Below, in pieces: positions 1 through 64,000 of a DNA stretch of 64,000 nt (positions are counted from its first letter, which is position 1; every line of letters begins with the position of its first letter). Both the position numbers and the translations under genes were made by a program. The DNA is from Carallia brachiata (lineage: Eukaryota; Streptophyta; Magnoliopsida; Malpighiales; Rhizophoraceae): NCBI GenBank assembly GCA_021464245.1, contig JADCRB010000007.1, positions 6,941,787-7,005,786 of the forward strand, read 5' to 3'. A model generated the notes under the pieces. It ran no database searches and had not been told where the DNA came from. It was given only the letters and a program-made list of their open reading frames with translations.

Positions 1-650
1 TTTTTTTATAATAAAAAATAACGTAATATTTTTTTATATCATATTTTATCAATATTATTGTAAAAATAATCAAAATTATTACATTATTGATACTTTTTTT
101 TTGTCACCTCCTTCTATTCCTGTAGTTGAAACCCATTATGATAGTTTGATGTACATTTATCATCTCATCGTTCATTGAACTACAAATCAAAAGCCTAAAC
201 AAATATTACAAATAGTTAGAATAATAAAAAAAAATATGAGTCCGCATTTTAGAAACATCAACCTAATCCATGCGCGTAACTTTATTTTTTATTTTTTATT
301 TTTTTTTATGATTTTGGAGCACAGGTCTCGGCCACCCGAGTTGGTTGCCAAGCCCTACCTTGCACCTTGCAATGCCCTGCAACAAAAATAGAACCGAGTT
401 TGTCATTTTAGAAAAATTATTAGATAGACATACATTATTATAAATATCGAATTTATCAATGTGTTTAAAAATTATATGGCATAAATTACTTTTTGACTCA
501 CTGTACTTGATCTTTTTTAAAATTATAAACATTTCGTTCATTTGTGTTGAAATTATAGATATTTACAACATAATTAGGTAGTTTTTTCAAGCTAATGTGG
601 CATCCGACGTGTCTTGACGTGTCACATGTGGCAAGTGAGTAGACGCCATG
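1..650. other. AT-rich left flank, no gene seen
   Basis: AT-rich sequence with homopolymer runs. Short reading frames here have no recognisable motif and biased low-complexity composition. The right part overlaps an inverted repeat (about 500-775). Homology with the second duplication unit starts only near 650-681. Confidence 0.5.
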
Positions 651-775
651 TAGCATCTTCTATTGAAAAGTTAACAGAATGGGACTAAATTATACCACGA
701 CACAAACGAAAGGGATTAATTTCAACACTAAAAAATGTGTTTATAATTTTAAAAAAGATCAACCATAGTTGGCCA
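500..775. repeat. Inverted-repeat element (MITE or Mutator-like remnant)
   Basis: The stretch at about 506-560, reading CTTGATCTTTTTTAAAATTA and onward, reappears reverse-complemented at about 700-771. The arms are about 60 bp, enclosing about 140 bp. This suggests a small terminal-inverted-repeat element. Only the right arm is found in unit B (from about 36403), so it lies at or near the duplication boundary. No target duplication could be fixed. Confidence 0.5.
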
Positions 776-2879
776 AACATGATTGAAGGCAAATTGAATT
801 GGACGAGAAAACTAACCTATTACTTTGTTTTTATGCCTTCCTTCATTAATTTGACAATCAAATATTAATGTGCAATTATGTAACTAGTCTATATATAACT
901 CAATGGGCTACATCTATCTAGTGATTTCTCATCATTTTATTGTTTGAGCTTAAGATAAAATGTGAAAAAAGAAGAAAAGCAAAAGAATAAGTGTACAAGA
1001 ATACTATAGTAGTTAAAATCTTAGACTTCAAATTTCGAAAAAAAGGTAAAAGATTTATAATAAATAAAGAGTTATTCGAATGTACAGTTTTTGGCGCAAT
1101 ATAACTTTTAATGAAAGAAAAAAAAAGCAAAACTGGGTTGCTGCCTGTATCAAAAAAAAAAAAAAAAAAAAAAGCAGAGAAAAACGTTAAATTAAAAAAA
1201 GGTAGAAGCGGGTTTGCGTTCTTTGGCGCCTCTTCTTCAACCTTTCTTCGACCTAACGTGTTAAGGGGCTCCGGCTTTGAATCTTAACCTTGAATTTGGC
1301 AAAAAAAATTACGGGAAAAAAATGACAATGAGAAAAATTAGAGATGAGAAAAAATTTCATTATTTATTGTGTTCGAGAAAAGGTAAAATGATGAAGGAAA
1401 ATTAAAAGTTTTTAATTTGAAAAATGGTAGAAAGTGGTAGTATTAAATATAATATGTATAAGAATATCAATTTTACAGTAAACATATTATATGTATATAA
1501 TATAATCAATAAATTCATTTAATAAAAGTGGCACTGGAATCAATAAATTTTCTCCTAATTTTTCCGAAAATGAATATGGTAGGCTAGAAAGTAAAATTAG
1601 TATTCATCTTCCCTATTTTCCTCTTTCAAAACATTTTTTAAACACAAATATCATTCTTTTCTTTTATTTTTCTAATTCTCTCTCTCTTTTTTCCCCTCTC
1701 AAACACAAAGTAATAAAATTAAAAAAAAAAAAAAGGAAATCTGATATCTGCAATTCAGCTCGAGATTTTTTTTTTTGAGGGAAAAATTCAACTCAGAAAT
1801 TTGACTTGGCAGAAAATTTGCGGCCTTACTTGTATTGTAATATTTTATTTCTTTTATCCATTAAATAGGTTAGCACTAATTAATCCCTTTTGTTAACAAA
1901 CAAATGAAAGAACAACGGAAAATACAGTAACTTAAGGAAAAATGGAGCGAGACCCATAAGTTATTACTTATTAGTCTTCACGATGAATAGTATTAATTAT
2001 TAATTTAATCATAAAACTTGTATTTTTTTTTTCAAACTACTAATTGTGAACAAAGGCTTTCTATGTTAAACCATCAAAACTCACATGACGATAAAAATAA
2101 TGTTTAATATTACATTAAAAAAAACCCCACCACATTTGGGTCAATTATAAATTCAATCCCAATCATTGAAATTGTTAAGTAAAGCTATCAATAGTTAAGA
2201 ACTAAAAAAGATGAGCGTTGTCGATTCGAAAGAGGATGACAGTATATTCTGTGAAAAATTGAACCGGATCGCCACTTAAAACAAAACAATGTTTTGAACA
2301 ACGGGGCAAAAAAAATAAAATAAAATAAACTAAATCATCGAGTCAAACACTCGCCGTCGGCGAGTCGCCTAACATTTTTTTATAGCTGGTCCGTTTTCCA
2401 TACATAAGCCGTAGCATGCATAATGGGCATGTCATGATGACGTCATCATTATTTATAAATTTTTTTTTTGAAGTTTAATTTTTTTTTTTTTTAAACAAAA
2501 GTTATGTTGTAGGAGATCTAACGAAATCTACAAGTAAAATTTGGAGAATAATATTTTGACTTTTTTTTAATAGGTATAATTTATTTATAATATTATATTA
2601 TAAAATAAGTGTGATATACTTAAAATAAAAAATTAATATAATAAAATTATGTGATATAAAATTATAAGTAAATTATATTTACAAAAAAATTAATAAAAAT
2701 AACATATATATATTATTGTGTTTTATAGTTTTGTAAATTCCAGCAGTCAGTGTGCACATTTCGTCATACATACACATTTTATGATCTTAATACACATTTC
2801 ATAATTCCTTTTTTTTGTCATTTTATTGGTCCTGATAGCATCATCCCCCGGTAGTATTTTTGATTCATTATTATTGCCT

Positions 2880-2887
2880 TATATAAA
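2880..2887 (+). promoter_or_regulatory. TATA box of PLA1 copy A
   Basis: TATATAAA about 100 bp upstream of the PLA1 start codon. It is conserved at the same place in copy B (41879-41886) and followed in both by a CT-rich leader with a CTCTCTCT run, typical of plant 5' untranslated regions. Confidence 0.7.
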
Positions 2888-2988
2888 GCAAGCTATGTCC
2901 CCATGCTCTTCCTCCCCACACCCCCAACAAGCTCCTCAACAATTTCAGACACGCGCTCTCTCTCTCTCTCGACATTCTACTTTCTACA

Positions 2989-4407
2989 ATGGCATCAAAA
3001 GTCCTAATGCAGAACCCTAGTAATGTGAGCCATGTCACGTATGCAGAAGACAGGCTACCCCGTTCCCATTCATTTGGGCAAGTTTGTCTGCCAAAGAAGA
3101 GTGAAATTTCTTGTTCCTCTAGGCAGTCTGCTGTAGTTACTTCTTCCACTATAGCACAACCTGTCTCCAACTCCAACAACATCGCAACAAGAACAACTAC
3201 TAGTTCTGGATTGGCTCAGCGGTGGAGAGAGATTCAAGGGTGCAACAACTGGGAAGACCTTGTTGACCCATTGCACCCTCTTCTCCGGCAAGAAATAATC
3301 CGATATGGGGAGTTCGTCACAGCTTGTTACGAGGCTTTTGATCTTAACCCCAACTCCAAGAGATATCTGACCTGCAAGTATGGCAAAAGGCACATGTTCG
3401 AGGAAGTTGGAATGCAAAATTCTGGCTATCAAGTCACCAAGTACATCTATGCTGCTCCTGATATCAACATTATTAACCTTCCAATCCAAAATAATGGTGT
3501 TCCTAATTGCGGCCGTTGGATGGGCTACGTGGCTGTATCGTCCGAAAAAGATACGATTGGCAGACTAGGAAGAAGAGATATACTGATCACGTTTCGAGGG
3601 ACCGTAACAAACCAGGAATGGATTGCAAATTTTATGAGCTCGTTGACACCGGCTGGGCTAGACCCCCACGGTCCGCGGCCTGATGTAAAGGTAGAGTCTG
3701 GCTTCTTGAGCTTGTACACTTCAGATGAAAGTGACACCAAGTTCGGGCCTGGAAGTTGTCGAGAACAACTTTTGTCTGAAGTATCGAGGTTACTAAATAA
3801 GCACAAAGGTGAGCAAGTCAGCATATCTCTAGCAGGACACAGCATGGGGAGCGCGTTGGCTCTTCTTCTTGCTTATGACATTGCGGAGCTTGGATTGGAT
3901 ACAATCAACCGGGGTGGTCGCGATGTTCCAATAACTGTGTTTTCATTTGGAGGACCGAGAGTAGGGAACTCGGGCTTCAAGGAGCGATGCGAGGAATTGG
4001 GAATTAAAGTGTTGAGAATTGTGAATGTTAATGACCCCATCACAAAATTACCTGGGGTTTTTCTCAACGAGAATTTTAGGGCTTTGGGAGGGAAGTGGAG
4101 CTGGGCAACATGTTATGCACATGTGGGTGTTGAACTAGTCCTTGACTTCTTCGACATGCAAAATCCTTCATGTGTTCATGACTTGGAAACCTACATCAGC
4201 TTGCTGAAATGTCCAATTCAGAACCATGAAGCAGATTTTGAAAATAGAGCGAAGAAATTGACTACTTCTGAACGAAACTTTAGATTGCCGCTGAGAGATG
4301 CTGCAAGCAAAATGACCAGCTTGCTTCAGTGTCATAGAATTGAATGGTTGATAGGTGAAAACATTCTGGGATTGATGGGTTTCTTGGCCTTGTATATTTT
4401 TCTTTAG
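2989..4407 (+). CDS. PLA1-Ibeta2-like: Phospholipase A1, class I (PLA1-Ibeta2 / DALL1-like), copy A
   Basis: Intronless 472-residue alpha/beta-hydrolase of the plant DAD1-like class I family. These enzymes hydrolyse the sn-1 acyl ester of plastid lipids; DAD1 itself releases linolenate for jasmonate synthesis. The lipase class 3 core is complete: the nucleophile elbow is GHSMG with Ser285, the acid is Asp349 in [11 protein letters not shown], and the base is His378 in AHVGVEL. The first ~70 residues are rich in Ser, Thr and Asn and poor in acidic residues, consistent with a plastid transit peptide. A hydrophobic tail ([12 protein letters not shown]) ends the protein and could touch a membrane. 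The wording around the catalytic Asp and the [10 protein letters not shown] region is closest, from memory, to the Ibeta rather than Igamma members. The start follows a CT-rich leader and is the Met conserved in copy B. Substrate specificity cannot be read from sequence. Confidence 0.93.
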
Positions 4408-7400
4408 GCAGGGGCAGAATAAAAAACTAGCGCGGTATATACATGTTGTACATTAATCTTAGAGGAGGTCAATTTAATTTGTATTCTCTAAAGGGAGTAT
4501 TGTTGTTGAATCTGTGAAAACATATATATGTTGCGAAAAGAACATTTCACTCCATCAAAATCTCACCCTAACAAGATTTTCAAATAAGCATTAGTGCATG
4601 ATATCGAATAGTTGAGAAATAGTTGAGAACCGCATAACCTGATGTTTTTTTTTTTCTTTTTCGGTCTAATTAGAGTGAGAATGGAGATTTAATTAGTAAT
4701 AAAATTTGACGTTGGAACTTTAAATCTCACCTAACTTCTAAACTTGATAGTCACCGAACTATACTAGATAGTTTATAATTTAAAGTTTTGCACTATTAAA
4801 TCTTATATGTAATGATCGTTCGGATTAATGTAATACTGTAAATTTTTTCTTTTTTCTGTGATGAATGAAATATAATGCAATATATTTTCCTTCACTCTAA
4901 TAGTTTGTAGATAAATTTCCATTGAAGAAAAACGTACCCCAAAATGGTGTTACTTCCAGTAAACAATTGTGCCTAGCTTAGTTGGCAAACATGGCATTAA
5001 TAACAGAACGTGAAAAATAAAATGTGAGAAAAAAAAAAGGGAAGCCTGTGGCGGACCTCTTTCACATGAGGAGGGTCAAGCCAAAGTTTGATCAACATCT
5101 ATGATTTATTTGAGTGATATATAATTTAATTTTCGTTCGTCTTAACCGTCCTCTCTTGTTTCTTTTTTCCCTTATCTACGTTGTTGGGATTTGTCTATTT
5201 TTTTGTTCTAACTTGAGCGTGACTCTAGTGGTGTCCTTTTGGATAATCGGGAATGTATTTCTGGTCGGTTGTGGGCCACATTACTCAATGAATACGGAAA
5301 CTAATGATTCATTGCATTCAGCGTGAAATTTGTACGTTTTTTTTTTTTAGAAAAAAAATTTTATACGTTTTTATTTTTTATCAAAAAAAAAAATATTAGT
5401 ATATAAGTTATTATACCTGTGAATCGAGATTGATGTATTTATTATCATCTTTATTCAATCCCTCCGTAAAGAGAACCCACCATTCAAGTATTATTAAGTT
5501 TGAGTAAATTTTTCACACATCTAATTTTAGTGTTAATAAATTTGAAATTAAACTGTATGGAAAGTACCAAATATTCTGGTATGAAAAGCGTTGTTGCTAG
5601 GAATTGAACATGAATCAATATGGTGAAAAGTATACCGAATTATAAATAAGATTACTATTTTAAGTGATTAATTAGTATGTTGCTAATTCTGTTAATCCAC
5701 GCTAAAATTTAATATTTGTACATTTTTGTAAGACCTTGACTCTAAAAGATGATTTATACCTCATTGTTTAAAAAATTGGATTAAATTGGTCAGTCCGACG
5801 GATTGAATCAGAAACCTGATAAAAACTATATTGACCGCAATGTCATAGCCCGGACCGGTTTATATTAACCCAGTAAAATTTATTAACCGCCGGTTTAGAT
5901 TATTTGTTTATTCCTTGTACAAAAAAATTAGTTCGTAAAATTAAAAAAATTAATATTTAATTAATATTTATAAATATTATTTTTAAATTAATTTTATAAA
6001 TATATATTTATTATTAAATATCAATTAGACTAATTAAATTTTAAATTATTAATTTTTTTAATTTAATAATCGATCTACTTCTTCTGATATACCTCTTTAC
6101 AATAAGATATTGCGGCCAAAAATGATCCAATTAGGTTGCTAGCATATTAACGGGCAGAATGCCACAAAAAGATCCAGGTAAGTCGCTTTTGAATTGCTGA
6201 CTTAAATATTACTTTAACCTCATTATTAAGACTATAAATGAGCCGAACCGAGTTAAATTTATGTGTATTTAGGTTCAACTCGACTCAAATTTTATAAAGG
6301 CTCGAGCTTGAAACGAACCTCAAAAATAAGGCTTGAGATTAGCTCGAAGAAGTATTGATAAAACTCGAGATTGGTTTGACTCGATTCAGAAGTATTTTTA
6401 AATTTTTTTTTACAAAAATAAGTAATAAATATAAAATATTTTTTTGTTGACATAAATAAATGTAAAACATTTAAAAGTGATATATTTTTTTCCATATCAA
6501 AATAGTACATTAGATCTTATAATTTATAAATGAGTACAAAAAAATTTGTAAATGATTATAAAAATATCTATTAACAATACTATAAATGAACTCACAAATA
6601 ATTTTTTAATCGAACTTATTATCGAGCTTTACCAAACTCATTAGACGAGCTTATCACAAGGTCTAACGAGTTGATCTTGACCTTATTCAAGATCGGCTCG
6701 TTTATGACACGAATATTCAAATTAAGTTCGAGAATGACTCGTTTACTTAAATAAACGAGCTCTTATCAATTCAAATCTTCAATCTCTCAACGAGCAACTA
6801 GATTCATTTACAACCCTACTCACTGTCCGCTTCAGCTAGACCCTAAAAAAGAAAAAAAGTTGGAGGACTCGTACGCTAATGATCACATGCGTACATTTAG
6901 TCAAGTTGCATTATGGAAATTGGCATCCGTTTTTTTTTTTTTTCAAGAAATGAATTTATCAAACTGATGAATTGCATGATGGTCTTGAATATTATGGTAA
7001 ACAATAATAACTTAGCCTCAATTACAAATCTGATTGAATTAGGCTATATGAATCTCTTATCACTAGAGGTTGTGCTCCAATTAAAAAATTGTTTATTCTG
7101 ATTAATTAATTAGGATACTAGAAGCATTTTTCTAATAGAGAAAATAAATAATCCTATATTTTTGGACGTTAATTTATAATTAACTTCATTTTTTTGACTA
7201 GCCTGTGTATATCTAGTTTAATTGCACACCTAATTAGCCACTTTTACGTTCATTGCGAATTTTTTTTTCTTTGAGCAAAAAAAAAAAAAGAAATCTCAAT
7301 AATGTGAATTTAGTCCTTAATGATGTGTACCTTCCATAGGTCAGTTGCTTTCCTGAGAATGACATCGATGCTGTCAAAGTCGAATCTTCCTCAGTTCGGT

Positions 7401-8930
7401 CATTAATGACATCACCTTCAAATGTGAAAACAAGAACACTCACCCAATGCCAGTGGCCGGAGCACAAATAAAGGACTTTTGTCGTAAAGCAAGAGTAAAC
7501 ATGCCTTCATTTTTCAAACAAATGCGCCAACGTTAAATCAATTCGGGAACTTACAAGAAGTTCTGGCAATGACCAACAATTATTAAGTTCCCAATTTTCA
7601 AATTTTCTCTTTTCAGAATTACACAAACTAAGACATTAATGATTTAGACAGTTCAATGCTCGGCTGGATCGGGCTCACACTGCAATTGATAGCAAAAATA
7701 GTCTCCTTGCACGAAGTCCAAAGTAATTTGATATATATTCGTTGAGAAACATGAAGACTTTGTCTAAATAATTTCTCATTATCACACGAAGATAACGAAT
7801 TTTAACGTTGGGTTGCAAATGAATAAATTATATATGTCTACCTAAATTGAAGACAACCTTCGTTTTTGTTTATTCATTAGAAGGTTCATCAATTATAAGT
7901 TACAAAATTGTGGTAATTATCTTATTCTCATAAATCTCATGCTCACTTCTTACAATTAGGACCAAAAACACCTAGAAGTCTAAATTATAACTACTAAGAT
8001 GTTTTTCAAGAGACAAGATCAATTTGTTATAATTATGAGTGTTGAGATAATTTCCTTATAAAAGTTAAACTTGCAAATTAAGCAAAAGAAAAGAAAAGAG
8101 GACTTTTAGGATGAATTAATATTATGGAGATACACGAAATAAACATGGCTTGTAGTTGAACCCATCTTATTCAATTAATCATAATTATTAATTATTATAC
8201 TAGAAAAGACATAAAAATTATAACTAACAGTATGAATATTGTATATTTATTTTTTTTATCCCTTTAGAGATTTATCAGACCATAAACTACACAATCATAT
8301 TAATTTTTTCTTCTTATAAATTTTACCTCACCCTTCCCTTAACAACTAAGTTATCCCTAAGGGACTATATTTGTTGTCTACATCCATTCCACCATATTTC
8401 AATAATATTTTCGTACTAGGGTTTCATTCACACGAGTTTTGCATAAAAAGTTTGCATGCACGCGTGCTTCTAAGTGCTTAATTAAATGAATGACTAGTGC
8501 TATTAGGATCCAAAATCAAAACAGTGTTATAGACCCAGAAATCCAATGGTACCGGACGGTCAAATAATGGATGCACTGCGTTGACTGGCGAGGTTCAGAT
8601 TTGCATACATAGACTCCCCATATTTTTCACGAAACTCATGTGTGTTACTGACTTACTGTGGTCCCAAATTTAATAAGAATCAAAAGATTAGCAAGCAATG
8701 CATGCACACATGCCCTTACGATTGTTTTCCTTCTTTTAATGCTCTGGGCGCCTTTCCACAATCAAGTTTAATTTGTAAACTTTGCTTCTTTAGCTGTATC
8801 AAACTTTGCTTCATGATATTGACAGTTTAATTAGTGGGAAAAATAAAATTACACTTCGAATTCCGACCACGTGGAACAAATTGCTTTGCTGATTCACTGG
8901 CAAAACTGGGAAGGTAAGGAACAGAACTTA
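4408..8930. other. Intergenic region of unit A with several unit-specific insertions
   Basis: No gene seen. Compared with unit B (43400-45750) it carries extra blocks: about 5327-5676; 5760-6095, containing CCGGACCGGTTT-type sequence; 6225-6818, AT-rich with repeated CGAG/CTCG motifs; and about 7605-8362. These look like decayed DNA elements or material lost from B. A minus-strand frame at 7234-7467 is also open in B but resembles no family I know. Confidence 0.5.
6225..6818. mobile_element. Unit A-specific insertion with CGAG-rich ends, hAT-like candidate
   Basis: Absent from unit B, where the flanks meet near 44500. The left end reads GACTATAAATGAGCCGAACC. The right end, reverse-complemented, reads GGGTTGTAAATGAATC, so the termini are weakly inverted. 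Many dicots have non-autonomous repeats with GTTGTAAATGAGCCGA ends. No clean target duplication was found. Confidence 0.4.
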
Positions 8931-9366
8931 TGGTGTGTTTAGATTTGGAAAGAAAGCGATGAGTAAAAAAGTGGTGAGAAAAAAAGATTTTTTTTTTTCG
9001 GATAAGTTAAAAATAGTTGAAAAAGAAGGTAGTGAAAAAGTAAAATTATGATTTGAATATAAGTAAGAAAATGCCCAAAAAAAATTTTATATACACTAAA
9101 TAACAATTTTGCCCCTCCATTATTTGTTCAGGAAAAAACAAATGATGGATTCAAAAATGTTATAGGGGTAATTTCGTAATTCTATATATGATAAGTTTAC
9201 TTTAATTTTTTCGGATTGGTTAGAAAGTGTGTTAGTGGGGCCATAATTTAAATGGGTTTATTTTCCTATTCACTTTTATTCTTAGAAAAGAAAGTTCTTT
9301 AATTTGTGTATTTTTTAAACTTTTTTGTATTCTTTCCTCACTCTTTCTCTCAAACCGAACGGACCA
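8931..9366. mobile_element. Tourist-like MITE (PIF/Harbinger type), 436 bp
   Basis: Flanked by TTA on both sides (8928-8930 and 9367-9369). Inverted ends: TGGTGTGTTTAGATTTGG at left, and TGGTCCGTTCGGTTTGAG as the reverse complement of the right. TTA/TAA 3-bp target duplications are typical of PIF/Harbinger elements. The same element sits at the matching place in unit B (from 45751), so it predates the duplication. No coding capacity. Confidence 0.7.
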
Positions 9367-9369
9367 TTA

Positions 9370-12300
9370 GTGGTTTGGGTGTGAGTTTTGAACTTATACT
9401 CTTGATCGCTGGGTTCTCTCCTGAGCAGTCGTGTACCGTGAATTGCCTGTATCTGGGTACTAGGAGAGTTTTGTTGCAGCATTTTACAGCTTTTTGAATG
9501 GCTGGCTAGCCTGGCTTATAGTTTTGGAAGCTGGAATGAATAAATTCTTGAATATTATCTTTATTATGTATTTAGTGAACAAGTTGTTTGGACTGGGGCA
9601 ACACATTCAAATTAGACGAAAATTTTAAAATCAATTTTCTTGTATATTTTGAGTTTGTCATGTTAAGAGAAATTAGTCAAATTAAAATTTTCCTAAACGA
9701 TAATGTTAATATTTTGTTGTAGGTGGAACTCTCACCATATCATCATGTTGATGAGTTGGTGGGATCCTGGGATAATCGGACAAGCTGGTGGGATTAATTA
9801 TATAACAATTACTTTGTTTGCTTTTACTTCTTATTAAGGAATCGTCCAGAACAAAATATTTGTACTTTTAGCATATTTCACAATTTGTACATAGCAGTGA
9901 ATATGATAACTAACATGATATCTTCTTACGAGATGCTGAGACATTAAATAAAAGTCAACTCCGACCACAAAATATCATTGATATATGTAAGAAATGAAAA
10001 TTCTAAAGCTGTGTAACATTTTTATATGATGGGAATAAAAGGTTACCAAATCTCTCAATAGTAACGTTAATTGATGTAAGATTCATAACATATTATATAT
10101 AAATTAGGGATGAATCCACGCGAAAATTATTTTACATAATTTTAATTAATTTTGTTCAACATTTAGGACTTGAATTTCTTGTTTTTCAAAGTAAATATTT
10201 ATACTTTGAAGTTCAAGCAGTTGCACACTTTTCATTTGTAATTTTAGTTCATAAATAGTGGTCAAATGCAAAACAAGTCACAGCCAAATGTAATCCTACA
10301 GATCCAAATTTTAGATCTTAGTAAAAAACTACTGAGTCTTCACTCAATAAATTGAGTTAAAGATTTCTCTTGTTCTTTGGACTCCTGCAAGCATCATCGA
10401 TTTATGACGACAAACATCTGAAATTTTTTTTTTTTTGAAATATTGCTTGAACAATCTTGAAATTTCATATCGTAAATAAATTTTGTAAGTTAGTGCACAC
10501 GTAACTTTAATTGTTTTCAAGAAATAAACAAAGGAACAAGGTAGACAAACAAACACCAACAAAGAAACAATAAAAGAACAGAAGAAACTTTAGGAGCAAT
10601 TAAATTGGACCAACAAACCCTGTGAGAAGAAATTTAAGAACTAATCCTATAACGTGTCTAACTTTCTGTCTCCATTAATAATATAAGTAAGGATTTGAAC
10701 TGAACATCAATATGTTATGGTAATTTTACTCCAATTCCATGAGCTTTGCAAGGTTATGACTTATATTAGAACTAAATGCCAACGTATGATATATGAAATT
10801 ACTTTGGTATGGTGAGATACTTTTATTAGGCCCATTTTGAGATATTGAGATTCCTTTGGAACGTAGAAGCTTACGCAAACTACAATCTCAATTTAGCATC
10901 CAAAACCTCCAGTAACATTTAATTGAAGCATAGGCTTAACAAAACTCGAAAAACCATTGTCCATACTTGATTGAAGATTTTATGCTCTATCAATTGCACA
11001 TTACCTTACTTTATCAGAAGCATAGACCCTATTCAAAAGATTTCTTCATCAGAAACATGGACTCTTTGCCTATTTTTCATCATATAAACTCTCCATCAAT
11101 TTAAAAAGAACACCCCATCATATAGCCTAAATAAATGAAAATTAGAGATGGGGCGATAACTCACCAGAGAGGCTTTGAGGTTGAGAGCACTTGAAAGCTT
11201 TCTCAAATTATGCTTTTTCATCTTCAATTACAAAGAAACAGTCACCACCATCCTACTTTTATTAGTATATATATGAACTGAATGTTTGGCCTTTTATTGC
11301 GTGATTTATTTCTTACATTACTAATGACGGGAGGCTTGGAGAGGGTATGTTTACGTTACTAATAAGGACACCCTTAAATTGGAAAAATGCTATTAACTAG
11401 TACCTATAAATTAGGAGTAGTGTGCTATCAAAATATGGAAAACAATTATATGTAATAGATAGTAACATAATTATAATTATTAGCTGTAAATTCTTATTGT
11501 ATCTTTTAGAATTTAGGTTAATAAAAGTAATTTAGGAAAGAAAATTTGAAAAAATAAAAAAAATAAAGAATCTACCACTTGGTAACTACAAATAAAGAGA
11601 AATTTTCTCTAAACTTCCCTTTATACTAATTGAATAAATAATATTATATTTTGTATATATCTTAAATAAGTGAATATAACTGGAGCCACACAAAAAAAAA
11701 AAAAAAAAATTGTGACGTGGCCTAGACTTCACTTGTATCTTTCTCCTTTTTTTTTTTTTTTTTAATAATAGAAGTCAAAAGACTGATATAACATAGAATT
11801 ACTACGCATCATTCAGATCTTATGGATTCAAGTGAATATAGATTTATTTGTGCTATGAGCTGTCAAATCGAAATGGCTCCGAAATTAGTTTAAAAATGAA
11901 AGACAAGTTAGCTACCTTAATATTTCTTAAGAGAGAAAAAAAATAACTTTCATCAAAATCGCGACATTAATGTCAAAGTATTTATCTTCTCTAAAAAAAA
12001 AAATGTTAAACTATTTATCTTTTTTTTTTTTCAATTTTAAACAATGAAATAGTTTGCAATTAATTTGTCACCAGTTAACGAAAAGGGATTTGCAAATTTA
12101 TATAGACACTATATGTGGATTCAAAGATATTGCAAAAGAACAATCCCTCTAAAGAATTTTCACTTAATATGAGTATGTTCAGGACATTGGAATTTCAAAG
12201 TCACAAAAATTTTACACCAGCCGAACTAGCCCACCTGGGTAAGTATTTCTGTTCTTGAAAACCCGAAATTCGGACTTTTGTAATCGTTTCCACGATTCAT

Positions 12301-12985
12301 GAGCCGCTAAAGTGAGAAGAACATATAGGTCAACAAATGAATGAAAAGAGGTGTTTTGGCGTGTCTTGAGTGCCTACCTACACGACTTGGTCGGTATGTG
12401 CATCCAGTTTTGTTGCGTATCCCAATTTTTTGGAAGTGCAATTAATTTTTTTTTTAATTCAGCTCCAATAATAATTAAAATGCACGAAAACACAAACTTT
12501 AGCGGACCAAAATAACACCATACATATAATATAAGACCAAAAAAAACAAAGTCGCATATCTGTTGCCATGGTATACTTATTGCCACATTTTCGTGCAATT
12601 TGCGACAAGCCATCCCTATCCCATTCCCACTCAAAATAACTAAAAGAAACACTCGACATTCTAACTAACTCACCAATTCCTTTTCAGACCTAAGGAAAAT
12701 TCGGAATTTTTATTGACTTTATGCCCATAATTCACCTTATTTTGTTTGGATACAACTCATAAAGAAGTAGCTGTCAGTAATTAATCCAAAAATAATTACA
12801 TGAAAACCTTCAAATCAATGTATAAAATTCATAAAAGAGAAAACCTTTTCTTTTGAATATTTTGACGAACTTAAAAGAGAAAAAAGACAGGGAGAAACGT
12901 ATGAATGCAACTTTGATTTCATTAAAAGAAAAAACAAATGAATCTTAAAATAGCTATGCCAATCAAAAATTAACCAAAGAGAAAA
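9370..12985. other. Intergenic DNA, mostly unit A-specific
   Basis: About 9400-11945 has no counterpart in unit B, which holds a different 0.7-kb block there (47080-47800). About 12420-12985 is also missing from B. I see no gene, RNA or clear element. Homopolymers lie near 11690 and 11745. This could be ancestral DNA deleted from B or an insertion in A. Confidence 0.45.
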
Positions 12986-12990
12986 GTGCA

Positions 12991-14002
12991 TGTAAAGCGT
13001 AAATTTCGAGTCTAAAACAATTAAATTCGAAAATACAAAAATAAATTACAAATTAAAAATTGTAAAATAAAAGAAAATTTACGTGGAGTCGATCTCCGTA
13101 ACTCCTCCGATTAGTGTTCCTTTTTTGACTCCGTCAAGGGCTGCACGAGCTTGATCTTGACAGAAATAAATTCCACAATTTTTTCTTGAATTGGGTAGAC
13201 TGAAACCGGATCTGATTTGGACGTTTTAACTACGGTTAAGAACCGCAGAGACCTGATCTGAGCCGATCTGACTTAATTTCACCGAGGGTCGAAGGGACTT
13301 GTTTTCGGATGAGCTGCCTGAATTTTGCTGAGGGCCGTTTGAGGCTTAATCCCAGCTGGATTTGAAGTAATTTGATATTTTCATATTTATATTCTCAAAA
13401 ATTCAGATTTAGGGCGATCGGAAAATATAAATCTAAAAATAACTTTGGAAATGGAAATAGAAAATTTTTTGGGCCTTACCCCTGAAATATCTCTCAAAAA
13501 GGAGTTAGGAGAGTATACTGCAGAGTAAAAGTACGTAAGAAAATGAGAAATTTTCTTGAGAGATTTTTAAAATTTTCTTTTTCTCTCAAATTCTTTGGAT
13601 TTTTCTGTTTACAGATTTGCTGAATCTGTTTTGAACTGGGGGGCAGGAGCCTATTTATAAGGCTTTCTTTCGTTGTGGGAAATGGAATTTTAATTTGGGA
13701 CTTTGGAAATGTTTAAGAACGTGGATGTTGGTGTTTGATTGGCTAGGAGAATGTACTTGGCTTTTTCTTTGTAATTGAACGTTGGTTTTTTTTTTTTTTC
13801 TGGAATGCTTTTGCTCCAACTGCATCGGCCTATTTATAGGCCAGTAGATCCTCCTATTCCACCAACTCTCGCCAGCCAAATTGGAAAAATGCACAACGCC
13901 TGAAATGTGCATGCATCGTGGGTTTACTCTGACTCTTCAATAGGCCTTCTAGAGGCCTGACCATGACTTTTTCTTTTTTTTTTTTTTTAATAATACTTTA
14001 CA
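12991..14002 (-). repeat. 3' LTR of the Tat element
   Basis: 1012 bp, starting TGTAAAGCGTAAATTTC and ending AATAATACTTTACA on the plus strand. TATA-like CTATAAATAGG (minus strand) lies near 13828-13840, inside a GGCCTATTTATAGGCC near-palindrome, and another TTATAAATAGG near 13650. The Mutator-like and MITE insertions of the window do not interrupt it. Confidence 0.95.
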
Positions 14003-14018
14003 AATGTCCCCACTTCAA
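14003..14018 (-). promoter_or_regulatory. Polypurine tract next to the 3' LTR
   Basis: On the minus strand TTGAAGTGGGGACATT directly precedes the 3' LTR. The purine-rich core GAAGTGGGGA is at the expected place for plus-strand DNA priming. It is short and interrupted. Confidence 0.55.
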
Positions 14019-14976
14019 GGGTCGGTAAGGAAGAACTTTACAGACGTGATCCGCACCGAGTCTTGAAGTCCAGTTTGAAATTTGGAAACGTCCTAATGAA
14101 CATTGAATCTTGGAGTCTTCTATCTTTGAATATGTCTGCTGTTGTTGGATCGCAATAGGAATCTGATACGATCTTGAGAAAGTTAGCACCCCAGCCAATA
14201 TAAAAATTGATATTCTGGCTCCAGGTGCGTTCGAGCTTCCATAGCCCGCAAAGGATTTTTTATATGTCTTAAAGTTCCAGAGCTCTTGTGAGGATGATCC
14301 GGTAGGCAAAGAACTTGAACCTCCCCAAGAGGAAGGCCCAGCACTTCGGAACTTTAAGACCTGCGCACAGAGAGACGGGTTATGGTGATGATTCCCGAAT
14401 CTGCTTCGACGTAAGGAGAGTAGTTAGAACTTCCCTGCACGTCGCTGCATTTGTAGATCCAGGAGGACGATCAGAACTTCTCGGCTCGCTGCGATAGATG
14501 TGAACTAAGGAGAGTAGTTGGAACTCCATGACACCGATGGCGTTGGAGAATGAGTTTCGAGGGTTTCTAGGGATCCCTCGAGAAAGACTACTCCTTCTTT
14601 TCTTAGCTCGTGCGCCTCCAACTTCTTGATCAAAGAACTTCCTGAGACAAGTGCAGAGACTAGCCATTTTCTTTTGAGAAAGAAGAGCTGATGGGTGAGT
14701 ATTATAACTCGGGAATGCAAGATATATATACAAACGATAAAGGTTTTTTTTTTTTTTTTTGAAAAGTCAAAAAGAAGGTACGCAGAATCGAGTAGGATCC
14801 TCCACGTCCTTTTCCTGCATAAGAGACAAAAGAGGCAGCAGCTGACGCGTGTCACGAAAGTCGTTACCGTGTGTTGCAGAAGTCATTGCTGTGTGCTGCG
14901 GAAGTCGTTGCCGTGTGCTGCAGAAGTCGTTACCGTGTGCTGCCAAAGTCGTTGCACCTTATCTTGTCGGCCGTTT
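14003..14976 (-). other. Retrotransposon 3' noncoding region with a 22-bp tandem repeat
   Basis: Lies between the stop of the WOX-like frame and the 3' LTR. Near 14858-14956 there are about 4.4 copies of a 22-bp unit, AAGTCGTTACCGTGTGCTGC plus two bases, each slightly diverged. Minus-strand frames here (for example 14380-14733) resemble nothing I know. Confidence 0.6.
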
Positions 14977-15579
14977 CTAGCGGGGCCCAAGGCGCAGCTC
15001 CAAGTCAAGCTCGGCCTCGTCTGGTGGGCCGATGATGTTGACGTCGCTTTCCGGCTGGTTGATGCTGCCGGAATATTCTGAAAAAAGAGGCAAAATTTTG
15101 CTGGAATGACCCGTTTCTGCTAGAAAAAATCCTCCTAGACTTAAGTATCTAGGAGGGATGAACCCTTGGCTGACTCCGTAAGACCACCAGGACCAGCATG
15201 CATGCTCCCATGGGCTACGGCTTTGATGAACATACCGTGGAGAGACAATTGCAGTGGAAGAACTCGGACCTACTTCATTTGAGGGCGAAGCTGTACCAGT
15301 GGGATTTACTATCGGAACAACAGACTGTTCTTTGGAAGAAGAAGTTCTCAGTGCTGGTTTCTTCCTGCTTCTCCGATTCTGGAACCAATAAAACACATTT
15401 TTTCCTTCGATTGCCCCGAGCGGGCGCAATCGTGAGACAAGTTGGTAAATTTGAGGAACCAATAAAACACATTTGTGGAAGACTTCCTCCAAAATTTGCA
15501 GTTGTGTCATGGTCGGTTGCCACCTTGTGCGAGGTGATCTTTCTTCTCCCTTGTCTTGAGGTTCTGCTACTGGTTCCAT
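14977..15579 (-). CDS. WOX (WUSCHEL-related homeobox)-like reading frame carried inside the retrotransposon
   Basis: 200 residues, no introns, same strand as pol. The homeodomain starts near residue 18 (TRWQPTMTQLQILEEVF) and ends with the WOX signature IEGKNVFYWFQNRRSRKK near residues 76-93. Downstream are a WUS-box-like motif (ILPLFSEYS, about residue 161) and an EAR-like repression motif at the C-terminus (ELDLELRLG). This is the architecture of WUS-clade transcription factors. The start is preceded by AAG, a fair context. The segment between helices 1 and 2 is about two residues shorter than usual and is built from a copied 20-bp sequence, so DNA binding may be impaired. Introns normally found in WOX genes are absent, which suggests capture from an RNA copy (inference). 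It is open while neighbouring gag-pol is frameshifted. Whether it is expressed is unknown. Confidence 0.78.
   Translation of the reverse strand: MEPVAEPQDKGEERSPRTRWQPTMTQLQILEEVFHKCVLLVPQIYQLVSRLRPLGAIEGKNVFYWFQNRRSRKKPALRTSSSKEQSVVPIVNPTGTASPSNEVGPSSSTAIVSPRYVHQSRSPWEHACWSWWSYGVSQGFIPPRYLSLGGFFLAETGHSSKILPLFSEYSGSINQPESDVNIIGPPDEAELDLELRLGPR
15381..15474. repeat. 20-bp direct repeat inside the WOX-like homeodomain
   Basis: GGAACCAATAAAACACATTT occurs at 15381-15400, encoding the NVFYWF part of helix 3, and identically at 15455-15474, read in another frame in the helix 1-2 linker. Spacing is 74 bp. Confidence 0.85.
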
Positions 15580-16140
15580 CTTTCTTGTGGCAGAGGAGCA
15601 AAGGTCTTGGTATGTGGTGAAGATCGGTTGAGACTGATGCTGAGTTTCAGACTCAAACCCTCCGTCGTTTTTATATTTTTGGGCCGTTCACAGTTTATAC
15701 TCATGCGGGTCAGGAGTTGGATTGGATTTTGAACTTGGGTTCTGGACTGTGTCTGGGACTTGGAATTTTTGGGTTTTGGGTTTTGGATTGGATTTGGGTC
15801 GAGTGTTTGGGCTTCTAGACTTGGATTTTTGGATTTGGGTCGAGTGTTTGGGCTTCTAGACTTGAATTTTTGGATTTGGTTTTTAGGCTTTTGAGTTGGA
15901 CTCTGAATTGGGCTCAAGTGTTTGGGTTTGGATTTTCGCTTGGTCTTTCAGATCGGGACTTCGCAACTTTTTTTTTTTTTTTTTTTTTTTGATTTTTTTT
16001 TTTTTTTTTTTTTGATTTTTTTTTTTTTTTTTTTTTTAAACATATTTACACATAATACTGTTTCAGAAATTTACCATTGATTGGGCCGATTCGGACGCCT
16101 TCTTGGTCTGACAGCATGTAAGCGTTGTGAGTAGGCCTCC
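15580..16140 (-). other. Region between integrase and the WOX-like frame; tandem repeats and poly-T tracts
   Basis: Includes two 41-bp units starting GATTTGGGTCGAGTGTTTGG at 15791 and 15832, and long T runs broken by GA at about 15968-16037 on the plus strand (A-rich on the coding strand). A frame at 15567-15917 (minus) is a low-complexity Pro/Lys/Asn/Ser stretch and is not a convincing protein. This is presumably the leader of the WOX-like frame. Confidence 0.5.
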
Positions 16141-17081
16141 TGCACTAGTATGGCCCGTCCCATTTGGAAGTAAGCTTGTCACCAGGCCGATGCTTCATGT
16201 TGATGGGCCGTCGCACTGCAAGAACAAGTCTCCAACTTGAAAAGATCGAGGCGGACCCTGCGGTTGAACGTGTTGGTGAGCCGGGCTTGGTAGCACTCAA
16301 GTTGCTGTTGTGCTTCGAGCCTCCTTTCATCGAGGCTTCTAACTCATCCAGACGTAGGCGAGCATTCTCCTCCTGTGTGAGTCCTTCCAGAACAGCCATG
16401 CGCAGGGATGGAATCTGTGTTTCCAACGGCAGTATTGCTTCGACACCGTAGACAAGTGAGTATGGCGTCGCCTGTGTTGGAGTCCGGTAAGTTGTACGAT
16501 ACGCCCATAATGCCTCCGGAATTCTGTCATGCCAATCTCTTTTGGATTTAGAGACTACCTTCCGCAACAGGTTGCATAAGGTCTTGTTGAATGCTTCGGC
16601 CAAGCCATTTGCTGGGGCATTGTACATGGATGACTTGTACTGCTTGAACTTGAACTTCTCGCAGAGCTTGTCGATTAAGCTGTTGTAGAACTGCTTACCA
16701 TTATCAGTGATGATGAATCGAGGGACTCCATAGCGATAGATCAGCTGAGTCCGGATGAAATTGGCAACATGCTCCTTCTTTACCTCTCTAAGTGGAATGG
16801 CTTCAGCCCATTTTGAGAAGTAGTCGGTTGCTGCGAGGATGTACAGGTGACCCAGGGATGACTTTGGCAAGGGCCCCACTAAGTCGAGACCCCAAGCTTC
16901 AAAGGGCCAGGATGAGACAGTTGGATGCAGTGGCTCCGGTGGTTGATGTATGTAATTCGCATGAAATTGACAAGCTTGACAGTTTTAGCAAACTCAATGA
17001 ATCACGTACCATGGTTGGCCAGTAGTATCCCATCCTTCTGAGTTGGAAGTGCAACTTAGGCCCGATTGATGTCCGCCACAA
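16141..17081 (-). pseudogene. Integrase (Tat-lineage gypsy), frameshifted
   Basis: Integrates element DNA into the host genome. The core (16145-16879) has the D,D35E triad: Asp in ATDYFSKW, Asp in TDNGKQF, Glu in NGLAEAFNK exactly 35 residues after the second Asp. The zinc-finger side (16899-17081) starts with RRMGYYWPTMVRDS and then loses frame, missing the usual Cys pair. Near the C-terminus the frame slips after DELEAS and recovers at LVLAVRRP, followed by HRPGDKLTSKWDGPY. Frame changes make this pseudogenic. Confidence 0.9.
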
Positions 17082-18370
17082 ACACCAGAATGTGCTTCAG
17101 AGAGCTGTTTTGCCTCTTCATTGCTAGGCAGCGAAGTAAAACTCCATCAAAAGACCTTCGATACAGAGCATCCTTGAGATATATGAAGCGGGGAGCTCGT
17201 CGTTGAATTTCTGTCTTATGACGACGATCTTCGGGCAGCTTCCCGTGCTGTAGGTAGTCAATGATTGGTTGGCGCCAATCCTCGTCCTCCGCGAGACGTA
17301 TAGATACAGCGTTGGCTGCTGTAGTTTCTTCATCATCCTTCTGTGGCACTATCCATTTCTGGCATACGGCAACAACTGTAGCCTGGATTTCTGACTTTGC
17401 AAGAGAGGTGGCCAGGTTAGCCAACGCGTCTGCCTGAGTGTTTTCTCGTCGAGGCACATGCTCCAAGGTGATGCTTTCAAATTCATCCATTAGCTGTCGA
17501 GCACGTTGATGGTAAGGTGCAAGGTCCTCTTTCTTCACGTCATACAATCCTGTAAGTTGGTTGATGACGAGCTGGGAATCTCCATGGACTTCTATAGTTG
17601 GAATCTTCATATCGACAGCCATTTGAAGACCAATGATCAAAGCCTGGTATTCAGCAACATTATTTGAACATAACTCACCGAGAATGATAGCATATGGTAG
17701 TATTTGTCGTTGAGGAGTGACAAACACTATGCCGGCACCAGCACCATCACGCCTTGCTGCACCATCAAAGAACATCGTCCATGGTGGTAGTGTCTCAATG
17801 TAAAAGACCTCTTCATCTGGAAGATCATCTGTGAACTCCCAATCTGACGGAACAGGGTGATCTGCAAGGAAGTCTGCTAGAGCTTGTCCTTTGACTGCTT
17901 TTTGAGGCACGTAGACAATGTCGTAGCTTTGTAGGATTACTGCCCACTTGGCAAGTCGTCCTGACAAGATTGGTCTGGATAAGATATATTTGACAGGATC
18001 AGCTCTGGCAATGAGACGTACCGTGTGAGCTTGCATGTAGTGCCTCAGCTTGTCAATGGCAAAGAACAGTGCTAGACATGTCTTTTCAATGGGCGAATAA
18101 CTCAGCTCCGGACCGTTTAGTGTTCTGCTCAAGTAGTACAGGGCAACTTCCTTTCCCTGCTCGTTTTCCTGTGCAAGCAAGGCTCCCAAAGATCTTTCCT
18201 GCGCTGCAATGTAGAGAATCAACGACTTTCCTTGAATTGGAGCACCTAGGACCGGTGGATTGGAAAGGTACTTCTTTATGCTCTCAAAGGCTTTGCTGCA
18301 AGCTTCGTCCCACTCGAAGTTGACATCCTTCTTCATCAACCGATGGAAAGGTTGACATCTCCCAGCTAAA
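17082..18370 (-). pseudogene. RNase H and second (archaeal-type) RNase H domain of pol
   Basis: The open part is in the frame 17056-18531. It begins with the RT-linked RNase H region (FEWDEACSKAFESIKKYL, then YYLSRTLNGPE and LRHYMQAHTV). A linker follows, then a distinct RNase H fold with WTMFFDGAARRDGAGAGIVF, CSNNVAEYQALIIGL and VHGDSQLVINQL. Its acidic residues are Asp in FFDGA, Glu in AEYQA and Asp in HGDSQ. A dual RNase H is characteristic of Tat elements. The junction with reverse transcriptase near 18370 is frameshifted. Confidence 0.88.
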
Positions 18371-19143
18371 TTGGAGAAAACGGCGAATGTAGGCCAGCTT
18401 TCCTTGTAGACTTCGCAGCTCGTGCAGGTTTTTAGGTTCAGGCATCTTTTGAATTGCCTCAACCTTTGACTGATCAACTTCGATTCCACGATGGCGCACC
18501 ACGAACCCAAGAAACTTTCCTGATGTGACACCGAATGCGCACTTGAGAGGGTTCATTTTGAGCTGATGCCTCCGAAGTCTTTCGAACACTGTCTTGAGAT
18601 CCTCGAGGTGGTCTTTGCGCTTCTTAGTCTTTACAACTAAGTCATCAACATAACATTCTACAATCTTGTGCAGCATGTCATCAAAAATTTTTTGCATAGC
18701 ACGTTGATAAGTGGCGCCAGCATTTTTCAATCCAAACGGCATAACTTTGTAGCAGTATATACCTTTTGGGGTGCGGAATGCTGTCAACTCCTCGTCTTCT
18801 GGTGCCATTCTGATTTGGTTATAGCCTGAAGAACCATCCATGAAGGACAATGCTTCGTGACCCGTTGTTGCATCGACTGTGATCTCCGTTATGGGCAATG
18901 GAAAGTCATCTTTCGGGCAGGCCTGTTAAGATCTCGAAAATCAACACATACCCTCAACTGTCCATTCTTCTTTCTTACCGGGACAATGTTGGCAATCCAC
19001 GTTGGGTAGGTGACCTCTCGGATGAAGCCAGCATTGATCAGCTTGTTCACCTCCTCCTCGATTTGTGGAATGAGTTCCGGGCGGAACCGTCGTTGTGGCT
19101 GCTTGACAGAACGAACACCCTTCTTTACTGCTAGACGATGCAC
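18371..19143 (-). pseudogene. Reverse transcriptase of pol, frameshifted
   Basis: Upstream part (18889-19143): PELIPQIEEEVNKLINAGFI, PTWIANIVPVRKKNG and CVDFRDLNR. A base is missing at about 18920-18930, after which the frame changes to LPITEI-type sequence. Downstream part (18371-18898): MDGSSGYNQIRM, RTPKGIYCYKVMPFGLKNAG, catalytic YVDD at 18641-18652, and the thumb-like KFLGFVVRHRGIE. All main motifs survive, but the reading frame is broken at both ends. Confidence 0.92.
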
Positions 19144-19149
19144 CGCAAT

Positions 19150-20240
19150 TTTGGGTCAAGTCCAGGCATTTCTTTGTAACTCCATGCGAACACGTCCCTG
19201 TATTGACTTAATACCTGAACATATTCTTGCTCTCTTCTGCAGTAAGTAAAGCACTTACAAATGTAGGTCGAGGATCTTCCGGAGAGCCAAGATTGACCTC
19301 CTTGAGTTCATCAACAGTTGCTTGGCCACCATCTTCAAGTTCCGGGGGAGCCTCCTTCACTTCACCATCTGATGAGTCGGACTCAGCCTCCTCGCTAATT
19401 GTGACATGAAATGCAGCCTCTGACTTCACCTTCTTTGTTTGACTGGATAAGCCTGTCTTGTTTGGTGGTGGTGGTGGTGATGGCACGTGCATCAGCTGCT
19501 CGGCTTCGGCTCTTTAGCGTGATCCGCACAGGTGACTTCTCCTGATAGCCTAAGCCAGGTCGGGACTGTGATGTTTGAGAAGGCGCCATGTGTGGACGGC
19601 AGCGTACCCATTGTGCTCGGGTTTGAGAAGTCATAGCCCGCCTTTGCCAAAAGCTTGTATGCATTAGGATCAAATCCTTCATGTGTTCTTCTTTCTGGAA
19701 GTGAGCCGCCTTCGACTGCCCCCGTGTGTGGTTTGACGAAGCCTTTTAATGGTTTTGAAGAAACCGGCTCAATCTTTGGTATCGGCAGAGTGTAAGTCTC
19801 CTTCAGGTTGTGCAGCTCCTTTGTTTTGGGTTGGCTATGACCTTGCTCCTGTTTAAGATCAATACAATAAGAGAAAGGGGGTTGACCTTCTGAGCGTCGT
19901 GACTTCGGCACATAGCGTAGGACTGGAGTGGAGCTTGAAGATGCAACATCCTTCGGACGGAGTTCAGCAGGCTGTGGCAGCTTTTCATTTGTTGGAGCCT
20001 GGGTTGGCATTGGCAGGTTCTTCGACAGCTTTTCCCTTTTTGTGGATGCCCCCAGTCCAAGTAGCTTTTGATGGAATGATCTCCGGATTGTCTGTGTGTG
20101 TAGAAGACTGCATCCGCCAAATGTGATTCAGCATCATCGAACGGCTTTAAGTCAGCATTGACCTTTTGAACGCCACCATTGTAGTACTTGAAGCACTGAT
20201 GCAGGCTTGAGAGCACAACTCCATTTCCATGAATCCACGG
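19150..20240 (-). pseudogene. Protease-RT linker region of gag-pol
   Basis: Frames at 19208-19492 and 19492-20010 carry a hydrophilic acidic linker (PELEDGGQATVDELKEVNLG, then EDPRPTFVSALL) of the kind found between protease and reverse transcriptase in Tat-type pol. Several frame changes; no catalytic motif. Confidence 0.65.
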
Positions 20241-20490
20241 TCGTCCTAGCAACATCTATATGTGGTACGTGCATCAATCACGTGAAATAGAGTGCTAGAA
20301 GTGAGATTACCGATAGTTAGCTCCAAGCGAATCATCCCAATTGCTTTCTGTCCTCCTTGATTAAAGCCATGAATCATCAAGCGGCTGTCTGATAATTCAT
20401 CAACCGATGCCGAGCTCCTTTATGGTGGATTTTGGGATAATATTGACTGCTGAGCCATCGTCGATCAGAATACGTCGGACCTTCTGTTCT
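20100..20490 (-). pseudogene. Aspartic protease of the retrotransposon
   Basis: The minus strand reads VRRILIDDGSAVNIIPKS with the catalytic DDGS codons at 20451-20462, then a stop. In another frame (19803-20255) the C-terminal part continues with MLLGRPWIHGNGVV and SLHQCFKYYNGGVQKVNADL. The motif identifies a retroviral-type aspartic protease; the frame is disrupted between the two parts. Confidence 0.85.
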
Positions 20491-20792
20491 CACATAGCCT
20501 GATACATACAGCGGCCGATTGTGGGGTTTGGACCCCAGCAGGAGATCCTCATCTGAAAATGAGATAGCAGAGTAACATCCGACGTGATTTTGGCCGCCTG
20601 TTGCTCCGTGAGTTGGAATCTTGATGGCAGAGGTTCAGCTGAGGTCTGAGAGTATTGCGACTTGATTTTGCCACACTTCTGTTGTTTGCAAAGCTGTAAA
20701 CAGCTGAGGGTTAGCGAGAAGGGTTTGGAGAGCTTCATATACCTTCTCCGTTGTCGACTTTTTGTTGTCGAGCGGCTCCTCCTTACGGTGTG

Positions 20793-22494
20793 TCACTCTT
20801 CTGATGGTTTTGAAGTGATGGTGGTCTGGTTTGCCGAGGTTATGCCTTCCTGGTCCAGAATGATTTTATTCTGGCTTTTGAGCTTCATGATTAGCTCCTT
20901 CAGGACGAAACACTTCTCGGTTGGATGACTTACTATCCGATATTTGCAGAATCTCGGATCGCTGACTCGATCCTTTTCATTCGGCCGCTTGCACTCTGGG
21001 AGTTCGATCAGCTTCGCCTCCAAGAGTTGTCAGAATGTCGGGACGTCTGAGTCGGGGAATGGATACTGCTTCTGCTCCAACTCTCGCAATGTCACCTTCC
21101 GCCTTTCCTGTTGTTTTGGCTGAGTTATTTGGGTCGGAGGATTTACCTTAGCTTTGGCGCCCACTTTTACTGGTGCGGCTTCAACAGTCATCACTTCTTT
21201 TCCTTTTCCGGAGCTGTTGGGTTTCTTAATCTCCCTTCTGCCCCCTTGCTGGTCCAACTGGATGGGAACCGTGCCTCCGGAAGTCTGGATGCTTATCTCC
21301 ATATCATGTGCGCGGGTCGCCAGTTCTTCGAAGTTCGGGGTTTGACACCCTGCAGGATGTATAACAGCTCCCAATGCATTCCCTGGATGCACATCTCACG
21401 GCAGAAGTCTCCGTCAGGCGATCTTTGCAGTCCAAGCTGAGGGCACGCCATCTGTTGATGTATTCGACAACGGGCTCTCCTTTCCTTTGTTTGGTGCTGG
21501 TAAGCTCCATCATACTTACCGTCCTTCGAGTGCTGAAAAATCTGTTGAGGAACTCTCGTTGTAGCTGTTCCCAACTGTCGATCGATTCTGGTTCAAGATT
21601 TATGAACCAGGTGAAAGCGGTCTCCCTGAGTGAACGAACAAACTGCTTCACCAAGAGATCTCCATAAGTCCCTGCGTTGTTGCAGGTTTCAACGAAGTGG
21701 GCGATGTGCTGTTTGGGATCGCCTCGTCCGTCGAATTGTTGAAATTTGGGCGGCTGGTAGCCCAAGGGCATGTTGAGACTTTCGATCCGTCTGGTGTACG
21801 GTTTGACGTACATCTGTGATCCTTGGAAGGATGTAGCTTGTTGTCGGATCGTATTGGCTATCATTTCCTGCAATTGTTGAACAGATAGCGAAGCTACAGA
21901 ATTTGAGGGTGGCAGCTGTGTAGAACTACCTGGTCGCTTTTCTGCAGGGAAGACGTCGGCTGGTGTGGCTTCTGGAGTGAAACCGGGTGGATATGGTTGC
22001 TCCTCGCGGATTCGGGATCAACTTGGATCGGGGCTTTCCTTTGAGAGCGGCGATCTGTTGATCTTTTTCCTCCACGACTCTGATCAGCTGCAAAATTTTG
22101 TTCTCCAATTCTGAAATTCTTTCCTCTACTGGTTGTGTTGGTCATCATGACGGCAACAGATGAGGCTCCGGGAAAGACTGGGGGAGAAACTCTTCTGATT
22201 CTTCTGTGTGAGTTGGATTTGTTGAGCAGGCTTCGTCGTGTTGCCCCCGACTTCGATCGGGGTGGGTGATCGACTCCTCCATGCGGCAAGAGAGTCAGGG
22301 GAGAGATCCTGTTGTGCGAGCTGTGGACTCTCCATTTCGAATTTTTGGGTTTGGACGGCAAGAAATTGTGTCCGTCCCCGGGTTTCTGGACCTGCGTACC
22401 CAGGTAGGGTAGTTGATGCAGGCAATGGAGCCGTTGCCTTCTTTTTTGTGGCAGCAGTTGTACTCTTTTCGGTGCCATTTGATGTGCTGAACAC
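20793..22494 (-). pseudogene. gag of the retrotransposon, multiply frameshifted
   Basis: N-terminal part 22126-22494, Ser/Thr/Pro-rich. The capsid-like region is 21304-21873, with PPKFQQFDGRGDPKQHIAHF, AFTWFINLEPESIDSWEQL and FLNRFFSTRRTVSMMEL, matching the plant retrotransposon gag domain. The sequence then shifts through two further frames (21293-21574, 21030-21392), and the last part (20793-21023) has a Cys/His motif in FCKYRIVSHPTEKCFVLKE. At least three frameshifts. Confidence 0.88.
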
Positions 22495-22648
22495 CTGTAA
22501 AATTTTTTTTTTTTTACTTTTTTTACTTTTTACTTTTTTTACTTTTTACTTTTTATTTTTTTTACTTTTTTTTTACTTTTTTTTTCTCTCGGCTCCCCTT
22601 TTACCTCTTTTTTTTTTTTTTAAGGAATAAGAGATGGAAGGTGAAGAT
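22495..22648 (-). other. Retrotransposon 5' leader, homopurine/homopyrimidine
   Basis: Plus strand has repeated TTTTACTTTTT blocks (22501-22620), so the element's leader is A/G-rich between the primer-binding site and gag. Confidence 0.6.
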
Positions 22649-22666
22649 GTCCCACCGAGCGTGCCA
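22649..22666 (-). promoter_or_regulatory. tRNA primer-binding site
   Basis: On the minus strand TGGCACGCTCGGTGGGAC starts 6 nt after the 5' LTR. It begins TGG, complementary to the tRNA CCA end, so the plus strand shows a tRNA-like 3' end ending GTGCCA. I did not identify which tRNA it matches. Confidence 0.75.
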
Positions 22667-22672
22667 AAAATT

Positions 22673-23687
22673 TGTAAAGCGTAAATTTCGAGTCTAAAAC
22701 AATTAAATTCGAAAATACAAAAATAAATTACAAATTAAAAATTGTAAAATAAAAGAAAATTTATGTGGGGTCGATCGCCGTAGATCCTCCGATTGGTGTT
22801 CCTTTTTTGACTCCGTCAAGGGCTGCACGAGCTTGATCTTGACAGAAATAAATTCCACAACTTTTTCTTGAACTGGGTAGACTGAAACCGGATCTGATTT
22901 GGACGTTTTAACTACGGTTAAGAACCGCAGAGACCTGATCTGAGCCGATCTGACTTAATTTCACCGAGGGTCGAAGGGACTTGTTTTCGGATGAGCTGCC
23001 TGGATTTTGCTGAGGGCCGTTTGAGGCTTAATCCCAACTGGATTTGAAGTAATTTGATATTTTCATATTTATATTCTCATAAATTCAGATCTATGGCAAT
23101 CGGAAAATATAAATCTAAAAATAACTTTGGAAATGGAAACAGCAAATTTTTTGGGCTTTACCCCTGAAATATCTCTCAAAAAGGAGTTAGGAGAGTATAC
23201 TGCAGAGTAAAAGTACGTAAGAAAATGAGAAATTTTCTTGAGAGATTTTTAAAATTTTCTTTTTCTCTCAAATTCTCTGGATTTTTCTGTTTACAGATTT
23301 GCTGAATCTGTTTTGAACTGGGGGGTAGGAGCCTATTTATAAGGCTTTCTTTCGTCGTGGGAAATGAAATTTTAATTTGGGACTTTGGAAATGTTTAAGA
23401 ACGTGGATGCTGGTGTTTGATTGGCTAGGAGAATGTACTTGGCTTTTTCTTTGTAATTGGACGTTGGTTTTTTTTTTCTTTTCTGGAATGCTTTTGCTCC
23501 AACTACATCGGCCTATTTATAGGCCAGTAGATCTTCCTATTCCACCAATTCTCGTCAGCCAAATTGGAAAAATGTACAACGCCTGAAATGTGCATGCATC
23601 GTGGGTTTACTCTGACTCTTCAATAGGCCTTCTAGAGGCTTGACCATGACTTTTTCTTTTTTTTTTTTTTTTTAATAATACTTTACA
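22673..23687 (-). repeat. 5' LTR of the Tat element (promoter LTR)
   Basis: 1015 bp, about 97% identical by hand count to the other LTR. Same TATA-like sequences. Right edge CTTTACA is followed by the GTGCA target duplication. Confidence 0.95.
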
Positions 23688-23692
23688 GTGCA

Positions 23693-25720
23693 TTGTTTGA
23701 GAAAATTAAGTTTCTAGTTTTAGACTACTGTAATAAACTTTTAATCCATTGAATTGACGAAACATGTGTCACCAATAATTTTCCCTTGCAAATATCAAAA
23801 TCATTTTCAGAATGGGGTGACTGAATTGGAGTTTGGACTCCGATATAAACAATAAAAATAAAAATAAAAACTAAAATAGGCATCAAATCTTATACTTTGT
23901 TGTATCCCAGTTTATTTATTTATTTTTTTAATTTCTGTTCGACAAGAAGGGCAAAATACAACCAAAGAAACAATTAAATTGAACGACTGTTGTGTGCTCC
24001 TGTGCATATTAAATCTCTTTATTTGTTTCTTTCTGTCGATACATGGTAGCCCCCTCTTCCCCACCCCCCCCCCCCCCCCCCGGGGCCTCTTTTTTTCTCT
24101 CTAACGGCGAACTCACTAATAGGCATTAAACAGTTGCACTTAGGGGGAGAAACACATGAACATCTTTCTTGGCATCCAATCATTGGTTTTTTTTTTTAAT
24201 TAATTTTCCACCGCATAAACAATTAAACATTTTCCGCAGCTAATTGCGACTTTTTTGTTGGTAAATCAGATTTAAACTCAATATTAAAAGGCCAAAAATA
24301 CATAGAGGAATCCAGCTGATGAAGCATTATCACAGCCGAAGAAATTATTAATTTGCCATAGAAATCTGGACCATTATTATACTAAATAATGACCATGAAC
24401 AATGGCAGTTTGTTCGATCGCTGTTGGAGGAAATTAGCGATGTTGTTAATTTGCAATTATGCGTTGGTATATTTATAGTTCCTGGAATTTCGTACAACGT
24501 ACGGTTCCAATAGTTCTTTCCCAGGCCGATCCAAACGTGCTGATTTAAAGTGGCTTTGCAAATTCATGCTGCTATTTGCATTTTATTCTCAACAACGAAC
24601 GTAGTAGATGATATTATCTGAACCCTTATCCCCGCTAAGAGTCTATATTAGGAGGATACCATATGTTTTATTAAATTATTATAAGCATAGTTAGGGGCGA
24701 CCTTGGTACGACTTCCTGTTCAATTAAATTTGGATTTTAGTTTTGAATCTAGTTTGATTTTTTTTTTTTTTTTGGTTTTTTTTTTCAACACTATGGGTTT
24801 TGATATTACTTTTTTCTTTTTAATTTTTTTGGAACCCGCTAATTTGTTTGTTCTTATCGGTCCAACTCTTTTGTCGATCCCGATCCCAAAAATATACAAA
24901 TCCTAACCGACCTACATTTTCTCTAGCTACGGTTCTAGTTGGAATCAGGCCTCAGTTGGTTCCGGTTCTAGTTTGAGCCGGGTCCACGACAGAGGTCACC
25001 CTAAACATGGTCAAGGTGCTCTCTTAACCTTTGAAAATCTTAGAAAAATCGATTGCTAGCTCATTGACATCGTTTATGGCTCGGACCAGCGGCCGAAGTA
25101 AACAAGAAATCTGTTGCTAATACAGATATACATTCATCAAGAGTGAAAGATAAGAAAGTTAATGAAAATAAGATCATTAACTTGAAAACAGTAATTTTAG
25201 GATATCTATAAAAAATTTGGTGGATTACCATTAATTGGGGGAGATGTAAATGAAGAAGGTATATTTTGATGTTGAGATGTCCATATGGAATTCGAGGTGA
25301 GTTGGTTTCCCAGATGAGGCAATCCTCGTCCAGGTCCCCACAAGTCGTGGCTCCATTAATTTTAGCTTATCATTCTCGAAGGCTGCCCGTCAAGCCAAGT
25401 GCAATGTACATTTACTTGACAAGTGGCAAATGGAAGTCTTTTGAGTTTTGGCAATGGAAATAAAGGCACTTTGGAGTCGAGTCAATGTGCGTCTTCAAAG
25501 ACGTCCCAAAAACCATTGTACAAGAAGCACGCGGCGCACATGTTGGTTACTGTTCTCCTAGGTGTTTTTTCTCCGGTAATTCCGTATGGTATAGGAAATT
25601 TGTATCTTTCCATCGAAAAAGGTTCACGTAAGTTGCTTTTTCTGACATGTTGACTGTTGTGCCTTTATTCTGGTATCAAAATTTATGCCTTTCGAGTCGT
25701 GAACTGTACCGAACTATCAT

Positions 25721-25752
<32 letters not shown>

Positions 25753-28700
25753 GTTTCAACTTTCAAGTTATCAAAGACTTCAAACTCGCTGGTCAACCAA
25801 CCAAACTGATCAACGTTTATCGTGAATAGGAAAAAATTTTTAATAAATAATACTTGTTAATTTTTTATTTTTTTTTAGTAATAATAACTTATTTATGATA
25901 TTTTATCACATAAATTTATTTTTTTATTTTTAATTTCAAGCAGACCTCACTAATTATATAATATAAAATCAAACATAAGTTATATTTACAAAAAAATGAG
26001 TTAAAATAAAAAAAAATTTTGAAAACAAATGTTGTGTCAAAAAAATTTCGACCACATTTCGTGGAAGATGATATATATAATACAAATGTTACAATAAATG
26101 AAAACGTTAATTAACTTAAAATCCACAAGTTTTTTTTTTTTTTTCCAAGGATTTAGATTAATTGGAAAGATAGTTTTATTCTTGCCATCACTTTCCAATT
26201 TGGCTGAAGCTCACTTCGCAAAAAATTAATCCTGGAGTCTCCTCAGAATATAATAAAATTGTAGGCTGTGCTGGTCAAAAGAAATTATATTAATCCTGGA
26301 GTCAAAATCCAAACTGCAAAAGAATTAGATGTCCAATGTTCCATAGCATACATGCTTGAAGCTTTTTGCACTTTGTCGGTGGTGGAAAACCCATTTAGAA
26401 ACCGGAAAAGGATCACAATTGAAGATCCTAATTATTTAATTATAATTCTTAATTAGGAGATCCCACATGTCCAAAGTGTACGGAAACGCCAATAAGAAAG
26501 CAAGCAAATAGCCCAATACTTCCATAGCCATAGGTATGGTGTTATGCTTTGTAGTCTTCTGTATGCCAAAGATAAAAGTATTGATGTATCCAAAACAAAA
26601 ACAAAAAAAAAAAAAAAAGCCCTTACTCTAACATTAGTAGTAGATATTACGTATACAAGCTGATTAAATTAGATGGAATTCTAACAAAAATAAAAAAGGC
26701 ACCCCGAGGTTGTGTACGTAGGAGTTCTAATGTGAAAACGAATTGTACCCAAGCCATCTAGATGAGTTTTTTGTTTTTTTTTTTTTGGGGAGAATCTTCC
26801 AGATGAGGTTTAAAGAAAGTAGAATGGTGATGTTCTTGAGGGAATTAAAGTGAACCAATCATGATCTTTGAGAACCTAAGAACAAATTAAAAAAATTCAT
26901 TATGCCATAGAGGGCTTCAGGTTGAGGGGGTCGCAGCGTACATCCTCTCCACTTAATACTCAATAGTCATTAAAAAAAATGTAACATTAAAATGATAGCG
27001 GTTATATTGAAGTGCAGTTGCCTTTTTTGTTTTTTTTTTTGTCTTCAGACAAAAAATCAAAAAGTGTTTATTGGTATATTAATTATAGAATCTATGAACT
27101 GAAACCGATGTATTCTACCTTTTTTTTTATAATATCTCATTAATCCATCTCTAAATGATAAATTTATTATTCGAATACTGTTAAGTTTCAATGAACTTTC
27201 TCTATTCTCAATTTCAGTATTAACAAGTTAAAAATTTAATACCGTAGATTGAACAACAAACCCCATTTATTGTGGGCAGATAAATGCATTTTGATTCTTC
27301 GAAACCCTTTTTTTTTCAGCATGAAGGCATTACTGCCATTACACCAAAGAGAGAACACATCATTCGTAAGCCACTGGAACCCGATAAGGTCTTGCTGCAG
27401 CAGTGAGACAACTCCCCTCGGCGGTTCGAAACTTCTATTTGTTATCATTATGCATATGACTCAAAAGGAATACTTTTGGTCTCACGTCCACTAAACCTAG
27501 AACTTTAATTTAGTGGGTTGGGCTTGTTGTGTCCTGTCGTAAAGGTTCAACAAATGGAATGAGTATGGGTGGAAATACACGAATTAGACCCCCAAAAAAA
27601 ATGCGCGGTACGGACATTAAGATATGGCCCAAGATATCCTATGTTTGAGGTCCTGCAAAGATATGGGCTTTTCCTTTTTCTTCATTCGGGATCCTTTTAT
27701 TTATAACTTAACAACAAATTAAATTTACGAAATTAATCATAAACATTACTTCAAGTCATCGGTCTTATTAGTTAAAAGTATAGTCGGAAGTTAGACTTTT
27801 ATCATATTGTTCTCCACTTTTCTTTTTATGAGTTTAACTATCCTTTAAAACTAAAAAAAATAAAGAGATTTATGAGATTACATAAGAGTGTTTTCTTTTT
27901 GTTAAGTCAAGCAACGTAGATTTCTTTTCTATTATTTAGAGTTAAAACTTTAGATAGGAGATAAAAGTTACAGGTTTAACTGTTTTGTCTAACTTCATTC
28001 TTTGGAGACATATATAGTTTGTTTCTCTAAAAAGTTCAGTGTGTGAGTTAGCTCGTTGGGAAGTGTGCGAGAGCAAATTTCATCGAAAAGCTATTCTATC
28101 GGCCCCCAACCATAAATAATGGTAAAAGTCACGACTAATATACCTTAAATAACGAAGGTCTAGCTGGCTGACATCAAACTAAGAGAATTACGTCCTAACT
28201 ACCAAAACAAACGAAAATTAACTATTAATTCCGAACTTCAACAATAAGAATAATAATAAGCCCCCTTCGTCATACTTCCCCCAAATTGTCATTAAAAAGG
28301 TTCGTGCAATCCATGTAGTTCCCTAACACTCCTCCAGACGCAAACTTATTTAATAGAGAAAAAAATAAATGTGGCAAAAGACTTGAGAATGTGAAGAAAT
28401 TACAAGTTCAAACTTCAGTCATATTGAACAGTAAAATTAAATATATATAAGTTTTTTAAAGAATATTAATGACATTGTTAAGTCTGCAGAATTTATTTAA
28501 CTACAAATTTAATATACATTATTTAGTCCATCTTAATGCCGTAATCGTGCAATCTTCAAAGTCTAGGGGAACCGCACCTTGGTTTGCGGACCATTGGCAA
28601 TTTCAAGAATTTTTTTTTACTCCAATAAATAAATAAATGGATACAGGATTTGAGTCATTTCCTGATTAAAATGTGTATTTTAAGTAACCTTTTAATCCAA

Positions 28701-29770
28701 AATTTGGACCGATTCCTGGGACGGGGACTGTAACTGCAGGGGTCTTTAATTAATAACCGCAAACAAGTTAACATTCTGACCCGTTTAGCTAATTTGTGCA
28801 TTCGATTACGATGTAATCTCTTTACTTCTCCCCTTAAAGTGTAAGCAATTACAAAAAAAAAAAAAAAAGTGTAAGCAATTACAACGTTATCACTATCAAC
28901 ATAAACAAAAAAAAAGATTCCAATGACCCAAAAAAAATTAATTTCATTGTTATTGAAAAGGAAGTAACCCAAAAATTGGAATCGAAAATAAGCAGCATAA
29001 AAGATCCCTTGAATGGTATCCTAGGATTAACAAGGTTGGTAACTGATTGAGAATATAAGAATAGATGAAGTCGAAAAAATATCAGAGAAGGGGAAGAGAA
29101 AATAGAATCATGGCATATGAACAACAAAATAATTGACATAGACAGGCAAAGTTATTTTTTTTACACATTTTTTAAAATTTTATTACATATCAACGCTAAC
29201 TATTTAATTTATACTATTTTACTCAATTTTTTATAATTTTGATCGACATTAAGATTTTGGTATCCTTTTTTACTCAAAAAAATTAAAAATTTAAAAGAAT
29301 AATTTTAAGTTAAGTAAAAGAAATCATTGTTATAAAATCCAATTACGTAAACAGAGGAAGAGATAAAAAAAATAAAATGAACTCACATGACAAACGTAAA
29401 TCTTTTACAAGATTCACATCGTCGTGTAATTTTATCCATTTTCTCTATCTCCCAACTAAGTCTCCCTAATTTTTTTATTATTATTATTATAAAATTTAGC
29501 ATCAAATTAGCAGTAAAAGGACTCGTGAATAAGTAACTACTTAATTTCAAATTATTTTACTCAATTATGAGACATTGAAATAACACAATTATTTTTCTTT
29601 GTTTTTAAAAACACATTTCTACTTTTTTGTGGTTGGTGTCTAATTATTCAATTTTAAACCTATTTTAACTTGTTAGCATGTTCTTCTGAGAAAAAAAACT
29701 TGTTAGCATTTTACGCAATATCAAGATTTTGAATTTTGTTTTTAATTTGAAAATATTTTCTCTGTCTGCC
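23693..29770. other. Intergenic region of unit A, no gene seen
   Basis: Colinear with unit B about 48291-56270 apart from indels. Contains a small inversion relative to B (23911-24008), an 18-C run at 24064-24081, long T runs (25727-25752), and a 15-bp direct repeat GTGTAAGCAATTACA at 28839 and 28869. Open frames are short, AT-driven and not conserved. Confidence 0.5.
23911..24008. other. Segment inverted relative to the duplicate unit
   Basis: This ~100 bp, including CGACTGTTGTGTGCTCCTGT and AAGAAGGGCAAAATACAACC, matches unit B 48507-48920 on the opposite strand, while sequence on both sides matches on the same strand. The B copy is interrupted by a MITE. Confidence 0.8.
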
Positions 29771-32700
29771 CCGTCCTTCTCCTCCACGCCGCTGAAACTA
29801 GGGCCTGGTGGTGGTCTGATTCGGTACGGCTCGGCCCCGGGCTCCTTCATATCTGGAGCCGTTGATTCCGTAGTTAGGGCTGACCACGAGCTTTCGGCAC
29901 TATGATCAGCCTCGCGCTCAGTCGTTGGGCATCAATACTGTTCTGCAGACTCGTCCTCGGTCACCACTGAGTCGACCTGCAAAGTCAACTCATCCAGCGA
30001 TCAAAATGCGCAGCCCAAGCGCGGGTTGGAAAGATCCTACGGCTTGAATGAGATTGCCCATGGTGCTGGATCTTTGGTCCCGCAGAAGAGCTCCCCCGCT
30101 GGCTTTCTCTCTCATTTCACCGCTGAAAACGGTGCGTGCCAGTCCACTTTCCTCTTTTTTTTTTGTCCTTTTTTCGGAATTGTTATTTGGTATTTGTCGA
30201 ATGGCTGGGTAGTTATGAAAATTAGTTGGAAGAAAAGGCCAACGTGAGTGACGATCAGCTTTAATTTTTGTCGCAACTTGATTTTTTTTTTCAAATATTT
30301 TTTTTAGTTTTAGAAAAAAAATTGTACTATTCAACCTGGAGGGATACGCTAGTACTGTCACTGGGCCCCCTAGTTTTCTCATTCTTGATTTATTATTATG
30401 ATTATTATTTTATTTTTAATTTCTCACTTAACAAGTTTATTCTCCTGCAGACGATAGACACGCATAAACAAAAGTAGAAATTTAGGTGAGACCTCACGAT
30501 TAGAGTGCATTAATCAACATTCGTTTGGACAAAGTTAAGGCAAAAGTGTAAATGAATTCATTCCTATAAGAACTAATAAGTTATAGTTTCACTGATACTG
30601 AATTATTATTTTTAGAACTGAAAAATTTAAATTCGAGTTCTAGTTGAAGACAATTGACTCAAAAAAAAAAAAAAATCTCATAAGAAAGTCTTTTTTGTAT
30701 TTTTCGTTTTTTCCGTATTTCATTTGCTAATAACGTTGGGTCCTATGAAACAAATTATCTATCTGTTTGGCTGTCTGTCTATTTTTGCTTTGAGGCATAG
30801 GTTCTTAATGTTTATTGTTCAGTTAACAGGTTTTAAGGTTTTGAGTTCTGAATATATTTTTCCAATCCAACTAGCAGGGTTTTCAACTACAAAGGGGAGC
30901 CCAGATCATAACTCTCACGATGGATCTAGTGGTGGCCACGCAGTACAAATGTTGTCCTCTCAATTGAGCTTCACTAGACAAGATTCTCTTTCTTGGATAT
31001 CAGAAATTACTGAGAATTGTGTTGAAGGCATCAGTTGTGACAATAGCCATCAGAACTCCACTCATTCTTGTCCCTCTACTAGCTTTGAAGCAGAGACTTG
31101 GGACAATACCAATTCCACTATATTCTCTGGACCTCCCAGCAAACGTTTAAAGAACATTGATGAATACTTTTTCAACTGTCTCGACACCCTAAAAAATCAG
31201 GTCAAAACATTTTCTGGGGACATGATATAAGGAATTTGTGGAGCTGCATAAATATATTAATGAGCAGTGGCAAAGTTTTTAATTGTAACGTTATCATAGT
31301 TGCCGAAATCCTTTGCAAAATAACTTTGTCTCTTTCTATCAAGTTGTTGTGCCGCCATTTTTAACGTATGTATTTCTCAAATATCAATTGTGTGTACTAA
31401 AATTTGTCTCTATAGTAGTCCTTGCTCTTACATATTTTACACATACATGCATCTTGGGACAGTTGAGCTTATATTGCTACGAATTTTCTAAAAATGCGCC
31501 ATACAACTAACTTTTTACTATGTATAAAGCATAAACTCAGCATTTTGTACTTTTAAGTTGTTCTTTTTCAAATTATAAGTTCTCTGGAAGCTGGTGGGAT
31601 AATTCTCTCCCCAGTATTTGTATTTCACCTTAAATATGTACTGCCTGTGTAAATCTCTAACTCATATTTTATTCAGTTTAGTATGCCTCAGACAACACTT
31701 GAGATGGCAACTGTGGGGAAGCTACTACATATTCCTGAAGATTCTGTCCCTTGTAAAGTCCGTGCTAAGCGTGGCTGTGCTACTCACCCCCAAGCATTGC
31801 TGAAAGGTTTAGTAAAAGTAGAAAGAATATTTCACACTTATTAATCCCCCTTTTTGTTGTATGATTTGTTGTTTGAATTCAATCCACTTTGCGGATGCAA
31901 AAGTTAGTTGGAAATTGAAACATAATCCCTTTTTCGAATTTTGTAGCCTGTAAGTGATTGCAGACACATTTCTAACCTCCTCTAACGTGATGTTTTTGTC
32001 TGCTTTTTAATTTATAGATAGCTTGAATTTTGTGACTTTGATTTGTACCTTTATTTTTCACTTGTGAATTCACCTTCAACCTTTTTGAAAAATAATAACC
32101 AATTCATTCAGTTGATAGGTAGATGGTTGATGTTTTAAGTGTAAGAACCCACTTTTTTATGTTCCATCTTTACAAATGAGAAAAGGTCGAGGGCTTTTAC
32201 TGTTTTACACTAAGGGTCCATGGCATGAAATCCTTGGAGAGAGAGCGAGTGCTGGGAGAAATCGTTGATGAGACAACAATTGGGAGAGCAGAGAGATGCG
32301 AAAAAGTGGGGGGTTTCCCTGGAAAGAGGTGGTCTTTTCCGCTAAAATGGAGCCGGAACTACTTACTGCTAACTAGATAAAACTGATTGGGCTGATCGGT
32401 AGGATTTTCCCTTGAAAATGACAGTACTTTTAGCAGATGATAGTAGGTGTAACAACTACTTTCACTCTTGGATGTTTCAGCCATGAAAGATATGCTGCCA
32501 TAAGAATTTTGGCTTGCTGTCATGTGATAATTATGGATCCTGACGTCCAAAAAATTCATGAAGGAGGGTGTCTACTTCGTTCTCTTTAGGTTTGTAATGC
32601 TATATTGTGAAATATGCTTCTGATTATCATTTAGTTTGGATGTTGATGGTAGCTAGCTCTGCACCAAGATGTATGCTGAAGGGTTTGGTCCTTTCTCATT

Positions 32701-34188
32701 TGGGTGCCGTTCTTCCTTGGCGAGGAATCCTATCTAACCAATGTTTATTCTGCTATCTGTCAGGCAAATTAGATACATTAAATTTTAAAATGCATGAATT
32801 CATATGTGCAAATAAGCTCACGTGTTTGCATTCATATATGGGCTTGTATTCTTGTACGTGTATGTTAAAGCATATGAAAAGTTATTATAACCTTTATATT
32901 TATTACAGGAAAGAAGAACCAAGATAAGCGGAAAACTAAAGAAACTTCAACAGCTTGTCCCTGACATGGATAAGGTAATTAAATGGTAATTCCTTTACAT
33001 ATCAGCTATGCAATTTTGGTTGAATTTTAAGAGAACATCCTGCACTAAGATTGGCAGTGAAATTTTGCATTGATAGGATAATTTGGTTCTTAATGTGTGC
33101 GGCCATCTATATGTATTCTGTAAAGGCAGATTGAAAGCATGGATCCTACTTTGGAAGAAAGATGGACTTATTGTATTTTCAACGGATGGAGTGGGGCTTA
33201 CACATGAACTAACAGCTCTATATCAACCAATTAAGATATTTAGCAATGAGTACAACCGTCTTATGAGGACTTCTTTTTTTTTTTTTCCGTTAGAAGGCCC
33301 GTTGACTGTTAAGTAATGATTGCATTAGGTAGTATTAGTCATATATTTAACTGCATATTCTAGCCTTATCATACATTTGAAATACGTTTACACACGTACT
33401 TGTTATTCTGAAATGTCTATCTTCTTCTCACACATCAAACAAGCTACGCAGACATGTTGGAGTTAGCAGTCCAGCACAACAAAGGCCTTCAAAATGAAGT
33501 TCAGGTGCGTCAGCATTCCACGCGACCTATTGAATACATTTTTTTTTGTTTTTCAAGGAAAGAGGTAAAATTAAGATCGTCAGAACCGGACCAGATATCG
33601 AACTGAAAACATTAGTGGGTCAAGGTTCAACCGGTCGAACCGATATTTGAACTGGTATTTAATAATATATATATAATTTAAATAAATAATATATATGTAG
33701 TAATTAAATATTAATTTTTTTAGTTTTAAGGATTAAATTGAAAGTTTTGATAAATTTATGACTAAATTGAAAATTTTAATAAACTTAGAGTTCAAATTAT
33801 AATTTAAACAAATTTTGGGATCAAATTAAAATTTTAAATTTTTATATTTTACTTAGACCGGTTGGACCGGTCCGGTTTTGACCGAATCTTGACCGATTAT
33901 GACCGATCCGAATTTCATTTAATTTTTACCTTGAACCGGACCGGACCACCAGCCGGTCACCGGTTCAACCGATCAGATTGGCCGGTCCGGTCCGATTTTC
34001 ACAACCATGGGTGAAACACTGGCAATCCACGCTAAGTCTTGCATCCTAGTGCATTTAGGTACTTGACTACTTGTTCCGGGTTGTTGTTATTCTCACATTT
34101 CTTGATCATCATCTGACGGCTGCTTGACTTACAGAAACTCCACAACGAATTGGAAAACTGTACCTGCGGATGCAAACCGACAACATAA
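29771..34188 (+). pseudogene. FBH/bHLH130-type bHLH transcription factor, copy A, pseudogene
   Basis: Six exon blocks match copy B: 29771-30131, 30878-31200, 31677-31807, 32909-32974, 33436-33504 and 34135-34188. Exon 1 has lost its start codon and about 170 bp of leader and upstream sequence, and has TGA at 29903-29905 where B has GGA. Exon 2 is fully open and keeps PPSKRLKNIDEY. Exon 3 misses one base in the basic region (after ATHP), and its donor is TT instead of GT. The exon 5 acceptor is AT instead of AG. Exons 4 to 6 still encode ERRTKISGKLKKLQQLVPDM, the second helix and a CxCGC end. Five independent lesions make loss of function near certain. The intron before exon 6 also took an insertion (33571-34008). 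Confidence 0.9.
33571..34008. mobile_element. Insertion with CCGGTT-rich inverted ends in the last bHLH-A intron
   Basis: Absent from unit B. The left end has CAGAACCGGACCAGATATCG and TTCAACCGGTCGAACCGAT. The right end, reverse-complemented, reads GGTTGTGAAAATCGGACCGG, then GGTTGAACCGG. Middle is AT-rich. The whole extra stretch spans about 33517-34050 with GCATT at both sides. It looks like a non-autonomous inverted-repeat element; family not assigned. Confidence 0.6.
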
Positions 34189-35400
34189 TGTCGACGACCA
34201 CAACATTATGAGACAAGGTTTTGATTTAGCGGCTGTAATGACCCCCGGGGTGGGGCGCCATTCAGGCATCCTCATTTTGTTGTTGCGTAAGTGTAACTTT
34301 GACAAGGCGGAGCAGCATGCTATAGCTGGAAATGTATGTAAATGAAGTAGCTGTTGATTTATTTTTCGTCCAAAAAGATATACTAGAAAATTCCTGGTCT
34401 TGCTGATCCCAAGTAGTCCATCTTCATCATTGCGTATTTTTTGTTTTAATTTATTTGAGCGCTTTTTTTTTTTTTTGGTTGAAATTTATTTGAGTACTTG
34501 AATGTAGTTAGACTAATTTTGAGCAGTCTTATGTTTTGTTAGTTTATTTTAATGCATTATATGCATAGCTTGTACATTAAATAAATTTTTTTTTTTTGGT
34601 TTCAACATTAAATAATTTTCTTATACTATGTTATAACAATTTTGCGGACCCAAAATGCAATATGCTCAAGGGTCCGGCTAAATAAACTGTTGGAAAATTA
34701 TATGATAATAAGGGTGTGTTTATTTCCTGTAAAATATTTTACAGGAAAAAATTTTACAGGTTTTTCGGCATTTGTTTCACGGAAAATATTTTACATAGGT
34801 AAAATTTGGGGAAAATTTTTATATTTTCAGGTAAAATAACTTTTCCTTTTGCAGAGTTGAAGTTATTTTCAGGAAAAATACAAACTGTACTATAAGTAAA
34901 TAATAAAGGAAAATTATTATTTTCACTTTAAATATTTTTTTCTACAAATATTTTATAAATATAAGTTATTTTACAGCAAACAAACGGATCCTTAACAGTT
35001 TATTTTTCATTCTCTCTCTACTTTGTGGGCTTTTCTGGGGTCCTTTATTTTTTTCTGGCCGCCGAATAGAGATGGGGTACAATAAGCACTAATTAAAATA
35101 ATAAAAACACAGCCTTAAAATAAGGTTAATTTTTTAAAAATACATAAATTTTTTATTTTATTTTAACTTTATCATAATTTTTTTATTTTTTTAAATATAT
35201 CATCAACTATTAATTTGATTTTAAATTTATCACAGGATTTAATATGATAATAAATTTTGTTAATGTGTGGATATAATAATTTAAAATGATACATTATCAT
35301 GTAGACATTATCACATACAAAAAGAAAAATTAATTTTCAAATGAAATTTGACAAAAAAAAACAAAATTCAAGACAAGAATGAAGAAACAACAAAAGAGTT
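34189..35400. other. Downstream region of bHLH-A, no gene
   Basis: Colinear with unit B to about 35110 except for the MITE at 34712-34992. Beyond 35113 the sequence is specific to unit A and AT-rich. Confidence 0.5.
34712..34992. mobile_element. 281-bp MITE, copy 1 (PIF/Harbinger-like)
   Basis: TAA on both sides (34709-34711 and 34993-34995). Ends GGGTGTGTTTATTTCCTGTA and, reverse-complemented, AGGATCCGTTTGTTTGCTGT, both running into AAAATA. Missing at the matching place of unit B (about 60715). A second copy lies at 48542-48821. Confidence 0.8.
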
Positions 35401-35940
35401 CGCTGGAACACCCAAATACGAAAATGTTCGCTGGAGAACTACGCCGTTTGAGTCTTGACCAATTCTATCTCTAAAGTCTCCGATCGGACCAATCGTAAAG
35501 TGAGCGTGAGAGTGAAAACGGAACCCCCAAATCCCTTCGATCCTTCTCTACTCGACCATGCTCAGTCCGATCTCGTAGCCATTACCGGCAACTCTCCGGT
35601 GATCTTCGAGCATTCTCAAAGTCCTTCAATTGGTTATTGTTATTTCTCAAAGATTCAAAAAAATAATAATAATAAAAGAAATAGTCAATTTGACAATTTT
35701 AAAGCTTGATACTCATAAAAATTTAAAAGAAAGAGTCACAAAAGCAACAGCGCATCCAGAGAAGAAGAAGAAGAAGAAGAAGCAGGGGAGGACTGAACAA
35801 GAAAGCTCATAGTTTAGTCAGAGGTTTCCGAGAAGGTCTCTAAGCTTGATGGCTTCATCAAAGGTTTGGACAAGGTGACGACAGATATGAAGGAGACAAT
35901 GGAGGCACTGGGTTTTTATGGCGGTGACCGGTGATTGGCA
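35400..35940 (+). pseudogene. Gene relic of unknown family
   Basis: GC-richer than its surroundings. The frame 35455-35709 encodes SVRVKTEPPNPFDPSLLDHA and SDLVAITGNSPVIFEHSQS. After a poly-GAA (Lys) run at 35757-35781, another frame at about 35815-35934 encodes EVSEKVSKLDGFIKGLDKVT and MKETMEALGFYGGDR before a stop. These read like pieces of one charged, helical protein split by frame changes. I do not recognise it. It is absent from unit B. Confidence 0.45.
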
Positions 35941-37681
35941 TTAGATATATTATTTTTTCTCCTCAAAATTCTTTTTTTTTTCTTAATTTCATCTTGAAAA
36001 TAACTTTTTTTTATACGTGGCATGTTATATTGGGTCGCCACATTATTATATTAACAGGATCCGTTGCTATGTTACAACGGCACAATAGGTTTAAAGTTAA
36101 ATTAACAATTAGTGGTATATTTAAAGAAGTAAAATTTTCATAATAAAATAAAAATAAAATAAATAGTTTATAATTTTTTTTTAGACTAACCTAATATATA
36201 TTCCAGTGGTTATTAAATTTAAGGTTTGAGAGATTTAGAATTCAAAAATCTTTAATAAAATAGTTTTTGTGACTGCTTTTTATTTATTTATTTATAAATA
36301 ATAAAAATTCACTTTATAAGTATAGTAGCTATTGGATCCTCGAATTAATACTAATATTTTTGTTGTTAGCATCTTCATTTAACTTCTTTATAAAGAGGAC
36401 CCTTGGAACTAAATTATATCACAACACAAACCAAATGGATTAATTTCAATACTAAAAAATGTGCTTATAATTATATAAAGGATTAAACATAGTTGGCCAA
36501 ACACGATTTAAGGCAAATTGAATTGGGCGAGAAAATTAACCTATTACTTTATTTTATGTCTTCCTTCATTAATTTGATAATCAAATATAAATGTGCAATT
36601 ATGTAAGCAGTCTATCTATAACTCAACGGGCTACATCTATCTAGTAATTTCTCATCATTTTGTTGTTTGAGCTTAAGATAAGATGTGTAAAAAGAAGAAT
36701 AGCAAAAGGATAATTGCACGAGAATATAATAGTAGTTAAAATCAACAGCAAAAGAATAATTGCATGAGAATATAATATTAGTTAAAATCTTAGACTTCAA
36801 ATTTCAAAACAAGAGGTAGAAGATTTATGAGAAGTAAAGAATTATTTCAATGTATAATTTTTGGTCAGCAATATAATTTTTAAATTTAAAAAAAAAGGAA
36901 TAAAAAGCTTTAAATAAAAAAGGTAGAAACGGGTTTGCGCTCTTTGGCGCCTCTTATTCAACCTTTCTCCGACCTAATGTGTTAAGAGGCTCCGGCTTTG
37001 AATCTTAAGATTGAATTTTGGAAGAACAATTACGGGAAAAAAATGACAGTGAGAAAAATTAGAGATGAGAAACATTTTTATTATTTATTGTGTTTGAGAA
37101 AAGGTAATATGAGAAAGAAAAATTAAAAACTTTTAATTTCAAAAATGGTAGAAAGTGGTGGCACTAAGAAATATATATAGTATGGACAATAAATTCATTT
37201 AATAAAAGTGGCAATGAAATCAATAAATTTTTTCCTAATTTTGAGGAAAATGGATATGGTGACCAGAAATTAAAATTAATATTCATCTTCCTTTTCCTCT
37301 TTCAAAACATCTTTTAAACACAAATATCATTCTTTTCTTTTATTTTTCTATCCCTCTTTTTTTTTTCTTCTCTCAAACACAAAATAAAAATTTTTTAAAA
37401 AAGGAAATATGATATCTGCAATTCAACTCAGAATTTTTTTTTTTAGGGAAAAATTCAGCTCAGAAATTTGACTTAGCCGAAAAATTGCGGCCTTCTTGTA
37501 TTGTAATTGTCTTTTTTTTTTTTTTCTTTTTCATTAAATAGATTAGCACTAATTATCCCTCTTGTTAACAAACAAATGAAAGAACAACGGAAAATACGGT
37601 AACTTAAGGAAAAATGGAGTGACACCCATAAGTTATTACTTATTAGTCTTCACGATGAATAGTCTTAATTATTAATTTAAT

Positions 37682-38908
37682 GGCTTGAAGGTAAATTTTA
37701 CTTATAATTTTTTGGTGTTTGTTAAATTAATTCAAAACGTTTTATTTTGTCAAATTTAATTTAAATGTTATTTCGTCAGTCAAATTTTATCTGTCTGTTA
37801 AATTTTTCGTTAAGTACATCTATGTGGCGCTTGGTGGCATGACACGTTATCACTTTGGAACAAATCAGCATGCTGACATGGCTTTTTTTGGCAAAATATT
37901 AGTATTTTTTTGAAATAAAAGGTAAAATTTTAATAAAATTAAAAATGAAAAAAAAAAAAATTTAAAGAAATTCCAACATTAACAAGAACACCTACTTCAC
38001 CTACGCCACCACCGTCCCAACCACCACGGCCGCTGGACCACTACCACCACCTCCCTCACCCAGTAGAGCCCCAGCAGCAAATCCCCACTCCTCTTCAACT
38101 CCCAAACAAAACGCCCAACCTTCCCTTCTCATTTAAACACCCCAAACCAAATAAGCAATAAGCTAAGACAAAAAAAATTTTTCTTAAAGTACCAAGCACT
38201 TTTATAGTTTTATGTCCTTGCGCCCCATCCGCTTAATCTTGATATGTTTAATCTATCATCGCTGCAAATTGTTTGGGGTTTATTTATTCGACAAGCATTT
38301 TTATTCTCTTGCGCACCATCCGTTTAGTTATCCACAATGCCGTCTTCTTTATTTAGACAGTTGATCTGTAGACCATGCATTCACCTTCACATGAATTTTG
38401 CGAAAAGCAATCCAAACATGTCTTGGCTTCTTGCTTTTTTCATTTGGGGTGTTTAAATGGAAAGGGAAGATTGGGCATTTGGGTTTGAGGGTTGAAGAGT
38501 AGTGGGGATTTGCTGTTGGGGCTCTGTTGGGTGAGGGAGGCAATGGTGGTGGTTGCACGGCCATGGTGGTCGAGATGGTGGTGGCGTAGGTGAAACAGGT
38601 GTTCTTGTTAATTTTGGGATTTTTTTTTTTTTTTTTCATTTTTAATTTTATTGAAAATTTCATCTTTTTTTCAAAAAAAATTTACTAATATTTTGCAAAA
38701 AATGTATACATCAGCATGCTGATTTGTCCAAAAGTGATGATGTGTCATGCCACCAAGCGGAACCTACACGTATTTAACGAAAAAATTTAACAAAAAGGTC
38801 AATTTTGATTAATAAAATAACATTTAAGACTAAACTTGATAAAATAAAACGTATTGAGTTAAATTTAACAAATATTAAAAAATTATGGGTGAAATTAACC
38901 TTTAAATC
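37682..38908. mobile_element. Non-autonomous Mutator-like element with ~490-bp terminal inverted repeats
   Basis: 1227 bp. TAATTTAAT (9 bp) flanks both sides (37673-37681, 38909-38917) and is single in unit A (2001-2009), giving a clean empty site. Left end GGCTTGAAGGTAAATTTTAC and reverse-complemented right end GATTTAAAGGTTAATTTCAC begin arms reaching about 38171 and from about 38417. A 9-bp target duplication and long arms are typical of plant MULEs. The ~245-bp core has no transposase. Pro-rich frames in the arms (for example 38349-38663 minus) are repeat sequence, not genes. Confidence 0.9.
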
Positions 38909-39079
38909 TAATTTAATTATAAAATATTTGTTTTTTTCAAATTACTAATTGTGTACAAAGGCTTTCTATGTTATACCATCAAAAACTATCATGACGATCA
39001 ACATAATGGTTAATATTACATTAAAAAAACCCCACAATGGGTCAATTATAAATTCAATCCCAATCATTGAAATTGTTAA

Positions 39080-39809
39080 GGGGATGTTTGGGTTAGTTTT
39101 TCAAGAAATACATTTGCATTTCATGTTCAAAAAGTAAGAAAATATGTGTTTGTTAAACTTTTTAGTATTGCCTTTTGATTCTACTTATTTCTTTATTTGA
39201 CTTCCTAACAACAGCTGATTGAAAAATAATTCTAGCCTATTTTTTGTTACTTTTCATATTACTTTTTACTTTTTAATATTAATAATAATTTATATGAATT
39301 ATATTACCCTTAAAGAATATTTATATAATTTTACTATTATTTTTTTACTTCACACATAAATTAGATATATTAATTTATTTTATTAGTATTTATATAACTT
39401 AAATAATTTTTTTTAAATATTCTTAAATAATATTTTTTTCACTTCAATTTTTTTTAATATTGACATTTATAAAAAATCTCAAATATTAATTTTTATTATT
39501 TAATAAATATTAATATTTTTTAAAAAAATTAAAATTAAGTAAATAATTCTCATATTATTTATAAAATATTATTTTAAAATATAAAATTTAAAATATAAAA
39601 AAAAATATTAATATGATATATCTACACAAATTATATGTATAAAATTAGACATTTCATTATTCAACAGTAACAGTAAGTATAAAATTAACCAAACACTTCA
39701 TTAATTTTATCAGCAATCAGTAACAGTAAATAAGAATCAGCAATCAGCACCAACAATCAGTAACAACAATTAATAACAATAATATTTAATAATTAATTTA
39801 AATAAGGCC
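39080..39809. mobile_element. 730-bp PIF/Harbinger-like non-autonomous element
   Basis: TAA at both sides (39077-39079, 39810-39812). Removing the element and one TAA restores GTTAAGTAAAGC, exactly as in unit A (about 2176-2187). Ends GGGGATGTTTGGG and, reverse-complemented, GGCCTTATTT are weakly inverted. Interior is AT-rich with CAATCAGTAACA repeats and no transposase frame. Confidence 0.75.
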
Positions 39810-40360
39810 TAAGTAAAGCTATCTACAGTTAAGAATTAAAAAGGATGAACGTTATCGATTCGAAAAAGGATGACAGTATATTCTGTGAAAAATTGAACCG
39901 GATCGCTACTTAAAACGGAACAAAGATTTGGACAACAAAGCAGAAAATAAAAATAAAATTAAAAAAAAATCATCAAGTCAAACACTCGCCTTAGCGAGTC
40001 GCCAAACATGCCTTTTTATAGTTCGTCCATTTTCCATGCATAAGCCGTACCATGCAAAATGGGTATGTCGTGATGACGTCATCATCATTTATAATAAAAT
40101 AATATATACATAATTTTTTGAAGTTCAAATTTTTTTAACAAAAATTAAGTAATTTTTAATTTAACTTATTTTTTTAATGAATATAATTTATTTATAATTT
40201 TATATTAAATAATGAGTAAGATTTACTTAAAATAAAAAATAAAAAATAATTTTAATCTAGATCACAATGAGTTTTATTCTTAAAAATAAAATAAAATTAA
40301 TAAGTACCACATTACATAAGTTCTAACAAAATTTACAAATAATCTAGATATGATATATAA

Positions 40361-40367
<7 letters not shown>

Positions 40368-40415
<48 letters not shown>
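40368..40415. repeat. (TA)n microsatellite
   Basis: About 48 bp of perfect AT repeat after a short GT run. Unit A has only a short ATATATAT at the matching point (about 2704). Confidence 0.9.
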
Positions 40416-40418
<3 letters not shown>

Positions 40419-40419
40419 T

Positions 40420-41410
40420 TTGAACATACTCTTAAATGTATTTATTGTTACCTTAGACCTTAATTTAAAAAAATTCCAAAATTGCTTTTTCTGCCTATGA
40501 TTTCTTATGTCTTTAAGCCTTAATTTAAAAAAAAAAAAAAATCGCTGCCTACGATTTTTTATGTTTTTCGAGTGGGATTTTTTTTTTTTATTATTGAATA
40601 CGGATAGTCACAAAGCTTTAGGTAGTGGTTTTGTCACTTTTTTTTTTTTTTTTTTTTTGTCCCTTATTCTTTCCGCTGCTTTCTGCCACAGTCTTGCATT
40701 CACACGTTAAAAAAAAGTGCCACATGTAGCTCAGCCCGCAGAAACAAGCATTCTGTTTTTGTGGGTTTATCATTAGGTTTCACGTTACAGGCCAAGGGAT
40801 TGGAAGCTTCCGGCCGGCCCTGTTTTGCGTAAATAGGCGGCGGAACCGTGGGCGGCTAGCCTGAAACAGCAAAAAAGTCATCCTGTTTTTCCCCATCTCT
40901 AACCCGAAAAAAAAAAAAAGAGGAGAAGAATATAAAAAGGATGAATATCTGAAAAATAAATATTAGAAAAAAAGAATGAACTTCATCATTTTTATATTTA
41001 GATGAGTTTAATGTAAAAAAAATTTAAAAGTACTTTATTTAAAAATAAATAAAATATAAGAGAAAAAAATATAATGTGTATCATAATATCAATTTTATCC
41101 TAAAAATAAAAAATAAAAATTATGGTAGAAAAAGTAATTTCTCATTTAAAATTTAAAAAAAAGAAGAAGAAAAAAAAAGTAATTTCCACGCCATTCCCCC
41201 CGAATGGCTTTTGTGGGACACCATCTCCTTTTTTTCTCTCTCTTCTCTTCCGAATATAAGAGGTTGTCTTATTCCACCCTAATTTCATTCTCTCCGTAAG
41301 AATTTCCTCATCCCAAACATGCAGTAAGTCTCTGTCTATATATCAAAAGCTTTCAGTGTTCTCTCATCATATAAAATAAAGTTCAAACACAATTGTGTTA
41401 TTGACCAAAA
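40420..41410. other. Unit B-specific block upstream of PLA1 copy B
   Basis: Missing from unit A, where 2704-2725 continues directly. It holds a ~70-bp imperfect tandem repeat at 40455-40570 around CCTTAATTTAAAAAAA, a GC-rich patch at 40795-40880, and near 41225-41335 a promoter-like stretch: TATAAG, a pyrimidine-rich leader, then an ATG followed by GTAAGT. No element ends were identified. Confidence 0.45.
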
Positions 41411-41643
41411 AAAAAAAAAAAACAACAACGCAATTGTGTTTTTTAGTTTTGTAAATTTCACCAGTCGGCGTGCGCATTTTGTCATACATACACATTTTAT
41501 TGATCTTAATATACATTTCATGATTCCTTTTCTACAAAATTTGAAAAAAAACGTTTATTTGCCGGTGATGTCATTTTATTGGTCTTGATAGCATCACCCG
41601 TGACCCAGCATGGAATTCCGAACCCCGGAAGTATTTTTTACTC

Positions 41644-41867
41644 GATCATTAATACATATTTTAAATTTATTGGTTTAGTTGATGTTCTAATTAAAATTAA
41701 AATTAAAATTTTATAAAATAAAATTGATAATTTTTAAAATATAAGAATAACAGTTATTAATTTTATTTAAAAAATTATTAATTTTATTTTAAAATTATCA
41801 ATTTTAATTTTATTTAAAATATCAATTAAAATATTAAAATTGGGCAAATCAATATTTTTTTTTACTC
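41644..41867. mobile_element. 224-bp AT-rich inverted-repeat insertion just upstream of the PLA1-B TATA box
   Basis: Flanked by TTTTTTACTC on both sides (41634-41643, 41858-41867). Unit A has one matching TTTTTGATTC there. The arms around AAAATTGATAATTTTTAAAA and AAAATTATCAATTTTAATTT are imperfectly complementary and can fold back. It ends about 12 bp before the TATA box. MITE-like; family not assigned. Confidence 0.65.
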
Positions 41868-41878
41868 AGTTATTGCCT

Positions 41879-41886
41879 TATATAAG
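41879..41886 (+). promoter_or_regulatory. TATA box of PLA1 copy B
   Basis: TATATAAG, matching the copy A TATA box, 108 bp upstream of the ATG, followed by ACACAC and CTCTCT tracts. Confidence 0.65.
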
Positions 41887-41986
41887 CAAGCTGTGTCCCC
41901 GTGCTCTTCCTCCTCTCCCCCCCCCCCCAACCCAACAAGCTCCTCAACGCACACACACACACTCTCTCTCTCTCTCTACTTCTACA

Positions 41987-43399
41987 ATGGCTTCAAAAGT
42001 CCTAATGCGGAACCCTAGTAATGTGAGCCATGTGACGTATGCAGGAGACAGGCTACCACGTTCCCATTCATTTGGGCAAGTTTGTTTGCCAAAGAAGAGT
42101 GAAATTTCTTATTCCTCTAGGCAGTCTGCAGTAGTTACTTCTTCCAATATATCCCAACCTATCTCCAACTCCAACAACATCACAACAAGAACTACTAGTT
42201 CTGGATTGGCTCAGCTGTGGAGGGAGATTCAAGGCTGCAACAACTGGGAAGACCTTGTTGACCCATTGCACCCTCTTCTCCGGCAAGAGATAATCCGATA
42301 TGGAGAATTCATTACTGCTTGTTACGAGGCTTTTGATCTTAGCCCCAACTCCAAGAGATATTTGACCTGCAAGCATGGCAAAAACCACATGTTCAAGGAA
42401 GTTGGAATGCAAAATTCTGGCTATCAAGTCACCAAGTACATCTATGCTGCTCCTGATATCAACATTATTAACATTCCAATCCAAAATAATGGTGTTCCTA
42501 ATTGCGGCCGTTGGATTGGCTATGTGGCTGTATCGTCGGAAAAAGATACAGTTGGCAGACTAGGGAGAAGAGATATACTGATCACCTTTCGAGGGACCGT
42601 AACAAACCAGGAATGGATTGCAAATTTGATGAGCTCTTTGACACCGGCACGGCTAGATCCTCACAATCCGCGGCCTGATGTAAAGGTGGAGTCTGGCTTC
42701 TTGAGCTTGTACACTTCAGATGAAAGTGACGCCAAGTTCGGGCCTGGAAGTTGTCGAGAACAACTTTTGTCTGAAGTATCGAGGTTACTAAATAAGTACA
42801 AAGGTGAGCAAGTCAGCATATCTCTAGCAGGACACAGCATGGGGAGCGCGTTGGCTCTTCTTCTTGCTTATGACATTGCGGAGCTTGGATTGAATACAAA
42901 CAACCGGGATGGAGATGTCCCAATAACTGTGTTTTCATTTGGAGGACCGAGAGTAGGGAACTCGGGCTTTAAGGAGCGGTGCGAGGAATTGGGAATCAAA
43001 GTGTTGAGAATTGTGAATGTTAATGACCCCATCACAAAGTTACCTGGGGTTTTTCTCAACGAGAATTTTAGGGCTTTGGGAGCGAAATGGAGCTGCTCAA
43101 CATGTTTTGCACATGTGGGTGTTGAACTAGTCCTTGACTTCTTCGACATGCAAAATCCTTCGTGTGTTCATGACTTGGAAACCTACATCAGCTTGCTGAA
43201 ATGCCATATTCAGAACCATGAAGCAGATTTTAAAAATAGAGCGAAGAAATTGACTTCTTCTGAACGAAACTTTAGATTGCCGATGAGAGATGCTGCAAGC
43301 AAAATGACCAGCCGGCTTCAGTGTCAAAGAATTGGATATTTGATTGGTGAAAACATTCTGGGATTGATGGGTTTCTTGGCCTTGTATACTTTTCTTTAG
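41987..43399 (+). CDS. PLA1-Ibeta2-like: Phospholipase A1, class I (PLA1-Ibeta2 / DALL1-like), copy B
   Basis: Intronless, 470 residues, about 92% identical to copy A with two single-residue deletions (one in the N-terminal Thr run, one in the NRDGDVP loop). Catalytic residues are all kept: Ser284 in GHSMG, Asp347 in [11 protein letters not shown], His376 in AHVGVEL. The oxyanion/lid region around [15 protein letters not shown] is nearly identical. The frame is open 49 codons further upstream (from 41840), but that part crosses the TATA box and leader and is not conserved in A, so the ATG at 41987 is chosen. Expected to be a plastid sn-1 acyl lipase, as in copy A. The altered upstream region (224-bp insertion near the TATA box, ~1-kb block further up) could change its expression relative to copy A; that is inference. 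Confidence 0.93.
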
Positions 43400-45750
43400 G
43401 TAGGGCCAGAATAAAAAACTAGCGCGGTAGTTTTGTATCCTCTAAAGGGAGTATTGTTGTTGAATCTGTGAAAACATATAAATGTTGCGAAAAGAACATT
43501 TAACTTCATTAAATTTCACCCTTATAAGATTGTCAAATAAGCGTTAGTGCATTCAGAACTATATAACCTAATTTTTCTTTTTTTTAGGTAGAGTGAGAAG
43601 GGAGATTTAACTAATTATAAAATTTGAGGTTGAAACCCCAAATCTCGCCCAATTTCTAAACTTGATAGTCAATAGGTTACACCTTGCAATTCATAACCAA
43701 AAGTTTTGTGCTATTAAATCTTATATATAAAGATCGTTGTGATTAATGTAATATTATAAATTTTTTCCTTTTTTCCTGATGGATGAAATAATGCAACATA
43801 TTTTCCTCCACTCAAATAGTTTGTAGATAAATTTCCATTGAAGAAAAACTTACCTCAAAAAGGTATTACTTCCACTAAACAATTGTGCCTAGCATAGCTA
43901 GCAAACATGGCATTTATAACCCATTATGACATCCAATTAATAGGCCAAAACAGAACATGAAAAATAAATATAAGAAAAAAAAAGGGTCTGTGGTGGACCT
44001 CTTTCACATGAGGAGGATCAAGCCAAAGTTTGATCAACATTTCTGATTTATTTGAGTGATATATAAGTTAATTTTCATTCGTCTTAACCTTCCTCTCTTG
44101 TTTCTTTTTCCTTTATCTACCTTGTCGGGATTTGTCCATTTTTTTTGTTCTAACTTGAGCGTGATTTTGGATAATTGGGAACATATTTTTGGTCGGGTGT
44201 GGGCCACATTACTCAATGAATACGGAAACTAATGATTCATTGCATTTAGCGCGAAATTGGTATGTTGCCAATTCAGCTGATCCACGCTAAAATTTAATAT
44301 TTTGTCTTTGTAAGACCTTGACTCTGAAAGATGATATAAGCCTTTCTACAATAAGATACTGCGGCCAAAAATGATCCAATTAGGTTGCTGCATATCTTGG
44401 TCAAAAAAAAAAAAAGGTTGCTGCATATCAACGGGAAGAATGCTACAAAAAGATCCAGGTATATCGCTTTTGAACTCCCGACTTAAATATTAATTTAACC
44501 CCACTGTCCCCTTCAACTGGACCAAAAAAGAAATGTTGGAGGAGTCATATATTAATAATCACAGGCATATATTTAGTCAAGTTGCATTATTGAAATTGGC
44601 TTTCGATTTTTTATTAAGAAATAAATTTATCAAATTAATGATTTGCATGATGTTCTTGAATATTATGGTAAACAATAATAACAAAGCCTCAATTATAAAT
44701 TTAATTGGATTAGCCTGCATGAATCTCTTATTACCAGTAAGTTGTGCTCCAATTAAAATATTTTTTTTTGATTAATTAATTAGGATACTAGAAGCATTTT
44801 TCTAATAGAGATATCAGTAATCCTATATTTTTTACGTTAATTCATGATTAACTTTTTTTTGTTTTTGACTGGCCTATGTAGTTTAATTGACACCTCAATA
44901 AGCCACTTTGGCGTTCATTGACATTTTTTTTTTTTTTTGGAGAAAAAAAAAAGTCTCAATAATGTGAATTTAGTCCTAAAAAATGTGTACCTTCCATAGG
45001 TCAGTTGCTTTCCTGGAAATGAGATCGATGTTGTCAAAATCGAATCTTTGTCAGTTCGGTCATTAATTACATCGCCTTCAAATGTGAAAATAAGAACACT
45101 CACCAATTGCCGGTGGCCCGATTTTGTCATAAAGCAACCACAAACATGCCTTCATTTTCCTAACACACGCGTCAACGTTAAATCAACTCGGGAACTTGCG
45201 ACAAGTTCTTGCAATGACCAACTATGATTAAGTTCCCGATTTTCAACTGATTGTATATTTGTTGTCTATATCCATTTCCCCCATAAATCAACTCGCGAAC
45301 TTGTAGGTGCTTAATTAGATGAATGACTGTTGCTATTAGAATCCAAAATCAAAAGCGCGCTCGTGTTGTAGACACAGAATTCCAATGGTACTGGACGGTC
45401 AAATAATGGATACACTGCGTTGACTGGCGAGGTTCGGTCCCATATTTTTTGCGAAACTCATGTGTGTGTTACTGACTTAAGGTAGTCCCAAATTTAAATA
45501 AGAATCAAAAGATTAGCAAGCAATGGATGCGTGCATGGCTTTACGATTGCTTTCCTTCTTTTAATGCTCTGTGCGCCTTTCCACAATCAAGTTTAATCAG
45601 TAAACTTTGCTTCCTTATCTGTATCAAACTTTGCTTCCTGATCTTGACAGTTTAATTAGTGGGAAAAATTACATTTCGAATTCTGCCCACCTGGAACAAA
45701 TTGCTTCGCTGATTTATTGGCAAAACTGGGAAAGTAAGGAACATAACTTA
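43400..45750. other. Intergenic region of unit B, no gene
   Basis: Colinear with unit A 4408-8930 but shorter, lacking four blocks present there. Frames such as 44915-45130 (minus) are remnants shared with A (7234-7467) and match no known family. Confidence 0.5.
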
Positions 45751-47045
45751 TGGTGTGTTTGGATTTAGAAAGAAAATGGTAAACAAGAAAGTAGTGAGAA
45801 AAAAAATTTTTAGATAAGTTAGAAAAATGTGATAAAGAAAGTAGTGAAAAAGTAAAATTATTTGGATATAGTGAGAAAATGTAGGAAAAAAATAATTATA
45901 TATGTCAAATGACAATTTTCTCTTTCAACTATTTTTTTTAAAAAGACACTGATGAATTCAAAAAATGTTAGAATGGTAACTTCATAATTCTATATTTGAT
46001 AAGTTTATCTTGTCTGTGGGTTTATTTTTTATAAATAAAAATAAACACTACGAAAAATCTTTTACGAAATTTTACGAAAAGTTCATAAATTTTAGTGTAA
46101 TATTAATTCTAATTAGGTTTTAGTTTTAAAAAATGAAATAAAATTACCAAAAACTTCTTGTTACATCAGTTAAAAAATTAAATTGTGAAAAATCGTGATA
46201 AAATTTTCATATTATATAAGACTACTCTTTTCCTATTCAGTTTTAATTTTATTCTCAGAAAAATAGTTTCTCGGGGGTTCGGTTTTGCATTTCACACTTA
46301 CTATTGCTATTTAGTTCGAAAAAGCAAGGTGTTAGATTATTTAGTAAAATTTTTTAGTTTGCTGTTGAGGTTACTCCTTGCTAAAAAAAGGTAACTGATT
46401 AAAAACGTAGGCTTGGGTTTTAATCAGCAATTAATAAATTATTTAATTACAAAATTGCCCTTAAAAAAAAGACGCTTCGCTGTACGGCGCAAACCGAGTA
46501 ACGCTACAGGCTTCTTGTTTTTCTGTTTATTTTTTTTTAATAAAATAATGTTATTTTTTAAAAGCTGGCACCAACGGTATATTATTGAAATAGTATTATT
46601 TGAAGTATTCTTTTCGTTTCTATTTTTCTTATTTTCTTTTGTTTTTGTTATTTAAAGAATAATCTACATAATAAAAATAACAATATTTTATATAATAATA
46701 ATAATATTTATTATAAATTTTAATTAATCTTCAAATTACATATTTAATAAATTTTTATATATAAATATATAGATATATTTTATAATACTAGTTTACATTA
46801 GTTAGAGGTAAAAAGATAATTTATTTGAATAAAATAAAAATAAAATATTTAAAATAGTCTTTTTATTAATTAATCAGTATTTAATTAAATATTATTATTT
46901 TATTTTATTTATTAACAACAATAATCTATAACAATTATCAACAATAATATCAATAATCACTAACAGCAAAATCAAACAGGGTCTCAATTGGTGTATTTTC
47001 GATCTTTTAGAATTCTTTCCCCACTCTTTGTCCCAAACCAAACTG
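45751..47045. mobile_element. Shared Tourist-like MITE, unit B copy, split by later insertions
   Basis: Left end TGGTGTGTTTGGATTTAG after TTA (45748-45750) matches the 8931-9366 element of unit A. The right end near 47045 has lost its last bases. Its interior is interrupted by about 190 bp at 46030-46222 and by the element at 46273-46982. Confidence 0.7.
46273..46982. mobile_element. 710-bp DNA element nested in the older MITE
   Basis: Ends GGGGGTTCGGTTTTGC and, reverse-complemented, ACCCTGTTTGATTTTGC. CTC lies on both sides (46270-46272, 46983-46985). Absent from unit A. AT-rich interior with AACAACAATAAT repeats, similar in style to 39080-39809. Probably PIF/Harbinger-like, though CTC is not the usual target. 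Frames inside (46413-46655) are not genes. Confidence 0.6.
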
Positions 47046-47194
47046 GCTTGGGTCTGAGTTTTGAACATATGATGATTCCGATGTAACCCTAATACATCAG
47101 CCAAGAAAACATCGCACAACCCTAAACCATTTGGCGTGGGTTATGAGCACCAGTATAGATTTAAGGAATCGCAAAAAAGAGGGCGGCGAGACTA

Positions 47195-47331
47195 GTATAG
47201 ATTGCACTTGAGGCGGTTGCTCCATTTGGCACGGTGAATCGGGAAAAGCACTTCGACGGAGGGCGCGGCGGCCATGAACAGTCCACTTCGCGGAGGGCTT
47301 TGATCAGATCCTCCGTTATCACGTTCCCCAT
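47195..47331 (-). pseudogene. PRA1.A-family 5' gene fragment
   Basis: The minus strand from the ATG at 47331 encodes MGNVITEDLIKALREVDC, then PPRPPSKCFSRFTVP. After a frame slip it reads KWSNRLKCNLY. This matches the N-terminus of plant PRA1 family A proteins (prenylated Rab acceptors, ER/Golgi membrane proteins that bind Rab GTPases). The residues between FTVP and KW are partly deleted, and everything after CNLY, including the membrane segments, is missing. Upstream to about 47480 (AACATCTTCGTTCCTCTC, then CT runs) looks like its 5' untranslated region. Present only in unit B. Confidence 0.75.
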
Positions 47332-47559
47332 TTTATGGCTGTTTCTCCGCTAATGTGAAACCGTAGAAAATAATTGCAGTGTAATCGAAGACGATCGATC
47401 GAACAACCGAAAAAAGAACAGAGAATCCGAGAGAGGAGACTTGAGAGGAACGAAGATGTTGAAATTAAAAAAAAACAGAGAGAGAGAGAGAGAAAGAAAA
47501 AGAAAAAAAAGGGACAATCCTAAATTTGATTTTTTTTTTCCAAGTCACAAAATTTTTTT

Positions 47560-47795
47560 TCTCAAAAAGAGCTCTTATTTTGAAAAAACCAGCCATGTCG
47601 GCAGAATATGTTGACATGATCAGCTGACTATTTCAAAAATTGATGATGTGTTAGCCTTCATTACCCACATCTGCAAATTTAACGTTGTTGTAAATAGAAG
47701 AATCGATTTAGACTAACGGACTAAAAAAAAATGTAATGAGTGAGATCTTAAAAAATGGCAAAACTTAGTGAATGAAATTGAATTTTATGCTAAAA
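47560..47795. mobile_element. Lone Mutator-like terminal repeat next to the PRA1 fragment
   Basis: Read from the right edge inward on the minus strand: GCATAAAATTCAATTTCATT, then TAAGATCTCACTCATTAC and TAGTCCGTTAGTC, a style seen in plant MULE ends. No matching left arm was found within about 800 bp, so the element is truncated or the assignment is wrong. Confidence 0.4.
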
Positions 47796-50700
47796 AATAA
47801 CTTTCATCCAAATCACAACATCTATGTCAAAGTATTTATGTTTTTTTTTTCTTTTTAAATATTGAAATAATTTATAGGTACTCAATCAACAATTAACAAC
47901 AATTAACAGAAACAAAATTCGTGAGCTTACAGACACTACTGGCATATTCGAAAAAACTACTGGGGGACAGTCTCTCTAAAATTTCGACTTAATGTGAGTA
48001 CATTCAACAAGTTGAGATCCCAAAACTACAAAAATTTTGTATCAGCCGAGCTAGCCCAGCTGGGTAAAAATTTATGTTCTTGAAAACTCGAATTTCGGAA
48101 TTCTGTATCGTTTCCACGATTCATGAAGCCGCTAAAGTCAGAAGAATATATAAGTCAACAAAAGAATGAAAAGTGGTGTTATGGCGTGCCATGAGTACCT
48201 GCCTGCACGATTTGGTTGGTATGTGCATCCAATTTTGTTGCATATCCCGTTGAAAAGGTCCCGACCCGACAACCTGACCTGAAAGAGAAGACTTCATTGT
48301 TAGAGAAAATTAAGTTTCTAGTTCTAGACTACTGTAATAAACTTTTAATCCATTGAATTGACGAAATTTGTGTCACCAATAAAATTTTCCTTACTAATAT
48401 TAAAATCATATTCAGAAGTAAGAATCTCGAGTGGAGTTTGGATTCTGTTATTAAAAGAAAATTAAAGTAGCCGTCAAATTTTGTACTTTGTCGTAACGGG
48501 ATTTGACATACACAGGAGAACACAACAGTCGTTTAATTTAAGGTGTATTTGTTTATTGTAAAATATTTTACGGGAAAAAATTTTATAGGTTTTCTGGCGT
48601 TTTTTTTACAGAAAATATTTTACATAAGTAAAATTAAGGAAAATTTTTTAGATTTTCAGGTAAAATAACTTCTCTTTTTGCAGAGCTGAAGTTATTTTCA
48701 GGAAAAATACAAATTGTACTATAAGTAAGTGACAAAGGAAAATCATTATTTTCACTACAAATATTTTCTCCTGCAAATATTTTACAAATGTAAGTTATTT
48801 TATAGCAAACAAACGGACCCTTAATTATTTCTCATTACTCAAAAAAAATTAATTGTTTCTTTGGTTGTATTTTGCCCTTCTTGTCAAATAGATATAAAAA
48901 TAAAAAAAATAAAAAAAAAATCGAAACATGGTAAGCCCCACATTTTTTTTTTCTGTAAAGGGGAACTCCATGCAGGCATTATTCAGTTGCACTAGGGGAA
49001 GAGACACATTAACTTCTTTCTTGATCTCTAACCATTTGCTTTTTTTTTTTGAGTTAATTTTCTCCGCATTAACATTTTCCGCAGCTAATTGCGACTTTTT
49101 TGTTCGTAAATCAGATTTAAATTCAATAGAGGAATACATAGACATGAGCAATGACATAGAGGAATCCAGCTGATTACAACATTATATTAATTAATGACCA
49201 TGAGCAATGGCAGTTTGTTCGACCGCTGTTGGAGGAAATTAGCGATGTTGTTAATTTGCAATTATGCTGTGGTATATTTGTAGTTCCTGGAAGTAAACCG
49301 TATAGCTCCAGTAATTCTTTTTTGTGAGGGAGGATTTATCAAAATTCACATTAGACCATAATTTATACAATGGAGATCTCTTCCCTTTTATAAATCTTAC
49401 TCCTCTATGCCACTTTAAACATGCTGATTAACTCTAGGCTTTGTGAATTCATGATGTTATTTGCATTTGACTAAGACACGTTTTATACTCAACAACGTGC
49501 GTATTAGATGATATAATCTGAACCCTTATCCCAGCTAAGAGTCTATAATAGGAAAATAAACTACATATATTTTTTTGAATTATTAGAGGCATGTCCAGGG
49601 GTGACCCTGGTACAACTCCCTCTTCGGTTAAGGTTCGTTTCTGGTTCCGAATCTGATCTGGTCCTTATTTTCTCAGTTTTTTCGCCGTCATGAGTTTAAT
49701 TTTAATTTTTTAAAAAAAATTCCTTTGTTCTTGTCAGTCCAACTATTTTGCCGACTCAGATCCCAAAAATACACAAATCGTAACTGGACCGTACGTTTTC
49801 TCTTGTTAATCGGGGCCCCAGTTGGTTCCGATTCTAGTTTGAGCCTGGTCCATAACCGAGGCCACCCTAAGCATAGTTAAGGTGCTCTCCGCTCTTAACC
49901 TTTGCAAATCTTAGAAAATTCGATTGCTAGCTCGCTGACATCGTTTATGTCTCGGACCAGGGGCTGAAGTAAACAAGAAATCTGTTGCTAATATAGATAT
50001 ACATTCATAAAATTGTTCAGAAGAGAACAACGTGGGGCTGCAAGACAACTAGGACAAACGCTTTGGATAAGAACTTTATAAATGCATGCTATATGATCGT
50101 GCTTTATCCCACTAGATGGGATAAGCCGACGGTGCAAATATATAGAGCACTGAACCAGGCTCGTGACCCGTAAAAGAAGGCGAAACTATAGTGTCAGGTG
50201 GATTTGGTACGAGGAATCCGAAGTTTAAGTCAGTAGAGTGTAAAAGGGTAAAGAATAAGAAAGTTAATGAAAATGAAGATATTAACTGGAAAATAGTATT
50301 CTTAGGGTATTTATAAAAATTTGCTGGATTCTCATTAATTGGAGAAGATATAATTGAAGAAGGTATGTGGCCTTATGGAATTCGGGGTGAGTTGGTTTCC
50401 CGGATGAGGCAATCCTCGACCAGGTCCCCGTATGTCTTGGCTTCTGAACCTTAATCTAAAGGTGTTGGACGCCCACTTATTCTTATCATTGTACATTACC
50501 AATCACAATTTTAAGCATTAATTTTTGCTTATCATTCTCGAAGGCTGCCCGTCAAGTCAAGTGCAATGTACATTCACTTGACAAGTGGCACATGGAAAAT
50601 GTTGCCTAGAATATTAAAAAGGTCCTATTAGGTGACAAAACATTAGTCATCATATAATATTTATACATGACTTAATTTTATTAATTTTATAATGAAAAGT

Positions 50701-52124
50701 ATGTTTTGTGCAACCGCAATTAAAAGATATAAATTAAAAAAATAATGATAATTTTTTGTATTATTTATTATTATTATTATTATATAAAATATATTATTTA
50801 TTACATTAAACATAAGTCTGAAAATTATTTGAACATTAAATTATATGGCCACCAACATCCTCCAATATTGAAAATTAAGCATTGACTATTTAGTATTTTT
50901 TTTAATTTTTGATTACTGACTATTGAGTATTGGCAATGGAAATAAAGGCGTTTTGGAGTCGAGTCAATGTCCGTCTTCAAAGAGGTCCCAAAAACCACTG
51001 CAGAAGAAGCACACGGCACACATGTGGTGACTGTTCTCCTAAGTTTTTTTTTTTCTTCGGTAATTCTGTATGGTATAGGAAATTTGTGTCTTTCCATCGA
51101 AAAAGGTACACGTAACTTGCTTTTTCTGACCTGTTGTGCCTTTATTCTGGTAGCAAAATTTATGCCTTTCGAGTTGTGAAATGTACCGAACCATCATCTC
51201 CTTTTTTCTTGTTTCCAAGTTATCAAAAGACTTCAAACTCGCTAGTTAACCAAACAAACTGATCAAATTGTTGTTATCTTGAATAGGAAAAATATTTATT
51301 AATAAAAATATTTATTAATTTTATGAATATTTTTTATAAATATAATTTATTTATAACTTTTTACTACGATTTTTTTTTTAATTTCAAGCAAATTTCACTA
51401 ATTATATAGTATAAAATTATAAATAAGTTATATTAAAAAAATGAGTCGAATTAAAAATCTCTTTAACTAAAAAGAAATGAAATTAAAAATCTCTTTAACT
51501 AGAAACAAATGTTGTGTCAAAAAAATTTGGACTATATATCGTGGAAGATAATATATGTAGTACAAATGTTACAATAAATAAAATAGTTAACTAACTTAAA
51601 ATCTACATGTTTTTTTTTTTCCAACGATTTTGATTAATTGGAAAGATAGTTTTATTCTTGCCATCACTTTCCAATTTGGCTGAAGCTCACTTTGACAAAA
51701 AATTAATCCTGGAGTCTCCTCAGACAATAATAAAATTGTAGGCTGTGCTGGCCAAAAGAAATTATATTAATCCTGGAGTCAAAATTCCAAACTGCAAAAG
51801 AATTAGATGTCTAATATTCCACAGCATACATGCATGAAGCTTTTTGCACTTTGTCGGTGGTGGAAAGCGCATTTAGAAATCAGAGACGGATCGCAATTGA
51901 AGATCCTATTATTTAAGTATAATTCTTAATTAGGAGATCCCACATGTCGAAAGTGTAAGGAAACGATAGGTATGGTGTTATGCTTTGTAGTCTTCTGTCC
52001 GCCAAAGATAAAATAATTGATGCATTCGAAAAAAAAAAGAAAGAAAGAAAGAAAAGCCTTGACTCTAAGATTAGTAGTAGATCTTTCGTCAAAAACAAAA
52101 AAAAAAAAAAGATTAGTAGTAGAT
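47796..52124. other. Intergenic region of unit B, no gene
   Basis: Colinear with unit A 11946-12420 and 23693-26660. Includes the empty site of the Tat element (48290-48300), the inverted segment (48507-48920), a MITE (48542-48821), and B-only blocks at 50010-50247 and 50600-50930. The block 50010-50247 has a perfect CTTATCCC/GGGATAAG stem and ends GAAGTTTAAGTCAGTAGAGT, which might be an LTR remnant. Confidence 0.45.
48542..48821. mobile_element. 280-bp MITE, copy 2 (PIF/Harbinger-like)
   Basis: TAA on both sides (48539-48541, 48822-48824). Same family as 34712-34992: shared internal AGGTAAAATAACTT and GAAGTTATTTTCAGGAAAAA. Reverse-complemented right end AGGGTCCGTTTGTTTGCTAT. Inserted inside the segment that is inverted relative to unit A and absent from A at that site. 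Confidence 0.8.
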
Positions 52125-52133
52125 ATTATGCTT

Positions 52134-52683
52134 GGGTTAAATGCATTTAACCTATTATAGTTTAATTATTTTGTGTTTTACTCTCATTTAGTTTCAATTT
52201 AAATAATAAATTCTCTTGTATTTTTTAATTTTGATAATTAACTACCTTAACAACAATTTGTTAAACTTATTAATGTAAATTAACTACACTTACGTTGTTT
52301 TATGATCGTAGGAACTTTATCATATCTTCAAATAGAAGTTAACTATAAATACTATATCAAACTCTTATATATCAATATGCGCAGTACACTAAAAATAATA
52401 AAGAATGCGAAGAATATAATATGGAGTGCAACTCAAATATGCATTGAAATTCAATTTAACAGATATATGACATATTTTATAATTTTGGTAGAGAAAAAAA
52501 TTAATAATTACAAAACAATATAGTTTTAGTTAATTTTTGTTAATAGATTTAACATAATTTTGACTAAGGGAGTAAATTGCAAAAATTAAAAACCATAATA
52601 AGGTATAATGCCTAAATTGAAATTAGAAGGGAGTAAAATGTAAAATAACTAAACTACAAAAGAGTCAAGTGCATTTAACTTTT
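52134..52683. mobile_element. 550-bp non-autonomous Mutator-like element
   Basis: Flanked by ATTATGCTT (52125-52133) and ATTATGTTT (52684-52692), a 9-bp target duplication with one change. Left arm GGGTTAAATGCATTTAACC, and the reverse-complemented right arm AAAGTTAAATGCACTTGAC; similarity continues for over 100 bp (TTTTACTC, AATTTCAATTTA). Absent from unit A (about 26640-26660). No transposase. Confidence 0.75.
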
Positions 52684-53027
52684 ATTATGTTTTTAAGATT
52701 ACGAGCTGATTAAATTAGATAGAATTCTAACCCAAAAAAAAAAAAAAACCCCTTGGTTGTGCAGGAGTTCTAATGTGAAAATGAGTTATACCCAAGCAGT
52801 CTAGATGAGGTTTTTTTTCTCTTTTTTTTTTTTTCCGTTTTTTGGAGAATCGTCTAGATGAGGTTTAAAGAAAGCAGAATTGTGATGTTCTTCAGGGAAT
52901 TAAAGTGAACCAATCATTATCTTTGAGAACCTAAGAGCAAAGAAAAATATTCATTATAGAATAGCTCAGGCCTTAGAGCGAGAGGGTCGCAGCATACCTC
53001 CTCTTCACTCAACACTCAATAGTCATT

Positions 53028-53028
<1 letters not shown>

Positions 53029-53072
<44 letters not shown>
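53029..53072. repeat. (AT)n microsatellite
   Basis: About 42 bp of AT repeat; unit A has a short A run here. Confidence 0.9.
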
Positions 53073-53075
<3 letters not shown>

Positions 53076-55075
53076 ACACTAAAATGATAGCGGCTATATT
53101 TAAATGCAATTACATTTTTTACGTCTTCAAAAACAAAATTTCTTTGATATATTGGCCATAGAATTCATGGACCAAGCCGGTGCACTTTACTATTTTTATA
53201 TTACTTTATTAAACTATTTTTAAATGATGCATCTACTATTCCAACATTGTTAGATTTTAATGAACATTTTTCACTTTCAATCTCAATTTTAATGAATCAA
53301 AAACTCAACACGGTGTATCAGACAACAAAACCTCATTTATTGTGGGCCACCAAATGCACTTTGATTCTTCGAAACTTTTTTTTTTTTTTCCAGCATGAAG
53401 GCATTACACCAAAAAGAAAGAAAACATATCCACAAGCTTCATTCCTAAGCCACTGGTTCGAAACTTCTATTGTTATTATTACTGGTTCCTTATTACATAT
53501 ATGACCCAAAAGGAATACTTTTGGTCTCCCGTCCATTAAACCTCGAACTTTAATTTAGTGGGTTGGGTTTGTGTCCTGTCGTAAAGGCTGAATAAACGAA
53601 ATGACTGAATGACTATGGGTGGGAAAGACACGAATTAGACCAACAAAAATGGATCCTCTGTGTGGACATTGAGATATGGCCCAAGATAACTTAATGTTTG
53701 CGGTCCTGCAAAGATATGGGCTTTGCCTTTTTCTTCGTTAGGAAATTTTTGATTCACAATTCTCGCTAAATTAGAGGTCTGAGTTTGAATTTTTAAAAAT
53801 ACAGTTTTTTTTAAATATTTATTGAAAGACTTTTACTGCCCTTCGAAATTATGTCCAGATCGGTTCAGATTAGTCAACCCATTAAACTGAATACTAAGCA
53901 GTTTTATATCAAAAAAATTAAATTTATAAAATTATTTTCAGATATGTTGTGCATCATTTCTATTTATTCATTATAAAAATCAAAGATTTATAAGATTAAG
54001 AGTGCTTCCCTTTCCTAGACTTTAGATAGGAGATGAAAACTAGATGTTTAACTGTTTGCTTAACTTCATTCTTGTAGACAGTTTGCTTCTCCAAAAAATT
54101 TAGTATGTCAAAAAATTTAGTTTTGCTTCTCATCATTGATGGTTGACCTTGCGGAGTGTTAATGTCACCATATAAACTCAATGCATTGTATGGGACAATG
54201 ACATCAAAACAAACTCTAACTACTACCAGCGGTGTAACCTCTGCTGCCTCCAGTTCCTCGAGAAGCTATTGTATTAGCGCCCTCAACCATAATTAATGAT
54301 AGAAGTCATGACTAATATACCTTAAATAACAAAGGTTTTGCTGGCTGACTGACATCATACTAAAAGAATTACGTCCTAACTACCAAAACAAACGAAAATT
54401 AAATATTAATTGCAAACTTCAACTATAAGAATTATAAAAAGGCCCCCTTCGTCATACTTCCCCTAAATTGCCATTAAAAAGGTTCGTGCAATCCATGTTG
54501 TTTTCTTTTCACCCTCCTCCAGACGCCAACGTAGTCAACAGAGAAATTTAATCTGGCAAAAGACTTGAGCTTGTGATGAAGTTATGGATTCAAACTTTAG
54601 GTATATCAAATGGTAAAGTTAAATGCTCATGGGTTTTCTTAATAATATTAATAACATTTGCTAAACTAGTAGGATTTATATTATCGTAAATTTAATTTAC
54701 ATAGTTTACCCTATCTTAATATGATAACCGTACAATCCATGAGTTTAGGAGCTACACCTACTTACCCATTTTAATAACCATTAGAAAATAATTGTGTCGG
54801 CAAAACGTAGATGCAGACTATTGCCGATTTTAAGGATTTTTTTTTTTTACTCCAGAAATAAATAAATGGATATTGAATTTTTTTTGAACGCTTGCAGCAA
54901 AAATGGATATTGGATTTGAGTCATTTTCTTATTAAAATGTGTATTATAGATAATCTTTTAATCTAAAATTTGGAAGAGGACTTAACTGCAGGTGTTTTTC
55001 ATTAAGAATCAGAAATAAGTTACCATTCTGAGTTTCTGACCCGTTTAACTAATTGCGCATTCGAATACGATTAAC

Positions 55076-55442
55076 GGTGTATTTGGAGTGAGCGAAGGGG
55101 TGGGGAAAGGAGGAGAAAAGAAAATAAAATAAAGTTATTTGAAGTAGTAGAGAAAGTGAAGAAAACGAAAATATAGTGAAAGAAAAAATGAATAGTAATT
55201 TATGAGATAAAAAATGAAAAGAAAATAAAATTATTTGGAGTGATAAAAAAATGAAAAAAAAGAAAGTATGGTAAAAGAAAAAAATAAATAGTAATTTGTG
55301 AGAAAAAAAGGAAGAAAAAATAAAATTATTTAGAATAGTGTAGAAAATGAGAATAAAGAAATATAAAAAATATATATATATAATAATAATAATTATATTT
55401 TTCTTTCTTTTTTTTCCTTTTCACCGCATAACAAACACACCC
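55076..55442. mobile_element. 367-bp insertion with short inverted ends and internal tandem repeats
   Basis: Ends GGTGTATTTGGAGTGAGCG and, reverse-complemented, GGTGTGTTTGTTATGCGG. The purine-rich interior (about 55120-55370) holds two and a half ~100-bp repeats beginning AAAATAAAATTATTTGGAGT. Absent from unit A. No clear target duplication. Confidence 0.55.
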
Positions 55443-56270
55443 AAAATTTTTTTTCTTCCCTCCTTTGAGTCAACGTTCTCACTATCAGCACAAATAAAAA
55501 AAATTGTTTCCATTGACAAAAAAAAAAAAAAAATCAATTTCATGGTTAACGAAAAGAGCAGTAACCCAAAAATTGGAATTGAAAATAAGCAGTGTAAAAG
55601 ATCCCTAAAGTGGAATCAAAGGATTGAAAAGGTTGGCAACGACTTGATTGAGAATTTAAGATTAGATAATGTGCACATACTAGTAATAATTTAATTTGAA
55701 CTATATTATTCTCAAAACAAAAAAATAATATGAACTATTTTACTCAATTTTCTACAACTTTGATCAACATTTAGATTTTGGTATCTGATTACTCAAAAAA
55801 TTGAAAAGTGAAAAGGATAATTTTAAGTTGAGTAAAAACAGATAGTTATTATAATAATTGAGCATCAAATTAGTCCAGCATTGAGCAAACCGAGTCATAA
55901 ATAAGTGATTACTTTAGTCTTAAATTATTTTACTCAATTTTGAGATTGCAAATAACACACTTATTTTTAATTATTTTTAAAAACTCTTTATTTTCTTTTT
56001 TTTTTTTGTGGATGATGTCTAATTATTCAATTTTAAACTAATTTAATTTGTTGGCATTCTACTCAATCTCAAGATTTTGAATCTTATTTGGTTGGCACAA
56101 AAAAATAAAAAGATTTTCAATCTTATTTTTCTTTTTCTTTTTTTAATTTTAGAAGTTTTTTCTTGCGAGGAGCGGCGGAGCCAGAGTGGTTCTGTGGAAG
56201 TGCATGAACCTGGAAAAAAAAAAAAAAAAACTCAAAACGACTTGGCTGTGTGTGGCTCGTAGAGGTGACT

Positions 56271-59200
56271 ATGTATCCGCCGCCTCCACCGTCCTTCTCC
56301 TCCACGCAGCAGAAACCGGGGGCCGGCGGCGGTGGCCTGATTCGGTACGGATCGGCCCCGGGCTCCTTCATCGCCGGAGCCGTTGATTCCGTGGTTAGGG
56401 CTGACCACGAGCTTTCGGCACTAGGATCAGCCTCGCATTCCGTCGTTGGGCATCAATACTTTTCTGCAGACTCGTCCTCGGTCACCTCCGAGTCGACCTG
56501 CAAAGTCAACTCATCCAGCGATCAAAATGCGCAGCACAAGCGCGGGTTGGAAAGATCCTACGGCTTGAATGAGATTGCGCAGGGTGCTGGGTCTTTGGTC
56601 CGGCAGAAGAGCTCCCCCGCTGGCTTTCTATCTCACCTCACCGCTGAAAACGGTGCGTGCCAGTCTACTTTCCTTTTTTTTTTTTTTTTTTTTTGTCTTT
56701 TATTAATATTATTATTACTTTTCAGACTTGTTATTTGGTATTTGTCGAATGGTAGGGTAGCCATGAAAATTAGTTGGGAGAAAAAGCGAATATGAGTAAC
56801 GATCAGCCTTGATTTTTGTTGCAACTTAATTTTTTTCTTCCAAATATTTTTTATTTTTAGAAAAAAAAAAATTGCACTATTCAACTGGAGTTATACACAA
56901 ATACTGTCACTTGGCCCTCTCGTTTTCTTCGTCTTAGTTTAGTGTTTTTTTTTTGAATAATTTCTCACTTAGCAAGTTCATTATCCTCCATACGATAGAC
57001 ACACGCATAAATAAAAGTGGAAATTTAAGTGAGACCTCACGATTTGAGTGCGTTAATCTACATTCGTTTGGACAAAGTTACGGCAAAAGTGTAAATGAAT
57101 TCATTCCCATAAGAACCAACGAGTTATTGGTCAATTGGTACTGGAGTTGTTCTAAGGTCTCGAGTTGGAATCCTAGTTAAAGCCAATTATTTCAAAATAA
57201 AAAATAAATTCATTCCCATAAGAAAGCATGTTTGTATTTTTCGTTTTTTTTTTCCCATTTAATTTGCGAAGAAGGTTGGGTCCTATGAAGCAAATTTTCT
57301 GTCTGTCTGTAGATTTTGCTCTGAGGCATAGCTTTTTTAGTTTATTGTTCAGTTGGAACATTTTACAGTTTTGGGTTCTGAATATATTTTGCCAATCCAA
57401 GTAGCAGGGTTTTCAATTACAAGGGGAGCCCAGGTCCTAACTCTCACAATGGATCTTGGTGGCCAGGCATTACAAATATTGTCTTCTCAACTGAGCTTCA
57501 CTGGACAAGATTCTCTTTCTCAGATATCAGAAGTTAGCGAGAATTGTGCTGAAGGCATCAGTTGTGACAATAGCCATCAGAACTCCACTCATTCTTATCC
57601 CACTACTAGCTTTGGAGCAGAGACTTGGGACAATACCAATTCCATTATAATTCTCTGGACCTCCCAGCAAACGTTTAAAGAACATTGATGGAGACTTTTT
57701 TAACTGTCTCGACACCCTAGAAACTCAGGTGAAAACAATTTCTGGGGACATGATATATGGAATTTGTAGAGTATATAAGTATTCATGTTTTTATGTGATC
57801 TACATCAGATGTACATATGATCAAAACTTCGCTTCACAATCCCCCCCCCCCCCGGTCGGTTGTTTAAGCAGCATAAATATATTAATGAGCTGTGGCAAAT
57901 TTTTTAAATGTAACATTAACATATTTGCCAAAATCCTTTGCAAAATAACTGTCTCTTTCTATCAAGTTGTGATCCTGTCATTTTTTACATGTGTACTTTC
58001 TCAAATATCAATGGTGTGTATTAAGTGTTCTCTCTAGAGTAGTCCTTTCTGATACATATTTTACACATACATGCATCTCGGGACAGTTGAGCTTATATGC
58101 TATGAATTTTTCTAAAAATGCACCGTACAACTAGCTTATTACTGTTTATAGTACATAATCTCAGCGTTTTGTATTTTAAGTTTTTCTTTTTCAAATTGTA
58201 AGTTATTTGGTGGCTGGTGGGATAATTCTCTCCCAAAATTTGTATTTCACCTTAAATATGTGCTGCCTGAGAGAAACTTTAACTCATTTTTATTCAGTTT
58301 AGTATGCCTCAGACAACTCTTGAGATGGCAGCAGTGGGGAAGCTACTACATATTCCCGAAGATTCTGTCCCTTGTAAAGTCCGTGCTAAGCGTGGTTTTG
58401 CTACTCACCCTCGAAGCATTGCTGAAAGGGTTAGTAAAAGTAGAAAGAATAGTTGACACTTATTAATTCCCCTGTTGTTATACAATTTGTTGTTTGAATT
58501 CAATCCACTTTTGCAAATGCGTAAATTAGTTGAAAATTGAAGAATAATTCCTTTTTCGAGTATTTAGCCTGGAAGGGATTGCAGATACTTTTTTAACCTC
58601 CTCTGCTTTGATATCTTTGTCCGCTGTTCTAATTTATATATAGCTTGAATTTTGTGAAGTTGATTTATAACTCTATTTATCCCTTGTGAATACACCTTTT
58701 ACCTTTCTGAAAAATAGTAATCACTTCGTTCAGTTTATAGGTAGATGGTTGACGTTTTAAGTGTAGGAACCCACTTTTTTATGTTCCATCTTTACAAATT
58801 AGAAAAGGTGGAGGGCTTTTACTGTTTTACACTAGGGTCCATGGCATGAAATCCTTGGAGAGACAGCAAGTGCTGGGAGAAATTGTTGATGAGACAACAA
58901 TTGGGAGAGCAGAGAGACTCGAAGAAGGGGGGTGTTTCCCTGGAAGGAGCTGGTCCTTTCCGCTAAAATGGAGCCGGGACAATTACTGCTTACTAGACAA
59001 AACTGATTGGGCTAATTAGTAGGTATAACAGTACTTTTGGCCATGAAAGTACTTTTAGCAGATGATAGTAGGTATAACAACTACTTTGACTCTTGGATGC
59101 TTTAGCCATGAAAGATATGCTGCCATAAGAATTTTGATGCTTGGTGTCGTGATAATTATGGATCCTGACGTCCAAAAAATTTATGAAGGAGGGTGTCTAC

Positions 59201-60290
59201 TTCTTTCTCATTAGGTTTGTAATGCTATATTGTGAAATATGCTTCCAAATATCATTTAGTTTGGATGTTGACGGTAGCTAGCTCTGCACCAAGATGCATG
59301 CTGAAGGGTTTGGTCCTTTCTCATTCGGGTACCGTTCTTCCTTGGTGAGGAAACTTATCTAACAATGTTTATTCAGCTATAGGCAAATTAGATACATTAA
59401 ATTTTAAATGCATGAATTCATATGTGCAAATAAGCTCACATGTTTGTATTCATATATAGGCATGTATTCTTGTACATGTATGTTAAAGCATATGAAAAGT
59501 TATTATAACTTTTGTATTTATTACAGGAAAGAAGAACCAGGATCAGTGGAAAATTAAAGAATCTTCAAGAGCTTGTCCCTGACATGGATAAGGTAATTAA
59601 ATGGTAATTCTTTTACATATCAGCGATGCAATTTTGGTTGAATTTTTAGAGATCATCCTTCACTAAGATTGGCAGGGAAATTTTGCATTTATAGGATAAT
59701 TGGTTCTTGATGTATGTGGGCATCCATATGTATTCTTTAGGAGAAGACGATAGCATGGATCCTAATTTGGAAGAAAGATTGGAAGAAAGATGAACTTATT
59801 CTATTTTCAACAGGAGTGTGGCTTACGGCCTTTCACATGAACTAACAGCTCTAGATTAACCAATTATAATGTTTAGCGATGAGTATATCAGTATTATGAG
59901 TACATATTGACTCTTAAATAATGATTGCATTAGGTAATATAATTATATATTTAACTGTGTATTCCAGCCTTATGATACATGTGAAATACATATACGTGCA
60001 TACATGTCAGTATGACAGCAGTTGGTAAGTGAGGAGTTTAATTTAGAGTACATCCTGAAATCGCTATCTCCTTCTCGCAGCAAACAAGCTACGCAGACAT
60101 GTTAGAGTTAGCATTCCAGCACATCAAAGGCCTTCAAAATGAAGTTCAGGTTTGTAAGCATTTAGGTACTTGTTCTGGGTGCATTTGTTGTTGCTCACAT
60201 TTCTTGATCATCATCTGACGGCTGCTTGACTTACAGAAACTCCACAAAGAATTGGAACACTGTAACTGCGGATGCAAACCGACAACATAA
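56271..60290 (+). pseudogene. FBH/bHLH130-type bHLH transcription factor, copy B, one frameshift in exon 2
   Basis: Plant bHLH of the group holding FLOWERING BHLH/bHLH122/bHLH130, nuclear E-box binders. Exons: 56271-56652, 57408-57728, 58298-58429, 59527-59592, 60081-60149 and 60237-60290, all with GT-AG borders. Exon 1 encodes MYPPPPPSFSS and the family motif LIRYGSAPGSFIAGAVDSVV. Exon 3 encodes PEDSVPCKVRAKRG, then ATHPRSIAER; exon 4 ERRTRISGKLKNLQELVPDM; exon 5 the second helix; exon 6 a CNCGC end. DNA-contacting His, Glu and Arg are present. One extra base near 57645 shifts exon 2 and stops it at 57688, before the bHLH. A -1 and a -2 indel earlier in exon 2 cancel each other. If the extra base is a sequencing error, or if splicing avoids it, the protein would be about 340 residues and functional; exons 3 to 6 are otherwise perfect. 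Confidence 0.85.
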
Positions 60291-62284
60291 TGTTGACGGC
60301 CACGACATTCGGAGACAAGGCTTTGATTCAGCCGCTGTAATGACGGGGCCCCCCCATTCAGCCATCCTCATTTTGTTGTTGTATAATGTAACTTTAACAA
60401 CGCGGAGCAGCATAGCACAGCTGGAAAAGTATGTAAATGAAGTAGCTGTTGATTTATAATTCATCCAAAAAGAGATACTAGAAAAATCCTGGTCTTGCTG
60501 ATCCCAAGTACTCCATCCCCACTATTGCGTATTTTTTGTTTTAATTTATTTAGACTAATTTTTTAGCAGTCTTATGTTTTGTTATTTTATTTTAATTTTT
60601 AATGCGTTATGCGTAGCTTCTACATTAAATAATTTTCTTATATTATGTTGTTATAACAATTTTTCGAACCCAAAATGCAATATACTAAAGGGTCCTGCTA
60701 AATAGACAGTCGCCAAATTATAAGAAGACATTTTATTTTCCGTTCTTTTTTCACTCTGTGGGGGTTCCATTTTTGTTGATGGCCGCCAAATAGAGTTGGG
60801 GGAGAATACGCATTAATTAAAACAATAAAAACACAACCAATAAATATAGCGACAGTGAGGTTGAGTATTTGTTTAACTAGTTGAGGGAGTTGTCTCTCAA
60901 CCAGTAGGTGGAGGATCCAAATCTCATCAAATTTCACTTCTTCCTCCTCAAATGTCTATTAGGATTTTTTATAGATAAAAAAAATAGATATATAGCGCCA
61001 GTGACTATCAAATTTAAGGCTCGAGGGATCTGGAATTTTACAAGTCAATATCTGTCGTAAGTGCTCTCTATTTCGGATGCATGGGAAATTATGTCGTTAT
61101 TTGGAGGTTTCGAAATTATGTCGTTATTTGATCTGCAGATTAGGAACTGCGATCTCTGCAATTTGTTTTGTTGCAGCACTGGAACAAAAAAAAAATTGCA
61201 TAACATAGATACTCGGTGTGCGAGACAGGCCCCAGTGTCGGCCCGTAGATTGGCTTCCCGGTTTCACAGTTGGGTCACTATAAATTAGCCGTTGGTAAAT
61301 GGAATAAATGATTTTTTTTTTTTATCGAAGTAAATGATGATATATAAATAATATAATAATCAGTTTCCTTTAAATGACATCATCCGTTGCTTATGAATTA
61401 ATAAATAAAGTGCATGCGTTCAATTGAAATCATATCTTGTGTTCTTTAGTAAAATTTCCATTGATGCTGTCCTAATCTATCTAACAAAGATTTTCTTTTT
61501 TCTTTTTTTTTTCTTGGTTATAAGAAAAAAAAATAGAAACAAAGAAAAAAAGGAGTAACCAGTAAAAAGGTTGAGTGAAGATTTATTTTTGAAAAGAGTT
61601 TTGATATACAAACATAGTAGAAAAATTCGTTAACACAAAATTGACATGTATATCTTTTTTTTACAATATTTCTTATTCTTCTTAGATATTAACTTTAATA
61701 TTATTGTATATTATAAATTGATGGAATCAAAAAAATTATAAAAATTTCTAAAATTTATAATTAAATTACCAGGTAACAAACATAACAACAATATACGCAA
61801 TCGCTAACCTGATCTACAAAGCATCCACTCGCGTTAGTCTCTAAGAATCATTTTCCTTTTAAGAACTACAAAACTATTTGATTTATGGATCTCAACAATC
61901 TCAGCTTTTCTTTCCTTCTTAAAAAAAAAAAACAAAATTCTTAAACAGAACTTCTTATTTAAATTAAAAAAATATTAACAGTAAAACAATATAATATTAG
62001 GAAATAAAAAGAAAGAAAAAAAAAAATCTTCCTGAGCTATATGGCGAGTCCACAAACATCGCAGTATGTCTCTGCCAGCTTGACGACGCTGACGCACACC
62101 GCCATCTCTCTCTGTGCATAGCTTCTCTCTCTTTGTTTATTTCGTCAAAATCAACTCTCTTTGGTCTTTCTTTGCAGTCTAATTTAAAGACAGACGATTC
62201 ATCAGAATATATATATATATATATATAATTGTTTGTAATTAAACAAGAAAAAGGTTACGCCGTCGAAGGAGGAGGAGGAGGAGG
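60291..62284. other. Spacer between unit B and the RABA gene
   Basis: Homology with unit A ends near 60838 and briefly resumes at 61002-61050. The rest is AT-rich unique DNA with no gene seen. A TATATATATA run (62208-62226) and a GGA-repeat leader (62266-62283) just before the next start are the likely core promoter and 5' untranslated region of RABA5. Confidence 0.55.
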
Positions 62285-62621
62285 ATGTCGTCGGACGATG
62301 AGGGAGGAGGAGAGGAGTACCTCTTCAAGGTCGTGATAATCGGAGACTCCGCCGTCGGAAAATCGAATCTGCTGTCTCGATACGCTAGAAACGAGTTCAA
62401 TTTGCACTCCAAGGCAACCATCGGCGTCGAGTTCCAGACGCAGAGCATGGAAATCGACGGCAAGGAAGTCAAGGCCCAGATTTGGGACACTGCCGGCCAG
62501 GAGAGGTTCCGCGCCGTCACTTCCGCCTATTACAGAGGTGCTGTCGGTGCTCTTGTTGTTTACGACATCAGCCGCCGAACCACTTTCGCCAGCGTCTCTC
62601 GCTGGCTCGACGAACTCAAAA
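62285..62621 (+). CDS. RABA5: RABA5-type small GTPase (Rab11 family), exon 1; gene runs off the window
   Basis: First 112 codons of a plant Rab11-related GTPase, a membrane-traffic switch of the trans-Golgi/endosome system. Motifs: P-loop GDSAVGKS (residues 20-27), switch I TIGVEF (45-50), switch II WDTAGQE (67-73) with catalytic Gln72, and [13 protein letters not shown]. The acidic N-terminus [15 protein letters not shown] and [18 protein letters not shown] fit the RABA5 subgroup. Exon 1 ends with one base of a codon at the donor A|GTAAGC (62621/62622), the usual conserved position after DELK. Reading through gives only KLIR and a stop. The NKxD and SAL nucleotide motifs and the C-terminal prenylated Cys pair must lie beyond the window. 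Confidence 0.93.
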
Positions 62622-64000
62622 GTAAGCTAATCCGTTAAGTCTTTTTTCTTTTGTCTCTTTTTTTTAATTCTTTTTTTTTGCTTTCAAGTCCGCGACTGTT
62701 GTGATCAATGAGTTGACATTGATTTGAATTGGCTTTGTTGTTTTCTTCGTTGTAGATCTGATTTTTTACGCAACTTAAACTGGAAGACACCAATGATTTC
62801 TTTTTCTTTATTTCTTTCTTTCTTTCTTTCTTTATTTCAGTCTCGTTTTGTGTAGGCTTTCGTATTTTTGTTGATGCATAACTATGGTATGGGATCGAAA
62901 GGGAAAGATCTGATATTTTGTGCGGAGCATTGGGGCTTGAATGTTGCTGAGGCGGGGATCAGGAAAATTGATTGATATGTTGCTTTCTATTCTGAATTTA
63001 TTTTGAGATGATGATCTGTTTGAAAGGTTTGGCTGCTAAAAACCCTGGTCTTTTTCTTCAATTCAGTTTTAATTGGGAGAAAGGGCCTCAGGGAGAGAGG
63101 GTGTGTGAGAGAGAGAGAGAGAGGGAGGAAGGGAGGGAAAGTTGTTAAAGGAAAATTGAGAAACAAATCAAATCCAATGCTAATTTTTTCGCGGGCTAAA
63201 ATCATCACTTTATATTTCACAGCATATATAGAATGTAGTTTCATGTGTAAAATGCACCGGCCCGTGCTTCTGTCTCCAATTGTCTTTTTTGTATAAATCA
63301 AGAAAAACCAAAATTTCCCTTTCTTGCAAATGATCTATCTTTCCTGTTTTACTTATTATGTCCCACTCGGTGCTTTTTTAATTAGCATCCATAACTTTGC
63401 AGTGCATCCTAGGCAAAGTTGTGTTCTGTTTGCCCAAATGATTCATAAACTTATGCTGGCGGCTTTTCTGTGTTGTTAGTAAGTTGAGGACAGTTGTGAT
63501 TTATTTTTTCTTTTCACTTCTGTTTCGATAAGTAGTTATGCCATGATAGCTTATCGAGCTGCAAGGAGTATGATCTGTGTGCTTGCTGTTGTCTGCAGCG
63601 CAGGAATATGAGCAGCTATTTCAAATGTGCTATGGCATGCTTTTGTCTTGATTGTTTGAAGTTAGTCAAACATAGGTGCATGTTTAAAGGCAACAGTTTT
63701 GCCAGATCCACAAATCCTAGTCTGAACATGACGCTGCAAACATTATAAATTGTAGAAACTGTGAAAAAATCACTTTTTGCTGTGACTGAGAAACCTGGCC
63801 CTTTTTTTTGGGCATAAGAAACCTGGCATTAATCCCTTGAGGAGAGTAATAATTTAGAAAGCGTGGAAGAAACACCCAGAGTGGCAGCCAATTTGTACAT
63901 CCATAAAATAGATAGGAAATATTATTCTTCACAGTGAACTTTTATGCCTACTTTTATTGTAGAATTTGTTCATCATTGTGCCTGTTTGTAGCCCTAGACT
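62622..64000 (+). other. First intron of the RABA5 gene (incomplete)
   Basis: Starts GTAAGCTAATCC. T-rich, with (TTTC)n at 62811-62835 and a GA-repeat at 63106-63125. No exon resembling the rest of a Rab protein appears before the window ends, so the intron is at least 1.38 kb. Confidence 0.7.

Follow-up and report, generated by a model that had tools for sequence, protein, structure and literature searches.

Extra open reading frames are common in plant LTR retrotransposons, and their origin and use are mostly unknown. The nearest precedent for the element described here is a group of Ogre-like elements of the orchid Phalaenopsis that carry an AlkB m6A demethylase; as described in the text of PMC9289625, these too belong to the Tat family, have dual RNase H domains, and carry in many copies a host-like gene that is fixed in one lineage. 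The Retand elements with Transposase_28 are Tat elements too, and a frame for a putative DNA-binding protein lies between their pol and 3' LTR; by the account in the text of PMC11963269 this frame is present in 97% of recently active Retand clusters. Host-type regulatory domains also occur in other Gypsy elements, namely Ogre with a plant mobile domain, Citrus elements with a YgdH domain of the type of LONELY GUY, which acts on cytokinin, and Aegilops elements with a B3 domain; in the text of PMC6317226 and PMC9289625, supplements aside, no homeobox or WUS domain is named for these elements. Tat elements in which a host gene has become fixed as an additional frame are already known.

Here we describe a window of 64,000 nucleotides from Carallia brachiata in which a Tat element carries a 200-codon frame with a WOX homeodomain, most likely derived from WUSCHEL (WUS). 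While the orchid elements encode an RNA enzyme active in vitro (PMC9289625, main text), the Carallia frame would encode a putative DNA-binding stem-cell regulator; and whereas the Transposase_28 frame is given in the text of PMC11963269 as antisense and of unknown origin, the Carallia frame is sense and has a traceable host origin. With WUSCHEL (T3WOX) factors, as characterized in the parts of PMC7203112 and PMC6788696 consulted, the frame family shares the WUS-length loop, WUS box, EAR motif, and base-reading residues, but it is multi-copy, intron-free, located in an LTR element, and ends its homeodomain in NVFYWFQNR instead of NVFYWFQNH. In the literature searched, supplements aside, no LTR element was reported to carry a WOX or homeobox frame: the main texts of PMC11963269, PMC9289625, and PMC3726574 mention neither homeobox nor WUS, and that of PMC6317226 does not mention homeobox. 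The survey in PMC6317226 applied, according to its text, a minimum of 250 codons, which a frame of this length would escape. Nor did this literature yield a WUS-derived regulator under selection in an element.

The element spans positions 12991-23687, and all its coding parts lie on the minus strand in the order gag, reverse transcriptase, RNase H, second RNase H, integrase, WOX frame, and 3' LTR (Table 1). Its LTRs are identical at 983 of 1015 alignment columns, and a 5-bp target duplication, GTGCA, flanks it. A second RNase H (aRH) between RNase H and integrase marks the Ogre/Retand elements of angiosperms, as stated in the text of PMC6317226; with an aRH in this position, an LTR pair, a target duplication, integrase, and reverse transcriptase, the element belongs to the Tat clade of Ty3/gypsy and is Ogre/Retand-like. 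Pfam scans of the frames that lie between pol and the LTR of this element detected no Transposase_28; in the genome as a whole, 2 of 27 candidates match it.

Table 1. Features of the Carallia brachiata window, by position
Feature	Position	Strand	Basis and remarks
3' LTR	12991..14002	minus	pair alignment; TG...CA ends
Candidate polypurine tract AAGTGGGGACATT	14003..14015	minus	adjoins 3' LTR; by eye
Short tandem array, 22-nt spacing	14834..14955	minus	repeat search; downstream of WOX frame
Extra frame, most likely WUSCHEL-derived, 200 codons	14977..15579	minus	sense; between pol and 3' LTR
EAR-like LDLELRL, residues 191-197	14989..15009	minus	motif reading and shuffles
WUS-box-like LPLF, residues 163-166	15082..15093	minus	motif reading and shuffles
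WOX homeodomain, residues 17-74	15358..15531	minus	Pfam, WUS HMM, three-helix model
20-nt stretch in helix 3, source of internal duplicate	15381..15400	minus	exact repeat
Second copy of 20-nt stretch, replacing helix 1-2 loop	15455..15474	minus	exact repeat; window copy only
Integrase	16145..16879	minus	PF00665, E 1.1e-9
RNase H, then second RNase H (RVT_3)	17056..18531	minus	PF17917, residues 102-203; PF13456, residues 255-374; upstream of integrase
Reverse transcriptase	18284..18898	minus	PF00078, E 3.9e-31
Gag	21304..21873	minus	PF03732, E 4.6e-13
Candidate primer binding site TGGCACGCTCGGTGGGACA	22648..22666	minus	sequence reading
5' LTR	22673..23687	minus	pair alignment
Paralogous site without element	48248..48295	unstranded	flank matches; junction by eye

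Positions 1-35000 and 36400-61000 of the window form a tandem segmental duplication whose pieces are 76-95% alike, with the element in the first copy only; a lipase gene (galactolipase DONGLE-like), with best matches of 66-67% in Salix, Hevea, and Erythroxylum, is duplicated as well. The flanks of the element match the second copy at an empty site (12140-12423 to 47967-48248, and 23691-23812 to 48295-48417), although about 570 bp of left flank adjoining the element have no long match there. This empty site near 48.25-48.30 kb indicates that the insertion probably postdates the segmental duplication.

The WOX frame, which begins in the context AAAGATGG, lies inside the LTRs on the same strand as gag-pol, as the sequence-only reading had stated. 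Its residues 17-74 match the homeobox family PF00046 with an E value of 2.7e-11, and the closest solved structures in the PDB are those of WUSCHEL (6ry3, E 3e-14) and STENOFOLIA (6wig, E 4e-13). Profile HMMs of T3WOX proteins give the window homeodomain 57.2 (WUS) and 49.8 bits, versus 38.2 and 39.8 bits for the T1/T2 profiles (WOX11- and WOX13-type). An alignment-guided model contains three helices, with block means of pLDDT of 84-94 over residues 21-70 and low values elsewhere, and its best structural matches are the WUS and STENOFOLIA homeodomains; such a model can mirror its own alignment, so that folding of the window copy is a prediction only. Downstream of the homeodomain follow LPLF and then LDLELRL, the order of WUS box and EAR motif, and when the C-terminal 122 residues were shuffled 20000 times, LPLF followed by LxLxL never arose. 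The three parts and their order, which had been read from the letters, are thereby borne out, and a chance frame is rejected by the Pfam and PDB homeodomain matches and by the shuffles. A 41-nt direct repeat lies at window positions 15788-15869, in the leader 5' of the frame, near a tract that is long and A-rich on the element strand.

A search of the same genome for other copies with the insert, as proposed earlier, found them in abundance. All 150 scored candidates (of 2262) match the frame at 82-100% identity, and 108 of these 150, counted by eye, have no internal stop. Integrase was used as a second probe (3100 candidates, 150 scored), and each of the best 30 loci, window included, has a WOX match 544-964 nt downstream; some of these matches are partial or just 50-55% identical, and frame-less relatives may exist among the integrase loci ranked below the best 30. 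Around 19 frame-centred loci (window included), integrase was found upstream in 15 and an LTR downstream within about 1.5 kb in 12. An intron-free frame in a single element whose LTRs are 97% alike could have suggested that the window copy recently took up a host WOX mRNA in a single event; this is refuted by the recurrence of the frame at the best 30 integrase loci and in the 150 scored copies, host WUS is moreover distant on the tree (see below), and we assign the idea a negligible probability. One identical score is common to 23 of the 150 scored rows, identical 621-nt frames occur at separate sites in 4 of 10 copies compared, and at least five listed copies (matched by eye) have both a WOX frame free of stops and, around integrase, an open frame of at least 950 aa. 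The identical frames, common score, and intact pairs indicate that the family spread recently with the frame aboard.

Among the copies compared, single-base deletions outnumber insertions by 61 to 11, an excess that suggests residual assembly error in some copies, by which gag-pol frameshifts may be inflated too. In loci L073, L078, L090, L091, and L098, small indels are about equal to or above substitutions, and these are probable uncorrected assembly errors; frameshift counts in repeats of the Carallia brachiata genome therefore need care. Divergence is also mosaic: in two sets of loci (L070-L098 and L002-L068) integrase DNA is at a median 99.3-99.7% alike, while the WOX frame is 94% alike in the integrase-chosen set. 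The contrast points to recombination among element RNAs or to a recent sweep of the pol side, and is enlarged by the choice of copies by integrase. Loci L070 and L083 represent a diverged subfamily with the loop FYNDGGIVPNSTQI, which is nearer to the WUS loop than that of the main family. Outside Carallia, no copy of the frame was found: no relatives emerged from viral contigs, for which the proteins of the frame, integrase, and RNase H served as queries, or from genome contigs, queried with the frame, and in a protein search with the frame 12 of 184 candidates were host-type WOX proteins, with 37-46% identity over 26-43% of the frame.

The same genome contains, labelled by resemblance, two WUS, two WOX1, one WOX2, one WOX3, two WOX4, and one WOX5 genes. 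In a homeodomain tree, ten element frames form one clade (support 100/100), whose stem branch measures 2.56 changes per column, and fall on the WUS/WOX1-7 (T3WOX) side of a split supported at 94/92, with a polytomy at the WUS grouping. The phylogeny that the sequence-only reading had proposed favours a place of the frames among T3WOX genes, but the AU test rejects none of six placements (WUS, p 0.34; WOX1, 0.43; WOX3, 0.60; WOX5, 0.33; WOX11, 0.25; WOX13, 0.21), so that the source is not named by the tree alone. Among the reference sequences, WUS of Cladopus (Podostemaceae) is the one with which the host WUS-like genes L049 and L050 group (82/82).

Other characters point to WUS. The text of PMC7203112 describes as specific to WUS one additional residue where helix 1 ends (Y54); the homeodomain segment has 66 residues in ten element frames and five WUS proteins, and 65 in host WOX1-5. 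This WUS-length loop is present in 46 of 47 other copies and destroyed in the window copy. LPLF is kept in 43 of the 47, ETLPLFP in 28, and an EAR-like end in 42. By the clade criteria for WOX proteins set out in the text of PMC6788696 (WUS box, EAR, and NVFYWFQNH or NVFYWFQNR), one character differs: NVFYWFQNH, the T3WOX signature, is absent from the window copy and all other copies read for it, and the homeodomain ends in NVFYWFQNR, there given as the intermediate-clade signature, in the window copy and most others, with a different last letter in a few. In the host WUS locus L049, 1323 nt separate the start of the homeodomain motif from that of the WUS box, and the frame of the homeodomain meets stops on the way; the element frame has no such 1.3-kb gap and reads through, which fits a spliced mRNA as source. 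Because of the WUS-length loop, WUS box, EAR motif, and frame continuity, a spliced host WUS mRNA is, as judged from sequence comparison, the most likely source.

A run of 17 A (element strand), located some 216 nt past the stop codon, could recall a host retrogene of LINE type that became nested in the element after its insertion. The position of the frame is, however, common to the copies, and no target duplication longer than chance surrounds it, which refutes such nesting; we give it next to no credence. Of the capture of a host WOX mRNA by a Tat element, as first proposed, descent from WOX and movement with the element hold, but the capture is old and common to the sampled family, not specific to the window copy. 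The frame might also have been a common random product of its repeat family without relation to host WOX genes; it is indeed common in that family, but its kinship with WOX is clear.

We estimated dN/dS across copies, as had likewise been suggested. In 44 distinct copies without the window, the ratio is 0.43 (0.30-0.65) for the whole frame and 0.22 (0.11-0.47) for the homeodomain; the similarity-ranked set behind these numbers comprises 48 of the 150 listed copies, window included, 7 of them with stops, and ranking by the window protein lowers dN. The 29 copies chosen by integrase, from which L069 (the window copy again) was left out, give a less biased estimate of 0.38 (0.22-0.60) for the homeodomain and 0.54 (0.38-0.79) for the whole frame. 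Alignment by tblastn of partly frameshifted copies inflates dN (homeodomain 0.56, integrase 0.58), and position-based codons were used instead; loci L058-L068 were picked by similarity to AtWUS. In the 44-copy set, the homeodomain ratio is 0.17 for distant and 0.73 for close pairs, the pattern expected if insertions decay while masters stay constrained. As a control, the homeodomain of 20 ungapped open copies read in frames 0, +1, and +2 gave 0.21, 0.81, and 1.50. The homeodomain is under purifying selection. Its constraint looks weaker than that on integrase, for which the ratio is 0.25 (0.15-0.42) in 13 of 18 frame-chosen loci; pooled values in frame-consistent subsets are 0.33-0.40 for the homeodomain, 0.50-0.57 for the whole frame, and 0.51-0.54 for integrase. 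The middle third of the frame is near neutral (0.69-0.77), and the intervals of the middle third and the C-terminus extend beyond 1 in the main samples.

These numbers bear on whether the frame is a passenger that hitchhikes with a successful founder, its apparent constraint being a remnant of its past as a host gene or a product of the choice of copies. Such hitchhiking would fit the nearly free evolution of the middle third and the damage to most copies, since 24 of the 29 integrase-chosen copies are not frame-complete (5 are complete by nucleotide alignment and 3 by a stricter open-frame test). The homeodomain ratio is nevertheless below 1 among copies within the genome, also in the integrase-chosen ones (0.22-0.60), and the control frames lack such a signal. 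In addition, neutral drift to the present homeodomain identity, simulated from the STENOFOLIA homeodomain, predicts about 11 stop hits per 600 nt, a figure that alone cannot separate host from element history. We regard a mere passenger as unlikely.

The window copy itself is a damaged member of the family. Residues 36-42 of its frame are the 20-nt helix-3 duplicate read in another frame, and among 100 loci compared the 20-mer is present twice only in L001 and L069, both of which are the window copy. Since the loop is overwritten here and normal in 46 of 47 other copies (the exception, L032, is frameshifted at the loop), the damage belongs to this copy. Outside the duplicated patch, it keeps 14 of 15 columns common to all WOX groups and 17 of 37 other columns (Fisher, 0.0013). 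That the frame is intact beside a frameshifted gag-pol had seemed notable, a view that does not stand: from the LTR divergence, 603 bp would stay open with a chance of 0.37-0.68, with 4-10 disabling hits expected in the roughly 6.3 kb of gag-pol. Openness of the window frame is therefore uninformative on selection since insertion, and we rejected it as a sign of such selection.

Taken jointly, we consider it fairly probable, and the best explanation, that a Tat family copied a host mRNA and kept the frame as a sense accessory gene. A Tat-type Ty3/gypsy family would once have copied a spliced host mRNA, most likely of WUS, and the captured cDNA would have been placed in the gap between integrase and 3' LTR and carried there since. 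By analogy with WUS, the protein would enter the nucleus and bind TGAA/TAAT-type DNA through the conserved contacts, with TGAATGAA and TTAATGG as candidate sites for the family homeodomain, while its WUS-box and EAR motifs would recruit co-repressors of the TOPLESS type. According to the text of PMC7203112, R38, Q89, N90, and R94 are base-reading residues of WUS, and K82, N83, and Y86 form its phosphate cluster. The window copy keeps all of these as well as W39 (mapped by eye), and the same eight residues are kept in 43 of 47 other copies, as found with a pattern that fixes their spacing. Mapping by eye further places R17 at the position of S36 and T79 at that of F101 in the window copy; in the work reported in PMC7203112, as its text has it, S36R raised binding of WUS to TAAT about six-fold, and F101 is important for WUS dimers.

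The retained base-reading residues, together with R17 and T79 at these two positions, would also suit a protein that acts mainly against the host, as an LTR-driven dominant interferer that would rival WUS for its target sites. A frame that did nothing but harm the host would not be maintained, however, and we think this role quite improbable. The putative nuclear WUS-like repressor would instead serve the element, most likely through changes in host-cell transcription that affect meristem state or silencing, and benefit through host-cell state is our leading idea. The LTRs were not found to be enriched in known WUS motifs, so benefit through known WUS sites in the element's own LTRs is unlikely, and self-activation through these motifs was rejected. 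More speculatively, and with doubts that outweigh our confidence, the element family may carry its own stem-cell regulator, comparable to the growth regulators of some retroviruses. Expressed as a WUS-derived repressor, it would keep the host cell, or cells next to it, in the state of the shoot stem cells from which the plant germ line is fed, and selection would retain it since it makes new insertions heritable.

For Carallia brachiata, surveys of WOX genes could miscount transposon copies as WOX genes. For extra frames in LTR elements at large, the Carallia frame offers a case with a traceable origin, presence throughout the sampled copies, and measurable selection. The captured gene, on its most likely origin, goes back to a master regulator of the cells that give rise to the plant germ line, and with such a descent it becomes directly testable why host genes are retained by elements.
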